Shown one piece after another: positions 1 to 64,000 of a stretch of DNA of 64,000 nt; the stretch's first letter is position 1; each line of letters opens with the position of its first letter. This stretch comes from Methylacidiphilum kamchatkense Kam1 (GTDB taxonomy: Bacteria; Verrucomicrobiota; Verrucomicrobiia; Methylacidiphilales; Methylacidiphilaceae). The position numbers and the translations under genes were made by a program. The notes beneath the pieces were generated by a model. That model did no database searches, was not told the DNA's origin, and saw nothing but the letters and a program-made list of their open reading frames with translations. The stretch covers positions 558,001 through 622,000 of the forward strand of contig NZ_CP037899.1 of NCBI RefSeq assembly GCF_007475525.1. Reading direction: 5' to 3'.

Positions 1-156
1 ATCGGCTTGTTTGAAAAAAAAAGCTGAAAGTTCTGGAAGAGCTTCTATTTCGAAATAAGAACCGATAGCAAGATACAGAACGAAAGCCTGAAATTCACTG
101 CCGATTTGTTGATATAAAGAAGGAACTATCTTTTGGCTTATAAGCATACCTATCAT
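1..156 (-). CDS. ferritin, N-terminal part (cut by window edge)
   Basis: The first 52 codons read on the minus strand give a ferritin-like first helix: residues such as LYQQIGSEFQAFVLYLAIGS followed by LPELSAFFFKQAD. This matches the start of bacterial non-haem ferritins (FtnA), which store iron as a ferric core in a 24-subunit shell. The Glu in GSEFQ sits where the first ferroxidase-centre glutamate is expected. Two in-frame ATG codons are available, at 156 and 147; the second gives the more usual MLxxK-type start. The rest of the gene lies outside the window, so the other ferroxidase residues cannot be checked. It is transcribed in the same direction as parA, which precedes it by about 70 bases. 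Confidence 0.75.
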   Translation of the reverse strand, partial: MIGMLISQKIVPSLYQQIGSEFQAFVLYLAIGSYFEIEALPELSAFFFKQAD

Positions 157-225
157 CTAAATATAATTGATAGAAAAGGAAAGAAAAAAAAAAAACTTCC
201 CAAAACTTTTACTCATTGAATGGGA

Positions 226-990
226 TTAGTTGATTTTTTTTAAAAATTCTTCTGTGAATTTCCTATAGCTAATGCAGCCTATGCTATTGGGATCGTAAAG
301 AGTAATGGGCTTTCCATAGCTTGGAGCTTCCGCTAGTCGGACTGTTCTGGGAATAATTGTATCAAATACAAGCTTGGGAATATGTTTGCGGACATCTTCA
401 ACAACTTGTTGACTTAAGTTTGTTCTGCTATCATACATGGTCATCAGTATTCCTAAAATATTGGGGGCTGCTGAAACCAGTTTTTTAAGGTTATCAAGCA
501 ATTGAAACATTTTTGCCAATCCTTCTAAAGCGTAGTATTCGCATTGAATAGGGATGATTAGCCAATCAGCAGCTACCATCGAGTTGACCATAAGTAATCC
601 TAAGGCAGGGGGACAATCAAGAATGACATACTGATAGGTTGTTCCAATAAGGGATTCTCTAAAGATTTTTCTAAAAACAGAAAAAGATTCGATTGGGTCA
701 TGTTGTTGATTTTCCCAGTTGGCTAATTCTAAATTTGCTGGGATAAGGTCCAAATTCATGTAAGGAGTAGAAATAATCTGGTCTTTTAAAAGTTGTTCGC
801 CAATTAAAACAGGAAATAAGCTTTTTCCAGAATCAAGGGAAAACCCTACTCCACTCGTAGCATTGGATTGGGGGTCTACATCGACTAGCAGCGTCGAGTA
901 TCCCTTTTCGGCTAAACAAGCTGAAAGGTTGATAGCTGTTGTAGTTTTCCCTACTCCTCCTTTTTGGTTTGCAATCGAAATAAATTTCAT
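226..990 (-). CDS. parA: ParA/Soj-family ATPase
   Basis: MinD/ParA-type P-loop ATPase, 254 aa. The deviant Walker A motif QKGGVGKTTT lies near residues 8-17, the A' motif DVDPQSN near 37-43, and a Walker B-like VILDCPP follows in the middle. Proteins of this family bind DNA as ATP dimers and, with a ParB partner, segregate chromosome origins or plasmids. No parB or recognisable parS is visible in the window, so it may be an orphan or its partner lies elsewhere. The open frame extends upstream to a TTG at 1005, but the ATG at 990 gives the standard family start MKFISIANQKGG and is preferred. A tandem repeat and a hairpin lie upstream of it (1042-1078). Confidence 0.9.
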   Translation of the reverse strand: MKFISIANQKGGVGKTTTAINLSACLAEKGYSTLLVDVDPQSNATSGVGFSLDSGKSLFPVLIGEQLLKDQIISTPYMNLDLIPANLELANWENQQHDPIESFSVFRKIFRESLIGTTYQYVILDCPPALGLLMVNSMVAADWLIIPIQCEYYALEGLAKMFQLLDNLKKLVSAAPNILGILMTMYDSRTNLSQQVVEDVRKHIPKLVFDTIIPRTVRLAEAPSYGKPITLYDPNSIGCISYRKFTEEFLKKIN

Positions 991-1041
991 TGTCCATTTG
1001 TTCAATTATTATTAATAAAAGAAACTAAGCTAACATTCTTG

Positions 1042-1078
1042 TTGAATTTGAGCTAAAATAAAATTGAATTTTAGCTAA
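1042..1078. repeat. tandem 15-bp repeat and 9-bp inverted repeat between parA and the ABC operon
   Basis: Two copies of TTGAATTTKAGCTAA (K is G or T), at 1042-1056 and 1064-1078, start 22 bp apart, about two helical turns. Overlapping them is a perfect inverted repeat, AGCTAAAAT at 1051-1059 and ATTTTAGCT at 1068-1076, with an 8-nt loop. They lie in the divergent promoter region of parA and the ABC transporter genes, so an operator is likely. Which protein binds is unknown; ParA-type autoregulation is one possibility. Confidence 0.5.
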
Positions 1079-1126
1079 TTTCCTTTGTCTTTTCTTTATC
1101 TGCTTTATGTAGGAAAATGGATTAAC

Positions 1127-1156
1127 TTGACATTTTTTATAATGTTTTAATATTAA
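1127..1156 (+). promoter_or_regulatory. candidate sigma-70 promoter of the ABC-2 operon
   Basis: A perfect -35 box TTGACA (1127-1132) is followed after 18 bp by TATTAA (1151-1156). Transcription would start near 1163, leaving only about 6 nt before the ATG at 1169, which has no Shine-Dalgarno sequence; the transcript could be leaderless. A TATAAT at 1138-1143 is an alternative -10 but lacks a good -35. Confidence 0.45.
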
Positions 1157-1168
1157 AATTTCTTTTTC

Positions 1169-2107
1169 ATGATCAAGGTTGAAAATCTGGTAAAAACGTA
1201 TTCGGGTTATACGGCACTTCAGGGAATTAGTTTTGAAGTAAAAAAGGGAGAAATTGTCGGATTCCTTGGTCCTAATGGGGCAGGGAAGACGACGACCATG
1301 CGTATTTTATCTTGTTACCTCCCTCCAACAAGTGGAAAAGTAGAAGTAGCCGGCTTTGATGTTCTTCAGAAGCCTTTGGAGGTTAAGAAAAGAGTAGGGT
1401 ACATGCCAGAAAATGTTCCCCTATATACGGATTTAAGAGTAAATGAGTATCTAAGGTATAGAGCTAAACTCAAGGGGATTAGGGGCTCAATGCTCAATGA
1501 AAGGGTACAATCTGTTTTAAAACTTTGCCATATTGAAGATGTCGCTTCAAGCATGATTGGAAATTTATCCAAAGGGTATCGACAAAGAGTAGGCCTTGCA
1601 GATGCCTTGGTGCATGATCCAGAATTGTTGATTTTAGATGAGCCAACTATTGGCTTGGATCCCAATCAGATTAGATCTGTCAGGGAATTAATTCGGAGTT
1701 TGGGCCAACATCATACCATCATCTTATCCTCTCATATTTTGAGCGAAGTCGAGGCCGTATGTAGCAGAGTTTTAATTATAAATAAGGGTAAAATAGAAGC
1801 TGCGGATACTCCTGAGAATCTCTCAAAACTTGTTAGAGGTGGAAGCATTGGAGCGATTCGACTTGAAATCCTTTGTAAGCCTTCTGTGGGGAAGGAAGCA
1901 TTCGAACGGTTGGAGGAGGTTGAGGAAGTAGAAATTGTTGAAGAATATCCAGGAGGATGGGTGATTCTACAGATATGGCCTAAACCTGGAAATGATATCA
2001 GAGATGGAGTTTATAATGTGATTCAGAAAAATGGTTGGAAAATAAGAGAAATGTCAAGAATAAGAGCAACCTTGGAGGATATTTTTGTCGAATTAACACA
2101 AGATTGA
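1169..2107 (+). CDS. ABC-2 type transporter ATP-binding protein (GldA-like)
   Basis: ABC ATPase of 312 aa. It has Walker A GPNGAGKTTT (about residues 34-43), a signature LSKGYRQRVGLADAL near 133-147, Walker B LLILDEPTIGLDP near 154-166 and a switch His in SSHILSEVEAVC. The C-terminal ~90 residues form the DUF4162-like tail common in ABC-2 exporters. It should power the permease encoded next (2215-2964) together with the GldG-like protein. This ATPase, permease, GldG-like and DUF4340 order resembles the gliding-motility-related GldAFG group. In bacteria that do not glide, such sets are widespread with unknown substrate. No Shine-Dalgarno sequence precedes the ATG. Confidence 0.9.
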   Translation: MIKVENLVKTYSGYTALQGISFEVKKGEIVGFLGPNGAGKTTTMRILSCYLPPTSGKVEVAGFDVLQKPLEVKKRVGYMPENVPLYTDLRVNEYLRYRAKLKGIRGSMLNERVQSVLKLCHIEDVASSMIGNLSKGYRQRVGLADALVHDPELLILDEPTIGLDPNQIRSVRELIRSLGQHHTIILSSHILSEVEAVCSRVLIINKGKIEAADTPENLSKLVRGGSIGAIRLEILCKPSVGKEAFERLEEVEEVEIVEEYPGGWVILQIWPKPGNDIRDGVYNVIQKNGWKIREMSRIRATLEDIFVELTQD

Positions 2108-2214
2108 AACAGCTAACTTTCTGTAGAAAAGGTTTTGGTAATAGGTGGTTGTTCTAAAAACAGTGAATAAAAAAAAATCTTTTTTGAATATATTTTTTTG
2201 GATGAGGAAGCGTT

Positions 2215-2964
2215 ATGGCTCTTTTGACATTATTTCAAAGAGAAATGAAAAGCTACTTTGTTTCTCCAGTAGCTTATATCCTTCTATTTTCTTGTTCTTT
2301 GATCAATGGAGCTAGTTTTGTTTTTTGGCTCAACTACCTTTCGATCAATAATATCAAAGAATTTACTCTTTTGCAGGCTTGCATGAACGCCTTTTTTTTC
2401 TGGTTTTTGCTCCTTGTTCAAGTACCCGTTTTAACGATGCGATCTTTTGCTGAAGAATACAAATTGGGCACCATTGAAATGATTCTAACTGCCCCTGTGA
2501 GGGAATGGGAATTAGTGCTATCCAAGTTTTTAGGCTCTGTTTGTTTCTTTGCTGTTCTTTGGATGCCAATGGCATTGTATTTAGCAGTATTGCGGATAGT
2601 TTATGGACATCCCCTTGGGATGAGTGTAGGGATGATTGTTCTTCCTTTCCTAATGCTCCTTCTTATTGGAATGTTCTTCATATCGATTGGCCTTTTTGTT
2701 TCATCCCTTACGAAAAATCAGATTATTGCTGCCATTCTTTCTTTTGCCCTTATTTTCCTCATTTTCTCATTAAGTTTTTTGATTTATTTGGGAATTGGTG
2801 GGCAAACAAGGGAAATGATTTCTTATCTTTCATTTTTGGATCAAATGGATACTTTTTCGCGGGGTATTTTCGATTCTAGACCCGTAGTTTTATTGGGTTC
2901 AGCTACTTTCTTTTTCCTTTTTCTTACAGAAAAAATTTTGGAATGGAGAAGGCTCAGAGAATGA
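2215..2964 (+). CDS. ABC-2 type transporter permease (GldF-like)
   Basis: Integral membrane protein of 249 aa with about six hydrophobic segments: near residues 15-40, 55-75, 100-125, 140-165, 172-195 and 225-243. The N-terminal LFQREMKSYFVSPVAYILL is a hallmark of the GldF/NatB-like ABC-2 permease family, as is RSFAEEYKLGTIEMILTAPV. It should form the membrane channel for the ATPase at 1169-2107. The GAGGAA sequence 6-7 nt before the ATG supports this start. The gene lies about 110 bases after the ATPase gene and 40 bases before the GldG-like gene, consistent with one operon. Confidence 0.9.
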   Translation: MALLTLFQREMKSYFVSPVAYILLFSCSLINGASFVFWLNYLSINNIKEFTLLQACMNAFFFWFLLLVQVPVLTMRSFAEEYKLGTIEMILTAPVREWELVLSKFLGSVCFFAVLWMPMALYLAVLRIVYGHPLGMSVGMIVLPFLMLLLIGMFFISIGLFVSSLTKNQIIAAILSFALIFLIFSLSFLIYLGIGGQTREMISYLSFLDQMDTFSRGIFDSRPVVLLGSATFFFLFLTEKILEWRRLRE

Positions 2965-3003
2965 TAAGGAAAAAAATGGAAAAATAAGCTTGGGAAGGCA
3001 GCT

Positions 3004-4482
3004 ATGAAAGGAGTCACGGTGTCTCATCCTTTGAGATTTCAGCTTAGGATCAATAACATACTGACCATTTTATTGATGTTTGCCATAGTTTGGATAGTCA
3101 ATTATTTGGGATATAAATATTATTATCGCAAGGACTTCTCCAAAGGGGGTATGTATACGCTTTCTTCCAAAACAATTAATGTTTTGAAGTCTTTACCGGA
3201 GCCAGTTAAAATTATCGTTTGTCTAACAAACTCAAAGCTTCAATCCGATATAGACAACCTCCTGAAGGAATATAAATATTATGGGGGCAACAAAATCATT
3301 ATAGAGCATATCGATCCGGCATTAAATCTTGAAAGAGCGGAAGCACTAGCCAAAAGACTTAAATTTGATTTACAAGAAAATGTTATTATTTTCGAATACA
3401 AAAATTTTCATAAGTTTGTAAATGATAATCAACTAGTTGAGTATGATAATTCGGTAGCGATGTTTGGCCAATCCCCTTCCATTAAAGCATTTAAAGGGGA
3501 ACAACAATTTACAGCAGCTATTTTATCTGTAGTAGAAGGGAAGCCGTCTAAGGTATACTTTTTGACAGGGCATGGGGAAAGAAATATAGACAATTACAAT
3601 CAACCGGGAGGCTATGGGATTATTGCAACACAAATTCGTAAGGAAAATATGGAACCACTGACCCTGAATTTGCTGGAAAGTGGGGCTGTTCCAGAAGATG
3701 CTGCAGTTGTGGTCGTTGCTGGACCCAAAAATCCTCTCTCTCCTTCTGAAATCCAGGCCATAACCCATTACTTGGATTCCAAAGGCAAATTAATAGTTCT
3801 TGAAGGCTCAAACTCCAATTCAGGCTTAGAACCCTTGCTGTCAAAATACGGAATAATCTTTCAAAATGATAAAGTAGTTGCAATTGGAAGGCTAGTTGGA
3901 GGCCTTGGAGGAGAAATGCTGATCGATAAAGCAGCAGGGACCCATTTTGCCGATCATCCTGCGGTAAAGCCAATGATTGGCTATACCCTTCAGCTGCCTG
4001 ATTGCCGCTCCATTGCCTTGTCGACGGATTCTTCTAATCCTAATGTCAAGAAAGTCACAGCCTTAGTAAAAACTCCAGAGGGATTTTGGGGTGAGGTGAA
4101 TTGGAAAGAAGAAGAAAGACCCAAATATGACCCAGGGGTTGATATTCCTGGTCCTCTGATTTTAGCTGCTGTTTATGACGGTGGTGAAGTTCCTGGCAAG
4201 GAAGGGATTCATGTTTTCGGAACAAGGATTGCAGCCGTTGGATCTTCCTCCTTTCTTGCCAATCAGAATATAAAACCTGATGGGGTTGATTTTTTCATTA
4301 ACTTGTTAAATTGGATGCTCCAGAAAGAAATGGCCCTAGGGATTGCTCCAAAATCTGTTCAGGAATTTGGATTAAGCATTCCAGCTTCCCAAAGACAGAC
4401 CGTTGCTATGATTTGCTTGGTTACCATTCCTTTTGCATTTTTGGTACTTGGGGTAGGGATGTATTTTTCTAGAAGAAGATGA
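3004..4482 (+). CDS. GldG-like ABC transporter auxiliary protein
   Basis: 492-aa protein with one membrane segment near residues 14-33, a large extracytoplasmic region and a second segment near 468-488 (VTIPFAFLVLGVGMYF). The body fits the ABC-type uncharacterised auxiliary family (GldG, DUF4350-like): the segment YTLSSKTINVLKSLPEPVKIIV is typical, with LTGHGERNIDN further in. It probably assembles with the permease and ATPase encoded upstream as the periplasmic domain of the transporter. A GGGAAGG ribosome site precedes the ATG. The stop codon overlaps the first possible start of the DUF4340 gene. Substrate unknown. Confidence 0.85.
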   Translation: MKGVTVSHPLRFQLRINNILTILLMFAIVWIVNYLGYKYYYRKDFSKGGMYTLSSKTINVLKSLPEPVKIIVCLTNSKLQSDIDNLLKEYKYYGGNKIIIEHIDPALNLERAEALAKRLKFDLQENVIIFEYKNFHKFVNDNQLVEYDNSVAMFGQSPSIKAFKGEQQFTAAILSVVEGKPSKVYFLTGHGERNIDNYNQPGGYGIIATQIRKENMEPLTLNLLESGAVPEDAAVVVVAGPKNPLSPSEIQAITHYLDSKGKLIVLEGSNSNSGLEPLLSKYGIIFQNDKVVAIGRLVGGLGGEMLIDKAAGTHFADHPAVKPMIGYTLQLPDCRSIALSTDSSNPNVKKVTALVKTPEGFWGEVNWKEEERPKYDPGVDIPGPLILAAVYDGGEVPGKEGIHVFGTRIAAVGSSSFLANQNIKPDGVDFFINLLNWMLQKEMALGIAPKSVQEFGLSIPASQRQTVAMICLVTIPFAFLVLGVGMYFSRRR

Positions 4483-4503
4483 CCAAAGACAACGAGAAAG
4501 AAG

Positions 4504-6302
4504 ATGAAAAATTTTCGTTCAACCCTCATCCTATCTATCATTGTTGCTTTGTTGACTGGGTATATTTATTTTTTGACAAGGGTAAGAAGTCTACAGAAGA
4601 AAGACAAAGAACAGAAAATGAACTTTTTCATATTGAAGCAGGTGAAATAAACTGGTTGCAGATTAAATCTCCTGGTGAATCCGTTACCTTGGAGAAAAAA
4701 GAAAACCAATGGAAGATAACCTCTCCAATTCATGCTGATGCTGATGAAAGGACAATCGATCGGTATCTGATTGATCTTCAATATTTAGAAGTGCGAAGGA
4801 AAATTCCCCAGAATGAGATTCCTAATGGCGACATATTAAAACAATGGGGATTTTCTAATCCATCTCTAGAAATCTATTTTAAAACTTCAAAAGAAACACA
4901 CAGTTTGATTGTTGGTCGGAAAACAGCTGTAAGCGAATTGGTTTATGCGAAAACCTCCACAGGATCCAATGGCCCAATTTATTTAATTAGTTCTAGTATG
5001 GCAGAGTCTTTAAAGAAAGGTTTAGATGATTTGCGCAGTCGGGTTGTTTTTCATTTTAATCAGTTTTCGATCGACAAATGCGGGATTAGACAACTCAATG
5101 GTCCTTCCTTTTCTGATTATATAGTTTTAAAGAAAGGAAAGCAGTGGGAACTTCAAAAACCTGTTATGGCAAGGGCTGATGGGAGCAAATTAGAGGATTG
5201 GTTTAATGAATTGCATTCGCTTCGTATCGACAAGTTTATCGCTGATGATGGGTCCAACCTTAATCAATACGGATTAGATAGTCCAAGATATCAAATTTGG
5301 ATCGATCAGTCAGATAAGAAGGAGGAAGAGAAACTTTTGGTTGGTAATTCCTTGCCGTCAGATCCAAAGGAGCTATATGCGAAAATGGCTTCGAGTAATT
5401 CAGTCTTTACGATCCAAGCAGATGCAGTCAATAAGATCGTACAGAATTTTTCAGATATTCGTGACAAGCATGTGTTTCCTGCTTTTTCAGAAGAGCAGGT
5501 TGAAAAGATATGGTTTCGGAACAAAGACCTCAAATTGGTTTATGTGAAAAAAGGCAGTGATTGGCAAAATGAAGAAACTGAGAAAGGACTTGCCAACAAA
5601 AATAAGGTTAATGAGTTTATCGATGTATTGCGTAATTTGGAAGCCAAAGACATTAAACAAGAACAGATGGAGGTAAAAGGTTATGGTTTGGAAAATCCCC
5701 AAGAGGATATAGAAATTGAATTTAATCCTGGACTAACCACCGATAAATCTCAGCGGATAGAGCTTTATTTAGGGAAAGATGAAAATGGATTAATCTATGC
5801 CAAAAACTCTATTGAACCTTTTGTTTATGCTATTAAAGATTCATTTATCAAAACACTCCCTAAAGATCCATGGGATTGGAAGGATCTATCGATTATCCAA
5901 TTGGATCCCCAAGAAATATCTCAATGGGATGTCATCTCTGGGAATCAATCTTTTACGGTACAGAGAAAAGATGGGAAGTTTATAACCACAGGCATATCTG
6001 GACTGGATGAAGAGAAAGCCAAAGATTGCCTTGAGTTGTTAGCGCATCTAAAAGCGGTGAGGTGGGTTGGGCCTCCTTCTCAAGGGATGGAACTTTCCAA
6101 GCCCCAAACCAAAATTACAATCCATGCCAAAAAGAACTACGTTGTACTTATTGGAGTTGCTTCGCCGACTGGTGGCAGGTATGCTCTCTTGGAAGGCAAT
6201 CCGATTGCCTTCGAATTAGAGGATTCAGTTTATAAGAGGCTGGTAGAACCATTACATACAAAAACTACGGTACAGCAAGCTATGCCTCAAGCAGCAAAAT
6301 AG
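4504..6302 (+). CDS. DUF4340 protein, apparently frameshifted at its N-terminus
   Basis: The frame open from 4479 to 6302 holds several repeated DUF4340 units (WKITSP, WELQKP and YGLDSP or YGLENP motifs), which in this synteny are periplasmic partners of the GldG-like transporter. Its first ~30 residues are not plausible protein. The expected membrane anchor is instead encoded in another frame from the ATG at 4504 (MKNFRSTLILSIIVALLTGY). The two frames join exactly at the T6 run 4569-4574: one additional T gives a continuous anchor followed by FDKGKKSTEERQ and the DUF4340 body. So the real product is likely about 600 aa. The site also reads T TTT TTG, a possible -1 slippery heptamer. Sequencing error, mutation or programmed shift cannot be separated here. 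Confidence 0.8.
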
Positions 6303-6368
6303 GCTTAGGCTATATTATTCATGATAAGACACATAAATCAAAGGGTGAGGAACACAACTGGTTGATGC

Positions 6369-6923
6369 TCAGGAAGGAGGCGTTGATTCTTCTTCAGCTT
6401 TTTGGAGTTCTTGATATTTCTTTATGCTTTTAAAAACTAAAATATAGGATATTGCTGCCAAAGGCAATCCTATGATCAAAGAGCCTATGAACATTGGCCA
6501 TCCTAAATTATAAATCTCCTGCCAACTTATTAATTGTTTGAGTTCTAGATGTTGGAGTTTGGATAGTGTCTTATTAAATTGATGGCTATTTTGACCAAGC
6601 ACAATTAACCCAATTTTGTATTCAAGCCACATTAATCCAGGAACGAAAGGCAAAGCAATATCATGGGCAGCAACACCAACAGCTGCTGCAACTTTACTAA
6701 CCCGAAGCAGCCAAGCTGTTACAATAGCTAAAATCGTTTTAAATCCCCAAAAAGGAGTAAATCCATAAAAGACGCCAATAGCAAAACCAAGGGCTATGGA
6801 ATGAGCAGATACAGGTAATTTTCGAAGGATGGTATGACTTTTTTTGAAATGGTTAGAGACGTAGGAAAGAAGATTCTTTTTTTTAGGTTGTGATTTGATG
6901 ACTCCTTCTGACGATTTCCCCAT
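6369..6923 (-). CDS. DUF2062 membrane protein
   Basis: 184-aa protein with the DUF2062 signature: SAHSIALGFAIGVFYGFTPF near residues 41-60, then GFKTILAIVTAWLLRVSKVA. There are about three or four hydrophobic segments, including one near 145-168 (FIGSLIIGLPLAAISYILVF). Function is not established for the family; members are often encoded near glycosyltransferase or lipid genes. The gene lies downstream of tetR on the same strand (about 75 bases apart) and is convergent with the DUF4340 gene. Confidence 0.75.
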   Translation of the reverse strand: MGKSSEGVIKSQPKKKNLLSYVSNHFKKSHTILRKLPVSAHSIALGFAIGVFYGFTPFWGFKTILAIVTAWLLRVSKVAAAVGVAAHDIALPFVPGLMWLEYKIGLIVLGQNSHQFNKTLSKLQHLELKQLISWQEIYNLGWPMFIGSLIIGLPLAAISYILVFKSIKKYQELQKAEEESTPPS

Positions 6924-7000
6924 GTATATAGCAATAAGCGTAGCTTAAAGAATAGCAAGATAGATCTTTGGAAGAAAAAAAAACTTAAGTAAAACTTTTG

Positions 7001-7618
7001 CTAGTCTTTTTTACAAGCGCCATTGAGGAAGATTTCAATAAAGTTGTCGATAACTTCTGTTTCTGAAATCTGTGGGGTGTCTAGCTCAAAGAGAGTATTT
7101 GCCACTAGATAATGAGTGATAATACCAATAAAAGCGTTAGAGACCAAATAAGGGTTCAATGCTTTGAAAATGTTTCTTTCCATTAGCATGGAAACATAAT
7201 TTTGAAGTTTCTTCCGTAATTCTACAACGAAACATTCGCAAAACATTTTTGATAGCTCATGATGCTCAAGAGCGCTGAAATAAAGAAGTCGGAGAAAATC
7301 GGGATCTTCTTTGACAGAGGTAAAGAATTGGGTGGCTATTTGTTTTAAAAATCCAGGAACACCCTCTCGGTTCTGCTCAGGATTTTCTAAGTTTTCCATC
7401 AGCGCATTGAGCTGGTCAATTTTCGATCGAATGATAGCTAGATAAAGATCTTTTTTGGTTGGATAATACCTATAAATTAAGGCCTCGTTAACATTAGCAT
7501 ATTGAGCGATATTTCGGGTGGTGGTGCCTGCAAAACCTTTTTGTGCGAACAGTTTTTTAGCTGCACCAAGAATTTTTTGTTTTCCAGAGGGGGTTTCTCG
7601 AGCTTTCTCCATTGACAA
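7001..7618 (-). CDS. TetR/AcrR family transcriptional regulator
   Basis: 205-aa regulator with an N-terminal helix-turn-helix (about residues 14-60): KILGAAKKLFAQKGFAGTTT, then IAQYANVNEALIYRYYPTKK. The rest is a helical ligand-binding domain with no motif that reveals the ligand. It is divergent from the EmrA/HlyD-type adaptor gene 89 bp away, the usual layout in which a TetR protein represses an efflux gene and itself from a shared operator. The third residue is also Met, so the start may be two codons later. Confidence 0.88.
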   Translation of the reverse strand: MSMEKARETPSGKQKILGAAKKLFAQKGFAGTTTRNIAQYANVNEALIYRYYPTKKDLYLAIIRSKIDQLNALMENLENPEQNREGVPGFLKQIATQFFTSVKEDPDFLRLLYFSALEHHELSKMFCECFVVELRKKLQNYVSMLMERNIFKALNPYLVSNAFIGIITHYLVANTLFELDTPQISETEVIDNFIEIFLNGACKKD

Positions 7619-7707
7619 GTCTATTTAGGTAAGTAAGTAATCACATACTGATTTCCGTCAAACCTTTATTATAATTTATCTAAATTTTCGTCTCGAAAAG
7701 AAAATTT
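7619..7707. promoter_or_regulatory. shared tetR / efflux adaptor control region
   Basis: Only 89 bp separate two divergent starts. Toward the adaptor gene there is TATAAT (about 7670-7675) with a weak CTGATT 16 bp upstream. Toward tetR there is a TTGACG -35-like box without a clear -10. Between them lies AGTA-N6-TACT, a small dyad that overlaps both candidate promoters and could be the TetR operator. The dyad is short, so this is a suggestion only. Confidence 0.35.
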
Positions 7708-8751
7708 ATGGGCTTTAAACTCTTAAATCGCAAAGAAAGTCGAGTTAAGCAGGAAGCTTTTGGTTCCTCCTCTACCAGCGAGCAAGAACCATCTTTGACT
7801 ACAGTCCCTCAGGATTCAAAGATAGAAGATCATAAGGGTTTGCATGCCTTCTTTATAAAGTCGATCCTCTACGGGGTCATTTTTGGTCTGATTTTTTTCC
7901 TTGCCTATGTGCTTTTCGAATATTTCTCATCTTACGAAACCACTGACGATGCCTTTATCGCAGGACATATCATTCGCATCGCTCCTAAAGTTGCTGGCCA
8001 TGTTGTGGGCTATTATATCGATGACAATATGGATGTCAAAAAAGGACAACTGTTAATCGAGATTGATCCCAGAGATTATCAATCCCGAGTAGCCATTGCT
8101 CAAGCCAATAAAGAATGGGCTGAAACGGAGTGGAAAAGAATGAAAGAAATCCTTAGGTCTTCGGCTGTTTCCCAACTTCAAGTTGATGCCGCTTGGGCTG
8201 TTAAACTTTCCACCGAAGCCTTTTTAAAGCTCTACGAACTGCAACTTGGGTATACCAGAATTTATGCCCCGGCAGATGGCAGAATAACCATGAGATCGGT
8301 CGAAAAGGGACAATATGTCGATGTGGGACAAATTCTTTTTGATATTGTTCCTCCGGATCTTTGGGTGGTAGCTAATTATAAAGAAACACAGATTACTTTT
8401 ATGCGTCCTGGTCAAGCTGCTAAAATCCGAATCGATGCCTATCCTCACCATCGCTATAAGGGCCATGTAGATAGTATTCAAAGAGGCAGTGGCGCGCAGT
8501 TTAGCCTTCTGCCACCAGAAAATGCAACAGGGAATTATGTCAAAGTGGTCCAGAGAGTACCGGTTAAGATCCTCTTTGATGAACCCTTAGCTAGCGACGA
8601 AACGGTTGGTCCTGGTTTCTCAGTTGTTCCAACGGTAGAAGTTGGAAAATTTTATGTAAGCTTCTTTTGGTCTGTTGCTCTAATTCTTACTGGCTTTGGA
8701 GTTGGAGTGGTTCTAGCCTTTATTCTTAAAAATACGAAGAAACAAAAATAG
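7708..8751 (+). CDS. EmrA/HlyD-family membrane fusion protein
   Basis: 347-aa periplasmic adaptor of the EmrA type. It has a cytoplasmic N-terminal stretch, one membrane helix near residues 50-72, and a lipoyl half-domain YETTDDAFIAGHIIRIAPKV. A short helical hairpin and the second barrel half follow (APADGRITMRSVEKGQYVDV). Such proteins link an inner-membrane pump to an outer-membrane channel. Two oddities: no pump (EmrB) or TolC gene adjoins it, and a second hydrophobic helix closes the protein (residues about 315-340, FFWSVALILTGFGVGVVLAF). The nearby divergent TetR gene suggests induction by a small molecule. Confidence 0.85.
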   Translation: MGFKLLNRKESRVKQEAFGSSSTSEQEPSLTTVPQDSKIEDHKGLHAFFIKSILYGVIFGLIFFLAYVLFEYFSSYETTDDAFIAGHIIRIAPKVAGHVVGYYIDDNMDVKKGQLLIEIDPRDYQSRVAIAQANKEWAETEWKRMKEILRSSAVSQLQVDAAWAVKLSTEAFLKLYELQLGYTRIYAPADGRITMRSVEKGQYVDVGQILFDIVPPDLWVVANYKETQITFMRPGQAAKIRIDAYPHHRYKGHVDSIQRGSGAQFSLLPPENATGNYVKVVQRVPVKILFDEPLASDETVGPGFSVVPTVEVGKFYVSFFWSVALILTGFGVGVVLAFILKNTKKQK

Positions 8752-9047
8752 TTTTCCTCTCACTTCTTCTTTATTTGCCTCTATTTCGCTTGCATTCTCT
8801 TTCCCATAATCATAGAAAGATGAAAAAAAGGGGCATACAAAAAAGGAGGTTGATCAATAACCAAGGGCATCACATACACTCTCACAATGAAAAGTGATCA
8901 AATTAAAATATTTTTCTCTTTTAGTCACTAATTTAACATTGTATTTCTTAAAGAAATTTTTCATGGTATTGACCCAAACTGCTACAATCTGTAAGGAAAG
9001 AAAGTCCTTCAGCCAAGCTCAATGACTACTATGGAGTGGAACGACTA

Positions 9048-10856
9048 ATGTGGTTTTTTCAGTTCAATAAAGTTAACGAAGAAGAAATAGAACAACGAAC
9101 TCTTCCCTTTTTAAAATTATCAGCCTTTCCTTCTTTTCCTCTAGCCTCTGTTTTCTTCCTATTGGTCCTATCCTTTTTCTATATTGAAGAAAGCCGTGGG
9201 CCAGTCATCTTTGATGACAATGAAGGCCTATATGCTGGGGCTGCAAAAGAAATGATCCAACGAAAGGATTGGATTTTACCAACTGTTAATGGAATTCCAA
9301 GATTACAAAAACCTCCTTTAGTCTACTGGTGCATTCTAATATCTTACAAACTTTTTGGAATCAATGAGTTTGCAGCACGGCTTCCTGAAGGCATTGCAAC
9401 AGTCTTATGGATTATTGGCATCTATCTTCTTGGCAGCGCAATGGGTGGAGAAAAACTCGGACTTTTAGCCTGTCTAATGCTTGGAAGTTCATTTGGATTT
9501 TTCATTTTTACCCACATTTTAATGCCTGAGCCTTTTTTATCTGCAGCAGTGACCTATGCTATACTCTTTATTTATCTAGGGATAAGGGATGGTCGAAAAC
9601 GATATTTCTTAGCTGCTTGGTTTATCATGGCTCTTGGTTCGCTAGCCAAGGGACTACATGCAGTTTTGTATCCGCTACTCAGTAGCGGACTCTCAGTTTT
9701 ATTTTTCCCAAAACTAAGAAAAAGATGGCTTAACTTGTTTTGGTGGCCTGGCATTGTCCTTTTTTTTCTTATGTTTGTGCCATGGTATGTGGCTATTGAA
9801 TATAAAGTGCCCGGCTTTCTCCGTGAGCATTTTTTAAATGAACAATTCGGACATGCCCTCAATCATCGGAATCCTCCGGATGCAGGAACAGTACCAATTT
9901 TGCAGTTTTATCTTGAACATTTCATTTTTCTGCTTCCTTGGACCCTCTATTTGGGTTCTTTATGGGAACTAAAAAACAAGCCTTTCTTTAAGTGGGAAAG
10001 CTCTCTGTTAATTAGTTGGATCCTGACCACCTTTTTGTCTGTGACCTTTTCCTCTTTGCAAGATTATTATGCGATGAGCTGTTGGGGAGCGTTGATTTTG
10101 ATTCTAGCAGTACCTTTTTGTCGAGAGCAAAAAGAAATGAAGAATCCTATTTATTTTAGCTTGCCCTCCCTTCTTATTGTACTGATAGGGCTTGGTGGGA
10201 TCTTAATAGCCCTTTTTATAGATCACAGTACAGATATTCATCCTATATGGGCGAAGCCTTTGGAAAAAAGAGATACCTTTTTGTCTGCTATATTCGGGTT
10301 TTCCTTTAGCACATGGAAAAATTTTGTACCTCTTTTGTATAGGGCATCTTTGAGTTTTTTAATTGGTGGAATGATTGCCTATTGGTTATTTTTGAAGAAA
10401 GAAAGATACCTGGCCGGGATATTCCTTGCCTTCACGATGATTTATCCGCTTCATCAAGCCGGTCAAGGATTTGGCTTGCTCAGTGATTATTTTTCTTCGA
10501 TGAAGCTAGCTAAAAAAATCAACCATATTATTACTCAGGATGATATTGTTATTTCTGATAGCGAGCCCAATTTTGCTTCGGGTTTGTTTTTTTACTTAAA
10601 TCATTCGCCGATTTTCTGGGTCCATGCGAATCCAAAGGCAGAATTTGCTCAGAGAAGCCTTCATCTAGGTAGTGAATATTATCTAACTGAAAAGGATGTT
10701 GAAAATTATTGGAAAGGAAAACGAAAAGTGTTTCTAATCACTGAAGAAGTCTCTATGACTTACTGGGCAGAACGTTTTAAACTAGACGCTTCAAAACTTA
10801 TTCCAATTGAAAAAAGCGGTACTCGCGTGTTGCTTCTGAACCATAGGAATGAATAA
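9048..10856 (+). CDS. GT39/ArnT-like membrane glycosyltransferase
   Basis: About 600-aa polytopic protein of the PMT/ArnT superfamily, which transfers sugars from polyprenyl-phosphate donors to lipid A or proteins on the periplasmic side. The first extracytoplasmic loop has the family pattern FDDNEGLYAGAAKEMIQRKD followed by PRLQKPPLVYW (about residues 55-90), which carries the catalytic acidic residues. About ten or more hydrophobic segments follow, then a soluble C-terminal part. A GTG at 9036 is in frame, but GGAG at 9033-9036 is well placed for the ATG at 9048. The acceptor is unknown; with lipid A genes in the window, lipid A or another envelope glycan is plausible. Confidence 0.82.
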   Translation: MWFFQFNKVNEEEIEQRTLPFLKLSAFPSFPLASVFFLLVLSFFYIEESRGPVIFDDNEGLYAGAAKEMIQRKDWILPTVNGIPRLQKPPLVYWCILISYKLFGINEFAARLPEGIATVLWIIGIYLLGSAMGGEKLGLLACLMLGSSFGFFIFTHILMPEPFLSAAVTYAILFIYLGIRDGRKRYFLAAWFIMALGSLAKGLHAVLYPLLSSGLSVLFFPKLRKRWLNLFWWPGIVLFFLMFVPWYVAIEYKVPGFLREHFLNEQFGHALNHRNPPDAGTVPILQFYLEHFIFLLPWTLYLGSLWELKNKPFFKWESSLLISWILTTFLSVTFSSLQDYYAMSCWGALILILAVPFCREQKEMKNPIYFSLPSLLIVLIGLGGILIALFIDHSTDIHPIWAKPLEKRDTFLSAIFGFSFSTWKNFVPLLYRASLSFLIGGMIAYWLFLKKERYLAGIFLAFTMIYPLHQAGQGFGLLSDYFSSMKLAKKINHIITQDDIVISDSEPNFASGLFFYLNHSPIFWVHANPKAEFAQRSLHLGSEYYLTEKDVENYWKGKRKVFLITEEVSMTYWAERFKLDASKLIPIEKSGTRVLLLNHRNE

Positions 10857-10866
10857 TTTATAGATT

Positions 10867-11049
10867 ATGATTTCTAATGAAGATTTTAATAAAGCGTTGA
10901 AATTATTTGAAGAAGAAGACCAAAGATGGAAAGAGTTTTATGAAAAGATGTCCTTTTCGCAAAAATTGCAGTTTACATTGGCTGTAGAAGATAAATGGAC
11001 GAACGAAGTCCCTGGAGGGGAAAGACTTGGAGATGATCCGGAAGATTAA
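10867..11049 (+). CDS. small acidic hypothetical protein
   Basis: 60 aa, rich in Glu, Asp and Lys, beginning 10 bases after the glycosyltransferase stop, so probably cotranscribed with it. The sequence FEEEDQRWKEFYEKMSFSQK suggests a helical protein and the tail VPGGERLGDDPED is disordered-looking. I do not recognise a family. No signal peptide or membrane segment is present. Confidence 0.5.
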   Translation: MISNEDFNKALKLFEEEDQRWKEFYEKMSFSQKLQFTLAVEDKWTNEVPGGERLGDDPED

Positions 11050-11082
11050 TTGCATGCTCTGATCCATGACAAAAAGATAACC

Positions 11083-11523
11083 TTAAGCTTCTTCTTTCTG
11101 TGTTTCTATCGAACAAATTCGAGCATTTGCCCATTGTAAGATTGGGATAAGATGAGTGGGTAAAAGTTTTAATGCTTCTTCGAAATTCACCCACCGCCAC
11201 TCGTGGTGTTCAGCTCTTCCGAGCTCCGGGCTTGGCCTAAGTACGGGTTCTCCTTCTTTTAGTTTTGCAATAAAAAATTTACTGATTTTTCCCTTTGAAT
11301 AGAAGTCTGTTTCTTTTGATTCTTGGTTAAAAGGAAATTCAAAACAATTTAAAGCAGTCTCTTCTTCGGTTTCTCGGAGGGCAGCCTCAAAATCGGACTC
11401 TCCACTTTGGATGGTTCCCTTGGGGAAATCCCAGTTTCTATAAGCTCTGAGAAGCAGATAAAGCGGTTTGCCCTTTTCTTCTTTATAAATTACAAAGCCT
11501 GCAGCTCTAGTTATTTTTCTCAT
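11083..11523 (-). CDS. Nudix hydrolase (Ap4A-type)
   Basis: 146-aa protein with a complete Nudix box: GTIQSGE, a seven-residue spacer, then RETEEETAL (about residues 36-58). The N-terminal AAGFVIYKEEKGKPLYLLLR and the conserved FPKGTIQSGE resemble bis(5'-nucleosyl)-tetraphosphatases and RppH-like enzymes, which hydrolyse nucleoside diphosphates linked to another moiety using Mg. The precise substrate cannot be told from sequence. The gene is convergent with the small hypothetical gene and stands alone on its strand. Confidence 0.85.
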   Translation of the reverse strand: MRKITRAAGFVIYKEEKGKPLYLLLRAYRNWDFPKGTIQSGESDFEAALRETEEETALNCFEFPFNQESKETDFYSKGKISKFFIAKLKEGEPVLRPSPELGRAEHHEWRWVNFEEALKLLPTHLIPILQWANARICSIETQKEEA

Positions 11524-11637
11524 CCAACGAAGAGAGTAACATGAATTTTTTTTTTTAGTAGAAGGCTTCTTATTAAAAGATTATTTAATTAAGAATATTT
11601 ATTAAGAAAAGATTCCACAAAAATTTTTTGAAAGTCT

Positions 11638-12336
11638 TCATTCTATAAGAGCTTCGAAGAGATTTCTTGCAGACTTGTCTCGAGAGGATAAGGGAGGTAA
11701 GTTAAATCTCCACTCGATTAGCTTTAAAATAGAAGTCGTGTCATAATATTCGGAATTGACTTTGCCTCCTTCGCAGAAAGGAGAAATAAGCAGTGCGGGG
11801 ATTCTTGGGCCAGGTCCCCAGCGATCTTTTTTGGGTGGGGGGACATGGTCCCAAAAACCACCAAATTCATCGTAAGTTAGTATAATAAGAAGGTTGTTCC
11901 AATAAGGAGAATTTTTCAAAGCTTCTATCAGTTCAATAGCATGTTTTTCTCCCGCTTCAACGGTTGAATATCCAGGGTGCTCGTTGTATTTACCGATGGG
12001 TTTAACAAAGCATACTTGGGGTAATGATCCTTTTTTAATATCGAGGAAAAAATCTGTTTCGTCTTTAAGGTGTTTTTTCTTTGCTTCTGTAGAATCCCCG
12101 AAATTTTTAAAGTATACGAAAGGCTGATGATGAAACTGAAAAGAAGGATCAGCCTTTCCTTGGAGGGCATCGTTCCAGCCACCTGCATACCATGCCCAAG
12201 AAATTCCAGCTTCCGACAGTCTATCCCCAATTGTTGGCATGGTCAATGGAGGGAGTAAATAGGATTTTTTTACTGTCGAAGCATGGGGTTGGTAGACACT
12301 CTGTACAGTTCCTACAACATACCCATCTGGGGTCAA
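11638..12336 (-). pseudogene. acid phosphatase / phospholipase C-type phosphoesterase, C-terminal part
   Basis: This frame encodes the C-terminal half of a phosphoesterase-family (AcpA / PLC) enzyme. It starts with TPDGYVVGTVQSVYQPH and contains SYxxxDEFGGFWDHVPPP-like metal-site sequence (LTYDEFGGFWDHVPPP) and GPRIPALLISPF. It begins exactly where the N-terminal frame (12333-12995) ends, and its only nearby start is a TTG. With one extra A in the A5 run of the minus strand (plus 12346-12350) the two parts fuse through KKEGPLTPDGYVV, the expected family sequence. So this is one gene with a frame error. If the break is real, the enzyme loses its second metal-binding half. Confidence 0.8.
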
Positions 12337-12995
12337 TGGCCCTTCTTTTTAATCCCGATCCATCTTCCTTGATTGTCGAATTCTAGTTGAGATTTTAGTT
12401 CCTCAGGAGCGTCTCCCCAATAGGGAGTCTTTGCTGCTACAAGCCATATGTGATTCAAAAAAGAACCTCCAAAGGCTGCCTGAAAAAAATGGTCAAGAAT
12501 GGTGTACTGCTTTGCATAAGCATAAAGGGGTAGAGATTGGCTCTGATAATAGCCCATGGGTAAGCCTCCAGTATTACTCCATGCTACGAATCGGTTGCAT
12601 TTGCCATCATTTATCTGAAGTTGAGTCCTGTAAAAACTATGGATGGGATCGGGAATGGGGCTGTTTAGAGTTACGAAATTGTTTAAAAGAAAAGGACCGT
12701 TGGGCAAGGATTGAGAGAATCTTTTATCTATAGTTTTATTCACAGGGTCATAAATTGGGGGTAAAGTTTTGTATGGAATGCCTTGTTTATCCTCTTGTGG
12801 GAAGGCATGTTTTGCATTCGCAATACCATCTACTTTTTCCATGCTACCAAACAAGTTGTCAAAACTGTGGTTTTCCTGATAAATAATGATGATATGATGT
12901 AGCTGTTCCTTTGAAGGTGCAGCCCTTCCATAAATGGTAAGAATAACCACTGCAGCAAAGAAATAAAATCTTAAGAGCCAGCTATGATAACCCAT
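12333..12995 (-). pseudogene. acid phosphatase / phospholipase C-type phosphoesterase, N-terminal part
   Basis: N-terminal half of the gene continued at 11638-12336. A signal peptide (about residues 5-26, FYFFAAVVILTIYGRAAP) sends it out of the cytoplasm. The metal and nucleophile region IIIIYQENHSFDNLFGS (about 36-52) is the family signature. Related enzymes cleave phosphomonoesters or phospholipid head groups in the periplasm at acid pH. The frame stops after RWIGIKKKGH because of the apparent one-base contraction. The start overlaps the first ATG of the divergent small secreted protein gene within the palindrome CCCATGGG. Confidence 0.8.
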
Positions 12996-13025
12996 GGGAA
13001 AAAATTATTGTTGGTCATCTTTGTA

Positions 13026-13568
13026 ATGAAGAGAATTGGAGAGGCAAGGAAGCCATTTTACTTTTTGTTTTATGTTCTAGCAAAGACGCAGAAAAATTTT
13101 CTATACTTTTTATTCTTTTTTCCTGTTGTTTCTCTTTTAGCTCAAACCGCTCCTGTGCCTCAAGTAAAAGATTTACCCCCATTGAGGATGACTAGGGAGC
13201 CCAATCCCATTCAACCGATTCCTGAATTAAAAGTGCCAATAGAAAAATTTTTTAATCAATTGCTTCAAGGGGATATACAAAGGGCTTTTCAAGAATTGTT
13301 AGTGAATAGTAGATTGGCCTCCCGCAACGAGAATATCAATATGCTTATGGATAAAACCAGCCAAGCAATGTCTTATTACGGGAAAGCTGATTCTTTTGAT
13401 ATATATGATTCTAAGGCTTTTGGGAACCGCCTATATGTAGTTACTTATTTGTTAAATCTTGAACTGCAACCTCTTCGCTGGCGATTTGTCTATTACAAGC
13501 CTGATAAAGTGTGGAAGCTTATTGATATAAGAGTGGATGATGCCCTTGAGGATTTAATTAATAAGTAG
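13026..13568 (+). CDS. small secreted hypothetical protein
   Basis: About 180 aa with a hydrophobic stretch FLYFLFFFPVVSLLAQTAPV that looks like a late signal peptide, then a Pro-rich linker and a domain of about 110 aa (KVPIEKFFNQLLQGDIQRAF to the end). The domain pattern, with helices followed by RWRFVYYKPDKVWKLIDIRV, resembles NTF2-like/DUF4864-type small domains, but I cannot assign a family firmly. The frame extends to an ATG at 12984 that overlaps the divergent phosphatase start; 13026 is the next ATG. Neither has a good ribosome site. Confidence 0.6.
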   Translation: MKRIGEARKPFYFLFYVLAKTQKNFLYFLFFFPVVSLLAQTAPVPQVKDLPPLRMTREPNPIQPIPELKVPIEKFFNQLLQGDIQRAFQELLVNSRLASRNENINMLMDKTSQAMSYYGKADSFDIYDSKAFGNRLYVVTYLLNLELQPLRWRFVYYKPDKVWKLIDIRVDDALEDLINK

Positions 13569-14093
13569 TTATTGTGCTGAGAGATGAGAAATAATCGAAT
13601 GGGAATTTCTTTTGGACATTTTTTGTTTCAGAGCTTCTACAACGGCAACGGGAACAAAAGGAGAGATATCCCCTCCAAGCCTGCTGATTTCTTTTACTAA
13701 AGAAGAGCTTAAATAAATATGGTTATCTTCGGGCATAAGAAAAATGGTTTCGATTTTAGGTTCTAATCTGCGATTCATTAGAGCAAGTTGAAACTCACTT
13801 TCAAAATCAGATACTGCTCGAAGTCCGCGGATAATGGCACAACAGCCTAATTGTTTGGCAAAGTCTACGGTGAGACCGGTATAAGACGATGCCCTTAGAT
13901 TTTGGAAGGACAACTCTTTTATTGTTAACTGAACAAGGGAGATGCGTTCTTCTAATTGAAAAAGAGTTTCTTTAGGTGTTTGACCTGAAACGCCAATAAT
14001 CACTTCATCAAACAAACGCACCGCTTTGAGTATGACGTCAACATGTCCAAGGGTAATTGGATCGAAGGTTCCTGGATAAAGGACTTTCTTCAT
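13569..14093 (-). CDS. coaD: phosphopantetheine adenylyltransferase
   Basis: 174-aa nucleotidyltransferase with the PGTFDPITLGHVDVI motif (T/HxGH type) at residues 7-21 and a C-terminal SSSLVKEI corresponding to the family ISSTxVR. It joins ATP to 4'-phosphopantetheine to make dephospho-CoA, the fourth step of CoA synthesis. The final step enzyme, CoaE, is encoded at 30345-30956 in the same window. Its start overlaps the murA stop by 4 bases, so it is the last gene of the long housekeeping operon. Confidence 0.96.
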   Translation of the reverse strand: MKKVLYPGTFDPITLGHVDVILKAVRLFDEVIIGVSGQTPKETLFQLEERISLVQLTIKELSFQNLRASSYTGLTVDFAKQLGCCAIIRGLRAVSDFESEFQLALMNRRLEPKIETIFLMPEDNHIYLSSSLVKEISRLGGDISPFVPVAVVEALKQKMSKRNSHSIISHLSAQ

Positions 14094-15355
14094 GTTTTTG
14101 AATACACTCTTTTGATCATTGCTCCTACCGATAAGAGTTTCTCATCAATCCTCTCATATCCTCTATCTATGTGATAGACTCGATGGACTTCGGTAGTATT
14201 GTCGGCTACGAGCCCAGCAAGCACGAGAGCTGCTGAAGCCCTGAGGTCTGAAGCCATGACAGGGGCCCCACTTAACCGTTCTGTTCCATAAATGTGAACT
14301 TCGTTTTTCGATAGTTCGATGTTGGCTCCTAGTCGCTTCAGTTCACTGATATGCATGAACCGGTTTGGAAATACATTTTCAACGACTTTACTCGTTCCGC
14401 AGGCAATAGTTGCCATGGCACAAAATTGAGCCTGCATATCTGTTGGGAATCCTGGATAAGAAGAAGTAACGATTTCAAAGGCTTTGAGTGGGCCAGATCT
14501 CGAGACCCGTAAGCCGTTTTCTTCGACTTGAATGGTTACCCCGCAGTCTCGTAATTTTTCCAGTACGCTGGTCATGTGGTTGACAGGAGCCTGTTCAAGG
14601 AATAAATCGCCTTTAGTCATTGCAGCGCCAACGGCGAATGTCCCTGCTTCTATTCTATCTGTAATAATTGTATATTCACTTCCATGAAGTTCTTTTACCC
14701 CTTCGATGATCAAGCGTTGGGAACCGATCCCGCTGATTTTAGCACCCATTGACACAAGGAATTTGGCTAAATCTTCTACTTCTGGTTCACAGGCAGCTCC
14801 CTCTATGATTGTTGTTCCTTCTGATCGGCAAGCAGCCATCATCACATTATCTGTTCCGAGTACTGTGGAGCCGTAAGGACCTCTTAAATTGATAGTAGTG
14901 CCTCGCAGTTGCCCGCCCTGAGCCACAACATCACCTTTGATGATGTCTATATTGGCTCCTAGCTTTTGGAGTCCAGAAATGTGAAGATCAATTGGCCTGT
15001 CTCCAATCACACATCCTCCTGGTAAAGAGACCCTAGCTTTTCCACATCGAGCGATGAGAGGGCCAAGAATGCAAATGGAGGCCCGCATTTTTCGGACTAA
15101 GTCATAGGGGGCTATCCAATTAATGATCTTATTCTTGACTCTTACCGTTCCCTTTTCGTAATGAACCTGAGCACCCAGAAATTTTAGAATTTCTAACATA
15201 TACCGTATATCACTAAGATCGGGAACCCGATGAATGATACATTCTTCTGGTGTCAGGAGCGTTGCCGCAAGGATAGGAAGAGCAGAATTTTTTGATCCAC
15301 TGATAGTAACTTTTCCAATGAGAGGATTTTCACCTTTAATAACAAATTTATCCAC
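14090..15355 (-). CDS. murA: UDP-N-acetylglucosamine 1-carboxyvinyltransferase
   Basis: 421-aa EPSP-synthase-fold enzyme that transfers enolpyruvate from PEP to UDP-GlcNAc, the first committed step of peptidoglycan synthesis. The N-terminal KGENPLIGKVTISGSKNSAL and the active-site loop GGCVIGDRPIDLH (about residues 112-124) are present. The loop has the Cys that reacts with fosfomycin in most homologues, so the enzyme is not predicted to be intrinsically resistant by Cys-to-Asp change. Its start overlaps the prmC stop by 8 bases. Confidence 0.97.
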   Translation of the reverse strand: MDKFVIKGENPLIGKVTISGSKNSALPILAATLLTPEECIIHRVPDLSDIRYMLEILKFLGAQVHYEKGTVRVKNKIINWIAPYDLVRKMRASICILGPLIARCGKARVSLPGGCVIGDRPIDLHISGLQKLGANIDIIKGDVVAQGGQLRGTTINLRGPYGSTVLGTDNVMMAACRSEGTTIIEGAACEPEVEDLAKFLVSMGAKISGIGSQRLIIEGVKELHGSEYTIITDRIEAGTFAVGAAMTKGDLFLEQAPVNHMTSVLEKLRDCGVTIQVEENGLRVSRSGPLKAFEIVTSSYPGFPTDMQAQFCAMATIACGTSKVVENVFPNRFMHISELKRLGANIELSKNEVHIYGTERLSGAPVMASDLRASAALVLAGLVADNTTEVHRVYHIDRGYERIDEKLLSVGAMIKRVYSKT

Positions 15356-16175
15356 GATATTTTCCTATAACAACTCGCTCCATTTGGGAAAGATCTTTTT
15401 TTACTTGGAGAACAGAAAAACTATGATCTACTAAAAGTTGCTTGACTTGAAGAAACTGCCCATCTCCTATCTCTAGGATAAGATAACGGCACCTGTTTTT
15501 TGCTTGAGGAATGAATTTTCTGATCAACTCCAAACCGTCTTTCCCTCCATCTAGAGCAATACGAGGCTCAAATTGTATTTCAGGAGAAAGCTGAGGAATG
15601 ATTTCCGAGGGAAGGTAGGGAAGATTAGCAATCATTAGCTCAAAAAAATCACAAGGAGCTTTATTCAACAAGTCATCCTGATAAAAGAAAAGATTTTTTA
15701 AATTCTTTTTATTTTTTTCAGCTATTTGAAGGGCCTTGCTACAGATATCTGTACCGTAAAAGGACAAGTTTGGATAAGCCTGAGCAAGCGTCACTGCAAT
15801 GACTCCACTACCTGTTCCAATATCAAGGATAGGCCCTGTAAGCCTAGGGAGTAATTCCATGGCAGACTCCACAACGAATTCCGTCTCTGGTCTTGGAATT
15901 AGAACGGCAGGAGAAATGCAAAATTTTTCCCCATAAAACAGACTGTACCCGAGGATATAGGCAACCGGTTCCCCCCTTGCCCTTCTTTCCACTCGTTCCC
16001 AGATAAGATCGGCGGTTTTTGATTCCAATGAGAAAGATGGGGTTGTATACAGTGCAAGTCTATCGATTTGGAGAGTATCGGAAAAAATCAATTCGCAAGA
16101 AAGCCTAGGGGAGTCTATATTTTTCCCTTCTAAATACGCTAGAGCTTTTTTAAACAATTGACGGCTTTCGATCAT
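15348..16175 (-). CDS. prmC: release factor glutamine methyltransferase
   Basis: 275-aa Rossmann methyltransferase with a helical N-terminal domain, SAM-binding [16 protein letters not shown] (about residues 118-133) and the catalytic loop ANLPYLP. It methylates the Gln of the GGQ motif in release factors, and prfA, its substrate gene, overlaps it by 26 bases upstream. The catalytic signature is usually NPPY; here it is NLPY. The RF1 loop is also non-standard (GGQG), which makes the pair worth comparing. The other residues of the SAM fold look intact. Confidence 0.93.
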
Positions 16176-17286
16176 CTTCCGTAGCCTTGAAAGGGATGTT
16201 TTCTTCGGCTAGCTCTTGGGCGATCCTACTAGCGACTTCTTTTTGAATTAACTGATCGATTATCGGATCAATATCTCCGTCAAGAAAAGATTGTAAATTG
16301 TAAAGAGTGATAGGAATTCTATGATCGGTGACTCTTCCTTGAGGGAAATTGTAAGTCCGTATTTTTTCTGTCCGCTCTCCACTGCCAACCATACTTTTTC
16401 TTTCCATAGCACGTTTTTGAGCTTCTTCTTCTTCTTTTTTGGAAAGAAGTCTTGCTTTAAGGATTTTGAGCGCTTTTTCTCTGTTTTTTATTTGAGACCT
16501 CTCATCTTGACATCTCACCATAATGCCTGAAGGAATATGAAAAATCTGAACAGCCGAATCTGTTGTGTTGACTCCTTGCCCTCCGGGGCCTCCGGCTCTG
16601 CAGACTTCAATCCGCAAATCTTCAGGTTTTATATTTAATTCGATTTCTTCTGGTTCCAACAGGACAGCCACTGTTGCTGTTGAAGTGTGGATTCTTCCTT
16701 GAGATTCTGTGGCGGGAACTCTTTGGACTCTATGCACTCCACTTTCATATTTCAATTTTTTGAAAGCCTCTTTTCCTTGGATCGAAAATATAATTTCTTT
16801 TAGCCCCCCTAATTCGCTAGGATGAAAATCGAGTAACTCTTGTTTCCAACCCTTTTTTTCGGCATATTTACTATACATTCTATAAAGATCAGAAGCAAAA
16901 AGGGCCGCTTCTTCTCCTCCTGTTCCCGCTCGAATTTCAATAATCAGATTTTTCGAACTTTTTTCTTCTTCCGAAGGGAAAAGCGAAGAAAGCACAGCCA
17001 CTGTAAGTTCATGTATTTTTTGGTCCAGCTTTTCTATTTCGTGTTGTGCTAATTCTTGGAGTTCTACGTCAGTTGTTTCTTTTGTCAGACTAACAACAGA
17101 AGCCTTTGCTTCTTGAAGCGTTTTTAACTGACCATAAAGATCCAGTATTTCTTTTAAGCGAGTGTGTTCTCTAGCCATTTCAATAGTTTTGGCTGGATTG
17201 CTACTATAGAGGTCTTCCTTAGAAAGTTCTGCCTGGAGTTTGTCGAACTTTTTTTGAATTTTTTCAATATATCGCTCTAGATACAT
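16150..17286 (-). CDS. prfA: peptide chain release factor 1
   Basis: 378-aa class I release factor. The anticodon-like tripeptide PAT in [14 protein letters not shown] (about residue 187 onward) reads UAA and UAG. The GGQ peptidyl-hydrolysis motif lies in [17 protein letters not shown] (about 225-241). The residue after GGQ is normally His or Ser; here it is Gly, and the preceding context is AGGP rather than SSGA. Length and the N-terminal coiled-coil domain are normal. It sits in the rpmE-prfA-prmC order seen in many genomes. Confidence 0.96.
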
Positions 17287-17374
17287 GTGAATTTTTTATA
17301 ATTGGAAAGAACGAGGAAAAAGAATAAGAAAGAAAAAGCTTAATGTGCTATCAACGAGAAGTCATTGGCTAAAA

Positions 17375-17617
17375 CTACTTAGTCTTTTTCTTTCTATTTG
17401 CTACATCACCTAGAAAAGAAACCTTTCCAAAACGTCTTGCAAATTTCTCTACTCTTCCGGCGGTATCGACAAATTTTTGCTGACCAGTAAACAGGGGATG
17501 ACAGGAAGCACATATTCCTATTCTAATAGAAGGCTTTGTGGATTTAGTTGTATAGACTGCTCCACACGCACAACTAATCGTTGTTTCTTGATAATTTGGG
17601 TGAATTCCTTTTTTCAT
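17375..17617 (-). CDS. rpmE: 50S ribosomal protein L31 (zinc form)
   Basis: 80-aa ribosomal protein. Four cysteines (SCACG near residues 15-19 and CASCHP near 37-42) make this the zinc-binding C+ form rather than the zinc-free paralogue induced under zinc starvation. The conserved HPLFTGQQKFVDTAGRVEKF follows, and a Lys-rich tail closes the protein. It lies between fabF and prfA on the same strand. Confidence 0.96.
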   Translation of the reverse strand: MKKGIHPNYQETTISCACGAVYTTKSTKPSIRIGICASCHPLFTGQQKFVDTAGRVEKFARRFGKVSFLGDVANRKKKTK

Positions 17618-17645
17618 TTACATTAAAATATTCTTTTTTTGTTAG

Positions 17646-18890
17646 TCAATCAAATCTTTTTATAATCAGACTGGCATTATGCCCGCCAAAGCCAAAGGAA
17701 TTGTTCATGGCAATATTCACTTTTTGTCTCCGTGCTACATTAGGTACATAATCGAGATCGCAGAGTGGATCAGGTTCTTCTAGATTGATTGTTGGAGGTA
17801 TTACCCCTTCTTGAATCGTTTTAATACATGCGATCAATTCCACAGCTCCAGCAGCTCCTAAAAGATGGCCTGTCATCGACTTCGTAGAGCTTATTGGGAT
17901 GGAATAAGCATGTTTGCCGAAGGCTTTTTTTATTGCCATTGTTTCACAAATATCTCCGGGAATGGTGCTTGTAGCATGGGCATTAATATAATCGATGTCT
18001 TGTGGGTTGAGGCTTGCTTTTTTCATAGCCATCTCCATAGCTCGAGTCGCCCCTTCTCCGGAGGGATCAGGTGCAGTAATATGATGTGCATCGGCAGATA
18101 GGCCATAGCCGATGATTTCTGCATAAATAGGAGCATTTCTTTTTTTAGCATGCTCTAATTCTTCCAAAACAACCACTCCTGCCCCTTCGCTTAATACGAA
18201 CCCATCGCGGTGTCTATCAAAGGGTCGTGAAGCTTTTTGCGGTTCGTTGTTTCGTAGGCTGAGGGCTTTCATATTGGAAAATCCTGCAACTCCTAATGGC
18301 ACGATCGAGGCTTCTGATCCACCTGCAACGATGATATCGGCATCACTAACCTGGATCATGCGAAATGCTTCACCAATTGAATGAGCAGCAGAGGCACAGG
18401 CTGTTACGATAGAAAAATTAGGACCTTTTAAATTGTATTCTATAGCTATCATGCCTGAGGCCATATTAGAAATCATCATTGGAATCATGAGCGGACTGCA
18501 TCGGGAAGGTCCTTTGGTCAGCAAAATGGTGTGTTGATCCTCTAATGTTTTCAACCCACCAATGCCAGAACTCACAATCACCCCTATTCTTGTAGGGTCT
18601 TCTCTATCGAAATCGATGCCACTGCTTTCAATGGCTTCCTTTGCTGCAGCCATTGCAAACTGGACGAAGCGGTCGGCTCTTCGAGCATCTTTGGGATTTT
18701 TAAAGTAGTTGCTTGGATTGAAGTTTCTTACTTCTCCGCCAAACTTGCAATCAAAAGCTTGAGTGTCAAAAGCGGTGATGACTCCAATGCCACTTTTTCC
18801 GTTTATAAGGCTTGTCCAGAACTCTTGGACGCTGTTGCCATTTGGAGAGACTAATCCCATCCCGCTTATGATCACTCGCCTCTTGCTCAT
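17646..18890 (-). CDS. fabF: 3-oxoacyl-[acyl-carrier-protein] synthase II
   Basis: 414-aa condensing enzyme that elongates acyl-ACP with malonyl-ACP. Catalytic Cys is in TACASAAHSIG (about residues 162-172), the first His in NAHATSTIPGD (about 302-312) and the second in MTGHLLGAAGAVE (about 339-351), the full C-H-H triad of KAS II. The N-terminal MSKRRVIISGMGLVSPNGNS is typical. It directly follows acpP in transcription order. Confidence 0.97.
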   Translation of the reverse strand: MSKRRVIISGMGLVSPNGNSVQEFWTSLINGKSGIGVITAFDTQAFDCKFGGEVRNFNPSNYFKNPKDARRADRFVQFAMAAAKEAIESSGIDFDREDPTRIGVIVSSGIGGLKTLEDQHTILLTKGPSRCSPLMIPMMISNMASGMIAIEYNLKGPNFSIVTACASAAHSIGEAFRMIQVSDADIIVAGGSEASIVPLGVAGFSNMKALSLRNNEPQKASRPFDRHRDGFVLSEGAGVVVLEELEHAKKRNAPIYAEIIGYGLSADAHHITAPDPSGEGATRAMEMAMKKASLNPQDIDYINAHATSTIPGDICETMAIKKAFGKHAYSIPISSTKSMTGHLLGAAGAVELIACIKTIQEGVIPPTINLEEPDPLCDLDYVPNVARRQKVNIAMNNSFGFGGHNASLIIKRFD

Positions 18891-18921
18891 ACACTGTGCT
18901 TTTGGCTTCTTTTCAATCTTT

Positions 18922-19179
18922 TTAGCTTTCTTCTTCTTCTAGGTTTTCTTCGATGTACCGAATGACATCTCCTACAGTTTGTAGTTTTTCAGCTTCTTCG
19001 TCCGGCACTTCAACATTGAATTCTTCTTCAAAGGCCATAACCAGTTCAACGGTATCGAGAGAATCTGCTCCCAAATCCTCTATAAATCTGGCTTTGGGAG
19101 TTACCTGTTCGGGATTGACTCCAAGCTGCTCTACAATAATGTTTTTCACTCTTTCTTCGATCGATTTTTTTTCTGCCAT
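18922..19179 (-). CDS. acpP: acyl carrier protein
   Basis: 85-aa acidic carrier protein. The phosphopantetheine attachment Ser is in [19 protein letters not shown] (about residues 38-56). The frame is open further upstream to 19242, but GGAGG lies 5-6 nt before the ATG at 19179, which gives the family start [15 protein letters not shown]; the longer reading would add 21 unlikely residues. It lies between fabG and fabF in the usual order. Confidence 0.96.
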
Positions 19180-19242
19180 ATTTTCCTCCATAATGAGATT
19201 TATCTCCTTTATGTAAAAATTTTTTCTATCAGCCAATAGCAT

Positions 19243-19983
19243 TTATGCTAATAATCCTCCATCAATAATAAAACTTTGTCCGGTAATATAATCTCCCCCA
19301 GGACCAAGCAAGAAAACTGCTAACTTCGCAACTTCTTCTGCTTTGCCAAATCTTCCTAAAGGAATTTCTTTGAGTATTTTTTCTTTTCTTTCAAGAGAAA
19401 GATGTTGAGTCATGTCGGTTTCTATAAAACCAGGACAGATGGCATTGCAGGTTATGCCTCTAGGTCCCAATTCTTTGGCAACAGTTTTAGTAAGCCCAAT
19501 TAGTCCAGCTTTGGATGCAGCATAATTGGCTTGTCCAGGAATACCTGTCAAGCCAGAAATAGAACTAATATTTATAATTTTGCCATAATTTCTTGAAAGA
19601 AAATGCTTTCCTACAAATTTTATCATAAAAAAAGAGGCCTTTAAATTAGTATCCATAACACTATCCCAATCTGCTTCACTCATGCGTAAAAGCAATCTAT
19701 CCTCTGTCTTCCCTGCATTATTAACCAAGAAATCTATTTGTCCAAATTCTTTCAAAATATCATCAATAGTTTTCTTCAACTGTGAAATTTCCGAAATGTC
19801 AAGAGCATAACCTTTGGTACGAATGCCTAAATTTTGCAACATTTTTTCTGTTTGTTCTACATGTATAGGGTTTTTACTAATAAAAGCAATAGAGGTCCCC
19901 ATATGTGCTAATTCCATGGCAATGGCTTTGCCTATACCTCGGCTAGCCCCGGTAATTAAAGCAACTTTATCTTTAAAGCTCAT
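19243..19983 (-). CDS. fabG: 3-oxoacyl-[acyl-carrier-protein] reductase
   Basis: 246-aa short-chain dehydrogenase. It has the NADPH motif ALITGASRGIGKAIA (about residues 8-22), NNAG in VNNAGKTEDRLLLR, catalytic Ser in INISSISGLTG and the YAASK active-site pair (about 151-155), followed by PGFIETDMT. It reduces 3-ketoacyl-ACP in each elongation cycle. It overlaps the fabD end by 11 bases, which suggests translational coupling. Confidence 0.96.
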   Translation of the reverse strand: MSFKDKVALITGASRGIGKAIAMELAHMGTSIAFISKNPIHVEQTEKMLQNLGIRTKGYALDISEISQLKKTIDDILKEFGQIDFLVNNAGKTEDRLLLRMSEADWDSVMDTNLKASFFMIKFVGKHFLSRNYGKIINISSISGLTGIPGQANYAASKAGLIGLTKTVAKELGPRGITCNAICPGFIETDMTQHLSLERKEKILKEIPLGRFGKAEEVAKLAVFLLGPGGDYITGQSFIIDGGLLA

Positions 19984-20893
19984 TTTTTAATTCATCTATC
20001 GTTTCTACATTCGAAATGGTCAGACACCGGATTGCAGGATCTATCCTTTTTAAAAAACTGCCAAATATTTTTCTAGGTGAAATTTCGATAAAAAGTTCTA
20101 TGTCTAATTTAAGCATAAAATGCAAACTTTCTTCCCAACGGACCGGATTACAAATTTGTTTGCTTAGACTCTGGCGAAGTTCTGCAATTGTTTGAGCAAT
20201 GGAAGCGGTGGCATTGGCTATAACCGGAACGGAAGGAATGTGTAGAGGGAGATTTGTGAGAAGTTCAAAAAATTCCCTTGAGGCTTCTTCCATATACCGG
20301 CTATGAAAGGGGCCAGAGACATCAAGAGGGATGACTTTTTTAATTTTAGCTTCGCGAGCCAGTTTTATGGCCTCTGCGATAGAGCTATGGGATCCACTGA
20401 GCACTTGTTGGTCAGCAGCATTATAATTAGCTACCTGGCATCCTGACAGTTGGGCAATTGATTCAGCCAGTTTCCTAGTAGATCCAATCAAAGCAACCAT
20501 CGTCCCTGGATACTTTTGAGAAGCTTCCTGAATGAGTCGTGCTCTTTCTCCAACAAGTTTCAGTGCCGTTTTATAATCAAAAGCTCCACAAGTTGCATAA
20601 GCTGTTAGTTCGCCCAGGGATAGCCCAGAGGCGCCAACGAGCTCCAGTTTGGGTATTTCTTTACGCAAGATCGTGTAAAGCGCATATCCAAAAACAAAGA
20701 GGGAAGGTTGACAGTGGTAGGTTTTCGTCAACTCAGATTCAGGTCCATAGAAAGAAATAGTGGACAAAGGGAAACCAAGCTGTTTGTCAGCTTCTAAATA
20801 AAGGTCCTGGACAATTGAGTAACGATCAAAAAAATCTTTACCCATTCCTACTTTTTGAGCGCCTTGTCCACAGAAAAGTATTCCTATCCGCAT
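19973..20893 (-). CDS. fabD: malonyl-CoA:ACP transacylase
   Basis: 306-aa acyltransferase that loads malonyl groups on ACP. The N-terminal LFCGQGAQKVGMGKDF is typical, the nucleophile Ser lies in GASGLSLGELTAYA (GLSLG, about residue 92) and the catalytic His in GPFHSRYM (about 200). An Arg in the substrate pocket (ARLIQEAS region) is present. First gene of the fab cluster here; nth lies 64 bases upstream on the same strand. Confidence 0.96.
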   Translation of the reverse strand: MRIGILFCGQGAQKVGMGKDFFDRYSIVQDLYLEADKQLGFPLSTISFYGPESELTKTYHCQPSLFVFGYALYTILRKEIPKLELVGASGLSLGELTAYATCGAFDYKTALKLVGERARLIQEASQKYPGTMVALIGSTRKLAESIAQLSGCQVANYNAADQQVLSGSHSSIAEAIKLAREAKIKKVIPLDVSGPFHSRYMEEASREFFELLTNLPLHIPSVPVIANATASIAQTIAELRQSLSKQICNPVRWEESLHFMLKLDIELFIEISPRKIFGSFLKRIDPAIRCLTISNVETIDELKNEL

Positions 20894-20957
20894 GGTTAGA
20901 TGAAAAAAATAGACGACTCTTATTTTTGGTCAAACCTTATTCGAAATGAAATTGAAA

Positions 20958-21635
20958 TTAATTTTTTACCCCTATTTTTGGACAAAGCTCGTTTAGTTCA
21001 CAATGAGGACAATCTGGATTTCTTGCTTTACATCTTTTTCTACCATGCCAAATTATGAGGTTACTGAATTCAGTCCAACTTTCCTTTGGAATGCAACGCA
21101 TTAAATCTTTTTCAATCTTTTCTGGTTGTTTTTCCTTAGTCAATCCTAATCGAAAACTCACCCGACTTACATGCGTATCGACGACTATGCCCTCATTGAT
21201 TCCAAAGGCGTTCCCTAAAACCACATTAGCCGTTTTCCTCCCGACACCGGGCAAGTTGACCAGTTTTTCCATTTGAGGAGGTACTTCGCCGTTATATTGG
21301 GAAGCAAGAATCTGACAAGCGTTTTTTATATTTTTGGCTTTCGTTTTATAGAATCCCAAACTATGAATGGCATTTTCTAGCTCTTCAATAGGGGCGGCCG
21401 CATAGTCGGCTGCAGTATGGTATTTTTGAAAAAGCTTGGCGGTTACCAAATTGACTTGTTCATCAGTGCAGCGTGCTGAAAGAATCGTCGCAATGAGAAG
21501 TTCTAAAGGATTTCGAAAGAAAAGAGCAGGCTTTGCATTTGGATAAGTCTCTTTTAGTATAGATAGAATCTTTTTTATTCTCTCTGTTTCATTGAATTTC
21601 TCAGCATTGGGAGAAGGGTTAGTTTTTGGGGGCAT
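20958..21635 (-). CDS. nth: endonuclease III
   Basis: 225-aa base-excision repair glycosylase/AP lyase for oxidised pyrimidines. The helix-hairpin-helix LVNLPGVGRKTANVVLG carries the catalytic Lys, the catalytic Asp is in VVDTHVSR, and four Cys spaced C-x6-C-x2-C-x5-C (CKARNPDCPHCELNELC, near the C-terminus) bind the 4Fe-4S cluster. Length is normal. It lies between rimO and fabD. Confidence 0.96.
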   Translation of the reverse strand: MPPKTNPSPNAEKFNETERIKKILSILKETYPNAKPALFFRNPLELLIATILSARCTDEQVNLVTAKLFQKYHTAADYAAAPIEELENAIHSLGFYKTKAKNIKNACQILASQYNGEVPPQMEKLVNLPGVGRKTANVVLGNAFGINEGIVVDTHVSRVSFRLGLTKEKQPEKIEKDLMRCIPKESWTEFSNLIIWHGRKRCKARNPDCPHCELNELCPKIGVKN

Positions 21636-21669
21636 AATCTTTTATTGCATTCATTAAAAATCTCAGGCC

Positions 21670-23007
21670 TCATTGAGCGATCAGGTCATAATCTTTGAAA
21701 TCTACAATATTGACCTCTGCAAATTGACCAGGAAGCAAGCTCAAAGGCACATGTATTAGCGGATCCACTTCGGGAGCATCCCATTGGCTTCTAGCTAAAC
21801 CTGGGCGATCAATCAATACCTTTAATCTCTTTCCGATTATTACCCTATTTTTTTCTCTAACGATCTCTTTTTGTAATTCCATAATTTTTTTTGCGCGTCT
21901 TTTTTTTACTTTTTCGGCAATGTGATCACTCATTTTTTCAGCTTTTGTCCCTTCCTCAGGAGAGTAAGGGAAGACACCAAGCCTGTCAAATTTGAACTCG
22001 CAAATAAAATCACATAGTTTTTGATAATCTTCTTCAGATTCTCCAGGAAAGCCAACTATAAGGGTGGTTCTGATGGCAGCATCCTTTACTTTCTTCCTGA
22101 TTTCGTATAGCAGCTCTCGAAGATAGGCTTCTGATGTTTTGCGTTGCATCCTTCCGAGTACTGGATCAGAAATGTGTTGAATGGGAATATCAATATACTT
22201 TGCTATTTTTTTGGAGGAGCTGAACTTTTCTATGAGTGCTTCCGTCCAATGAGCAGGATGGGTATATAAAAGGCGAATCCAGAAATCACCAGGGATCGCT
22301 TCTAAACCACTTAAAAGATCCACCAATAGAGAAACTTTCTGAGTGGATTGATCGATTCCGTAGAAGGTCGTATCCTGAGAAACCAAGATGATTTCTTTTG
22401 TTCCTCTTTCCACCATGATAGAGGCTTCCTTCAGTACTGAATCGATCGAACGACTCCGGTAGCGACCTCTAATTTTTGGGATGATGCAAAAAGTACATGG
22501 ATGATTACATCCTTCCGCTATCTTTAAATAGCTAAAATGGGGAGGAGTGAGTTTGAGTCTTGGATGATCGAAATCTGGTATGAACTTTGGTGACTGAGAA
22601 AGTGGAATGGAATCAGAAAGGGGAGCGTTGCGATCAATTAACTCTTTTAAATGAGAATCAATATTCGGAATTTCATCAAGCCCAAGGAAAAGGTCAACTT
22701 CAGGAAGCAAAGAAGACAGTTCCTTTCCGTACCGCTGGAAAAGGCAGCCTGTCACCACAATTTTCTGTTTTGTTGCTCCTGTCTCTCTTCGATGGATAGC
22801 GGCTAGAATGGTCTCGATAGATTCTTTTTTTGCCGGCAAAATAAACCCGCAGGTATTAATTAATAGGATATCTGCTCGGTGTGGAGAAGCTGTCAAGGAA
22901 GCTCCAGCATCCAGAAGTTTGCCAAGCATTACTTCTGAATCCACAAGATTTTTAGAGCAGCCCAAGGAGATCATCGCAATGCTTATGCCTGAAAGAGTCG
23001 AGTTCAT
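21670..23007 (-). CDS. rimO: ribosomal protein S12 methylthiotransferase
   Basis: 445-aa radical-SAM enzyme that adds a methylthio group to the conserved Asp of ribosomal protein S12. The N-terminal MTTase domain has cluster cysteines in [23 protein letters not shown] and TGCLFQRYG. The radical-SAM triad is CNHPCTFC (about residues 157-164), and a C-terminal TRAM-like domain binds the substrate. [12 protein letters not shown] separates RimO from the tRNA-modifying MiaB. Genes rodZ-like and nth flank it on the same strand. Confidence 0.95.
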
Positions 23008-23052
23008 GGAAAATCAATGGATCTTTTAAAAGTTTTGTAAAAAAAATTAGCC

Positions 23053-24141
23053 TTATGGAGTGGTTGGAATAATGATGTCTTGGGTTGAATCCCCCGCTGA
23101 AGCAATAGATACGCTTTTCCCATCGAGTATAAATTCAACTTGAGATATATTGGAAGCACGAATTTGGAATCTTGGACCAATAAATTCTTTTCGTTCCCCT
23201 CCGTGCAGAACCCCTGAGAAAACCTGCCTGGGTTTTCCTCCTTCGATGACTTGAATGAAAATCCAAGAATCTTTTCTGGCCTGGACAACTAGTTTATAAT
23301 TTTTTTCTGCAAAAGAAACAGCTGGCTCATCGGCACTTTCCTCCTCATCATCTGCTGCGTCTGGATTTGTCTCTATTGTCCCGTCTTTCCTTCTAGGTTG
23401 ATCTTCTATGTTAGGAATAGGTTCCGGGCTAACGGGCAAGGCTCTCATAATCTTAACATTATCAGTTGAAGAGCCATTTTCTTTGGTAGGTGGAATGGCT
23501 GGAGGAGGAGGAGAAGAAGAAGAAGAGGGAGATTCTCCAATTGGAATAGGATGAATAGGAGTCGCTCTTTTTACAGTTTCATTGTCAACTTTGGAAAGAT
23601 CGATTGGAGTTTCTTGGGTTGGTTGTTCTTTCCTAACAGGTTCAAGGATAGGAGGTTTAAGTTCTGGACTTTTTCGAACCATCTCTTCAGTAGAAGCAAT
23701 TTTGCCTGGACCATGTCGAAAAGAAGTGACTTGATAAATTCTGTATACTCCAATTCCGCACATTAGAAGAAAAAGAAGAAAAGCAAAGAAAAAGGCGATC
23801 CGTTGTGGCGTAAAGAAAGGTTCTTTTTGTAGGGGTGTCTCCACATATTTTACCGGAAGAGTCATTAATAGAGAGGTAGTTTCTTCTTCTTTAGAACCAA
23901 AAATATTATCTAGTTCATTCAAAAGTGGCCTCTCATCCATGCCTAAGGTTTTTGCGTAGATTCTTACGAAGCCACGAACTTGAGCCGAAGCAGGTATTTT
24001 GTCATATTGATCTTGTTCCAAGGCTTCAAGTTGTTCTGGAAGAATTTTTGTTATTTTTGAAACTGTTTGTAACGAAAGGCCTTGGGCCTCGCGAGCGGCT
24101 CGGAGCCTTTGGCCTATTGTTTGTTTCATTCCCTGTTCCAT
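23053..24141 (-). CDS. RodZ-like helix-turn-helix membrane protein
   Basis: About 362 aa. An N-terminal Xre-type HTH (TIGQRLRAAREAQGLSLQTV onward) is followed by one membrane helix (AFFFAFLLFLLMCGIGVYRI), a Pro/Ser-rich linker and a C-terminal DUF4115 beta domain (LVVQARKDSWIFIQVIEGGK region). This is the layout of RodZ, which links MreB to the elongasome. The open frame extends to 24183 and overlaps the ftsK end. AAGGAG placed before the ATG at 24141 supports the shorter start, MEQGMKQTIGQ. It is cotranscribed with ftsK. Confidence 0.85.
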   Translation of the reverse strand: MEQGMKQTIGQRLRAAREAQGLSLQTVSKITKILPEQLEALEQDQYDKIPASAQVRGFVRIYAKTLGMDERPLLNELDNIFGSKEEETTSLLMTLPVKYVETPLQKEPFFTPQRIAFFFAFLLFLLMCGIGVYRIYQVTSFRHGPGKIASTEEMVRKSPELKPPILEPVRKEQPTQETPIDLSKVDNETVKRATPIHPIPIGESPSSSSSPPPPAIPPTKENGSSTDNVKIMRALPVSPEPIPNIEDQPRRKDGTIETNPDAADDEEESADEPAVSFAEKNYKLVVQARKDSWIFIQVIEGGKPRQVFSGVLHGGERKEFIGPRFQIRASNISQVEFILDGKSVSIASAGDSTQDIIIPTTP

Positions 24142-24160
24142 AAATTCTTCTTTCTCCTTA

Positions 24161-26620
24161 CTAAAATTGGGGAATGGGGCCATTTAAATCGACAAGAATT
24201 TCTCTTGGCTTAGCCCCATTTTCCGGACCAACAATTCCTTTTTCTTCTAAAAGGTCCATCACCCAAGCAGCTCTATTATATCCTAGCCGAAGTCTTCTTT
24301 GAAGGAGGGAGGTGCTGGCTCTTTTTTCTTGCCAAATAATTTCAAGACATTTTTGGATTAGTTCTCGATCGCTCTCGGAGATTTCCAATTCTTTGGTTTC
24401 GTTATCGATAGCGTTTTGAACTTGAGGGATAGTCGAAGAAGGATAGAGGCTCTTTATATGTTCGACTACCTCATAGACTTCTTCTTCAGAGACATACGCT
24501 CCTTGACCTCGGATCATTTTAGAAGTGGCTGGAGGCAGAAGTAGGAAATCTCCTTTTCCGATAAGATTCTCAGCTCCGTTTTCATCAAGAATCACTCGAG
24601 AATCAAGAGAACTGGCAACTTGAAAGGCGATCCGCGAGGGTATATTGGCTTTGATGACCCCTGTGATCACTTCTCTTCGTGGAGTTTGGGTGGCAACGAT
24701 AAGATGGATACCAGCGGCTCTAGCTTTTGCAGAAAGTCGTGCTATTGCCACTTCGACTTCAGCAGGGGTCGTCTGCATCAGATCAGCCAGTTCATCAATC
24801 ACGACCACAATCCAGGGAAGTTTTTCTTTTTTTTCTTCTTCTTTAGTAGTCGAAGACATGCGATCCAACTTTGAATTGTAAGCAATGATATTTCTAGTTC
24901 CAGCTTCTGCCAGTAAGCCATAACGCCTTTCCATTTCTTGAATGAGCCACTTTAATCCGTTAAGAACTTTTTTAGAATCAACGATCACTGGCACAATTAA
25001 ATGGGCGATTCCATTATAGGCTTGAAGTTCTACTTGTTTTGGATCGACAAGAATGAGTCGAAGATCGGATGGACCAAACTTGTAAAGTAAACTCAGCAAT
25101 ATCGAATTAAGGCATACCGATTTGCCTGAGCCAGTGGCTCCAGCAATAAGAAGATGAGGCATCTCGAAAAGATCAGCAATAAGAGCTTCTCCATAGACAT
25201 TTTTACCCAGAGCTAAGGGAATCTTTGCTTTGGAATTATTCCAATCTGGACTTTCTAGGATATCTCTTAGAAAAACTGGAATTTTCTTTGCATTGGGTAA
25301 TTCCACTCCCACACTATCTTTCCCTGGGATCGGTGCCAAAATATTGACTCTTTCTGCCCGCATAGAGCGAGCGATGTCTCTTTGAAGGCTTTTGATTCTA
25401 TCAACTCTCACGCCTGCAGCTGGATACAGTTCAAAGCGTGTAACCGTAGGTCCATAAGTGATCGCTCCAGGGCTCACTTCGATACCAAAGCTCGCAAGAG
25501 TTTCAATGAGAAGTTGAGCCTGATTCCGTAGCTCAGATTCTGGTACAGTAACTTTTCCAAGATACGGATTTTGCCGAAGCAGAGAAATTGGGGGAGAGGC
25601 ATAGGTAGAGGACTCAGCAGAGAGTTTTTCTGGTTTCGAGCTCTCCCTGGAAGGGTTTTTGAGGAGAGTAGAAAAAGACTTTTCTTTTGCTTCAAGAGAT
25701 GGGGAGGGAATAAGGGGATCGTTCTTTGAATCGTGCTTAGCGGATTCAAAGGAATTTGAGGATGAGGTGTTTTGGTTTTCTTTCTCTTTTTCTTTGTTAC
25801 CAAATAAATTCATTTTTTTAAAAAGAGAAGGCTTCTGTTGCAGTATGGGATTATTGTCCAAGTCCTTGGAGTTGCCAATTATTCCAGAAATCCCAGAGGT
25901 ATCGTTTTTTTTTCGAAATAGGCTTTCGACAGATAAAGGAGAAGGCGACTGTTTTTTCAAAACTTTTTCTATTTCTTTCTCTTCTTTGCTTAGCTTTTTA
26001 TGCGCGAGTTCTAACTGACCAGATAGTCCTTTTTGCTGCAGAATGGTTTCTTGATGTGCTTCTATTTTTTCTTTCAGATAAACGGCCAGTCTAATCAAAC
26101 TTCTTACCGGCTCTGTTTCATACAAAAGCACAAAGAAAAGGATCAGCAATATAATAAGCAAGACCAAACTTCCTGGTTCGCCTAAGAAGCGAACGAGTAA
26201 GAAGCGCTTAATTATATCCCCAATGAGGCCACCAGGAGTAAAAATTTCCCGATTTTGCTCTGCAATTTTACCAAGCAGCGGTTGCAATTCCAAAAGGGCG
26301 GCAATGGAGGAAAGTAGCAAAAAACTTAATGGGATTTTTTTCCACCAGCAGATTTTAGCATGGATACCTAGGGCTATTCCGGCAGTAATCAAAAGAACTG
26401 GCACAGTGTAAGCCCCAAAACCAAAAAACGTGAAGAGAAAAAAAGCCGTGTAGGCTCCTAATGGACCTACCGCATTGGATGTTGCTGATTTAGGTGGCCA
26501 TTGATTAAAAGCTATATCCGTTGCATGAAAAGAAGCCAAACTTAGGATGAGTAGAATGGCTGCTCCAAAACAAGCAATACTAAAGATTTCAAACAATATA
26601 GAATTGCGTTCCGTAAACAT
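24161..26620 (-). CDS. ftsK: FtsK/SpoIIIE DNA translocase
   Basis: 819-aa protein. Four or five N-terminal membrane helices fall within about residues 10-185; a charged linker follows (about 190-350), then the motor with Walker A AGATGSGKSVCLNSI and Walker B WIVVVIDELADLM. A C-terminal winged-helix gamma domain (ESDRELIQKCLEIIWQEKRA onward) recognises KOPS-like sites. It pumps DNA through the closing septum and activates XerCD at dif. Divergent from the superoxide dismutase gene; first gene of the long minus-strand run. Confidence 0.96.
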   Translation of the reverse strand: MFTERNSILFEIFSIACFGAAILLILSLASFHATDIAFNQWPPKSATSNAVGPLGAYTAFFLFTFFGFGAYTVPVLLITAGIALGIHAKICWWKKIPLSFLLLSSIAALLELQPLLGKIAEQNREIFTPGGLIGDIIKRFLLVRFLGEPGSLVLLIILLILFFVLLYETEPVRSLIRLAVYLKEKIEAHQETILQQKGLSGQLELAHKKLSKEEKEIEKVLKKQSPSPLSVESLFRKKNDTSGISGIIGNSKDLDNNPILQQKPSLFKKMNLFGNKEKEKENQNTSSSNSFESAKHDSKNDPLIPSPSLEAKEKSFSTLLKNPSRESSKPEKLSAESSTYASPPISLLRQNPYLGKVTVPESELRNQAQLLIETLASFGIEVSPGAITYGPTVTRFELYPAAGVRVDRIKSLQRDIARSMRAERVNILAPIPGKDSVGVELPNAKKIPVFLRDILESPDWNNSKAKIPLALGKNVYGEALIADLFEMPHLLIAGATGSGKSVCLNSILLSLLYKFGPSDLRLILVDPKQVELQAYNGIAHLIVPVIVDSKKVLNGLKWLIQEMERRYGLLAEAGTRNIIAYNSKLDRMSSTTKEEEKKEKLPWIVVVIDELADLMQTTPAEVEVAIARLSAKARAAGIHLIVATQTPRREVITGVIKANIPSRIAFQVASSLDSRVILDENGAENLIGKGDFLLLPPATSKMIRGQGAYVSEEEVYEVVEHIKSLYPSSTIPQVQNAIDNETKELEISESDRELIQKCLEIIWQEKRASTSLLQRRLRLGYNRAAWVMDLLEEKGIVGPENGAKPREILVDLNGPIPQF

Positions 26621-26833
26621 AATCTTAGTTTTAAGATCAAGAGGTATCGATGATGCTTAAAACCAACACCATCCTTGTCAGTTTACAATATCAAAAAATA
26701 ATTAAAAAAAAGAATTCATTTTTCTTCTTGTTGAAGAACATTTTTTTTATTAATCAAAAACCTTACTATAAATTCGTTATTATAATTAGTATTCCTTAGG
26801 AGAAAATTCTTCAACTTAAAAAGGAGATTCACA

Positions 26834-27469
26834 ATGGCTTATCAAATACCACCTTTACCTTATGCTTTGGATGCTTTGGAACCTCATATTAATACCATGA
26901 CCATGGATTGTCATTATAATGGACATCATAAAGCTTATGTACAGAACTTGAATAAAGCCTTAGCCGATTATCCTGACCTTCAGAGTAAGAGGCCTGAAGA
27001 ATTACTTATGTCCTTAGATTCTATTCCCCAAAATATAAGAACAGCTGTAAGGAATAATGGAGGGGGCCATGTCAATCACAGTTTTTTTTGGAGAATAATG
27101 GCTCCAAATGCTGGAGGCAAACCTACCGGAAAACTCTACGAAGACATTCTATCTCAGTTTGGGAGCTTCGAAGCTTTTCAGGAAAAATTTGAGGCTGCAG
27201 GTCTTGCTCGGTTTGGAAGTGGTTGGGTATGGTTAGTTGTGAATAAAGAGGGTAAGCTGGAGATCCTCTCTACACCCAATCAAGATAATCCTCTTTCTGA
27301 TGGGAACCAGCCATTTTTTGGCTGTGATGTGTGGGAGCATGCGTATTATCTCAAGTATCAATTCCGGAGAGGGGAGTGGCTCAAAGCATTTTGGAATGTA
27401 GTTAATTGGAAGGCTGTCGAAGAGTTCTATTCGCAGGCATTAGCAAAAAGCCTTTCCTTTTGCCCATAG
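26834..27469 (+). CDS. superoxide dismutase, Fe/Mn family
   Basis: 211-aa enzyme converting superoxide to oxygen and hydrogen peroxide. The metal ligands are in [18 protein letters not shown] (first His), NHSFFW (second His, about residue 79) and [12 protein letters not shown] (Asp and third His, about 170-181). The pattern [13 protein letters not shown] resembles Mn-type rather than Fe-type enzymes, but metal use cannot be settled from sequence. No signal peptide, so cytoplasmic. AAGGAG precedes the ATG by a good distance. The gene is single and divergent from ftsK. Confidence 0.95.
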
Positions 27470-27471
27470 GC

Positions 27472-27768
27472 TTAAAATGATTCAGTCTTATCGCTATGTA
27501 CGATAAGATCAGCTAAGAGCCCTAAGCCTCCATAACAAACCGATTCAATCGGTGAGAGATTTCTTGATTGAATGGCATAGGCGCAGGCAAAGATGTGTAA
27601 ATCTTTTGAAGTAGCGAGAAGGGATTTTATCTCTCTGACCCCTTCGTCCAGACAGAAAATATAGATTTGATGTCCCTTATCTTTATAGAAAAAGAGTTTT
27701 TGAAGAAATTCCTCATATTTTTGACTCTGTCTGGAGACAGTAAGAATAAGCGTCAGCGTCGAAGCCAT
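27472..27768 (-). CDS. DsrE-like small protein
   Basis: About 98 aa from the ATG at 27768 (the open frame reaches a TTG at 27894 with an unlikely N-terminus). The pattern LTLILTVSRQSQKYEEFLQK, YIFCLDEGVREI, LHIFACAYAIQSRNL and CYGGLGLLADLI resembles the DsrE/DsrF fold, whose members move sulfur or act as small redox proteins. Cysteines are present in FCLDEG, ACAYA and VCYGGL. The stop is 2 bases from the superoxide dismutase stop; the 8-bp dyad TCTTATCG...CGATAAGA within its last codons might serve as a weak two-way terminator. Assignment moderate. Confidence 0.6.
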   Translation of the reverse strand: MASTLTLILTVSRQSQKYEEFLQKLFFYKDKGHQIYIFCLDEGVREIKSLLATSKDLHIFACAYAIQSRNLSPIESVCYGGLGLLADLIVHSDKTESF

Positions 27769-27942
27769 GAGGGAATGTAAAATAAAAAAGGTGCCATTCC
27801 AATAAGACAAATGGGCAAGTTTTTGTTTTTTGGATTTGAATAGCCATCTAAAAGAGGCTCTAGTTGTACGATGGAAAACAGACGAAAACAACAAAAAAGC
27901 TCAAGGAACGCTTTTTTTAAATTTTTGAAGCATGGAAAAAGA

Positions 27943-28422
27943 ATGATCTGCAATCGGTTTGCGCTTCTTTTTACAGTTGGTTCTTTTCTTTTACTTTTTT
28001 GGCTCAGAGGAGAGGAAAAAGTTGGATCTATTGATTTGGTAGGGAAATTGCCAGAACAGCATCTTTTGGTAGAAGTTGTATGGAAACCAAAAGACCTTGC
28101 TCGAGGGTTGATGTATCGAGAAAGCCTACCTGAAAATCAAGGCATGCTTTTTGTTTTACCGTTTGAACAAAAAGCTGTTTTTTGGATGAAGAATACTCGT
28201 ATACCTTTATCTATAGCGTATATGGATAATAGGGGAAAGATTCTGGAAATCTATTCGATGAAACCTTTTGATCTGACGCCTGTTCCTAGTCAATCCTCAT
28301 TTGTCAAATTCGCATTAGAAGTAAACGAAGGATGGTTTCAAAGACACAAGCTTTTACCGGGTGATCAATTAACTCCGAAGGATACAACTTGGGAGAAACT
28401 GCTTCTTCTTTTGAACAATTAA
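27943..28422 (+). CDS. DUF192 family exported protein
   Basis: About 159 aa. A membrane anchor or signal peptide (FALLFTVGSFLLLFWLRG) precedes a DUF192 domain with the family pattern DLARGLMYRESLPENQGMLF (about residues 52-71), then FWMKNTRIPLSIAYMDNRGK. The domain's function is not established; members are small exported beta proteins. The frame opens at 27871, but the ATG at 27943 has GGA upstream and yields a clean N-terminal signal. It is 10 bases upstream of the PHP gene. Confidence 0.8.
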   Translation: MICNRFALLFTVGSFLLLFWLRGEEKVGSIDLVGKLPEQHLLVEVVWKPKDLARGLMYRESLPENQGMLFVLPFEQKAVFWMKNTRIPLSIAYMDNRGKILEIYSMKPFDLTPVPSQSSFVKFALEVNEGWFQRHKLLPGDQLTPKDTTWEKLLLLLNN

Positions 28423-28432
28423 CTATTTATTT

Positions 28433-29209
28433 ATGAAAATATTTGCTGATTATCATATGCATCCCCAAGGTCATAAATTACAACCCTATACCTTTAAACT
28501 TCTTGATCCTTGGGCAGAATCTTGTCTCCAAAAAGGCATAGTAGATTTTTGTTTTACCGATCATGATAGGTATAGAGAAGGGATTGATTTTAAAATTTTC
28601 TACCAATGGAAACAGAAATTCCCAACTCTTAATGTTCGCTTAGGGATAGAAAGGGACAACGATCCAGTCAGCGGGCATTCAGGCTTGATTTGGGTAAAAG
28701 AAAATTGGGAAAAACTCGATTTTGTTCTTGGATCTGTGCACTTTATAGGTGATTGGCCTTTCGACAGAAATGGTTTTGAAGAAGGTTTTTCGAAGAGACC
28801 TATCGATGATATTTATCGAGATTATGTAAAAAATTTACTGCAATTAATTGATGAAGGTTTTATTGATTCGGTGGCGCATTTGGATTTGATTAAAATTTTT
28901 AATTATAGGCCTAAAGGGAAAATAGTAGATTATTTCAAACCAGTTTTGGAAAAAATCAAAGAAAAAAATCTATGTTTAGAGATTAATACAGCAGGTTGGA
29001 GAAAACCTGTAAAAGAGCAATATCCGGACGAAGAGATTCTTTTTAAGGCTGTGGAAATGAAAATTCCTATTTCTATTGGTTCAGATGCGCATTCATGGGT
29101 AGAAGTAGGAAAGGGGTTCTCGGAACTTTTACCGTTGATGCATAAACTGGGGATTAGAGAATTTGCTGTTTTTCGATCCCATTCTAGACAAATGGTGGCA
29201 GTGAGCTAG
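28433..29209 (+). CDS. PHP-domain phosphoesterase (histidinol-phosphatase-like)
   Basis: 258-aa PHP-fold protein. Metal ligands appear in order: DYHMHPQGH (about residues 4-12), CFTDHDRY (about 40-47), LGIERD, GSVHFIGD (about 97-104), VAHLDLIKIF and SDAHSWVEVG (about 223-232). This is the full set of the HisK/HisJ histidinol-phosphatase family, the eighth step of histidine synthesis, though many relatives act on other phosphoesters. It follows the DUF192 gene by 10 bases and no other his gene is nearby. Confidence 0.82.
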   Translation: MKIFADYHMHPQGHKLQPYTFKLLDPWAESCLQKGIVDFCFTDHDRYREGIDFKIFYQWKQKFPTLNVRLGIERDNDPVSGHSGLIWVKENWEKLDFVLGSVHFIGDWPFDRNGFEEGFSKRPIDDIYRDYVKNLLQLIDEGFIDSVAHLDLIKIFNYRPKGKIVDYFKPVLEKIKEKNLCLEINTAGWRKPVKEQYPDEEILFKAVEMKIPISIGSDAHSWVEVGKGFSELLPLMHKLGIREFAVFRSHSRQMVAVS

Positions 29210-29301
29210 TGGATAAGGCTTTGCTCTCACACCTTGGAAAGATGCATCCCTCTGAGCCTCTATTCAAACAGAGATAAACTAAGTTCTTAGAAAAAGGGAA
29301 C

Positions 29302-30189
29302 TTATCGATTTGCTCTTTTCCTACAAATCATCCGTAGCGATTTAAAAAGGAGCGAGGGGATATCCTTATAGCCTAACTTTGGCCTGAAAGCTAAAGTGTT
29401 GTAGTTTATTTTCTTAATCTTATCAAGAATGGTTTTTCCGCCATACCAGGTTAATGCAATTTCTAGCTTTAAGGGCCATCTAAGGGTATCGATCAAAACC
29501 TTCCCTTTATCAAAAAGCTCCTCAGTACGCTTGACTTGAAAAGAGAGCAATTCTCTAAAATTTGAACTAAAATGCCTAGCAAATAGTTCGGCTTCGCTAA
29601 CCTTGTATTGTTCCATTTCGTCTTTAGGTAAATAGATTCTATTTTTTTTAAGGTCTATGGAGATGTCCTGCCAAAAATTGGCGAGCTGAAGAGCGGTACA
29701 TATATAATCTGAGCTCAGTAGTTGTAAATCGGTCGTTTGACGGTGAAGGTAAAGAACGAGTCTTCCAATTGGATTGGCGCTTTTTTTGCAATAATTCAAT
29801 ACTTCTTCAAAATTTTCATATCGATCTTTTAGGACGTCTTGTTTGAAGGCATCCAGAAGATCTGTAAAAAGGTTTAAAGGCAGTTGAAATTTTTCAATGG
29901 TATCGTGGAGAGCTAAGAACACAGGATTTTTTGCGCAAAGCTTGGGGTCAAGAAGATAGGCACGCCATGTATCTAAACTATCCAGCCTTTTTTTTCTTTT
30001 TTGCTCATCCTCTCTTTCTTTCTCTTTTAATGAGTATCCTTCATCGGCGTAATCATCGGCGATTCGTGAAAAGGCATAGATAGCATGGACATGAGGTGCA
30101 AGATTTTTAGCAACAAGAAGACCAACTGGAAAGTTTTCGTAGTGGGAAGCAATCTGTTTACAATAGGAATAGGCTTCGGTAAGATTCAT
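29302..30189 (-). CDS. squalene/phytoene synthase family (HpnC-like)
   Basis: About 295-aa prenyl-condensing enzyme. The first aspartate-rich motif is in YAFSRIADDYADEG (about residues 40-53), the second in LANFWQDISIDLKKNRIYLP (about 165-184), both complete. HpnC-type enzymes work with HpnD and HpnE in turning farnesyl diphosphate into squalene for hopanoids; partners are not in this window, so carotenoid synthesis stays possible. The frame runs to an ATG at 30261, adding 24 hydrophobic, poorly conserved residues; 30189 gives the family start MNLTEAYSYCKQIA. Confidence 0.82.
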   Translation of the reverse strand: MNLTEAYSYCKQIASHYENFPVGLLVAKNLAPHVHAIYAFSRIADDYADEGYSLKEKEREDEQKRKKRLDSLDTWRAYLLDPKLCAKNPVFLALHDTIEKFQLPLNLFTDLLDAFKQDVLKDRYENFEEVLNYCKKSANPIGRLVLYLHRQTTDLQLLSSDYICTALQLANFWQDISIDLKKNRIYLPKDEMEQYKVSEAELFARHFSSNFRELLSFQVKRTEELFDKGKVLIDTLRWPLKLEIALTWYGGKTILDKIKKINYNTLAFRPKLGYKDIPSLLFKSLRMICRKRANR

Positions 30190-30261
30190 GAAAAATTTCT
30201 TTATTACATTGCTTTTTAATAAAAAAAATAACTCAAAAACAATCGTTTTTTGAATAAACAT

Positions 30262-30344
30262 CGATACTTTCAGCTAACAAATAGGTATTTTTATGTTTGA
30301 TTAACAATCAAAAATCCTAAAATAGCCTTTTTAGGCATCTACTT
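30262..30344. promoter_or_regulatory. short divergent control region with two small dyads
   Basis: Between the divergent synthase and coaE genes lie TTTGATT-AAC-AATCAAA (about 30297-30313) and CCTAAAA at 30316-30322 paired with TTTTAGG at 30329-30335. The second hairpin includes the only AGG that could act as ribosome site for coaE. Both may be operators or RNA hairpins; no strong promoter is visible. Confidence 0.3.
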
Positions 30345-30956
30345 ATGAATTATTTTGGTCTGACAGGAGGTATAGGCTGTGGAAAAACAACTTTGTCTAA
30401 TTGGCTTATGAAAGAAGGTTTTGAAATTATCGATACGGATCGAATCGCACAAGAGCTTCTTCAGCCGGGGAGAGAAAATTGGAAAAAAGTAGTTGACGAG
30501 TTTGGGAAAGAAATCTTAAATAATGATAATACAATAAATCGTAGGTTATTAGGTCAACTGGTTTTTCAGAATCCGAAGTTGTTGGAAACATTAAATAGAT
30601 TAACGCATCCTTCAATACGCCAACAGTGGAAGAATAAAGTTATTGAAGCCAAAAAAAGCAATCCGAGGAAACGTATAATTGTTGTTATACCACTTTTGTT
30701 CGAGGAAAAGCTCGAAAAAGAATTTGATAAGGTCTTGTGTGTTGGCTGTTCTCCATCGGTACAGTTCAAAAGACTTTTGGATAGAGGATTGATTTCACGG
30801 GAAATAAGAATGAGGATTGAAAGTCAATGGCCTTTGGAAAAAAAAATGGAAAATAGTGACTTTGTTTTTTGGAATGATGGTTCCATTCATTTGCTTCATG
30901 ACCAGGGTCGTATGTTTTTGGACCAGCTTCGATCTTATAATGCAGGTTGTTCATAA
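30345..30956 (+). CDS. coaE: dephospho-CoA kinase
   Basis: 203-aa P-loop kinase that phosphorylates the ribose of dephospho-CoA, the last step to CoA. Walker A is FGLTGGIGCGKTTLSNWL (about residues 4-21); the conserved DTDRIAQELL and the LID region QWPLEKKMENSDFVFWNDGS follow. Complements coaD at 13569-14093. It precedes rho on the same strand by about 150 bases; coaE and rho are neighbours in several bacterial groups. Confidence 0.95.
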   Translation: MNYFGLTGGIGCGKTTLSNWLMKEGFEIIDTDRIAQELLQPGRENWKKVVDEFGKEILNNDNTINRRLLGQLVFQNPKLLETLNRLTHPSIRQQWKNKVIEAKKSNPRKRIIVVIPLLFEEKLEKEFDKVLCVGCSPSVQFKRLLDRGLISREIRMRIESQWPLEKKMENSDFVFWNDGSIHLLHDQGRMFLDQLRSYNAGCS

Positions 30957-31107
30957 TTTTCTTTTGTGAAATTTTCGATTAAAGCGGGTCAAGGAATCTA
31001 AAAACCCTATACAACCAACAATGTAAACCTGAGGATTGTTTAATTCAGTGTTGTTACAATAATTTAAAATGAGAGCATCAAAAAAAAATCATTCAGAGGG
31101 TGAGCCG

Positions 31108-32556
31108 ATGAAAGCGCAAGAAACTTTTGATTCTAACAACGATACGCCTTCTTCCATGAAGGCTGAAAATGAAGAAGGAAAGAACATTCAAGAATATTCC
31201 GAACAAAAAGAAGAACATATGGAAATTAAAAAATCTGTCCAAGAGACAATCACTCAAACGAAAAATAACGGAATGGAGGAATCTGTAAGCTTAGGTCCTA
31301 CATTGGATCTGAGTAAGCTTCAACAGTTATCCTTTTCAGAGCTGCAGATTAAAGCTGCAGAATACCAAATTGAAAACCCTGGGTTAATGAGAAAGCATGA
31401 GGTAATTTTTGAAATCTTGCGGCGCAATGCTCAAAGAAATGGGGCGATTTACGGTGGAGGGGTTTTGGAGATATTACCCGAAGGATATGGATTTTTAAGA
31501 TCTGAGGCATACAACTATTTCCCTTGTCAAGAGGATGTGTATGTTTCTCCTGCTTTAATCCGAAAATATGGGTTGAAGAAAGGCAATTTGGTTTCTGGAC
31601 CTATTCGACCGCCTAAGGAAAAAGAACGGTATTTTTCCCTGCTCCAAGTTGAAAAAATTGAGAATGAGGAACCCGAAAAGATTCGTGGTAGAATCATTTT
31701 TGACAATTTAACCCCCATTTTCCCGAATAGAAGAATCTTTTTGGAGGGTAAAAGTGGAGATCTTTCCATGCGAGTCATGGATCTGATCACTCCCATTGGG
31801 TTTGGTCAAAGAGGCTTAATTGTGGCTCCTCCAAGAACAGGTAAAACTGTTTTAATTCAAAAAATAGCCAATGCCATTACTGAAAATCATCCGGAAGCCC
31901 ATCTTATTGTCCTGCTTGTTGATGAACGGCCTGAAGAAGTAACTGACATGGAAAGATCGGTAAAAGGAGAGGTTATCAGCTCTACTTTTGATGAAACTCC
32001 CGATAGACACGTACAGGTGGCCGAAATGGTTATAGAAAGGGCGAAAAGAATGGCCGAAAATAAGATTGATGTGGTGATTCTTTTGGATTCTTTGACAAGA
32101 CTTGCTCGGGCCTATAATACGCTCCAACCGCATAGTGGCAAAATTTTAACGGGTGGAGTCGATGCCAATGCGCTTCAAAAGCCTAGGCGATTTTTTGCAA
32201 CAGCAAGAAATCTTGAGGAAGGCGGGAGCGTTACCATTATTGCCACCGCACTGATTGATACAGGCTCAAAGATGGACGATGTTATTTTCGAAGAATTCAA
32301 AGGAACCGGAAATATGGAATTACATCTGGATAGAGCCCTTGTCGATAAAAGGATTTATCCAGCGATCAACATTCCTAAATCTGGTACCCGTAGAGAAGAA
32401 CTCCTCTATCATCCAGATGAGCTTGTCAGGATTCATGTGCTTCGCAGAGCCTTATCATCGGTCCCTCCAATAGAAGCTATGGAATTATTACTCGAAAGAC
32501 TGAAAAAAACTAAAAATAACGTTGAATTTCTCCTTTCGATGAATCTTAAGGATTAA
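31108..32556 (+). CDS. rho: transcription termination factor Rho
   Basis: About 482-aa hexameric RNA helicase that ends transcription at unstructured C-rich sites. The acidic N-terminal tail (about 80 residues) is an extension beyond the E. coli protein. The primary RNA site is in [20 protein letters not shown], Walker A in [12 protein letters not shown], and the Q-loop and R-loop region ([20 protein letters not shown]) is conserved. The frame opens at 31069, but GAGGGTGA is well placed only for the ATG at 31108. A hairpin with a T8 tract follows the stop. Confidence 0.95.
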
Positions 32557-32577
32557 GCTGTCAGCTGCCTTTTTTTT
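32548..32577 (+). terminator. probable intrinsic terminator of rho
   Basis: AGCT-GTC-AGCT (32556-32566), flanked by AAGG at 32548-32551 and CCTT, is followed by eight T at 32570-32577. The inner stem is short (4 bp), so strength is uncertain, but position right after the rho stop and the T tract fit a terminator. Confidence 0.5.
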
Positions 32578-33028
32578 CTTTTCCGCAATAAGGTTGATAG
32601 GAATGAGTGCATGCCTGTTTAGAAACAATGCACCAGTGCCCTTTGCTAAATCAAACAATTGCAAACCATTATGCTTTTAGATCTGTCTTTGATGTTTTGT
32701 TGTTGCTAGTTCGAGTTACATAAAACGTCTTTTTGTTAGCGTATTTTTCAAAGTAAGTATTAGTAAAAAGAACATCAGTTTTGCTAAGCTCTAGTATATT
32801 AGTGTATCCTATGGCTCAAGGATTCGCTTTGATAGCTTGTGAAATCAGCTTAAAAAAGCATTTATTGAGTTTTGAGTGAAGAAAAGAAAACAAATATATC
32901 TATCCGATAGTCGTTCTTGTCTTGCAACAGAAGGATAAAAAATCAATTGATTGAAGCTATTCTTAACAAAAATTTTTTTCGTTAAGCTACTACACTTTGT
33001 ATTTTGAAAAAAGGGGAGGGACATATCC
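32578..33028. other. non-coding stretch before galE
   Basis: No convincing gene on either strand. It holds a perfect 12-bp palindrome AATCAATTGATT (32941-32952) and, just downstream, an imperfect 25-bp dyad CTTAAC...GTTAAG (32962-32986) with A and T runs between its arms. Both lie 40-90 bases before galE and could belong to its promoter or operator. The GGGGAGGG ribosome site of galE is at 33013-33020. Confidence 0.4.
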
Positions 33029-33994
33029 TTGAAGGTCCTTGTCACAGGCGGTGCAGGATATATCGGTAGTATCTGTGTGGAGAGATTGATAGATCGTGGC
33101 TATCAAGTCATTGTCCTTGATAATCTATCAGAGGGACATATCAAAGCCGTAGAATCAAGAGCCTTATTTATCAAAGGGGATATTGCTGATCGGAATTTGC
33201 TTTTATCTATATTCATGAATGAAAAGCCTCAAGCGGTGATCCATTTTGCTGCCAAGGCCTTAGTTGCAGAATCGATGAGCAATCCTTCCTTATATTTTCA
33301 AAATAACGTGACTTATGGAATCAATCTTTTAGATGCTATGGTAGAGTGTGGATTAAAGAGAATAGTCTTTTCTTCCACTTGTTCAATCTATGGCTCGGTA
33401 ACAAAAGTGCCTATTGACGAAAATTTTCCAGCAAATCCAGAAAATCCATATGGGGAATCCAAATTGCTATTTGAAAAAATTCTTGAATGGTACAGGAAGA
33501 TTCATGGGATCAGGCCTGTTATTTTTAGGTATTTTAACGCAGCTGGAGCAACTCTTTCCCATGGAGAACATCACAGGAAGGAAACCCATTTGATCCCTAG
33601 AATTTTACAGGTGGCTTTGGGCACATTATCGAAGGTAGAGATCTATGGTGTTGACTATTCGACTGCCGATGGCTCTGCGGTTAGGGATTATATTCATGTA
33701 GTAGATCTGGTTGATGCGCACATTAAAGCTTTGGAAAGCCATTTTGAAGGAGTGTACAATTTAGGTAGTGCAAAAGGCTACTCTGTGCTGGAGGTTATAG
33801 AAGCTGCTCGGGCGATTACGGCAATGCCTATTCCTGCTGTCGTCTGTTCTCGTCGTGTTGGTGATCCTCCCATTCTTGTGGCCAATTTCAGAAAAGCTTT
33901 TGAGACGTTTGGCTGGAAGCCAAACTATGATCTAAATGCAATCATTCAAAGTGCTTGGGCATGGCATAAATCCCATCCTCGAGGCTACGACTAA
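33029..33994 (+). CDS. galE: UDP-glucose 4-epimerase
   Basis: 321-aa extended short-chain dehydrogenase that interconverts UDP-glucose and UDP-galactose. The NAD motif GGAGYIGSICVERL (about residues 7-20), catalytic FSSTCSIYG (about 113-121) with YGESK (about 138-142), and the C-terminal region with the conserved RYFNAAGA are present. The start is TTG: GGGGAGGG lies 8 bases before it and the codon gives MKVLVTGGAGYIGS. It converges with the permease genes 4 bases apart, so no separate terminator fits between them. Confidence 0.93.
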   Translation: MKVLVTGGAGYIGSICVERLIDRGYQVIVLDNLSEGHIKAVESRALFIKGDIADRNLLLSIFMNEKPQAVIHFAAKALVAESMSNPSLYFQNNVTYGINLLDAMVECGLKRIVFSSTCSIYGSVTKVPIDENFPANPENPYGESKLLFEKILEWYRKIHGIRPVIFRYFNAAGATLSHGEHHRKETHLIPRILQVALGTLSKVEIYGVDYSTADGSAVRDYIHVVDLVDAHIKALESHFEGVYNLGSAKGYSVLEVIEAARAITAMPIPAVVCSRRVGDPPILVANFRKAFETFGWKPNYDLNAIIQSAWAWHKSHPRGYD

Positions 33995-33997
33995 TCC

Positions 33998-34903
33998 TTA
34001 TCTTGTTTTAGGATCAAGTTTATCTCTTAACCATTCGCCAAAAACATTCAATGACCAAAGGGTAAGACTTAGGTATAGTCCTGGAAAGAAAAGAAGCCAC
34101 CAAGATATCTTGACGGGATTGATGGCATTTGCCCCATCAGATAAAAGACTTCCTAGACTAGAGGAAGGAGGTTCAACTCCTAGTCCTAAAAAACTCAGAA
34201 AAGATTCTTCCAGAATGACTGTTGGAATGGTCAACGTCAGATAAACAATCACAAGGCCTGCGATATTGGGAAGAATATGTTTAAGAAGTATTTTAAAACT
34301 GTTTTGTCCTAGCACCTTTGCGGCTTGTACAAAAAGAGATTCTTTTAAGATCAATACACGACTTCGAACAACCCTTGCCATTGTGAGCCATTCGACAAAA
34401 CCCAGTCCTACTAGAAGCAGGATAATACGCGAGTAAGGAAGCAGTGATTCCAAGTGGCTATGGAACAGAAAAGTGCGTAGAGGATTTTCAAATATGGCAA
34501 TGAGTACGATGACAAAAACCAACACAGGTAAGGAATAAAGAAGATCGACAAGCTGCATCATCATCCTGTCAATTTTTCCACCAGCATAGGCCGCAATGGA
34601 TCCATAAGTAACCCCTATAAGAAGACTAATCAAAGAACCACTGAAGCCCACTCCGAACGAAATTCTTGCTCCGAAAAGGATTCTGATAAACAGATCCCGT
34701 CCATGGATATCAGTTCCGAATATGTGTTGAAGACTAGGCGGGAGTAAGATTTCGTTCGTAGTTTTATAGAGGGATTGAGGATAAAACCAAGGACCGATCA
34801 GAGACAAAAGGACCAATAAAAAAAATAAAAAGAATGTCGTAAAGGGAAACCCATCTTTCCTTTTTTTTATTCCAAAACAATTCTTTTGTCGAACAGGAGG
34901 CAT
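33998..34903 (-). CDS. ABC transporter permease, DppC/OppC type
   Basis: 301-aa permease of the peptide/nickel importer class. One N-terminal helix (FFLLVLLSLIGPWFYPQSLY), then five C-terminal helices around the EAA-type loop LFVQAAKVLGQNSFKILLKH. The LRTFLFH and GTDIHGRDLFIRILFGARIS segments are family-typical. Works as a pair with the DppB-type protein encoded upstream, overlapping by 37 bases. No substrate-binding protein or ATPase is nearby, so the pair needs partners elsewhere. Confidence 0.9.
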   Translation of the reverse strand: MPPVRQKNCFGIKKRKDGFPFTTFFLFFLLVLLSLIGPWFYPQSLYKTTNEILLPPSLQHIFGTDIHGRDLFIRILFGARISFGVGFSGSLISLLIGVTYGSIAAYAGGKIDRMMMQLVDLLYSLPVLVFVIVLIAIFENPLRTFLFHSHLESLLPYSRIILLLVGLGFVEWLTMARVVRSRVLILKESLFVQAAKVLGQNSFKILLKHILPNIAGLVIVYLTLTIPTVILEESFLSFLGLGVEPPSSSLGSLLSDGANAINPVKISWWLLFFPGLYLSLTLWSLNVFGEWLRDKLDPKTR

Positions 34904-35802
34904 AGCATATCGGCCAGGAGATTAAACAAGATGAGTAAAAGAGAATATACAAGTGTGACGCCACTTACTAGAAAAACATCTCTATTGAGTACTCCATCTA
35001 CAAAAAAGGAACCCATACCACTGATCCCAAAAATCTGTTCGATAACCATCGATCCTGTTAGCAAATTAGCAGCTAAAGGCCCACTGTAGGCAATAATGGG
35101 ACTAGCTGCTGCCTTTAAGCCATGTACGAAGAGAATGGATGATTCGTTCAATCCTTTGGCTTTAGCAGTCCGTATATAGTCGGAATGAAGTACTTCGAGC
35201 ATGGCACTTCTAGTTAATCGAGAAACTACACACCCATAAGGGATACCAAGGCAGAAAGAAGGGAGGATGATTTTTTCTATTGATCCCCAGCCAGCGGGGG
35301 GAAGGAGTCTTAAAAGGATTGCAAAAACCAGCACGCAAATAGGAGCGAGCACAAAACTTGGAATTGAAATTCCCATTAGAGTGATACCTTGAGTAATCTT
35401 GTCAAAAGGTTTATTCCAAAAAAAGGCACTTAAACAACCACTGCTAATACCAAAGGCAAGGGCTAAAACAAAGGAGCAGCCTCCAAGGGTGATCGAAACA
35501 GGTAGCGTTTGACCAATGATTTCGTTTACTGAGCGATTGCGATATCGGGTAGAAAGCATTAAGTCGCCATGACAAAGGTTTAAGAGGTAATTTTTGTACT
35601 GTTCGAGTAGTGATCCACTGAGTTTATAACGGGCTTCAAGATTTCGAAGAATAGCAGGAGAAATATTCCTTTCGGCACTAAAGGGGTTGCCTGGAGCGAG
35701 TCTGACAAGAAAAAAGGTTAGAGAAATAATTCCAAAAAGTACAAAAAGAGAAGAGAGAATTCGTCTGATAAAATATAAAAACATTGATGGAGAACTTTTC
35801 AA
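34867..35802 (-). CDS. ABC transporter permease, DppB/OppB type
   Basis: 311-aa permease with six helices. The N-terminal ILSSLFVLFGIISLTFFLVR is the standard first helix of DppB-type proteins, followed by APGNPF and a long periplasmic loop. The EAA-like cytoplasmic loop is SDYIRTAKAKGLNESSILFV (about residues 200-219). It forms a heterodimeric channel with the gene product just downstream. Located 38 bases after rbfA in transcription order, an unusual place for a peptide transporter. Confidence 0.9.
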   Translation of the reverse strand: MKSSPSMFLYFIRRILSSLFVLFGIISLTFFLVRLAPGNPFSAERNISPAILRNLEARYKLSGSLLEQYKNYLLNLCHGDLMLSTRYRNRSVNEIIGQTLPVSITLGGCSFVLALAFGISSGCLSAFFWNKPFDKITQGITLMGISIPSFVLAPICVLVFAILLRLLPPAGWGSIEKIILPSFCLGIPYGCVVSRLTRSAMLEVLHSDYIRTAKAKGLNESSILFVHGLKAAASPIIAYSGPLAANLLTGSMVIEQIFGISGMGSFFVDGVLNRDVFLVSGVTLVYSLLLILFNLLADMLCLLFDKRIVLE

Positions 35803-35840
35803 TTGGAGACCACAGAATCTTTTTGATTCAACACCTAGAA

Positions 35841-36194
35841 CTATGAGTCTGTCTTTGTTTCTTTGTCAAGTTCTTCAATGATACGTAATACTCGGTCTCC
35901 TCTATCTAATGAATTGTCGATTTTAAAAGTCAACCGTGGTGTAAATTTGCTTTGCAATCTCTTCCCAATCCACTGTTGCCATTCGTTTCGGTGCCTATTT
36001 AAAATCATAAGCAAGTTTTCATCAGGGATGGAGGCGTCAAAAAGGCTAATAAAAATGGAAGCTTCTTTAAGATCAGCAGAAGTTTCTACAGCAGAAATAG
36101 TTAACACTAAGCCTTCGAGTTCTACTTCTCGTTGAAAGCACCAAGATAACTCCCGACGAATGACTTCCGAAACCCTAATCGCTCTGGTTGTCAT
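35841..36194 (-). CDS. rbfA: ribosome-binding factor A
   Basis: 117-aa single KH-fold protein that binds the 30S subunit and helps 16S rRNA 5'-end maturation, especially in the cold. It starts MTTRAIRVSEVIRRELSWCF and has the family segment SAVETSADLKEASIFISLFD. It is the third gene of nusA-infB-rbfA, 30 bases after infB. Typical neighbours truB and nrnA are missing next to it. Confidence 0.92.
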   Translation of the reverse strand: MTTRAIRVSEVIRRELSWCFQREVELEGLVLTISAVETSADLKEASIFISLFDASIPDENLLMILNRHRNEWQQWIGKRLQSKFTPRLTFKIDNSLDRGDRVLRIIEELDKETKTDS

Positions 36195-36224
36195 TGGATC
36201 AATATTAATGGCTCTAATATAGAA

Positions 36225-38312
36225 TTATAAACTTTGTGGTACCTTTTCCAATTGATAACATTGAATAATATCATCAGGCTCATAATCATTGAAATTTCCT
36301 AGACGAATACCACATTCAAACCCCATCCTCACTTCTGATACTTCATCTTGAAAGCGTTTCAACGAAAGCACCTCACCATCATATATGGGCTGTTTACCTC
36401 GTAAAACTCTAGCTAATCCACCTCGTATAATCCGTCCAGATTGGACCATACACCCTGCAACTTTATATTTAGACAATTCGAAGACTTTCTTGACCACAGC
36501 TGTACCAATAATAGACTCTCGTAGTTCAGGTTCTAAAAGACCAGACATTGCTTCTTTGACTTGGTCAACTAGTTCATAAATAACACTGAAAAGCTTAATT
36601 TGAACCCCTTCTCTCTTTGCCAACGCAGCCGCAGCAGAGTCAGTTTTTGTATTAAATCCGATGACAAGTCCACCGGCAGCCTTTGCAAGAAGGATATCAG
36701 ATTCTGAGATGGAACCCACACCAGAATGAATGATGTCTAAATCGACTTTTTGACTGGAGATTTTTTTCAATTGGTCAATGAGAGCTTCCAGTGAGCCTTG
36801 AACATCGGCTTTAAGAACAATATTCAAAGTCTTTTTTTGGCCTTCTTCAATTGCCTGGAAGATGTTTTCGAGAGTGACTTTAGGTGTAAGAGAAGCTTCC
36901 CGGTCTTTCTTAAGGGCTTCGATTCTTTCTTGAACTATTTCTTTTACCTTCTTTTCATCTTTTTCAACGACTAATTCTTCTCCAGGTAGAGGGGCTCCGT
37001 TGAGACCCAGAACCTTGACGGGCATAGAAGGAAAAGCCTCTTTGATGTTCTTCCCAGTATCATCAATAAGGGCTCGAACTTTCCCATAATAAATCCCACA
37101 AAGCACAATGTCTCCGACTTTGAGACGCCCTGATTGGACAATCACTGTGGCCGTTGGTCCTCTGCCTTTTTCTATCTGCGATTCGATAACCCTAGCTTTG
37201 GCATTGCCTTCATAATTGGCTTTTAATTCAAGGATTTCAGCTTGAAGCAAAATCATATCGAGGAGGTTGTCGATACCAATTTTTTTGATAGCTGAGACTT
37301 CACAAAAGATGGTATCTCCCCCATATTCCTCGGGAACAAGACCGATTTCTTGGAGTTGAGATTTTACCCGTAGAGGATTAGCTCCTGGCAGGTCTATTTT
37401 GTTTATAGCAACGATTATAGGCACTTTGGCATTGCGGGCATGATTAATGGCTTCTATAGTTTGAGGCATGACTCCATCATCGGCGGCTACAACTAGAACC
37501 ACAATATCAGTGATCGAAGCTCCGCGGGCTCGCATAGCTGTAAAGGCTTCATGACCAGGAGTGTCAATAAATGTTATGGATCGTCCATCTTTAACCACTG
37601 TATAAGCACCAATATGTTGTGTTATTCCACCAGCTTCTCCTGCTGCAACTTTTGTTTGTCTTATGGCATCAAGGAGCGAAGTTTTCCCATGATCCACATG
37701 CCCCATGAAAGTTACTACAGGTGCTCTTGATTTAATATTAGATAGGGGTTGAGGAGGAGGGGCTTGAGCCTTTGGCTTTCCTAAGGGTGCTGTATGCACT
37801 GGTGCATGCCGTTCCTTTTTGTCAGTCTGTATGGTTATTCCAAGTCTCTGACATACCCCCTGAATGACCCCTTCGTCTAGTAATTGGGTCATAGAAGCGA
37901 ATATGTTCATTTCCATCAAATGGTGGATAAGCTGGAAAGGTTTGATTCCGATCAAAGCAGCTAATTCTTTTACTGAAACTGGCCCTTTGATAGCAATCAC
38001 TCGTTTTTCCCCTTCCTTGGGGACGGCTGGCTTCGATCCTTCTAGAACTGGAATGGCTTTATTATTTTCTTTCTCTAGAGAAGGTAGAGTGGATAGAGAA
38101 GAATCTTTTTTTTCTTCTTTTTTGGTTTTTTCTTTTATCTCTTCTGAATCCAAAGCAGTGGCGACAGCAGCTTTAGGTTTTTTTTCTTTCGTAGTCAATG
38201 AAAAATCAGCCTCCTTGGTAGACTTCTTAGTTTTGTCTAAAGAAAGTCTATTAGGCGAATTGCTAGCAAACGATTTTATTTCATTTGTTGGAGAACATTT
38301 TTTCGAATTCAT
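36225..38312 (-). CDS. infB: translation initiation factor IF-2
   Basis: 695-aa GTPase that brings initiator tRNA to the 30S subunit. A Lys/Glu-rich disordered N-terminus (about 1-110) is followed by an IF2_N domain (PVSKELAALIGIKPFQLIHH-like region, near 118-170). The G domain follows (GHVDHGKTSLL near 206-216; DTPGHEAF; NKIDLPGA), then domains II-IV. The motif VVKKVFELSKYKVAGCMVQS near the end is standard. It sits between nusA and rbfA. Confidence 0.97.
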   Translation of the reverse strand: MNSKKCSPTNEIKSFASNSPNRLSLDKTKKSTKEADFSLTTKEKKPKAAVATALDSEEIKEKTKKEEKKDSSLSTLPSLEKENNKAIPVLEGSKPAVPKEGEKRVIAIKGPVSVKELAALIGIKPFQLIHHLMEMNIFASMTQLLDEGVIQGVCQRLGITIQTDKKERHAPVHTAPLGKPKAQAPPPQPLSNIKSRAPVVTFMGHVDHGKTSLLDAIRQTKVAAGEAGGITQHIGAYTVVKDGRSITFIDTPGHEAFTAMRARGASITDIVVLVVAADDGVMPQTIEAINHARNAKVPIIVAINKIDLPGANPLRVKSQLQEIGLVPEEYGGDTIFCEVSAIKKIGIDNLLDMILLQAEILELKANYEGNAKARVIESQIEKGRGPTATVIVQSGRLKVGDIVLCGIYYGKVRALIDDTGKNIKEAFPSMPVKVLGLNGAPLPGEELVVEKDEKKVKEIVQERIEALKKDREASLTPKVTLENIFQAIEEGQKKTLNIVLKADVQGSLEALIDQLKKISSQKVDLDIIHSGVGSISESDILLAKAAGGLVIGFNTKTDSAAAALAKREGVQIKLFSVIYELVDQVKEAMSGLLEPELRESIIGTAVVKKVFELSKYKVAGCMVQSGRIIRGGLARVLRGKQPIYDGEVLSLKRFQDEVSEVRMGFECGIRLGNFNDYEPDDIIQCYQLEKVPQSL

Positions 38313-38346
38313 GTATATATTATTAAATTTTCTTTAGTTTATGATT

Positions 38347-39603
38347 TCAATTTGTTTTTCCTGCCAAGTGAGCCGCTTCTTTTAAGCGATGGATCAACTG
38401 CGGATCCAGCTCAGGAAGAGCAGACATAAGATCTTCTTCTTCACTTTCAGCCACAGCTTCAGGATTAATAAAACCTGCTCTTACTATTTGTTCAGCCACG
38501 CTTTGATCAATAGAAAGCGTAGAGGCCATCTCTTCAGCGGCTTTGGTAAGCTTTTGTGTAAAATTATCCACGGTTGCAGATGGTTCTTTGACAACGTCTA
38601 TATCCCACCCGACAATTTTGGATGCAAGCCAGATATTTTTCCCTTTTCTGCCTAGCGCTATGGAATAATTTTCTTCATCCACTGTTACTTTTACTCGGCG
38701 GTGTTCTTGATCCACTTCCACTTTCTTTACTTTTGCGGGTTTCAAGGCTTCAATAGTTAGTTCTTCTACATTGGGTGACCATTTGAATAAATCAATCTTT
38801 TCGCTATGCAACTCTCTGACAATATTTTTTACACGTGCCCCACGGACACCGACACAGGAACCGACAGGATCAATTTTAGGATTGTTTGTCCAAACGGCAA
38901 TTTTTGTGCGAAATCCAGGTTCTCTTGCAATGGCTTTTACTTCGACAATTTTATCTGCTACTTCACTGACCTCTAATTCAAGAAGGCGTAATATGAAATT
39001 AGGATGGCTTCGAGACAGAATAATCATAGGGCCATGTGGAGTGTCTTCTACAGAAAGTACATAAGCCTTTATTCTTTCCCCAACAACGTACTCTTCTGTA
39101 GGCACTCTTTCTTTAGCAGGCATTATGCCTTCATATCTTCCCAAGTCTATTATAACATCAGATCTCTCTATTCTTCGGATGGTGCCGCTAACAATATTGT
39201 TAATGCGATCTTTAAATTCTGACAGAACCATTTTTCTTTCTATGCCTTTGAGGGCTTGATTTATAGTCTGTTTAAAAACTTGAGCGGCAATTCTGCCAAA
39301 ATCTTTCGGAGTCACTTCCACTTCAATCAGATCTCCAAGCTTGACATTTGGATCGATTTCTTTTGCTCTTTTGATGGAAATTTGATCATGGCTGTTCTGG
39401 ACTTTTTCAACAACTTCGAGTTTGGCTAGAACATTGATTCGTCCAGTTTTAGGATGGATCTCTACCCTAAGATCCCTGGCAGGTCCGATGCTTTTTTTTG
39501 CGGCCGCCAATAAAGCTGACTGCATCGCTTCGATGAACACCTGCCTATTGATCCCCTTTTCCTTTTCCATGTATTCCATGATAGCTAGGACTTCCTGATT
39601 CAT
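38347..39603 (-). CDS. nusA: transcription elongation/termination factor NusA
   Basis: 418-aa protein with the N-terminal RNA polymerase-binding domain (about 1-125), S1 domain (GTIRRIERSDVIIDLGRYEG, near 134-153), two KH domains (DPVGSCVGVRGARVKNIVRE near 229-248, and NYSIALGRKGKNIWLASKIV near 306-325) and a short C-terminal helical region. It modulates pausing, intrinsic termination and antitermination. AAGGAGA precedes the ATG. Its leader contains an intrinsic terminator (39625-39657), which suggests regulation of the whole nusA-infB-rbfA operon. Confidence 0.96.
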   Translation of the reverse strand: MNQEVLAIMEYMEKEKGINRQVFIEAMQSALLAAAKKSIGPARDLRVEIHPKTGRINVLAKLEVVEKVQNSHDQISIKRAKEIDPNVKLGDLIEVEVTPKDFGRIAAQVFKQTINQALKGIERKMVLSEFKDRINNIVSGTIRRIERSDVIIDLGRYEGIMPAKERVPTEEYVVGERIKAYVLSVEDTPHGPMIILSRSHPNFILRLLELEVSEVADKIVEVKAIAREPGFRTKIAVWTNNPKIDPVGSCVGVRGARVKNIVRELHSEKIDLFKWSPNVEELTIEALKPAKVKKVEVDQEHRRVKVTVDEENYSIALGRKGKNIWLASKIVGWDIDVVKEPSATVDNFTQKLTKAAEEMASTLSIDQSVAEQIVRAGFINPEAVAESEEEDLMSALPELDPQLIHRLKEAAHLAGKTN

Positions 39604-39624
39604 GGCTTTCTCCTTAATTTTAAA

Positions 39625-39657
39625 GAAAAAAGTGGAAACTTTAACACAGTTTCCACT
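39625..39657 (-). terminator. intrinsic terminator inside the nusA leader (attenuator)
   Basis: Read on the minus strand, AGTGGAAAC (39657-39649), a 9-nt loop, GTTTCCACT (39639-39631) and a run of six T (39631-39626) make a textbook terminator with a perfect 9-bp stem. It lies between the nusA promoter and its ribosome site, with no minus-strand gene upstream for it to end. A CCACT near the 5' end of the predicted transcript (39680-39676) matches the CCACT of the 3' arm and could pair with the 5' arm AGTGG instead, acting as an antiterminator. Regulation is inferred. Confidence 0.75.
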
Positions 39658-39686
39658 CTTAAAATCAAAAAAATCAGTGGTGCAAT

Positions 39687-39715
39687 AATTTACTCTTGTC
39701 GTTCTCTATGGTCAA
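39687..39715 (-). promoter_or_regulatory. sigma-70 promoter of nusA-infB-rbfA
   Basis: On the minus strand TTGACC (39715-39710), a 17-bp spacer and TAAATT (39692-39687). Transcription would begin near 39680, giving a leader of about 77 nt that contains the terminator at 39625-39657. Confidence 0.65.
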
Positions 39716-39718
39716 GAT

Positions 39719-39747
39719 TTGATTTTCTTTCTTTCTCTTTCTATAAA
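39719..39747 (+). promoter_or_regulatory. sigma-70 promoter of lpxI operon
   Basis: TTGATT (39719-39724), a 17-bp spacer, then TATAAA (39742-39747). The start would be near 39754, about 26 nt before the lpxI GTG. Its -35 box is only 3 bp from the -35 box of the opposite nusA promoter. Confidence 0.65.
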
Positions 39748-39779
39748 AGATTCTTATTTTAAAAAAAAAATATATAGGG

Positions 39780-40622
39780 GTGACTACTAAGAATCAAAAA
39801 AAATCAATTCTTGAATCGGCTGATCGACTTGGCATTATTGCTGGTCGGGGTGTGTATCCATTGCTTGTGGCAAAAGGAGCAAGAAGATCTGGGGTAGAGA
39901 AGATTTTCTCAGTCTGTTTTGTGTCCGAAACAGATCATCAGATGGAGACTCTTTCGACTGCAGTGGAATGGATTCGGGTTGGTCAGCTTTCTAAATTGAT
40001 TCAATTTTTCAAAAAAAATGAAGTCAAAACAGCCATCATGGCCGGAGGGGTAGCTCCATCTCATCTTTTTGAATTAAGACCTGATCTGCGAGCTATTTTG
40101 CTTTTAGCAAAACTAAAGGAAAGAAATGCTCATACAATTTTTGGTGCCATTGCTCAAGAGCTTGAAAAAAATGGGGTCATTCTTTTAAATGCCACTACTT
40201 TTTTAGAAGACCAGTTAGCCCCTTCGGGACAATTTGGAGGGCCTCACATTAAAAAAAGATATTGGGAGGATGTTGAGTTTGGGTTTAGAATCGCCAAAGA
40301 AGTCGCAAGGCTTGATATAGGTCAATCGGTTGTGGTTAAAAATGGAACAGTGCTATCGGTGGAGGCATTTGAAGGAACCGATGAAGCCATGAAAAGAGGC
40401 GGAGAATTGGGAAGAGGAAGTGCCATGCTAGTGAAAGTTAGTAAGCCTAATCAAGATTTTAGGTTTGATGTTCCTGTTATAGGGATCAAGACGATTGAGT
40501 CAGCTCAACGGTTTGGCATTGGTACCATTGTATGCGAATCAGCAAAGACGCTTATTTTGGAGAAGGAAAAGGTGGTAAGTTTAGCCGATCAGACTAAAAC
40601 AAGCCTGATCGGATTTCCATAG
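39780..40622 (+). CDS. lpxI: UDP-2,3-diacylglucosamine pyrophosphatase (LpxI, DUF1009)
   Basis: 280-aa LpxI-family hydrolase that removes UMP from UDP-2,3-diacylglucosamine to give lipid X, the lpxH-independent route to lipid A. Signature stretches are LGIIAGRGVYPLLVAKGARR, MAGGVAPSHLFELRPDLRAI, SVVVKNGTVLSVEAFEGTDE and IGIKTIESAQRFGIG. The start is GTG; AGGGG directly precedes it with little spacing, so the exact start is uncertain. It is followed at 10 and 8 bases by an oxidoreductase and lpxB, which supports the lipid A role. Confidence 0.92.
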   Translation: MTTKNQKKSILESADRLGIIAGRGVYPLLVAKGARRSGVEKIFSVCFVSETDHQMETLSTAVEWIRVGQLSKLIQFFKKNEVKTAIMAGGVAPSHLFELRPDLRAILLLAKLKERNAHTIFGAIAQELEKNGVILLNATTFLEDQLAPSGQFGGPHIKKRYWEDVEFGFRIAKEVARLDIGQSVVVKNGTVLSVEAFEGTDEAMKRGGELGRGSAMLVKVSKPNQDFRFDVPVIGIKTIESAQRFGIGTIVCESAKTLILEKEKVVSLADQTKTSLIGFP

Positions 40623-40631
40623 GATCAATTT

Positions 40632-41558
40632 ATGAGCCCGATTAAACTTGGCGTCATTGGTATAGGACATATTGGCAAACACCACGCTCGGATCTATGCC
40701 CAGATGGATGGAGTCCATTATGTGGGATGTTTTGACATTAAAAAGGATGTTGCAGGAAGAATTGCAGAAACCATTGGTGGAAGAGTCTTTGAGTCTCTAG
40801 AGGAACTACTAAAAGAAGTGGACGCAGTTTCGATAGCCACTCCGACTTCTACTCATTTCACTATTGGTTCAAAATGTTTAGAAGCTGGCGTCCATGTGCT
40901 AATTGAAAAACCGATTACGGATAGCCTAGAAGAGGCGAAATTGCTTGTGGAAATTGCCAAAAGAAATAAGGTCATTTTACAGGTAGGCCATGTGGAAAGA
41001 TATAATCCTGCTTTTAGAGTTCTCGAAGGATATTTGAGTCAGCCACGCTTTATTGAATGCCACAGGCTCTGTCCCTATCCAGGAAGAAATACCGAGCTAG
41101 GAGTCGTACTGGATCTAATGATCCATGACTTGGAGGCAATATTGCATCTAGTGCGTTCCGATGTTCAGTCAGTTGATGCGGTGGGAGTTTCTGTTTTAAG
41201 CCTTACAGAAGATATTGCCAATGCAAGAATCAAATTTAAAAATGGGGCTATTGCGAACATAACCACTAGTCGGATAAGCCCTGAAAAAATGCGAAAAATT
41301 AGGATTTTTCAAGACGACGCTTACATTTCGTTAAACTATCTTGAGCAAAAAGGCGAAATCTATCGAAAGCGAGACCATGGCATCGAATGTTTACCCATGC
41401 CTATTGAGAAAGGAGAGCCTTTATTCTTTGAATTGCGATCTTTTATTGACTGTATCTATTCCAAAGATTCTCCTCTCGTAGGCGGAAAAGAGGCGGTTGA
41501 AGCCCTCAAATTAGCAGTAGAAATCACAGAGATCATTCGCTCGAATAAAATGAATTGA
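40632..41558 (+). CDS. Gfo/Idh/MocA family oxidoreductase
   Basis: 308-aa NAD(P)-dependent oxidoreductase. The Rossmann motif GVIGIGHIGKHHARIYAQM (about residues 7-25), the EKP motif LIEKPITDS (about 93-101) and the QVGHVERYNPAFRVLEGYL segment fit the family. Its substrate is unknown; it lies between lpxI and lpxB with spacings of 10 and 8 bases, a recurrent arrangement in several phyla, which hints at a role with lipid A sugars such as forming a 3-oxo or 3-amino intermediate. That role is inference. Confidence 0.88.
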   Translation: MSPIKLGVIGIGHIGKHHARIYAQMDGVHYVGCFDIKKDVAGRIAETIGGRVFESLEELLKEVDAVSIATPTSTHFTIGSKCLEAGVHVLIEKPITDSLEEAKLLVEIAKRNKVILQVGHVERYNPAFRVLEGYLSQPRFIECHRLCPYPGRNTELGVVLDLMIHDLEAILHLVRSDVQSVDAVGVSVLSLTEDIANARIKFKNGAIANITTSRISPEKMRKIRIFQDDAYISLNYLEQKGEIYRKRDHGIECLPMPIEKGEPLFFELRSFIDCIYSKDSPLVGGKEAVEALKLAVEITEIIRSNKMN

Positions 41559-41565
41559 CACAACA

Positions 41566-42750
41566 ATGATGCAAATAAAACCGTCCAAAAAAAAGTTTTT
41601 GTTGGTTGCTGGAGAAACAAGTGGAGATCTTTACGGAGCTCTGCTGATTGAAGCACTCCGAAAGTCTTTTCCAGAAGCCATTTTTTTAGGAGTGGGAGGA
41701 TCACGGATGGCGGCTGCTGGACAGATACAACTTTATGAACTTTCTAAATTGGCTGTTGTGGGACTTGTAGAAGTCATCAAAAATTTAGCTGAAATTCGAA
41801 GGATTTTTAAAGAGCTTTTGCATTGTGCCATTGTAGAAAAACCTGATTGCGTGATTTTAATAGATTATCCTGGCTTTAATCTTCGGTTTGCCTCCAAACT
41901 TCGCAAAGAATTACCTACTACTAAGATTGTTTATTATATAAGCCCTCAAGTCTGGGCATGGAATAGCCAAAGAGCAGCACGCTTCGATAAGCTCTTTGAT
42001 CTTATGGTGGTAATTTTTCCATTTGAGAAGCCATGGTTTGAGAAAAATGCCCCCAACCTGCGAGTAGAATGGGTGGGACATCCCTTGTTGGATCGACTTC
42101 TTCCTAATCCATTGCCAAATTCTCAATTTAGTTCTCACAAAATATCCCTGTTACCAGGAAGTCGGAGAATGGAAATTATCAGGCATTTGCCCATTCTTTA
42201 CCAAGTGGCATGGAAGATGGTTATGAAGAACCCCGATTATGAATTTTTATGGATTGCACCCAACGAAGAACTCGTCGAACTGGGATTGGCGCATCTAGGA
42301 GAAAAACATCTTCCGGAATGGTTGAAGATTCAGATAGGGTATCCACTTTCTCATATCTCCAGATGCCGATTAGCTATTTTAGCCTCTGGATCAGTATCTT
42401 TGGAATGTGCTATCCTTGGGGTCCCTCAGATAGTTATCTATAAAACCAATCCTTTGACGTATCAAGTGGGTAAAAGGCTTGTTAAAGTCCCATTCTTGAG
42501 TATTGTCAATGTGCTTGCTTCCGAGCAGATTGTGCCAGAATTCGTCCAAGATGATGCACAGCCAGACAAAATAGTCCCTGTAGCTTTGCGCCTGATGGAA
42601 GACGAAGAACAAAGGACTTGGATGAAAAAAAGAATGAAAGAAGTTATTGATTCCCTCGGTTCAACTGGAGCAAGCCAAAAAACCTGTAATCTAATTGTTG
42701 ATCTGCTTAACGAGGAGAAGAAAGAACAGCCATTACATCTTAGGAGTTAA
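41566..42750 (+). CDS. lpxB: lipid-A-disaccharide synthase
   Basis: 394-aa GT19 glycosyltransferase that joins lipid X to UDP-2,3-diacylglucosamine. The N-terminal LLVAGETSGDLYGALLIEAL (about residues 12-31), the central YYISPQVWAWNSQRAARFDK (about 124-143) and the C-terminal donor site SLLPGSRRMEIIRHLPIL are all present. It closes the three-gene lipid A set, and its last codons overlap the end of the convergent TPR protein gene by 18 bases. Confidence 0.94.
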   Translation: MMQIKPSKKKFLLVAGETSGDLYGALLIEALRKSFPEAIFLGVGGSRMAAAGQIQLYELSKLAVVGLVEVIKNLAEIRRIFKELLHCAIVEKPDCVILIDYPGFNLRFASKLRKELPTTKIVYYISPQVWAWNSQRAARFDKLFDLMVVIFPFEKPWFEKNAPNLRVEWVGHPLLDRLLPNPLPNSQFSSHKISLLPGSRRMEIIRHLPILYQVAWKMVMKNPDYEFLWIAPNEELVELGLAHLGEKHLPEWLKIQIGYPLSHISRCRLAILASGSVSLECAILGVPQIVIYKTNPLTYQVGKRLVKVPFLSIVNVLASEQIVPEFVQDDAQPDKIVPVALRLMEDEEQRTWMKKRMKEVIDSLGSTGASQKTCNLIVDLLNEEKKEQPLHLRS

Positions 42751-43791
42751 ACCTGGAAGGCGGGTGAGCAGTTCGGGTGGATCAGCAATTTGATCCTGAA
42801 GCTGTCCACAATAAAAAATCCGAATAATGTACCCATAAAATCTCTGATTTTGAACGGGGCGTTCTAATTTGTAATTAATCCGAAGGATTTCTGTTTGGTG
42901 TATCGTCCAAGTAGGAAGAGGGTTCTCAAAGGAGCTGGTAATTTTGGCATTTGATTGTAAAATAATGCCTTTGTCTATCTCATCATAAATATAAATTTGG
43001 TAACGGATTTGTTTGGGATCAATGCGAATGGAAGGATCGGAAAGAAAAATGGGCACCCGCAGAGTGACTTCTTGTCCCCAAGGCGTATTAGAAAGATTAC
43101 TTTTCTCAACCCGTATTTTTTCAAGACTTAACGTTTTGCCCATTCCTTGAATTCCTTTTAGAGCCGAGTGGATAAGAGGTGGGGAGGCACTGTCTTTTTT
43201 AGACTGACTTCTAAAGGCAGCTACTTTTTGACGAGCTGTTTTATAAAGAGGGCTAGAAGAGCTAGATTTGCGATCAAGCTCAGCAATTTTACTCCAATAG
43301 GTATAGGCTCTTTGTCCATCTTTCTGACGTTCAGCTAGCTGGGCTTGTCTGACAAGCACATCGCAATTGAGCGGATCTACTTCTTCGGCATTGTTTAGGG
43401 CATCGCGAGCTAGACTCAATTCGCCTTCTCTTTCAAACCGTTCGGCATCTTTAATATAAGCATCGAGTTTTTCTTCTTTATTTTCTTCTGCTAAAAAAGA
43501 AGCATCCTTTTTCAATTCTTTGGAGTGAATTGTTGGTAAGGCTGGAGGCTTAGGGGAAAGAAAAGAGGGCAATTTAAAAGAATTGTTTGCAGCGGTCAGG
43601 CGATCTTTTTTTGAAACTTGATTGAAAACATAATGTCTTAACCAGAATATGGAAAGGAGGGAGAACATTTGAAAGAATACGACAAGCACGACAAGCTTAA
43701 TTGCCCAAGAATAGATAGGAGGAGAGAGGTGTTTATTAGAAACCCGTTCTTTTGAAGAGACTTTGTCTAGTTGCATGAATTGATCAGGCAT
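42733..43791 (-). CDS. membrane-anchored TPR protein, function unknown
   Basis: 352 aa. One membrane helix near residues 32-53 (LVVLVVFFQMFSLLSIFWLR), a disordered linker, two or more TPR-like repeats (about 110-195: AERFEREGELSLARDALNNA, then RQAQLAERQKDGQRAYTYWS), then a beta-rich C-terminal domain starting about 225 (RVPIFLSDPSIRIDPKQIRY). I do not recognise the C-terminal domain. It is divergent from the sigma operon and convergent with lpxB. A dyad lies immediately before its start. Confidence 0.65.
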   Translation of the reverse strand: MPDQFMQLDKVSSKERVSNKHLSPPIYSWAIKLVVLVVFFQMFSLLSIFWLRHYVFNQVSKKDRLTAANNSFKLPSFLSPKPPALPTIHSKELKKDASFLAEENKEEKLDAYIKDAERFEREGELSLARDALNNAEEVDPLNCDVLVRQAQLAERQKDGQRAYTYWSKIAELDRKSSSSSPLYKTARQKVAAFRSQSKKDSASPPLIHSALKGIQGMGKTLSLEKIRVEKSNLSNTPWGQEVTLRVPIFLSDPSIRIDPKQIRYQIYIYDEIDKGIILQSNAKITSSFENPLPTWTIHQTEILRINYKLERPVQNQRFYGYIIRIFYCGQLQDQIADPPELLTRLPGLTPKM

Positions 43792-43807
43792 TATTCCTAA
43801 AAATTAG

Positions 43808-43830
43808 AAAGATGACAAGCATCTTTTTTT
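43808..43830 (+). terminator. hairpin plus T tract upstream of the sigma operon
   Basis: AAAGATG (43808-43814), loop ACAAG, CATCTTT (43820-43826) and a T run to 43830 form an intrinsic terminator on the plus strand. No plus-strand gene ends near it; the closest is lpxB, about 1 kb upstream across the opposite-strand TPR gene. It may stop lpxB read-through before the sigma operon. Confidence 0.55.
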
Positions 43831-43963
43831 CTTTTCTGTTGTTTCTATAGTAATACAACTGGACTTTTTAGCAAAAATATGAATTTATTGAAGTTAATAT
43901 TACTTGATTTTTTCTTATTAGCTGCTTTAAGGTAAAACAACAACTCTTTTTGATATAAAAAGA

Positions 43964-44578
43964 ATGAAAAAAGCTATTCCAGAAGTACTCGATCAGTCTC
44001 CAACCGATCAGGAGCTCATTCTCAGAATGAAATCGGGAGAATTGGATGCTTTCGATATTTTAGTCGAACGCTATCAAAAAAGATTATATAGGGTGATTTA
44101 TGGTGTGCTGCTGCACCATGAAGATACAAACGACGTTTTAATGGAAACTTTTATCAAAGCCTACAAAAACATTGGAGGGTTTCGAATTGGAGCTTCTTTT
44201 TATACATGGATCTATCGTATCGCCATAAATACCGCTATAAGTTTTAAAAGGAAATCGAAATTCAACCCGCAACCCTATCCTTATTTTCCAGACGATGAGG
44301 AGGGGCAAATGGAAAAGGAATTTGTCGATTACCGTTCAGCAGAGCAAGCGGTACGACAAATGGAAATTAAGGAACTGAACAAGGTTTTGAATGATGCCTT
44401 ATCTAAGCTTTCCGAAAAGCATCGAGCCGTTGTTGTCCTTTTTGATTTAGAGGAGCTCAGCCATTCGGAAATAGCTAAAATTATGGGATGTTCGGAAGGA
44501 ACAATTCGCTCTAGATTGTTCTATGCACATAAGCAACTGCAAAAGCTATTGAAAAATGACAACAGCTTCATAAGTTAA
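43964..44578 (+). CDS. ECF sigma factor (RpoE-like)
   Basis: 204-aa sigma-70-family factor with region 2 (LDAFDILVERYQKRLYRVIY to ASFYTWIYRIAINTAISFKR, about residues 24-95) and region 4 (LSKLSEKHRAVVVLFDLEEL to SEGTIRSRLFYAHKQLQKLL, about 140-195); regions 1 and 3 are missing, as in the extracytoplasmic class. These recruit RNA polymerase to envelope or stress promoters. The next three plus-strand genes encode a TM protein in the position of an anti-sigma factor, an HtrA-like protein and an OmpA-like protein. Confidence 0.9.
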   Translation: MKKAIPEVLDQSPTDQELILRMKSGELDAFDILVERYQKRLYRVIYGVLLHHEDTNDVLMETFIKAYKNIGGFRIGASFYTWIYRIAINTAISFKRKSKFNPQPYPYFPDDEEGQMEKEFVDYRSAEQAVRQMEIKELNKVLNDALSKLSEKHRAVVVLFDLEELSHSEIAKIMGCSEGTIRSRLFYAHKQLQKLLKNDNSFIS

Positions 44579-44597
44579 AAAATGCGGAAGATGTAGA

Positions 44598-45152
44598 ATG
44601 GGAGGCTTTGATATGGAGAGAAAATGTCTTCGAACTGTGGATGTAGAAATGAAAAAATGGATAAAAACACACTTAGAAAAACAGACAGAAAAGCTTGCCA
44701 CTCCTGAATATTTTGAACAAATGCATCAAAATCTTCATAGAAGGCTCCGTGTAGAAATGATCAAAGAAAAGAGTTTTTCAGAAATGTTTATAGAAAAACT
44801 CCAAAGAGTATTTCTTGTTTGTGACCGTTACAGAATGTTCCAAACAGCGGTCGCAGGAAGTTTCCTTTTTGTATTTTTTCTAGGCATTGTGAGTTTCAAT
44901 CTACTTAAAAACCACAGTAAGGAGATACCAAATTCTTTGATTACAAAGTATGAGTCTCCAAAAATTGAAAGAGTAGAAAAAAGCCAACTTTCTCAAGCCC
45001 TTTCTCCTTCTACTCCTCCTATTTCCCTACCATCCAAACAGGATCTTGAAGTGGAATCTACCAAACTTGCTCCCAATTTCCCCAATTCTAAAGATCCACA
45101 TTATGTGATTCGTGATGCGTTAACTCATTATGAAGCGATGGTTGCTTTTTAA
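44598..45152 (+). CDS. single-pass membrane protein, candidate anti-sigma factor
   Basis: 184 aa, starting 19 bases after the sigma gene with GGAAG before the ATG. The cytoplasmic N-terminal part (about 1-92) is helical and charged, a membrane helix follows (about 93-113, AVAGSFLFVFFLGIVSFNLL) and the outer part is Pro/Ser-rich. That topology and position match an anti-sigma factor, but there is no ZAS-type zinc motif (HxxxCxxC) and I cannot match an anti-sigma domain. So the role is inferred from position. Confidence 0.6.
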   Translation: MGGFDMERKCLRTVDVEMKKWIKTHLEKQTEKLATPEYFEQMHQNLHRRLRVEMIKEKSFSEMFIEKLQRVFLVCDRYRMFQTAVAGSFLFVFFLGIVSFNLLKNHSKEIPNSLITKYESPKIERVEKSQLSQALSPSTPPISLPSKQDLEVESTKLAPNFPNSKDPHYVIRDALTHYEAMVAF

Positions 45153-45179
45153 AGGTTCTATTGTGGAGGCCTCATCGGC

Positions 45180-46247
45180 TTGCCTTTTTTTTTCTTCCTC
45201 GTTTTGGGAAGATTGCCATTGATAGGAGCTGAAAGTCTCTTTGATACTATAGGAAGAGAAGTTAACAAGATTTTTGAGGAGAATAAAAACGCTGTTGTCC
45301 GTGTTAGAATAGAGCATAGAAATGGCGGAGAAAGTTTCTGTTCAGGTTTTTTTATAAGTTCCGAAGGAGTATTGGTTACAGCACCCGATAGCCAGCTAAC
45401 CGATTCGCTGTTTTATGTTGATTATAACGCTCAATGGCATTTAGCCAAAGTTATAGGGATTGACGAGCGAAGTGGCGTAGCTGTTCTTCAAGTTGAAGAG
45501 GGTCCAAAACCCTTTCCTTTTCTAAAGCTTGCTTATGGTCAAGAGATCCCTACGGGGACCCCTGTTGTAGGCATAGGCTATCCGTATAATCTTCCCGCTT
45601 GCCCTTCCTTTGGATTGGTGGTAGGGAAAGATTGCGAATATTTAAACCATTTTTTCCCCACGACCCATTATAGGATTAATACAAAGGTGAATCCAGGCCA
45701 GATTGGTGGACCCTTAATCAATTCCAAGGGGTTGGTTGTTGGAATGATAACGATGAGTTTAAAAGAAGAAGAATGGAGTTATGCTTTGCCAAGCAAAGCA
45801 ATAAGAAAAGTTGTTGATGATACTATTCGCTATGGGAAGGTACGTTATGGGTGGGTAGGAGTGGCTGTTACCAAAATAGGAAGAGAGGAGACTTCAGGAA
45901 AAGTGGTAGTTGCACGTCTTTTCCCTAATACTCCTGTATCTGGTAGCGGGTTAAGGGAAGGGGATATTGTTGTCTCAATCAATGGGAAAAAGATTACCAG
46001 CCTGTCGGATGTAATGGATGCATCGTTCTTTGTTTCTGTGGGACAAAAAATACCCGTAAAGGTATTAAGAGATGGGAAGCCAATACAGTTCGAGTTTTTA
46101 GTTGGAGAAAGGCCGATTGACACCCCTTCGGGTTCTACGATTTTACCAAACAATCCGGACGAACTTAAAAAGAATTGGTCACAAAGCCTACCCGTAAGCA
46201 CTTCTCCAATGACTGCACCTGTGGAAAAGACAAATAATACACATTAA
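45180..46247 (+). CDS. HtrA/DegP-like PDZ protein lacking the catalytic triad
   Basis: 355 aa: signal peptide (about residues 1-18), trypsin-like domain (about 25-215) and PDZ domain (about 222-315; VVARLFPNTPVSGSGLREGD). Compared with DegP, all three triad positions are changed. The TNNHVV His site reads VTAPDSQL, the RSDIAL Asp site reads RSGVAVLQV, and the GNSGGP Ser site reads GQIGGPLINS. The fold-defining glycines remain, so the protein should fold but not cleave. Start is TTG with GGAGG about 10 bases upstream. It could be a peptide-binding sensor or chaperone in the sigma module. Confidence 0.82.
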   Translation: MPFFFFLVLGRLPLIGAESLFDTIGREVNKIFEENKNAVVRVRIEHRNGGESFCSGFFISSEGVLVTAPDSQLTDSLFYVDYNAQWHLAKVIGIDERSGVAVLQVEEGPKPFPFLKLAYGQEIPTGTPVVGIGYPYNLPACPSFGLVVGKDCEYLNHFFPTTHYRINTKVNPGQIGGPLINSKGLVVGMITMSLKEEEWSYALPSKAIRKVVDDTIRYGKVRYGWVGVAVTKIGREETSGKVVVARLFPNTPVSGSGLREGDIVVSINGKKITSLSDVMDASFFVSVGQKIPVKVLRDGKPIQFEFLVGERPIDTPSGSTILPNNPDELKKNWSQSLPVSTSPMTAPVEKTNNTH

Positions 46248-46301
46248 AGAAGATTTTTTTCTTTTCTTGTTGTTATTTAATAAAAAAGTTATTTTAAAAA
46301 A

Positions 46302-47228
46302 ATGGATCAAAAACCGGCCGTAGTACCTGTCAAAGTCCAAAAGAAAAAACAGTCGGTTTTGCCGGCAGGGGGCTTGGGAGCTGTTTTTTTTTGGGTCTCA
46401 TTAAGTGTTTTTTTAGGTGCTACAGCGGTATACTTTTATAGCCAATACATTTCTCTGGAAAAGACCATTCGAGTACTAAAAGAGGAGGATGAACTTCTCA
46501 AACAAGAAAACCAAAAGCAGCGGGCGGTTGTTGATCAACTTCAAGCCGAATTATCCCAGACAGGCAGCCTATTGAAAAGCCAAGAAGAGCTTCTTGAGAA
46601 AACCACTCAATCACTCAAAGCAGTCGAATCAAAAAAAATGGAGGAAGCTAGTGGTTCGACTAAAGATAATTCTTCTTTAACCAAAGAACTTGAAAATAGG
46701 TTAAAAGCAGCCTTTTCAGAAGAAATACAAAAAGGGGAATCCACAGTGATGCTCCAAAAAAATGGAGTGGTTGTCCGGTTTGCTAAGAGTGCCTTATTTG
46801 CCTATGGAGGCATAAAGTTAAGTACACAAGGAAAAGTTCTTTTATCCAAATTTCTCTCTGTAACAAAGCCTTTTTTGGTTAACTCTCAGGATTCAAAAAT
46901 AGAAGTTTGTTCTTTTACGGATAATGATCCACCTGCTCAGGAAGTACAAGATGTATATCCTACTAATTGGGAAATTTCTGCCATTCGTTCGGCTGCCGTT
47001 ATCAGGGCATTAATCCAGATTGGACAACTGCCTGAAGGTATATTTTCTCTTGCTGCTGGAGGAGAAACCAATCCGATAGCTGATAACAGTATGTTAGAGG
47101 GAAAGGAAAAAAATAGAAGGGTTGAAATTACTGTCTATCCAGCATCTCCTAATGCAGATTTTCGCGCTACTGTAAACCCTTCCTTGATTAATTTAGAAAA
47201 AACTAAGCAGTTGCAGCCTCACCATTAG
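46302..47228 (+). CDS. OmpA/MotB-like peptidoglycan-binding protein
   Basis: 308 aa: one N-terminal membrane helix (about residues 27-46), a coiled coil (about 48-125, rich in Glu/Lys/Gln) and an OmpA C-like domain (about 150-275) with FTDNDPPAQE and NRRVEITVYP, which carry the Asp and Arg used to bind diaminopimelate in peptidoglycan. It should span the inner membrane and grip the cell wall. It is the last gene of the sigma, TM protein and HtrA-like set, 54 bases after the HtrA-like gene. Confidence 0.8.
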   Translation: MDQKPAVVPVKVQKKKQSVLPAGGLGAVFFWVSLSVFLGATAVYFYSQYISLEKTIRVLKEEDELLKQENQKQRAVVDQLQAELSQTGSLLKSQEELLEKTTQSLKAVESKKMEEASGSTKDNSSLTKELENRLKAAFSEEIQKGESTVMLQKNGVVVRFAKSALFAYGGIKLSTQGKVLLSKFLSVTKPFLVNSQDSKIEVCSFTDNDPPAQEVQDVYPTNWEISAIRSAAVIRALIQIGQLPEGIFSLAAGGETNPIADNSMLEGKEKNRRVEITVYPASPNADFRATVNPSLINLEKTKQLQPHH

Positions 47229-47307
47229 ATTGGGAATCATATAAGTAGAGGCAAGGCTTTAAGCAAACTAACGGTATTGGTTGATGATCAGGAACGAAAG
47301 CTAGGAA

Positions 47308-47493
47308 TTAATAAAAGGAAGAATAAATTTTTAATCGAGCTTCTTTTGCTTTCCTTCTTCTACGATTGCAAGGTTTTTCGAAGGCTTTTCTTAATCTTGC
47401 TTCTCGAAGTGTCCCTTCTCTATCAAGCTTTCTTTTTAGTCGTCGTAAAGCCTTATCGATAGATTCTCCTTTTTTTACTTTTACTTCAGTCAT
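47308..47493 (-). CDS. rpsU: 30S ribosomal protein S21
   Basis: 61-aa basic protein with the family start TEVKVKKGESIDKALRRLKR and an Arg/Lys-rich middle (NRRRRKAKEA). S21 aids 30S initiation and Shine-Dalgarno recognition. GAAAGGA precedes the ATG. It is a single gene on its strand; the plus-strand frame over the same stretch (47277-47462) is its shadow. Confidence 0.95.
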   Translation of the reverse strand: MTEVKVKKGESIDKALRRLKRKLDREGTLREARLRKAFEKPCNRRRRKAKEARLKIYSSFY

Positions 47494-47514
47494 ATTTTCC
47501 TTTCAGTAATTAAC

Positions 47515-47542
47515 ACATTAACGCAAATGAAAACATATTCAA
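47515..47542 (-). promoter_or_regulatory. candidate promoter of rpsU
   Basis: Minus strand TTGAAT (47542-47537), 16-bp spacer, TAATGT (47520-47515). Start would be near 47508, about 15 nt before the ATG, just enough for the GAAAGGA ribosome site. Confidence 0.4.
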
Positions 47543-47931
47543 CATTCAGATTTGATATTAGAGTCTCAAAAAATAGGATTTACTAAATGACAGATAAAAA
47601 AGAAAAAGCAAGTTTTTTTATGATAATTTTTGTGGATTTAGATCTTAAACAATGAGTTATTATTCGAACTGGTGATTGGGGTTAGGCTCTGGAAGGCAGA
47701 AGCGAAAACATATCTCATTCTATTAGGACATGATCGTATGGATAGGTAGCCCTTAAAGCATTGGCCTGTTTATGGGATGGGTATCCAAAGGAATATAACT
47801 TTTTTTCTTTTTGATCACAAAAATTTGATAGAAACAAATGCCGAGGCGTCAAGTATGAGGCCTCCCAAGCCTTTCTCATCTAGAGATTTTTAGAGTGGGA
47901 GAATATAACAAGAAAATTTTAAACGCGTTTT
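47543..47931. other. non-coding stretch between rpsU and the alcohol dehydrogenase gene
   Basis: No convincing gene. A GAGGC-N12-GCCTC dyad at about 47842-47863 is the only structure I noticed; it is not followed by a T tract in either direction. Confidence 0.35.
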
Positions 47932-48927
47932 TTAGCATTCCTTGTTAGGAATTAAGGCAAGGGCCCCTTGAACTTTTCCCTTTCTAAGTCGTTCAAGAGC
48001 TTCATTGGCTTCATTTAAAGGAAAGACTTCGACATGGGTTTGAATCTTAAATTTGGATGCGATTTTAAAAAATTCTTCACCATCTTGTCTTGTGAGGTTA
48101 GCCACAGAAACTATTTGGCGTTCTCCCCATAAAATTTTGTATGGAAAAGATGGGATATCAGTCATATAGATCCCTGCGCAGACTACTTTCCCCCCTTTTT
48201 CTACGGCTTGAAGGGCTTGTGGAATTAGGGATCCAACGGGAGCAAAGATAATGGCGCCTTCAAGCAGAACGGGAGGAGAAGAAGTGGAATCACCTGACCA
48301 TACGGCTCCCAGAGAACGAGCGAATTGTTGGCTGTCTTTATCTCCAGGCCGTGAAAAAGAGTAAACGGCTTTTCCTTGATAATTAGCGATCTGAATAAGG
48401 ATATGGGCCGCAGCACCAAATCCATAGAAACCAATGCGTTTTGAATTTTCTAAATGTCTATAGGAACGAAAACCAATTAAACCGGCGCAAAGCAAAGGAG
48501 CTGCTTCTTTGTCAGTATAAAGAGTTGGGATTGGATAGCAGAACCTCTCGTCTGCTTTTATCCATTCTGCATAGCCACCATCAAGTGTATAGCCAGTAAA
48601 TTCGGGATGATCACAAAGATTTTCTTTTCCAGAGATGCAAAACTTGCATTGCCCGCATGTCTTCCCTAGCCAAGGAACGCCAACTCTTTGACCTAAAGAA
48701 AACCTTTTGGCACCGGGTCCCAACTTCCTGACGATGCCAACAACTTCATGTCCTGGAACTAGGTTAGGTTTTGGATTTGGCAACTCTCCATCCACTACGT
48801 GTAGGTCTGTCCGACAAATCCCACAAATAAGGACCTCCAAGAGTATTTCTCCAGGACCTGGATCGGGTATTGGAATATCCTTTAAGATCAAAGGAGCTTT
48901 TGGTTTTTCTAAGACCATTGCTTTCAT
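47932..48927 (-). CDS. zinc-dependent alcohol dehydrogenase (MDR family)
   Basis: 331-aa medium-chain dehydrogenase. The catalytic zinc ligands are in CGICRTDLHVVDG (Cys, about 36-48) and GHEVVGIV (His); the structural zinc cysteines in CGQCKFCISGKENLC (about 95-109). The cofactor region is IGFYGFGAAAHILIQIA, a slightly degenerate GxGxxG. It should oxidise alcohols or reduce aldehydes with NAD(P); substrate unknown. It stands alone and is divergent from the glycosyltransferase gene. Confidence 0.9.
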   Translation of the reverse strand: MKAMVLEKPKAPLILKDIPIPDPGPGEILLEVLICGICRTDLHVVDGELPNPKPNLVPGHEVVGIVRKLGPGAKRFSLGQRVGVPWLGKTCGQCKFCISGKENLCDHPEFTGYTLDGGYAEWIKADERFCYPIPTLYTDKEAAPLLCAGLIGFRSYRHLENSKRIGFYGFGAAAHILIQIANYQGKAVYSFSRPGDKDSQQFARSLGAVWSGDSTSSPPVLLEGAIIFAPVGSLIPQALQAVEKGGKVVCAGIYMTDIPSFPYKILWGERQIVSVANLTRQDGEEFFKIASKFKIQTHVEVFPLNEANEALERLRKGKVQGALALIPNKEC

Positions 48928-49265
48928 TTTTAGTAATCAACTCAATAGGCTACTCTTTAATCAGTTTCTTTAGCTTATCAACTACTTTTGATTGCTGACC
49001 TTTTTCCCATTGCAGCCTTTTTTATCTTCTTTTTCTTCTATTTTTTGGGTGATTAAAAGAGGTAGAAAAAGAAAGGCCCCCACCAATATTATTTGGACTT
49101 GTGGAAGTATAGAGTTTGTTGAAATTTTTTCTTGCTTGAAGAGGGTGGATTCCATGACTCCAACAGCAGGAAAATATCTTTATTTTGAGGGACTTCCTTG
49201 GTTAAAAAAGAATTTAAAAATGCGGTTGACCCTCCTCTTCATTTTGCTTATAAGGGTCAAGTTGA
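48928..49265. other. gene-poor stretch before the glycosyltransferase, with a ribosome-site hairpin
   Basis: An open frame at 48992-49309 overlaps the glycosyltransferase start and shows no family features, so I do not call it. The notable element is the inverted repeat at 49226-49260, listed separately. Confidence 0.4.
49226..49260 (+). promoter_or_regulatory. inverted repeat covering the glycosyltransferase ribosome site
   Basis: TTGACCCT (49226-49233) and AGGGTCAA (49253-49260) are perfect 8-bp arms with a 19-nt loop. The AAGGG that best serves as Shine-Dalgarno for the ATG at 49266 lies in the 3' arm, so folding of the mRNA would hide it. A protein-binding operator is the alternative. 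Confidence 0.5.
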
Positions 49266-51737
49266 ATGATTTTTCCCGTACGTTCTCAAGGGGTCCACTA
49301 TTTTATTGAAAAACCCGCTCGGCCTTTTATTTACTTAAAAAACTCAAAGTTTTATGTCTGTGGTTGGTTTTTTGATGCTGAGGGGAAAGCGGCCAAACAA
49401 ATTAAGGTACAAAGCAAAAAAGACGTGTTTTTTTGTCACCCCATGGAAAGGACCGATATCCAAAAAAAATATGCCTCGGCTGATCTTTCGGTGGATCCGA
49501 TGTGTGGATTTGAACGGTTTTGTGATCTTAGTAGAGGTATTAAGTTTGTTCAAATATTCGCGCTCCTTTCTTCGGGCTTATGGATAGAGTTAAGTCGACA
49601 CCTTGTCGTCGTGTTCAAATCTAAACGTTGGAGGAAGAAAAGAATCGAAAAAAAAATTGATGTTTTTTCTTCTTTCCCTAAACCTGAAACTCCTTCTGTA
49701 AGTCCAATCACTCAAAATTCTCAATGGCTCAAGCATTCCCTATTGCTTTTTTTGAACAACCCTAAGACAACTCTTAGATTCCCTGTTTGTTCAAGCCCTC
49801 TTTTGAGCATTGTTATCTCTACTAGGAATAGAGCCGAATTGCTCTATCAATGCTTTCAATCCATTCTAGCATACGTAGGATTACCTTACGAATTGATCGT
49901 TGCTGATAATGCTTCAACAGATGAGACGCCCCTGCTTTTGGCCAAAACCGAAGGCATCAAAACTTTTAGGAATGATACTGATCTGGAGTATCTGCTCAGC
50001 GTGAATAAAGCCGCGTTATTGGCTAAAGCTCCATATCTCCTCCTATTGAACAATGATATTATTCTTAGCCCACAAAGCGTAGAGCAAATGATTAGAACTA
50101 TGGAATCCTATCCGCGCTGTGCTGCTGTGGGCTGTAAGCTTGTTAGGCCAGATGGTACTCTACAGGAAGCAGGGTCTATTGTTTGGGCTGATGGGAGTGC
50201 TCTTGCCTACGGAAGGAATGATCCAGATCCAATGAAGTCTGAGTATAACTTTGTACGAGAGGTAGATTATTGTTCAGCGGCTTGCCTGCTAGTGCGTAGA
50301 GAATTATGGGAAAAACTTGGCGGCTATGATCCACAGTATGCTCCCGCCTATTATGAAGATAGCGATCTTTGTCTGAGTCTTTGGGCTATGGGTTATAAAG
50401 TTCTGTACCAGCCGGCAGCCTTGGTTTTTCATTATGAATTTGGAAGCCGCCCACTTGAAACTGTCAAAGCGATGATAGAAAAAAACCGGTGGAAATTCTT
50501 AGAAAAATGGAAGCAACAATTGCAATTGATGCACAGAGATGATGGCGATGTTTTGAAAGCCCGAGACAAGCGACATCAATCAGTTTATTTAGCAGAGAAG
50601 GAGAAAAAAAGCAGCAGTTTTAAAGGCAGGATTTTGGTTCTGGATGATTGTGTTCCTCATTTCATGATGGGAAAAGGCTTTCCAAGGGCAATTACAATAT
50701 TGCAGCTTCTCGAGCAGTTGGGATATTTTGTAACCTTTTATCCCATGCTCTCCCAAGAGTATTCTAAGAAACATTTGGAAATGGCTTTTATGGAAAAAAT
50801 TGAGCTCATGATTGGATGGGGCCCAAAACGACTTGAAGATTTTTTGCAGGAAAGAAAGGATTATTATGATTTCATTTTTGTGAGTCGTATCCACAACTTT
50901 CTGCATGTGGCTAAGCTTATTAAAAAAAGACCTGATTTTTTTAGCAAAACCAAAGTTCTCTACGATGCCGAAGCGATTGTTGCAAGAAGAGAAATTTTGA
51001 AGAAAAGCCTTGAAGGTTTGACACTGAAGGAAAAAGAAAAAAAAGAATTAATCGATAAAGAGCTTCTATTAGCTCAATATGCCCATAGGGTTGTTGCAGT
51101 ATCGAAAGAAGAAGCCCAATATTTTCTCCAAAAGGGTTTCGATGTACATGTTCTTGGCCATTCGATTCATTGCAAACCTACTGAGAGTAGCTTTGAACAA
51201 AGATCGGGCTTTCTTTTTGTTGGGTATATGGGCGAGGAAGGTCCTAATACCGATGGATTATCATGGTTTTCCCACTATGTGCTTCCGCATTTAAAAAAGA
51301 AAATCCACTCTAACTTTGAGGTGCTAGCTATAGGCCAGGTTTCAGAAGACTTTGTAGAACAACTTAGCCCTTTGGGAATAAAGTTCTTGGGCCTTGTGGA
51401 AGATATTCAACCCTTTTTCGAAAAATGCCGAGTTTTTATTGCTCCCACCCGTTATGCTGCTGGAATTCCAATGAAAGTGCATGAAGCCGCTTCCTATGGC
51501 TTGCCGGTTGTGGCAAGCATGCTTTTAGCTAAGCAACTCGCATGGACCCCAGGAGAAGAACTGCTTGCTGCTGATTCTCCAGAAGATTTTGCTGCTTGTT
51601 GTGAAAAACTTTATCAAGATGCCTCCTTATGGAAAAAGATAAGAGAGAGCGCGCTCAACAAGGTCAAACTCGATTGTGATCCTAAGCGGTTCGAAGAAAA
51701 TCTTCTATCCTTATTGACATTTCCTAGAAATCAATAA
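49266..51737 (+). CDS. two-domain glycosyltransferase (GT2 plus GT4-like)
   Basis: 823 aa in three parts. Residues about 15-115 are a small beta domain with the pattern RPFIYLKNSKFYVCGWFFDA seen ahead of some surface-glycan transferases. About 175-400 is a GT2 domain: SPLLSIVISTRNRAELLYQC, then VADNASTDE, the LLLNNDIIL metal-site region and GGYDPQYAPAYYEDSDLCLS. About 445-815 is a GT-B-fold domain: GRILVLDDCVPHFMMGKGFP, then FVAPTRYAAGIPMK-like donor loop (IAPTRYAAGIPMKVHEA). Two activities in one chain suggest alternating sugar addition to a surface polysaccharide. AAGGG precedes the ATG. Confidence 0.85.
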   Translation: MIFPVRSQGVHYFIEKPARPFIYLKNSKFYVCGWFFDAEGKAAKQIKVQSKKDVFFCHPMERTDIQKKYASADLSVDPMCGFERFCDLSRGIKFVQIFALLSSGLWIELSRHLVVVFKSKRWRKKRIEKKIDVFSSFPKPETPSVSPITQNSQWLKHSLLLFLNNPKTTLRFPVCSSPLLSIVISTRNRAELLYQCFQSILAYVGLPYELIVADNASTDETPLLLAKTEGIKTFRNDTDLEYLLSVNKAALLAKAPYLLLLNNDIILSPQSVEQMIRTMESYPRCAAVGCKLVRPDGTLQEAGSIVWADGSALAYGRNDPDPMKSEYNFVREVDYCSAACLLVRRELWEKLGGYDPQYAPAYYEDSDLCLSLWAMGYKVLYQPAALVFHYEFGSRPLETVKAMIEKNRWKFLEKWKQQLQLMHRDDGDVLKARDKRHQSVYLAEKEKKSSSFKGRILVLDDCVPHFMMGKGFPRAITILQLLEQLGYFVTFYPMLSQEYSKKHLEMAFMEKIELMIGWGPKRLEDFLQERKDYYDFIFVSRIHNFLHVAKLIKKRPDFFSKTKVLYDAEAIVARREILKKSLEGLTLKEKEKKELIDKELLLAQYAHRVVAVSKEEAQYFLQKGFDVHVLGHSIHCKPTESSFEQRSGFLFVGYMGEEGPNTDGLSWFSHYVLPHLKKKIHSNFEVLAIGQVSEDFVEQLSPLGIKFLGLVEDIQPFFEKCRVFIAPTRYAAGIPMKVHEAASYGLPVVASMLLAKQLAWTPGEELLAADSPEDFAACCEKLYQDASLWKKIRESALNKVKLDCDPKRFEENLLSLLTFPRNQ

Positions 51738-52180
51738 AGAAGGCGAGGTATGTTGTCAAGGAATGGTGACATCGGTAAAATGCCTGCAGGAAGTTTCCCC
51801 GACTATATGGAGTAGCTTGAGAGGAACTTTTTCAAAAGACGAGTCATTAGTCCTATCTAACTTGGGGAACATGCCATCATGAACAGCATCAGTGCACTGA
51901 TAATTAATTTAAAGAATTTGGCTACGAGTTTTGTGCTTAAAGCTCTATTAGGAAGAAGGCTATGGATCTAGATGTAAGCTTGAGAGGAAACTATCCTTTA
52001 GGAAGCAAGAAATTAGTGTTCTTTCCGCCTGAACAAGATCGAGTGGTTCTCTGAGGGATCAGGAGCAGAAAAAAACGTTGATATAGGAATGCTGCCAATG
52101 GAAAGGAAAAGCAGCTAAGAAAAAAAATGGTTGCAAAGAAAAAGCATTTTAAGAAATAATACACGCTTTAGAATTTTTCG
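51738..52180. other. non-coding stretch between glycosyltransferase and rfbF
   Basis: 443 bases with only short open frames (for example 30 codons from 51888 and 30 from 51963) that resemble no family. No repeat ends, target duplications or strong promoter were seen. It might be a decayed gene, but nothing shows which. Confidence 0.35.
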
Positions 52181-52849
52181 ATGAACTTAAGCCAAATTCC
52201 TATTTTTGTATTGTGTGGAGGAATGGGGACACGATTGAGGGAAGAAACGGAGTTTAAACCAAAACCCATGGTAACCATTGGCAAGCATCCTATCCTTTGG
52301 CATATTTTGCAAAGTTATTCTAAGTTTGGCTTTAGAAGGTTTATCCTTTGTTTGGGATATAAATCTGAAATGATCAAAAGTTATTTCCACAACTTTTTTT
52401 CTTTCAACAATGATTGCACAATCAATTTAAAGAACAATAAGACAGTAATCCACGAAAGCATTGAGCAGATTGATTGGGAAGTTACCATGGCTTACACGGG
52501 TGAAAAGTCAATGACAGGAAGTCGGATTGCTCAAGCAGCAAAAAAGTATGTGGGTGAATCTGAACATTTTGGTGTGACTTATGGAGATGGGTTGACGGAT
52601 GTGAATCTTGCTGATGAATTTTACTTTCATCTTAACCACAAAAAATTGGTACCATTCTTGGAGTCAATCCTCCGTCCAGGTTTGGAGAACTGGAAGTGGA
52701 GGGTGATCAGGTTGTTTGTTTTCGAGAAAAACCTGATTTCGAAAATGATTGGATTAATGGAGGTTATTTCTTTTTCAGAAGAGAATTTCTTTCTTATTTA
52801 TCCGAGGATGAAAACTGTATCCTTGAGCGAGCTCCCCTTTTTAATTTAG
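52181..52849 (+). pseudogene. rfbF: glucose-1-phosphate cytidylyltransferase, N-terminal part
   Basis: The first ~155 codons are a normal RfbF: nucleotide-binding LCGGMGTRLREETEFKPKPM (about residues 11-30), GKHPILWHILQSY, and YGDGLTDVNLADE near 146. RfbF makes CDP-glucose from CTP and glucose 1-phosphate, the first step to CDP-linked deoxysugars. After HKKL the frame becomes non-family sequence. One additional base in the A6 run 52640-52645 continues it as GTILGVNPPSRFGELEVEGD, joining the frame that ends at 52977. So this is one gene with a frame error. Confidence 0.85.
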
Positions 52850-52977
52850 CTAGAGATGGAGAACTGAAAGTCTATAAGCACAAAGGGTTTTGGGCGTGCA
52901 TGGATACACAGAGGGATAGAGACATTCTTGTTAAAATGGTCGAGGAAGGCAATACTCCCTGGTTGACTAAAAAATAA
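52648..52977 (+). pseudogene. rfbF: glucose-1-phosphate cytidylyltransferase, C-terminal part
   Basis: Continuation of rfbF in the second frame: REKPDFENDWINGGYFFFRR and the C-terminal KHKGFWACMDTQRDRDILVK with GNTPWL are family hallmarks. The open frame as such begins with a GTG at 52696, but the matching sequence starts already at 52648. The total length of the repaired protein is about 265 aa, close to the usual 257. Confidence 0.85.
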
Positions 52978-52983
52978 GCTCAT

Positions 52984-53979
52984 ATGAAAAAAGTTCTAAT
53001 CACTGGTAATAAAGGCTATATTGGGGCGCATCTGGTTTCCCTATGTAAAGAATATGGCTTTAAAGTTATAGGGTGTGATGTTGGATTTTTTGAAGGCTGC
53101 CATTGGGATGCTGTCATGCCAGCTGATGAACAATGGGAGATGGATTTTTTGTCGATTGACGAAAGAAAGCTTGAAGGCATTGATGTCATCTGCCATCTGG
53201 CTGCTATATCCAACGATCCCATGGGAGAACTAGATGAGCAACTTACCTATCGGATAAACCGGGATGGGTCAGTTGCTTTAGCTAAAAAAGCTAAAAAAGC
53301 TGGTATCCCGTTATTTCTATATGCAGGGAGTTGTTCAGTTTATGGGAAAGCCGGTTCTTTAGATTTGGATGAAACAGCTCCTTTTAACCCCGTATCGGCT
53401 TATGCACAATCGAAAGTGGAAGCTGAAAAAGAGATATCACAACTGGCAGACGCCTCTTTCTCCCCTGTGTTCTTAAGAAACGCAACGGCTTTTGGTTATT
53501 CTCCGATGCTAAGGATCGATCTTGTGGCCAATAATCTGCTTGCCTGTGCTTTAGCCTTGAAGCAGATTAGGGTTTTGAGCGATGGAACCCCATGGAGACC
53601 TCTCGTTCATTGTAAAGATATTGCGCGTGCGTTTATTGCTCTTATCCAGGCTCCAAGAGAGAAAATTCATAATCAAGCGATTAATATTGGAGGGAACGAA
53701 GAGAATTATCAGGTCAGACAGATTGTTGATAAGGTAAAGCAGTTAGTGCCACAAGCCGAAGTGGTGTATACGGGTGAGGTTGGAGCTGACCCAAGAAATT
53801 ATAGAGTATCTTTTAATAAACTCTCCAAAATACTGCCTGATTTTAAGCTTGATTATTCTCTGGATAGGGGCTTAGAAGAACTCTATGAATCGATGGTGAA
53901 AAAGAAATTTTCCAGGGAGGATTTTGAGTCTGATCGATTTGTCCGGTTACGAAGGCTAAAAAAGAAGTTGATGAAATAA
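52984..53979 (+). CDS. NAD-dependent epimerase/dehydratase (nucleotide sugar)
   Basis: 331-aa extended SDR. Cofactor motif ITGNKGYIGAHLVSL (about residues 6-20), HLAAISNDPMG, SCSVYG (about 116-121) and the YAQSK pair (about 140-144) are complete. Position 6 bases after rfbF and before an RmlC-type gene suggests it acts on the CDP-sugar made by RfbF. It does not look like a classic CDP-glucose 4,6-dehydratase (RfbG); it is nearer to reductases/epimerases of the group. The exact step is not assignable. Confidence 0.83.
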   Translation: MKKVLITGNKGYIGAHLVSLCKEYGFKVIGCDVGFFEGCHWDAVMPADEQWEMDFLSIDERKLEGIDVICHLAAISNDPMGELDEQLTYRINRDGSVALAKKAKKAGIPLFLYAGSCSVYGKAGSLDLDETAPFNPVSAYAQSKVEAEKEISQLADASFSPVFLRNATAFGYSPMLRIDLVANNLLACALALKQIRVLSDGTPWRPLVHCKDIARAFIALIQAPREKIHNQAINIGGNEENYQVRQIVDKVKQLVPQAEVVYTGEVGADPRNYRVSFNKLSKILPDFKLDYSLDRGLEELYESMVKKKFSREDFESDRFVRLRRLKKKLMK

Positions 53980-53989
53980 GTTCGTTCCT

Positions 53990-54535
53990 ATGAAATTTAT
54001 TCCACTTCCTTTAGATGGGGCTTATTTGATTGATCTTGAAAAAAAGGAAGATCCAAGAGGTTTTTTTGCACGGTTTTTTTGCAAAAACGAGTATATAAGC
54101 CATGGTCTAGATCCAACGATTGTGCAAATCAATACCTCTTTCAGTTTAAAAAGAGGGACCCTGCGAGGTCTGCATTATCAAATCTTTCCGAAGGCTGAAA
54201 CCAAAGTCATCCGGTGTATTCGTGGGGCTTTATGGGATGTTATTGTTGATTTGCGTCCTGAGTCTAAAACTTTTCTCTGTCATTATTCCTGTGAGCTCAA
54301 TGAGGAAAATAGACGGATGCTGTTTGTTCCTAAAGGCTTTGCGCATGGATTTTTGACATTAATGGATAATACAGAAGCTTTTTATTTGGTGGGAGAATTT
54401 TATGCTCCTGAATATGAAAGGGGAATTCGGTATAATGATCCAGCTTTAAATATTCCATGGCCTTTTGAGCCTCTAGTTATTTCAGAAAAAGACAAAAGTT
54501 ATCCTGACTTCGATAGGCATAGAGCCCTCCAATGA
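53990..54535 (+). CDS. rfbC: dTDP-4-dehydrorhamnose 3,5-epimerase-like (RmlC/RfbC)
   Basis: 181-aa cupin-fold epimerase. RGLHYQIFPKAETKVIRCIR carries the catalytic His (about residue 62) and the KVIRCIRGALWDVIVDLRP strand; FVPKGFAHGFLTL (about 116-128) and the Tyr in AFYLVGEFYAPEYERGIRYN are present. RmlC inverts C3 and C5 of 4-keto-6-deoxy sugars. Neighbouring genes suggest a CDP- rather than dTDP-linked substrate. Its stop overlaps the start of the next SDR gene by 4 bases. Confidence 0.88.
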   Translation: MKFIPLPLDGAYLIDLEKKEDPRGFFARFFCKNEYISHGLDPTIVQINTSFSLKRGTLRGLHYQIFPKAETKVIRCIRGALWDVIVDLRPESKTFLCHYSCELNEENRRMLFVPKGFAHGFLTLMDNTEAFYLVGEFYAPEYERGIRYNDPALNIPWPFEPLVISEKDKSYPDFDRHRALQ

Positions 54536-55464
54536 AAATTTTGTTTACGGGAGGAAGTTCTTTCACAGGATTTTGGTTTTGCAAAATCCTTTTGGAAAGA
54601 GGACATGAGGTCGTTGGTGTGCTCACCAAAAAACGAAACGATTATGAGGGGATAAGGAAAAAAAGAATAGATTCTCTTTCTTTGCACATGGATTTTGTAG
54701 AGGAAGCCCCTTTTGGTTCAGAAAAAGGACGGAGCCTTTTAAAAACCAAAACATTCGATGTTCTTTGTCATCATGGAGCATATGTTAAAGACTACAAAAG
54801 TGAAAATTTTGATTGGCTTTTTGCCTTGGAAAACAATACGAAGCACATCCAGGAAGTCTTTAGTCTTTGTAGGGAGCAGGGCATAAGTACTATTATTCTT
54901 ACCGGCTCGGTCTTTGAACCAAATGAAGGCATAGGCGATAGCCCTTTAAGAGCTTTCTCGCCTTACGGACTTTCTAAGGGCTTAACTGCAGAAGTCTTTA
55001 ATTATTATGCTACGGTTTATGGGCTTACTTTAGGAAAATTCGTTATTCCTAACCCATTTGGGATCTTTGAAGAAAAAAGGTTTACTTTTTATCTGATCGA
55101 AAACTGGAAAAGGAAACAAACGGCTGTTGTCCAAACCCCTAACTATATCCGTGATAATATTCCTTGCGATCTTCTTGCCCATTGTTATTGCCGGTTTGTC
55201 GAAAAGATGCATGCAGCAAAGCAAAAATTTTGTAAGGCAAATCCCAGTTATTTTATAGAATCCCAAGGAGCTTTTGCCCTTAGGGTTTCTCGAGAAGTCA
55301 GCAACCGAACTGGCTGGCATTGCCCAGTAGAACTTAAGGAACAAAAGACGTATGCTGAACCTTACATGCGAGTCAATTTTCAACCAGCTCTTTTCGACGT
55401 TCCAGAGTGGTCTGAGAAACGATTTTGGGATGATTATATTACCTATGCTGTTGAGAATTACTGA
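54532..55464 (+). CDS. NAD-dependent epimerase/dehydratase (nucleotide sugar)
   Basis: 310-aa SDR. Cofactor motif FTGGSSFTGFWFCKILLERG (about residues 5-24); the active-site region is TGSVFEPNEG and SPYGLSKG (Tyr and Lys, about 146-150). It overlaps the RmlC-type gene (ATGA), so the two are translated together. Probably the 4-keto reductase or dehydratase that finishes the deoxysugar. No glycosyltransferase or methyltransferase follows directly. Confidence 0.8.
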   Translation: MKILFTGGSSFTGFWFCKILLERGHEVVGVLTKKRNDYEGIRKKRIDSLSLHMDFVEEAPFGSEKGRSLLKTKTFDVLCHHGAYVKDYKSENFDWLFALENNTKHIQEVFSLCREQGISTIILTGSVFEPNEGIGDSPLRAFSPYGLSKGLTAEVFNYYATVYGLTLGKFVIPNPFGIFEEKRFTFYLIENWKRKQTAVVQTPNYIRDNIPCDLLAHCYCRFVEKMHAAKQKFCKANPSYFIESQGAFALRVSREVSNRTGWHCPVELKEQKTYAEPYMRVNFQPALFDVPEWSEKRFWDDYITYAVENY

Positions 55465-55678
55465 GTTAATCTTAAAAGAAATCCATGTCAAAAGAGCGGT
55501 TTGACACGAATGGAAACTCTAGTGGCGACTTAATGGCTCTTGTGGTGGAAAAAGCTAGAAGATTAATTTTGAGGAAGTAAAACTGAACTATTGTTTTCTT
55601 TGAATAGCAACAAACGATGGGGTTTTTGAATGGACGACGGTTTGATTTCTTTTTGCTACACAATAAAAGATATATCGA

Positions 55679-56875
55679 ATGAAAAATGACAGCCCAATAA
55701 TCATTATTGGTGGGGGTATCATTGGCTTGGCTTTAGGCTATAAGCTTCTGAGATCTAAAAAAGTTTCTTCCCTGATAATTCTAGAAAAAGAAAAAGAAGT
55801 AGGACAACACCAAAGCAGTCATAATAGTGGGGTGCTCCATGCTGGACTTTATTACGCGGTTGGGAGTCTGAAAGCCAAACTCGCTGTCGATGGCATCAGA
55901 CAGATGGTCTCTTTTTGTCGGGAAAATAGGATTGCTCATGAAATTTGTGGAAAATTGGTCGTTGCTAAAGAAGAAGCGGAACTCTCTGAACTTCATCGAC
56001 TAAAAAAACAAGGGGATGCGAATGGTCTTGTTGGATTACAAATTCTAGATTCCAAAGAGATGAAAAAAATTGAACCATTTGTCAGCGGAATTGCTTCAAT
56101 TTACGTTCCAGAAGAAGGAATTGTGGATTATAGGCAAGTTTGTCAAGTACTTGCTAATAAAATAGAACTCATGGGAGGGAAAATTTTTCGGAGAGCCAAG
56201 GTGGTTGACATTAAGAAAAAAGGTACGCTGTGGAATGTCAGGACTGTGGGAGAAAATTTTTTGACTTCTTTTCTAGTCAATTGTGCTGGGCTTTATTGCG
56301 ACAGAATATGCCGGTTAGCAATGGGGCATTGTCCCATTCGAATTGTTCCTTTTAGAGGAGAATATTTCGAAATCAAAGAGCATAGGAAATACCTTGTTAA
56401 AAATTTGATCTATCCAGTTCCTGATCCTCGTTTTCCTTTTTTGGGGGTTCATCTGACCCGAATGATTAATGGAAAAGTTGAAGCAGGGCCCAATGCCGTT
56501 CTTGCTTTTTCAAGGGAGGGTTACTCTAAAGGCAGCTTCGATTGGAGGGATACCTATGAGATATTGTCTTATCGAGGATTATGGAATTTTTTAAAAAGAT
56601 ATCCTCTTGCAGCATGGGAAGAGTGGAAAAGATCAAAAAGGAAAAGCCTTTTTTGCAAGGCAATCCAAAAGTTGGTACCAGAAATTCAAGAACAAGATTT
56701 GATTGCAGGAGCTGTTGGAATTCGGGCTCAAGCCCTCTTCCCCGATGGGAAACTTGTCAATGATTTTTTGTTTGTTAAAGATGAAGGAGTGCTTCATCTT
56801 CTTAATGCTCCTAGTCCTGGAGCAACAGCCTCATTGGCGATCGCTGATGAAATCCTAAATAGAATTGATGCCTAA
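55679..56875 (+). CDS. lhgO: L-2-hydroxyglutarate oxidase
   Basis: 398-aa FAD-dependent DAO-family protein. It has the FAD motif IIGGGIIGLALGYKLL (about residues 8-23), the LhgO-typical SSHNSGVLHAGLYYAVGSLK (about 45-64), KLAVDGIRQM and a C-terminal GIRAQALFPDG. It oxidises L-2-hydroxyglutarate to 2-oxoglutarate, passing electrons to the quinone pool. Neighbours are sugar genes upstream and an antiporter downstream, so its placement says little about its role. No ribosome site is apparent. Confidence 0.9.
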   Translation: MKNDSPIIIIGGGIIGLALGYKLLRSKKVSSLIILEKEKEVGQHQSSHNSGVLHAGLYYAVGSLKAKLAVDGIRQMVSFCRENRIAHEICGKLVVAKEEAELSELHRLKKQGDANGLVGLQILDSKEMKKIEPFVSGIASIYVPEEGIVDYRQVCQVLANKIELMGGKIFRRAKVVDIKKKGTLWNVRTVGENFLTSFLVNCAGLYCDRICRLAMGHCPIRIVPFRGEYFEIKEHRKYLVKNLIYPVPDPRFPFLGVHLTRMINGKVEAGPNAVLAFSREGYSKGSFDWRDTYEILSYRGLWNFLKRYPLAAWEEWKRSKRKSLFCKAIQKLVPEIQEQDLIAGAVGIRAQALFPDGKLVNDFLFVKDEGVLHLLNAPSPGATASLAIADEILNRIDA

Positions 56876-57295
56876 GATAATAGCAGAAACTATTCCTAGG
56901 AGATAAGATGAGAAAGGAGGTATCCACATTTCCTCTGGTCTGAATTTTTAAACTAACCAATTAGCCCCGTTCACCTAACTCATTGGGAAAGCCTTCGCTT
57001 TTAAGGAAAACTTTGCATGCATCAACTCAGCGGTGATAGGTGTTCCTATTAGGAAAATGAACGAGATTGGAGACCAGATTTATTGGTAGCCTGGAATCTG
57101 GATCGCTTAGACCTTTCGGATATTTTCTAGACTAAGCGCTGAATCTTTCGATACGTTTTCAATACATTATGGAAGAGAAAGCTAAGGCTGAACAACGATT
57201 TTCAAAAAGGAATGCCAGCGCTTTACGTTCTGAACCACTTGCTATCCTAAGCACCTCCCTGTTGACTGGCCTCTGAGGAGAAAATGAATACAATT
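56876..57295. other. non-coding stretch after lhgO
   Basis: No gene. It holds an AAAGGAGGT (about 56916-56924), a perfect ribosome site with no start codon at a suitable distance, possibly left from a lost gene. There is also a 7-bp dyad CCAGATT/AATCTGG at about 57073-57100. Confidence 0.35.
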
Positions 57296-57685
57296 TTAGC
57301 CTTCTTCTTCGTATTCGCCGATTTCTTTTTTAAGGAGAACTTCTTCCTTTTTCTTTTCTGCGATAACTATGGCTTTGGGAACAATCAGGCCGGCTAATAA
57401 CATAGGTATAAGGGTGCTAACAAGAGTTGCAATGGTAATAATGGAATATTCTTCTCTATCCAATATTTTATTCTGGATCCCATAGTGCGCAGCAATCAGC
57501 CCAAAGGTCAATCCACCGGTTGCAAGCAGTGACCCATAAAGACTTTCTTTAATCGAATGCTTTTCAAGTATTAGATAAGGGAATAGGCCGAACAGCTTGA
57601 AACATGTTTTAATCAGGGTGAGGAGGAGGATGGGGAAGAAACCAAAAATCAAAGCATGAAGAGAAATGTGAAAGCCGCTTTTCAT
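57296..57685 (-). pseudogene. Kef-type cation/proton antiporter, C-terminal part
   Basis: Contains the last membrane segments of a CPA2-family antiporter: MKSGFHISLHALIFGFFPIL, an LLATGGLTFGLIAAHYG helix and a STLIPMLLAGLIVPKAIVIA helix. It continues the frame at 57682-58494. The break falls in the T8 run of the minus strand (plus 57686-57693); nine T would join PFFFMKSGFHIS, as in intact homologues. The halves overlap by ATGA, so coupled translation of two chains, or -1 slippage at T TTT TTA, is also possible. Confidence 0.75.
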
Positions 57686-58494
57686 AAAAAAAATGGAGTT
57701 AGGATACTGTAAGCGACTGCTCTGAGTCTTCTGCGTAACAACCTGTCTGTTGAGAAACTATTAGCCGAAAGAATGCCCAACACAAAAGCCGGAAGTACCG
57801 GTTCGGTTTTAGCCATTGTGGCCAAAAATCCTAGAAGACTGAGCATGAAAAAGACAAATTTTATTTCTGGTTCACTAACCGGACTTTTCTTAAGAAAAGC
57901 AAGAAGGAATCTAAGCAATTTTGGGAAAAGCCATAGGATTATGAGAGCAATTATTCCGAAAATAATTGAGGAAAGATCCCAATGTGTAAAAAAAATCCCG
58001 AGAGCTAAAACTGAACCGAAATCCGTAATAAAACAACTGGATAAAAGAGTCTTGCCTAATGAGCTGTTTTCTATGCCTCTTTCAACAAGAGAAGTATATA
58101 TGATGGCAATGGAAGTGGTCCCAAGAGCAATACCAGCAATAAGACATTGAGCTATTTTCCAATGCAATAAGTAGTGGGCAAAAAGAGCAATGGCGAAGAA
58201 GGGAAACAAAAAGGAGCTTAATCCTGAAAACATGCTTTTTTTCCAGGATTCTTTGAAATATTCTGGTTCGATCTCTGTACCAGCAATAAAACAGAGCATC
58301 GTAGCTCCTAGCTTAGACAAAAAATTCATCCATTCTGTTGGATTCGAAAGACCTAAAAAATGACTTAGAACAGCTCCCATAAGAATTTCAGCCAGAGCAA
58401 CAGGGATTTTCAATCGGATGGCAAAGAGTGCGGCAGAAAAAGCCCCGCCCATCCAGAGGGAAATAAAAAACCATGGGTTTTCCAAAATATTCAT
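57682..58494 (-). pseudogene. Kef-type cation/proton antiporter, N-terminal part
   Basis: About 270 aa with eight or nine hydrophobic segments. The family region VALAEILMGAVLSHFLGLSN is followed by LGATMLCFIAGTEIEPEYFK (about residues 59-78) and CFITDFGSVLALGIFF, with the paired Asp-type residue in SCFITDFGSV, typical of the CPA2 Na+ or K+/H+ antiporters (NapA/KefB class). The frame reaches a GTG at 58518; the ATG at 58494 gives a cleaner start. Ends with LTPFFL at the frame error. Confidence 0.78.
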
Positions 58495-58518
58495 AGCTGC
58501 TAAAAAAAGAAAAGGCAC

Positions 58519-58948
58519 TCTTTACAGAGAAGTTGCTTCTTACCAATAGGCTTTTCTGGAATTGACCCTCAAAAGTAGGGCAAAGAAGGAGAAAATGTTT
58601 TATTTCTAACCTATGAAAGTCTAAAACGTGGGAAAAGGGCTTGAACTATTGACAAAAGAGTGAAACTCACTTATCCATAATACCTATGTATTTGAGCATG
58701 AATCGGTACGAAAAAGGGCGATTAACCTGAAGAATCGGTCAGCTGCGAAATTTTTACTAGTGTAAACTCTGGAGATTTGGTGGTAGATCCTTCTCCAAGA
58801 TCATCTGCAAAGAAGCAGAACAGTAGCTTTATTTCTTTTGAACAGGAATAAGTAAAGACTTTGAGGTAATAGTTGATGTTACTTTTTCCTGAGACCTTTG
58901 CTGCTTCCAGATTTCTTAACATGTCTATCAAAAAGAAAAGATATTCTT
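58519..58948. other. intergenic stretch with a promoter for the flavin oxidoreductase
   Basis: Divergent control region between the antiporter and the reductase. Apart from the promoter candidate at 58649-58677, no gene is convincing; a minus-strand open frame at 58722-58931 overlaps the reductase start region and matches no family known to me. Confidence 0.4.
58649..58677 (+). promoter_or_regulatory. candidate promoter of the flavin oxidoreductase
   Basis: Perfect TTGACA (58649-58654), 17-bp spacer, TATCCA (58672-58677), a weak -10. The start would be near 58684, about 265 nt before the ATG at 58949, so either the leader is long or this serves something else. Confidence 0.35.
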
Positions 58949-60085
58949 ATGAATACATTACAGCACTTATTCAAACCGTTGGTTGTTGGAGAGATTATCG
59001 TAGCAAATCGGATCTGGATGGCTCCAATGACTCGATGTCGGGCAGGGCAACCTGGGGATGTTCCTACAGAATTAATGGCAAAATATTATGCTCAACGGGC
59101 GTCTGCGGGACTCATTATTACTGAAGCCACGCAGATCAGTAAAGAAGGGCAAGGATACATATGGACTCCTGGTATCTACACGGATGCTCAGGAGGAGGGG
59201 TGGCGTCGTGTTGTAGAAGCGGTTCATAAGGCAGGAGGAAAAATCGCCTTACAACTTTGGCATGTCGGGAGAATCTCTCATCATCTACTTCAGGAAGGAG
59301 GAAAACCTCCCGTTGCTCCTTCGCCCATTCAGGCAAAAAATTCTAAATGTTTTGTTTTATTGCCCGATGGTACCCCGGCTCAGGTAGACCCGGATGTTCC
59401 AAGAGAACTTTCGATTCCAGAAATTCATCGGATCATTGGCGAGTATGCAGCTGCTGCAAAACGAGCCATGAGAGCTGGGTTTGATTTAGTCGAAATCCAT
59501 TGTGCTAACGGGTACCTGCCCAATCAATTCCTCGATATTCGAGCAAACCAAAGAAAAGATCAATATGGAGGATCTGTTCAGAATAGGGCACGTTTCGTGC
59601 TCGAAGTGGTCGATGCGGTTTGTGAGGCTATAGGAAAAAAACGGGTAGGGGTGCGTCTTTCCCCGAAAGGAGTTTTTTGCGATATGACAGTAGAAGGGAG
59701 CATGGAGACAAATTTGTATGTTGCCTCTGAACTTGGGAAGCGTTCTATTGCCTATCTTCATATTGTTGAGCCAGATTGGGCTGGAGGCCAATCTCTAACC
59801 GATGATGAACGGAAGGCTTTTCGTGAATTTTTCCCAAATGTATTAGTTTTTTGTAGTGGTTATACGGCTGAGCGAGCTGAATCGACCATTGCTTCAGGAA
59901 TTGCCGATGCTATTGCTTTTGGCCGACTGTTTATTGCTAATCCTGATTTGCCGGAACGGTTTCGGCGTGGAGCTGTATTGAATGTACCAGATCCTTCCAC
60001 ATTTTATGGAGGAGGAGAAAAAGGGTACACAGATTATCCGACTCTCGAAGAACAAAACAAGAGGGGAAACGGGACTGTTCTCTAG
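58949..60085 (+). CDS. old yellow enzyme family NADH:flavin oxidoreductase
   Basis: About 378-aa FMN enzyme of the classical OYE/NemA group that reduces activated alkenes, quinones or nitro compounds. LFKPLVVGEIIVANRIWMAP and QLWHVGRISHH (about residues 99-109) bind FMN. The substrate pair His/Asn with Tyr is in EIHCANGYLPNQFL (about 182-195), and FGRLFIANPDLPERF closes the barrel. The open frame begins at 58898; the ATG at 58949 gives the family start MNTLQHLFKPL. It may detoxify electrophiles. Confidence 0.92.
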   Translation: MNTLQHLFKPLVVGEIIVANRIWMAPMTRCRAGQPGDVPTELMAKYYAQRASAGLIITEATQISKEGQGYIWTPGIYTDAQEEGWRRVVEAVHKAGGKIALQLWHVGRISHHLLQEGGKPPVAPSPIQAKNSKCFVLLPDGTPAQVDPDVPRELSIPEIHRIIGEYAAAAKRAMRAGFDLVEIHCANGYLPNQFLDIRANQRKDQYGGSVQNRARFVLEVVDAVCEAIGKKRVGVRLSPKGVFCDMTVEGSMETNLYVASELGKRSIAYLHIVEPDWAGGQSLTDDERKAFREFFPNVLVFCSGYTAERAESTIASGIADAIAFGRLFIANPDLPERFRRGAVLNVPDPSTFYGGGEKGYTDYPTLEEQNKRGNGTVL

Positions 60086-60099
60086 TTACCATTTGCTTT

Positions 60100-60771
60100 T
60101 TAGAGAGCTTTGAAGAAAGCTTGAAAAATTGGCCTGTAGTAGACTAAATCTCTTTCCGGATGGTATTGGACACCAATACAAAAAGGATAAGACTTAAGCC
60201 TTACCTGTTCGATAATTCCATCATATTTTGCTCGGGCTTCTATCGAGAGTCCTTCAGCAATCCTCTTTATAGCCTGGTGATGTGAACTATTGACAGCTTG
60301 AAATTGGAAAGTAGCATTTTTTTCGACTGTCAGCTCTTGCAGGTTTTGGTCATGAAACATGGGGTCATTATGGCCAGGAATGTTCAGAGAAAGACTTCCA
60401 CCTAGAAATATATTAAGCAGCTGGATTCCACGGCAAATGCAAAGGATTGGTTTGCCTTTGTTCAAGGCTTGCTCGAGTAAAGCAAACTCCCATTCATCCC
60501 GTTGGAAATTGGGAGATATTATTTGAGAAGGATCTTCCCCATCTATATTGCTATACTGTTCTTGATATTCTCTTGAGATATCCTCTCCTCCCGTCAATAG
60601 CAGTCCATCGTACTCTTTAGGAGAAGGTATTGGATAAAGCTCTGAAGCAACTTCTTGTCTATGTTCCCTAATATTGAGAAGTCGGATAGAATATGTGCTA
60701 GCTAGTTGATTGAGCTTCTCAAAGTATTGTTTATCCTTATCTCGGATCCAACAATAAACTTTTTTAATCAC
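60100..60771 (-). CDS. class I glutamine amidotransferase-like hydrolase (peptidase C26)
   Basis: 223-aa GATase-fold protein. The nucleophile Cys is in PILCICRGIQLLNIFLGGSL (about residues 110-129) and the His-Glu pair in GVQYHPERDLVYY (about 201-213), a full triad. It resembles PuuD, which hydrolyses gamma-glutamyl-GABA in putrescine breakdown, and related gamma-glutamyl hydrolases. No other puu gene is near, so the substrate is open. It converges with the OYE gene and is divergent from hyfB. Confidence 0.85.
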   Translation of the reverse strand: MIKKVYCWIRDKDKQYFEKLNQLASTYSIRLLNIREHRQEVASELYPIPSPKEYDGLLLTGGEDISREYQEQYSNIDGEDPSQIISPNFQRDEWEFALLEQALNKGKPILCICRGIQLLNIFLGGSLSLNIPGHNDPMFHDQNLQELTVEKNATFQFQAVNSSHHQAIKRIAEGLSIEARAKYDGIIEQVRLKSYPFCIGVQYHPERDLVYYRPIFQAFFKAL

Positions 60772-61131
60772 TCGTAAAATAAAATCTAGCCACTATAAGC
60801 CAGCAAATTTTTTTCGAATATCAAATGAAGATCATCATTTGGAGGGAAAAATTTAAATAATAAATAATTTAAAATTAATAATATAAAATGATATGTTACT
60901 ATAATTAAATTATAAACATTGTTAATAATTGTTAGCTGTATTAAGTAATGTTTGTAATATCAGTTTATTTTTTATTGAAATGTTTTCATAATTGATCTAA
61001 TTTCCCTAAAAATGTATACACTAGCTTCTTTTCTTTATTCTACCTTTTATTCTAGCTGCATGCTCTCTGTTCAAAGGCGAAAGGATTCTTTGTAGCAGTC
61101 CATTGAGTTAAAATCGAGCCTCTAGTCAAAA
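60772..61131. other. AT-rich intergenic region before hyfB
   Basis: 360 bases with no gene. The first half (about 60840-60970) is strongly AT-rich. It contains a promoter candidate at 60975-61003, listed separately; no palindrome that names a regulator was seen. Confidence 0.45.
60975..61003 (+). promoter_or_regulatory. candidate promoter of the hyf-like operon
   Basis: TTGAAA (60975-60980), 17-bp spacer, TAATTT (60998-61003). The start would be near 61010, with a leader of about 120 nt. Confidence 0.4.
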
Positions 61132-63132
61132 ATGAACGAATATCTCCTTAAGGGATTACTTTTTATTTTTATTTTTTACATTCCTTTTATCGTTCTTGCA
61201 AAGAACAATTATAGATTTATCTATTTACTAAGTGCTTGTTATTCAGGGCTAGGCTTACTATGTTCTCTTTCTTTTCTTCTCTCTGGTCAATCCAGTCAAT
61301 CCATAAGTTTTCCTCTTGGTTTACCAACATCGGGTGCCCACTTTAAAATCGATGCGTTATCTAGCTTTTTCCTTTTGATTGTTAATCTAGGATCCTTCAT
61401 CTCTTCACTCTATGGCATCGGGTATGGTTCTCATGCATCCGAACAGTCAAGAGTCCTTCCTTTTTACATTATTTTCTTGGGTTCGATGAATATGGTCCTC
61501 CTTGCAGCTGATGCCTTTAGTTTCCTTTTTTTCTGGGAATTGATGTCTTTATCTTCGTGGGCGTTGGTCATGTCTTCTCATCGGAATAAAGAAACAGCTG
61601 AGGCAGGCTTTATTTATATTTTGATGGCTTCTCTTGGAACATTTGCTTTGCTTTTTGCCTTGAGTCTCATTGCTGCTCCTTCTAAATCCTACTGTTTTGA
61701 TCAGATGGGTAAGGTAAGTATGGATGGAAAACTAGCTTCCCTTATCTTTTTACTTGCTTTATTGGGAGCAGGATCGAAAGCGGGCCTTGTACCTCTTCAT
61801 GTTTGGTTGCCGAAAGCTCATCCTGCAGCCCCAAGCCATGTGTCAGCTCTCATGAGCGGAGTGATGACGAAAGTGGCCGTTTATGGGTTTATCCGAATTG
61901 TATTTGATCTGCTTCCATTCCAAGTAAAATGGTGGAGCATCCTGATCCTGATCATTGCTGGAATTTCCACAGTGGTAGGAGTCCTTTATGCCCTGATGCA
62001 GCACGATATAAAAAGACTACTTGCCTATCATACGATCGAAAATATCGGCATTGTCTTTATAGGAATTGGGCTATCCATGGCTTTTAAAACTTATGGTATG
62101 ACTGCTGCTTCGGCCTTGGCACTGACAGGGGCTCTTTTTCATGCACTGAACCATTCGATTTTCAAAAATCTGCTCTTTTTAGGCTCTGGAGCAATCCAGA
62201 CTGCTACGGATCAAAGAGACATGGAAAAATTGGGAGGCTTGATTTTGAACATGCCTCATACCGCCTTGACTTTTTTAATTGGCAGTGTGGCCATCAGCGC
62301 GCTTCCTCCACTAAATGGTTTTGTTTCTGAATGGCTTCTCATGCAATCGATTCTGCAGAGCCCCCAACTTCCTTCCTGGGGAATGAAGTTCCTTGTTCCA
62401 TCTGTCGGAGCATTTCTTACTCTGTCAGCAGCGCTAGCAGCATCATGTTTTGTTAAAGTTTATGGGATAACCTTTTTAGGCCGTCCGAGATCGATGCAAT
62501 CAAGGGCAGCCTGTGAAACAGACCGTTGGTCAGTATTAGCAATGTATTCTCTGGCTTTTCTCTGCATTATTTTTGGTATCTTTCCTAGAATAGTAATTCA
62601 TTTGCTTGGGCCCGTTATTACAGCCATTGCAGGGACCCATTACTTTCCTTTTTCTGCTAAATCCTTCTTCATGCCTTTATCCCTTGCGGTTGACCAAAAT
62701 GCTTATAATGGGTTTGTTCTAGTGCTTCTGCTTGGGATTTTCTTCTTTTTCATCATGACTAGTCTCAAATGGCTGGCTTCTAATCAGTTCCGAAGAACAT
62801 CAATTTGGGACTGTGGGTATCCAGAGAAAAGTCCTGATTGTCAATATACCGCGACTAGTTTTGCACAACCTATCCGAAAAGTGTTTGGTCCTTTTCTGTT
62901 TGCCACCAAAGAAAAGGTTATTTGTAGCGAGCCTTGGTATCCAAAGGCTGCTAAAATGATTGTCAAACTGCGTGATCAGATATGGGAATATTTCTACAAA
63001 CCCGTAGCTATGGCTATTGATAGCATTAGTGAAAAAATCAATTTTCTCCAGTTTCTTACCGTTAGGAGGTATCTGGTTTTAGTATTTTTAACCCTGGTGA
63101 GTCTTTTAGGTTGTTTAGCATTTTTGTTATGA
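61132..63132 (+). CDS. hyfB: hydrogenase-4 / formate-hydrogenlyase-type membrane subunit HyfB
   Basis: 666-aa protein with about 16 membrane helices, homologous to NuoL/M-type proton pumps. Conserved points include the FWELMSLSSWALVMSSHRNK helix (Glu, about residue 135), GSKAGLVPLHVWLPKAHPAA (Lys and His-rich loop, about 214-233) and HALNHSIFKNLLFLGSGA (His/Lys, about 336-353). A C-terminal TSIWDCGYPEKSPDCQYTAT is typical of HyfB/HycC. It should form the ion-translocating arm of a group 4-type [NiFe] or related complex. The catalytic subunits would lie beyond the window. Confidence 0.88.
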   Translation: MNEYLLKGLLFIFIFYIPFIVLAKNNYRFIYLLSACYSGLGLLCSLSFLLSGQSSQSISFPLGLPTSGAHFKIDALSSFFLLIVNLGSFISSLYGIGYGSHASEQSRVLPFYIIFLGSMNMVLLAADAFSFLFFWELMSLSSWALVMSSHRNKETAEAGFIYILMASLGTFALLFALSLIAAPSKSYCFDQMGKVSMDGKLASLIFLLALLGAGSKAGLVPLHVWLPKAHPAAPSHVSALMSGVMTKVAVYGFIRIVFDLLPFQVKWWSILILIIAGISTVVGVLYALMQHDIKRLLAYHTIENIGIVFIGIGLSMAFKTYGMTAASALALTGALFHALNHSIFKNLLFLGSGAIQTATDQRDMEKLGGLILNMPHTALTFLIGSVAISALPPLNGFVSEWLLMQSILQSPQLPSWGMKFLVPSVGAFLTLSAALAASCFVKVYGITFLGRPRSMQSRAACETDRWSVLAMYSLAFLCIIFGIFPRIVIHLLGPVITAIAGTHYFPFSAKSFFMPLSLAVDQNAYNGFVLVLLLGIFFFFIMTSLKWLASNQFRRTSIWDCGYPEKSPDCQYTATSFAQPIRKVFGPFLFATKEKVICSEPWYPKAAKMIVKLRDQIWEYFYKPVAMAIDSISEKINFLQFLTVRRYLVLVFLTLVSLLGCLAFLL

Positions 63133-64000
63133 TTAAAAATTTGGTTTTTCAATGTTTTGATGCGTTCTTTCTTCTTGCTGTCAGTCCGCTTGTGATTGGC
63201 ATAATAAGAAAGACGAAAGCGCGGTTCCTTCTGAAAAAAGGTCCTTCGCTTTTGCAGCCCTACTACGACCTCATGAAATTGTTTCGTAAGGAAGTGACCC
63301 TTCCTGACTCTGCTTCATGGTTATTTAAAGCTACTCCCTATGTGGTCTTTACATTCAGCTGGCTAGCAGCCTCCCTTGTGCCTACTTTTTCTACCAATCT
63401 ACTTTTCAGTAGAACAGCCGATCTTATTGCGATTATAGCCCTCTTGGGTACAGCTAGGTTTTTCCTTTCCCTTGCGGCCTTAGATACGGGGACAAGTTTT
63501 GGAGGATTAGGATCTAGCAGAGAGTCTTTGATTGCTTCACTTGCTGAACCTGCCATGATCATGATCATTTTCACCATAGCTTTGGTGGCGAAATCAACGG
63601 ATCTCTCTGCAATTTCTACTTTTATGATTTCTGGACAAGCAGGTTTAAGAGTCTCCTTGTGGCTTGCTCTGGCTTCTTTAGTCCTGGTTGCTATTGCTGA
63701 AAATGGGAGGATTCCTGTGGATAATCCTGCCACTCACCTGGAACTGACAATGATTCATGAAGCCATGATCCTCGAGTATTCTGGCAAATACCTAGCTTTG
63801 TTAGAAGCTGCCAGTCAACTTAAAATCGTTCTTTATCTTTCTCTAATTGCCGCAGTTTTTTTCCCTTTTGGCATGGCAACCATGGTAGGTGGGATTTCTA
63901 GCTTTTTTATTGGGCTTTTTACCTATATTGCCAAAATTGGCTTAGGGGCCCTAATGCTAGGATTTTTTGAAATCTTGGTGGCAAAGATGCGGCTTTTCAA
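63129..64000 (+). CDS. hyfC: HyfC/HycD-type membrane subunit, running off the window
   Basis: The ATG overlaps the hyfB stop (ATGA) and the frame stays open to the window end, about 290 codons. The protein has about eight helices and belongs to the NuoH/HycD family, which docks the peripheral arm and carries the quinone- or hydrogenase-facing channel. The family segments ARFLLKKGPSLLQPYYDLMK (about residues 32-51) and AENGRIPVDNPATHLELTMI (about 196-215) are present. The minus-strand frame at 63338-63733 is its shadow. Confidence 0.9.
   Translation, partial: MIKNLVFQCFDAFFLLAVSPLVIGIIRKTKARFLLKKGPSLLQPYYDLMKLFRKEVTLPDSASWLFKATPYVVFTFSWLAASLVPTFSTNLLFSRTADLIAIIALLGTARFFLSLAALDTGTSFGGLGSSRESLIASLAEPAMIMIIFTIALVAKSTDLSAISTFMISGQAGLRVSLWLALASLVLVAIAENGRIPVDNPATHLELTMIHEAMILEYSGKYLALLEAASQLKIVLYLSLIAAVFFPFGMATMVGGISSFFIGLFTYIAKIGLGALMLGFFEILVAKMRLF

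Follow-up and report, generated by a model that had tools for sequence, protein, structure and literature searches.

The nusA-infB-rbfA operon in the window, i.e., the whole stretch of 64,000 nucleotides of Methylacidiphilum kamchatkense Kam1 DNA that was analysed, is preceded by a leader with a predicted promoter, a perfect hairpin and a tract of six T. Attenuation of transcription of the operon at this site, which had been suggested by an earlier sequence-only reading, is well supported by the comparison with related genomes: promoter, hairpin, U-tract and nusA follow each other in this order across the whole class, and compensatory changes have preserved the pairing of the stem. It is likely that the leader terminator attenuates the operon, with NusA most likely limiting its own synthesis, and feedback by NusA is the best explanation for the arrangement. 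The hairpin and the U-tract would form an intrinsic terminator within the nusA-infB-rbfA leader; transcription from the promoter at 39715-39687 would often end near position 39626, giving an RNA of about 55 nt, and read-through would produce the operon mRNA. Since NusA stimulates hairpin-dependent pausing and termination, high levels of NusA would most likely raise termination in the leader, thereby lowering the amount of NusA that is made. We infer that a part of the transcripts is terminated here in vivo and that NusA sets the efficiency of this termination. In the literature, no paper was found that treats a nusA leader terminator in Verrucomicrobia. The features of the leader and the operon are as follows.

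39715-39710, minus strand: -35 element TTGACC; a TTGAC-type -35 is also found in the leaders of relatives
39692-39687, minus strand: -10 element TAAATT; the transcription start is placed by spacing
39680-39676, minus strand: CCACT, the proposed antiterminator arm, present in the five genomes of the genus
39658-39666, minus strand: 5' strand of the outer helix P1, GATTTTAAG, predicted from native versus swapped flanks; it may extend to the T-run at 39673-39667
39631-39657, minus strand: terminator hairpin P2, AGTGGAAACT-GTGTTAA-AGTTTCCACT, predicted from folding, covariation and model match
39631-39626, minus strand: U-tract of six T, with a counterpart in each of the 38 leaders from the order
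39616-39625, minus strand: 3' strand of P1, CTTTAAAATT, which only read-through RNA would contain
39615-39610, minus strand: Shine-Dalgarno sequence AAGGAG of nusA
38347-39603, minus strand: nusA, first gene of the operon (TIGR01953, E 4.2e-115)
36225-38312, minus strand: infB, encoding IF-2 (TIGR00487, E 7.9e-224)
35841-36194, minus strand: rbfA (TIGR00082, over the cut-off, E 6.5e-17)

The promoter that had been read from the sequence, TTGACC and TAAATT at a distance of 17 nt (39715-39687), was borne out: it matches the consensus at 9 of 12 positions, and spacing places the predicted start of nusA transcription at about 39680 on the minus strand. Along this strand, the promoter is followed by the hairpin, the six T and the ribosome site of nusA, whose ATG start codon lies at 39603-39601. 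A similar arrangement, TTGAC with a T[AG]NNNT-type -10 element at 15-18 nt, lies ahead of the hairpin in 75 of 92 leaders, compared with 2 in shuffled sequence, and the promoter of the relatives is located upstream of the hairpin by a median of 61 nt. A weaker second promoter-like site (TTGATT, 17 nt, TATATT) is found further upstream of nusA (39769-39797, minus strand). The gene upstream of nusA is lpxI, and NusA itself is 99% identical to that of Methylacidiphilum sp. Yel, the nearest named relative found. P2 was also considered as the terminator of the upstream gene; this was rejected since lpxI is divergent here, and in most relatives the promoter is located upstream of the hairpin.

In the stem of P2, AGTGGAAACT (39657-39648) pairs with AGTTTCCACT (39640-39631) through 10 perfect pairs enclosing a loop of 7 nt, and three flanking A/G-T pairs could extend the stem to 13 pairs. 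The sequence-only reading had described a perfect stem of 9 bp followed by T6, of which the perfection and the six T hold, while the length has to be corrected to 10 pairs, or to 13 with the flanking pairs. The 10-bp stem contains 4 G-C pairs and leads into the T6, the combination of hairpin and U-tract that characterizes an intrinsic terminator. P2 is the strongest terminator-like match (13 pairs) in a scan of 12 kb and, with 33.7 bits, the best match in the window to the covariance model described below. The 12-kb scan returned 13 terminator-like matches versus 11.7 in shuffles, i.e., no excess; since as many sites are found in shuffled sequence, the single match is weak proof by itself, and the case against chance is made by the conservation of P2 in the relatives.

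It had further been proposed that the CCACT at the 5' end of the RNA repeats the 3' arm of the stem and could form an antiterminator. CCACT is indeed present at 39680-39676, and the five genomes of the genus share it; the role assigned to it, however, did not hold up. It pairs with AGTGG as a helix of 5 bp only, and the fold forced in this way reaches -7.0 kcal/mol versus -16.5 kcal/mol for the terminator, which is better by about 9.5 kcal/mol. In the genus, the CCACT:AGTGG helix could exist transiently, as long as the 3' arm of the stem has not yet been transcribed, with a calculated energy of -5.2 kcal/mol. In the relatives, the 5' leader has no advantage over a swapped one in pairing with the 5' arm of the stem (median percentile 0.47 for the order and 0.48), and no conserved helix incompatible with the terminator, as expected for a classical terminator/antiterminator switch, was found across them. 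The CCACT antiterminator was thus rejected as weak, confined to the genus and devoid of a counterpart in relatives.

The nusA leaders of 38 genomes of the order, of 60 class members outside it and of 20 genomes from the other classes of the phylum were compared; these counts include several groups from one genus or family, whose genomes are not independent. The dyad, for which a search upstream of nusA in relatives had been advised, was recovered: a hairpin with six or more T immediately behind it is present in 38 of 38 leaders of the order, which represent 9 families, and the element is found in most of the 60 further leaders of the class. A fixed rule, a few of whose calls (e.g., L059, L067, L079) lie away from the signature hairpin, identifies a terminator in 92 of the 98 leaders of order and class, compared with 18-22 of 98 dinucleotide-shuffled leaders; in L079, the signature hairpin was seen by eye elsewhere in the leader. 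No terminator was called upstream of nusA in the class members L063, L069, L072, L086, L091 and L098, either through loss or through a misplaced start codon, and since a few families of the class are without such a hairpin, the element is not indispensable. In an alignment of 48 leaders, 95.4% of the stem cells are paired versus 84.5% in shuffles, both sides have changed in 8 of the 10 stem pairs, and the covariation score is 0.351 versus 0.190 +/- 0.012 in shuffles; pairing drops to 53-61% when the partner is shifted by one column. The covariance model R1, which was built on these 48 leaders, has its best match at the nusA leader in 44 of the 57 genomes searched whole (counted from the table); for the 38 of these 57 genomes that lie outside the training set, the nusA leader is among the matches in 29. 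In the other classes of the phylum, 15 of the 20 held-out leaders match the model at E < 0.01 on the sense strand. Judged by this distribution, the element is far older than the window and conserved in the order, in most of the class and in 15 of 20 leaders of the other classes.

The mode of conservation also bears on the nature of the dyad. A near-palindrome just downstream of a promoter, of which the genome holds a single copy (GTGGAAAC..GTTTCCAC), could be a DNA operator bound by a repressor; however, a U-tract is conserved on just one side of it, and the five core columns of the stem contain 36 G-U cells on the nusA-sense strand and no A-C cell, a count that is partly biased because the stems were first called by RNA folding of the sense strand. 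This excess of G-U over A-C points to a stem that acts as RNA, and the operator is considered extremely improbable. A hairpin of the same signature (GAGTGGGCTC..GAGCCCGCTC, followed by T8) serves as the end-of-gene terminator of an ordinary gene in one of the related genomes (L100:985-1020), and the signature hairpin is not exclusive to nusA leaders. The terminator might therefore be a fixed attenuator, which reduces operon expression to a constant extent without sensing any signal, and with which it would also agree that the hairpin alone fits an ordinary intrinsic terminator and that neither an antiterminator nor a ligand-binding domain is conserved across the relatives. This is unlikely, since the signature is conserved far beyond the needs of termination, with two stem pairs being GC in 48 of 48 leaders and the nusA leader usually being the best match genome-wide. 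Moreover, some feedback would be hard to avoid, because most intrinsic terminators of B. subtilis are stimulated by NusA (PMC12288461).

Attenuation at the head of this operon has been described in other bacteria. The rimP-leader has been called the most ubiquitous transcription attenuator, and both NusA and RimP have been named as its possible regulators, with Naville and Gautheret (2010) favouring NusA; an antiterminator is not visible in most species, and the text of the paper does not mention Verrucomicrobiota (PMC2965389). Like the element of the window, the rimP-leader belongs to the nusA-infB operon, in whose leader a short hairpin with a G-rich 5' arm and a C-rich 3' arm is followed by a T-stretch (PMC2965389). 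In contrast, nusA and not rimP is the first gene here, with RimP undetectable in the phylum, the stem of the window, GTGGAAAC/GTTTCCAC, is without the GGGc(...)gCCC signature, and members of the order add the outer helix P1. The element would act in the manner of a rimP-leader. Since two defining features fail, i.e., there is no rimP and no GGGc..gCCC stem, the window element is a real lineage variant of the rimP-leader kind rather than a member of it. Most leaders of the class outside the order have a GTGGG..CCC or GTCGG..CCG stem. In E. coli, GGGCTTTAGGCCC and T7 are located just before rimP; model R1 gives no match to the E. coli leader, and a common origin with the E. coli element therefore rests on resemblance. 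Rfam RF01770 (rimP), which takes its name from the corresponding operon leader of other bacteria, passes the cut-off in 0 of 57 class genomes and in 1 of 14 control genomes, and none of the weak matches that were checked lies at the nusA leader, so that identity with RF01770 was rejected.

Which factor would be sensed is a separate matter, and IF-2, RbfA or another factor could take this role instead of NusA. Control of termination by IF-2, RbfA, a ribosomal protein or the state of translation would be in line with the presence of infB and rbfA in the same operon, and ribosomal-protein leaders control termination in this way in other bacteria. The Rfam L20_leader (RF00558) also matches over the nusA leader (39618-39703, minus strand); however, its 27.6 bits are far below the gathering score of 58.7, the match is restricted to the window's genome among the 18 loci scanned, and an L20 leader was rejected. 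Neither a larger conserved structure of the type expected for a ribosomal-protein site nor a conserved leader peptide was found in the leaders. An open frame does run from the GTG of the stem to the nusA start; no ribosome site was seen for it and the loop lengths vary in relatives (by eye), and a leader peptide was dismissed. Control by a factor other than NusA is thus regarded as quite improbable. RimP, which was searched for with the model of its N-terminal domain only (PF02576), was undetected in the window's own genome and in 79 of 79 genomes of the phylum, and was detected in 10 of 14 control genomes; RimP is therefore unlikely to be the sensor. A whole phylum that keeps the element before nusA and shows no RimP separates RimP from NusA and favours NusA as the regulator. 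NusA feedback is proposed by analogy with the rimP-leader and with B. subtilis, where, in the account of Mondal 2016 given by a review (PMC12288461), NusA is autoregulated via NusA-stimulated termination in its own leader. Both systems, as far as that account goes, place an intrinsic terminator that controls entry into nusA in the 5' leader; the feedback is experimental in B. subtilis and deduced here, and the two leaders are likened by description.

The hairpin and the U-tract are enclosed by the predicted outer helix P1, which arises from pairing between their two flanks and is seen in many of the order's leaders. For the window's own leader, the native combination of flanks gives stronger pairing than swapped combinations (percentile 0.007). 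When each genus of the order is represented by a single leader, native flanks average -12.9 kcal/mol versus -8.7 kcal/mol for re-paired flanks, and none of 20,000 permutations is as good as the native P1 flanks (p about 5e-5), a result which stands without the genus of the window. In 33 other families of the class, a p of about 0.04 was obtained. The existence of P1 is supported by these comparisons in the order, and weakly supported beyond it. RNA polymerase has to pass the U-tract before the 3' strand of P1 is transcribed; P1 would thus form only in read-through RNA and could therefore affect stability, processing or translation, but not the decision to terminate. In the window, P1 could extend to the Shine-Dalgarno sequence; covering this site would be no general role of P1, because the Shine-Dalgarno sequence is further away in other families. 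It may be argued that the hairpin serves the stability or processing of the mRNA, that P1 seals the 5' end of this mRNA and that no terminator operates in the cell, and the 5' end of the read-through mRNA would indeed be largely paired in the order, where P1 surrounds hairpin and U-tract. However, a U-tract directly after the stem, which is unneeded for stability, is kept in lineages where P1 lacks support, which makes this explanation very unlikely.

Returning to attenuation by NusA, a wider and rather doubtful proposal would be that one NusA-sensing attenuator, partly read by its sequence, heads the nusA operon across bacterial phyla, even after the loss of rimP, and that the order gained P1 as a second layer of control on the read-through mRNA, which in the genus could cover the ribosome site of nusA. 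The natural variants, which differ in the stem sequence and in the presence or absence of the outer helix, are a ready set for asking what NusA reads.

Further small structures were noticed in the leaders of the class. In several families (L050, L060, L065, L076 and similar), a second small hairpin, TGCTGG..CCAGC, is located upstream of the terminator, and four of the leaders with this hairpin share the stretch CTAGAACGGTA before it. In L054, L060, L062, L064, L071, L074 and L076, GTTCCCC directly follows the U-tract and GGGG is found shortly after, which could form a third hairpin.

Follow-up and report, generated by a model that had tools for sequence, protein, structure and literature searches.

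Within the 64,000-nucleotide stretch of DNA analysed here (the window), an ECF sigma factor gene is followed by genes for a single-pass TM protein and a catalytically dead HtrA (pseudo-HtrA), and, as judged from sequence, this three-gene core recurs across the class. The TM protein has an OMP-like C-terminus whose conservation follows the presence of the adjacent pseudo-HtrA gene. The trio is probably an ECF sigma/anti-sigma switch for outer-membrane stress, in which the TM-protein tail would dock in the pseudo-HtrA's PDZ domain and the ends of unassembled OMPs would compete for that site.

Gene organization and extent of the conserved unit

The four ORFs described in the first-pass annotation are real and all lie on the plus strand, as judged by the ORF listing together with Pfam and NCBIfam, and they are the only plus-strand ORFs of at least 80 aa between 43964 and 47228 (Table 1). 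No RseB/MucB gene was found among them with Pfam or NCBIfam. The first gene product scores 108.8 bits against NCBIfam TIGR02937 (cut-off 42.9) and contains the sigma2 and sigma4 regions only, and is by these matches an ECF sigma factor of RpoE-like type, falling under the cut-off of the RpoE equivalog TIGR02939 (142.1 bits, cut-off 236.15).

Table 1. Features of the locus (window positions)
Feature	Position	Strand	Remarks
ECF sigma factor ORF	43964..44578	+	204 aa; Pfam Sigma70_r2 and r4_2
Single-pass TM protein ORF, proposed anti-sigma factor	44598..45152	+	184 aa
N-terminal motif, residues 38-51, YFxxxxxxLHRRLR; presumed cytoplasmic and sigma-facing	44709..44750	+	alignments A1, A3, A5
Hydrophobic membrane span, about residues 81-103	44838..44906	+	sequence; helix 77-108 in model
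OMP-like C-terminus, YEAMVAF-COOH; proposed PDZ ligand	45129..45149	+	F184 invariant in A1
Pseudo-HtrA ORF	45180..46247	+	355 aa, TTG start; Pfam Trypsin_2 and PDZ_2
Lost catalytic His position, Asp70	45387..45389	+	no H in 86/86 (one a gap)
Lost catalytic Asp position, Gly99, motif DxRSG	45474..45476	+	no D in 86/86
Lost catalytic Ser position, Ile175, motif PGQIGGP	45702..45704	+	S in only 4/86
PDZ carboxylate-binding loop, W225-V-G-V228	45852..45863	+	W225, G227, V228 invariant in A4
OmpA-domain protein ORF	46302..47228	+	308 aa; Pfam OmpA (OmpA C-terminal domain)

A plus-strand terminator had been placed at 43808-43830 and credited with isolating the set, a claim that did not hold: the A/U-rich 9-bp stem (-7.0 kcal/mol, z = -1.05) is no better than shuffled sequences, and is absent from the list produced by a consensus terminator scan. 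Nor is a terminator needed for this purpose, given that the set is separated from the end of lpxB, at 42750, by a gene on the minus strand (42733-43791). No inverted repeats were found in the region, and the patterns tried for an autoregulatory ECF-type promoter upstream of the sigma gene gave no convincing enrichment over shuffles.

When the single TM protein of the window was used as the query, 7 of 288 phylum genomes were matched. Because this query found few relatives, a profile built from F-ending proteins was used, and it matched 285 of 384 class genomes and 59 of 288 phylum genomes, with four of the 59 lying outside the class. From genomes with a profile match, which 99 of the 384 class genomes lacked, 90 loci were chosen by hand, about one to seven per family. 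Of the 37 relatives retrieved from the order, 34 conserve the trio, the exceptions being L074 (at a contig edge), L070 (an HtrA with no sigma gene nearby) and L076 (an ordinary HtrA only). Likewise, the TM gene adjoins the sigma gene in 34 of these 37 relatives, and in 59 of 60 class/phylum loci.

The four-gene order proposed in the first-pass annotation stands for the sigma, TM and inactive HtrA genes, which extend far more widely than the OmpA-like gene, and fails for the latter as a part of the system. Within the window's family, the OmpA gene is next in line at 12 of 13 loci, the thirteenth, L057, lying at the end of its contig; elsewhere in the order it follows at none of 25 loci from other families, several of these loci being on short contigs. 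Its product is probably an inner-membrane-anchored accessory protein at the level of the family only.

The TM protein and its OMP-like end

The TM protein of the window has no Pfam family match at cut-off, none in NCBIfam at E<=0.1, no Hx3Cx2C zinc motif and no match to a class I zinc anti-sigma profile, in agreement with the earlier remark that it carries no known anti-sigma motif. Zinc is not required in all members of the class I anti-sigma factors, according to excerpts of PMC7406223. The structural model (mean pLDDT 68.4) contains helices at residues 4-33, 36-55 and 60-74, a TM helix at 77-108 and a disordered tail, and a Foldseek search of the PDB returned a single chance match (E 9.3). 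The N-terminal motif has the family consensus YFxxFLxEFHxRQR in alignments A1, A3 and A5. We propose that the protein is an anti-sigma factor, on the basis of its topology and the adjacency of its gene to that of the sigma factor. Sigma and TM-protein distances are correlated (0.71), a value obtained with no control and not used as evidence.

The protein ends in hydrophobic-x-Phe-COOH, and the last residue is the sole invariant column in A1 (33 rows, mean column identity 29%). Among 53 named loci, the end is Phe in all 50 where the TM gene is on the contig, L085, L106 and L131 being excluded from the count with the gene off contig. In the 86 loci with an adjacent pseudo-HtrA gene, the third-last position is A, V, I, L, M, F, Y or W in 74, and, counting back from the end, the seventh residue is Tyr in 52. 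OMPs encoded in the same and in related genomes end similarly, with 46 of 46 correctly framed C-termini being aromatic (32 F, 9 Y, 5 W) in two OMP families from 15 genomes; L311 and L344, read in the wrong frame, are excluded. For instance, the BamA-like protein of the window's own genome ends in ...FDVGYSF.

The genes are close together in many loci, and the conserved end could conceivably be a by-product of a DNA-level constraint on the junction, such as ribosome binding or translational coupling. This explanation is hardly credible, as it is contradicted by the terminal Phe codons (TTT 43, TTC 35), the use of all three stops and the 76 different hexamers found downstream of the TM gene among the 86 loci; moreover, conservation reaches back to the Tyr seven positions from the end. 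The likeness to OMP ends would also suit a TM protein that is not an anti-sigma factor, with an end that acts as a decoy substrate for BAM such that BAM failure is signalled to the sigma factor. We consider this very improbable, since the tie of the tail to the presence of the pseudo-HtrA would be left unexplained.

The pseudo-HtrA

The third protein consists of a dead trypsin-like domain and one PDZ domain, and has the HtrA/Deg fold by Pfam and by its model (pLDDT 81.7), for which the best PDB matches are DegP and DegS with OMP-type peptides. MucD and DegP are among its nearest solved relatives, and its hydrophobic N-terminus predicts that it is secreted. The inactivity attributed to it in the first-pass annotation is confirmed by the D, G and I found at the His, Asp and Ser positions, and none of the 86 pseudo-HtrAs has kept the full triad. 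Loss of the triad was likewise seen in every pseudo-HtrA read among the named loci, L112 and L131 being left out with HtrAs that are truncated or misread. The W-V-G-V loop of the PDZ domain corresponds by motif to W281-L-G-V284 of AlgW. Excerpts of PMC8545111 describe an AlgW PDZ domain that binds ...WVF ends, with W281, L282 and V284 touching the ligand C-terminus. The loop Trp is found in 76 of the 78 loci whose tail ends in F, as compared to 4 of the 8 ending in Y or M.

Conservation of the tail with and without the pseudo-HtrA

Over a set of 122 loci, the last residue is F or Y in 85 of 86 with an adjacent pseudo-HtrA gene versus 7 of 36 without. Excluded from this set were L070, L074 and L076 as well as L066 and L077, in which the sigma factor or the HtrA is truncated on a short contig. 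L210 was counted as bearing a pseudo-HtrA because its next ORF is one, though the profile step missed it, and L213 was excluded from the tail count because no sigma gene was found there, though it has a tail ending in Phe and an HtrA gene next. By family, the end is aromatic in 33 of 34 with the pseudo-HtrA versus 3 of 31 without (Fisher 6e-14, not phylogeny-corrected). On the sigma tree, the last residue changes 6 times over a tree length of 45.6 with the HtrA and 21 times over 23.4 without (P = 4e-6), or about seven times faster where the pseudo-HtrA is absent, these values being drawn from a single tree, quickly built from short proteins and weakly supported at many branches. The N-terminal columns K, E and P of the TM protein show zero changes on this tree where the HtrA is absent. 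The tree holds 7 HtrA-label changes and 3 well-supported independent pairs, events too few to give a phylogenetically independent test any power (sign test, p = 1).

Genomes without the trio's HtrA carry ordinary HtrAs, and the tail therefore follows the dead HtrA rather than active ones. The exceptions are family f107, where the HtrA is present but the TM protein ends in Met, and families f12 (represented by five loci, with TM proteins 260-286 aa long), f76 and f32, which have an F/Y end without an adjacent pseudo-HtrA gene and in whose genomes no pseudo-HtrA was seen elsewhere among the best matches. These last three families would fit a tail that serves as a degron, with an active HtrA recognizing it via the PDZ domain and acting as site-1 protease, and with the pseudo-HtrA only shielding or modulating in the manner of RseB/MucB, or forming mixed oligomers with active HtrAs. 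HtrA paralogues are indeed present in the window's genome, as are active HtrAs in the genomes of the relatives searched. Most families without the pseudo-HtrA have nevertheless lost the tail, yet active HtrAs remain in those searched, and we judge this explanation unlikely.

Somewhat less likely still is a diverged AlgU-MucA-MucB-MucD or RpoE system whose HtrA acts simply as a chaperone, with a tail that is structural and does not bind the PDZ domain. The sigma-TM-HtrA gene order and the presence of MucD and DegP among the nearest solved relatives of the pseudo-HtrA are as this would have it, but the set contains no RseB/MucB gene, the HtrA is dead in every one of the 86 loci, and a structural tail leaves the relaxed constraint where the HtrA is missing unexplained.

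A proposed competition switch for outer-membrane stress

In the switch that we favour, the helical cytoplasmic N-terminus of the TM protein would hold the sigma factor, while the OMP-like tail of its flexible periplasmic segment would dock onto the PDZ domain of the following gene's product, the pseudo-HtrA. Docking is suggested by the co-occurrence of tail and pseudo-HtrA, the relaxed constraint on the tail after loss and the conservation of the pocket. Unassembled OMPs, with similar ends, may compete for the PDZ domain, and the freed tail would then either expose the TM protein to destruction by a separate protease, releasing the sigma factor, or alter the hold on sigma. The earlier guess that the PDZ protein recognizes the ends of proteins but does not cut them gains support, and the conserved OMP-like tail tied to the pseudo-HtrA provides a concrete candidate partner for such a function.

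More tentatively, the anti-sigma factor may bear a mimic of an OMP C-terminus and the pseudoprotease may be a pure competition sensor, in an arrangement that would be ancestral or very old in the class and lost with the tail in several lineages. The tail would occupy the PDZ pocket at rest and the ends of unassembled OMPs would do so under stress, such that OMP assembly is sensed by ligand exchange and not by protease activation. If true, this would define an envelope-stress switch for a large, poorly studied bacterial class, explain what a conserved dead protease does, and show how a PDZ protein can sense misfolded OMPs with no protease activity of its own. The idea makes a sharp prediction, concerning one C-terminal Phe and one PDZ pocket.

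Comparison with known systems

The trio appears to be a variant, with a dead HtrA, of the ECF/anti-sigma systems for envelope stress. No description of it was found in the literature searched, though the main re-classification of ECF sigma factors may cover the sigma group. The E. coli RpoE-RseA-RseB-DegS-RseP system likewise combines an ECF sigma factor, a single-pass TM protein and a PDZ-HtrA protein, with OMP C-termini (YxF) as the likely signal. However, DegS is an active protease that is switched on by OMP ends, whereas the HtrA of the window is dead and encoded beside sigma; moreover, here the TM protein itself has the OMP-like end, and the set has no RseB gene. In the case of Pseudomonas, the AlgU-MucA-MucB-MucD genes have the order sigma-TM-(..)-HtrA, as here, and the W-L-G-V loop of AlgW resembles W-V-G-V. 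In contrast, both MucD and AlgW are active, the PDZ ligand is a protein of its own (MucE), and MucB has no counterpart in the trio.

The class I and II ECF anti-sigma factors (RseA, RskA, RsiW; CnrY) share with the TM protein a helical cytoplasmic N-terminus, a TM helix and a position beside sigma, but the TM protein of the window differs in having no family match, Hx3Cx2C motif or fold match, and in having the YFxxFLxEFHxRQR motif of its own. MamE/MamO are among the weak NCBIfam matches of the pseudo-HtrA, and MamO is a proteolytically dead HtrA relative. Dead HtrAs of the MamO type retain the HtrA fold with the catalytic residues lost, as does the pseudo-HtrA; to our knowledge they have no link to a sigma factor, whereas the pseudo-HtrA is encoded beside one.

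Organization and conservation of the locus

The four ORFs of the locus were found at the positions given in the first-pass annotation, in a genome of 2,202,032 bases on one contig. The first encodes a standard ECF sigma factor that matches an RpoE-like profile with a score under the equivalog cut-off (Pfam/NCBIfam), and the second a proposed anti-sigma factor with no match to a Pfam family at cut-off, or to NCBIfam at E<=0.1. The third protein combines a trypsin-like domain of the HtrA type with a single PDZ domain, and the fourth has a TM helix, a coiled-coil-like stretch and then an OmpA domain. The upstream terminator thought to isolate the set has a strength not above chance. At the flanks, an ORF that reads by eye as ribosomal protein bS21 is convergent with the OmpA gene, and the gene for a divergent TM/TPR-like protein (no Pfam family match at its cut-off) overlaps the lpxB end and adjoins the first three genes, here called the trio, in the window's family.

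Features of the locus and its flanks (window positions)
Feature	Position	Strand	Length
TM/TPR-like protein	42733-43791	-	
Proposed terminator	43808-43830		
ECF sigma factor	43964-44578	+	
Single-pass TM protein	44598-45152	+	184 aa
Pseudo-HtrA	45180-46247	+	
OmpA-domain protein	46302-47228	+	
bS21-like ORF	47308-47493	-	61 aa

When the best HtrA match and its flanks were fetched from 37 relatives, all within Methylacidiphilales, the sigma, single-TM protein and pseudo-HtrA genes were consecutive in 34, with TM proteins of 135-196 aa (81 aa as called in locus L071). The exceptions are L074, at a contig edge, L070, with an HtrA and no nearby sigma, and L076, with an ordinary HtrA only. The nearest named relative in the scan, Methylacidiphilum sp. 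Yel, has an HtrA 94% identical to that of the window. Of the 13 loci in the window's family 12 have the OmpA gene, against 0 of 25 from the order's other families, so it is not core; the first three members of the proposed four-gene order stand, and the fourth does not extend beyond the family. A named collection yielded 53 loci, with titles that include Methylacidiphilales and Chthoniobacterales, and a TM-protein profile matches 285/384 genomes of Verrucomicrobiia and 59/288 of a Verrucomicrobiota sample, four of the 59 lying outside the class. Two 0.9-Mb single-contig genomes of family f14 (G074 and G093) have no match to this profile, and the larger G367, of the same genus code, has the trio; a loss accompanying genome reduction is possible.

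A maintained but inactive HtrA

The HtrA-like protein of the window is inactive, as originally claimed, with D70, G99 and I175 at the three catalytic positions. No complete pseudo-HtrA in a protein alignment retains the His, Asp or Ser, and among 86 loci from 34 families the His and Asp are each found in 0/86 and a Ser at the Ser position in 4/86. Other parts of the protein are strongly conserved (DxRSG, TTHxR, PGQxGGP and the PDZ loop GWxGV), indicating a maintained protein rather than a decaying gene. Among PDB structures, those nearest to the structural model (pLDDT 81.7) are of DegP and of DegS with OMP-type peptides. In family f11 (L218-L223, L249) the pseudo-HtrA is far more degenerate, with a PDZ domain and a barely recognisable protease domain, and the TM tail is still aromatic.

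An OMP-like tail on the TM protein

The TM proteins have diverged widely (mean column identity 29% in a 33-row alignment), the sole invariant column being the terminal Phe, which is found in 50/50 named loci with a complete TM gene. Judged by sequence, the tails resemble OMP C-termini, as in ...YEAMVAF (window), ...YDSRLAF, ...YEASVDF and ...SYESPYSF. Across the 86 loci with an adjacent pseudo-HtrA, 78 tails terminate in F, 7 in Y and 1 in M, and 74 have A/V/I/L/M/F/Y/W two positions before the end. For comparison, 48 Omp85 and BBP2 loci were taken from 15 related genomes; the final residue is aromatic in all 46 that were read in the correct frame (32 F, 9 Y, 5 W), and the window genome's own Omp85 ends ...FDVGYSF. 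Five BBP2 porin-like proteins of the genus (L334-L337, L339) finish ...FW, with a Trp beyond the usual Phe, and such ends may escape or prefer a different end-reader. Either Phe codon and any of three stops may be used, and the hexamers that follow are of 76 different kinds, which shows that constraint on the tail acts at the protein level.

The tail follows the pseudo-HtrA

Many families have a sigma-TM pair without an adjacent pseudo-HtrA. In a set of 90 loci of our choosing plus those of the order, of which 122 rows remained, an F/Y end is found in 85/86 with the pseudo-HtrA versus 7/36 without it (F 6, Y 1), the remainder ending in W (one row) or in R, K, P, N, H, D, E or Q. Counted by family, the contrast is 33/34 versus 3/31 (Fisher 6e-14, ignoring shared ancestry). 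On the sigma-factor tree, 7 changes are needed for the HtrA label and 6 for the tail, and an independent-pairs test gave p = 1 with only 3 starred pairs, and hence no power. The stronger test of the tie is one of rate: where the HtrA is present the last residue changed 6 times over a tree length of 45.6, versus 21 times over 23.4 where it is absent (P = 4e-6, binomial on tree length). In rows without the HtrA, three columns of the TM N-terminal motif (K, E and P) have zero changes; thus, pseudo-HtrA loss accompanies relaxed constraint on the tail but no such relaxation in the N-terminal core. Other N-terminal columns are freer in these rows, for instance H and R within FHxRQR, so the TM protein is not equally held along its whole length.

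In the searched genomes lacking the trio's HtrA, all 30 best HtrA-like loci carry GNSGG and therefore look active, so the tail does not track the presence of active HtrAs. Exceptions to the tie are aromatic ends without an adjacent pseudo-HtrA in families f12 (in five loci, with longer TM proteins), f32 and f76, and a Met end beside a pseudo-HtrA in f107. The f12 TM proteins (L236-L240; 260-286 aa) still end ...KF, possibly because the C-terminal part forms a folded domain or has a different PDZ partner.

The proposed docking site is conserved. In AlgW (PMC8545111), the PDZ loop residues W281, L282 and V284 touch the ligand C-terminus and their mutation impairs activation, with L282A and V284A confirming the pocket for the ligand's last Phe. 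The corresponding W-x-G-V (W225, G227, V228) is invariant in a 32-row pseudo-HtrA alignment. Over the 86 loci, the loop Trp is present in 76/78 with an F tail versus 4/8 with a Y or M tail, a modest sign, from three families, of matched change in pocket and tail.

Proposed mechanism and comparison with known systems

The trio is a real, class-wide regulatory module and, as far as literature searches show, an undescribed one. What is new is how its parts are combined, with an anti-sigma-like protein whose end mimics an OMP standing beside a PDZ pseudoprotease; the parts themselves are not new. We suggest that the TM protein would bind sigma while its tail docks in the PDZ of the pseudo-HtrA; OMP ends would compete for the PDZ, and release would lead to proteolysis by another enzyme. 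Published background exists on the OMP-end signal and DegS (PMC8103513) and on class I anti-sigma domains (PMC7406223).

Of the systems known to work, RpoE/RseA/DegS and AlgU/MucA/AlgW come nearest. The trio differs from both in its dead HtrA, the lack of an RseB/MucB gene and a sigma under the RpoE cut-off, and by these features belongs to neither system, though it may work like one or the other.
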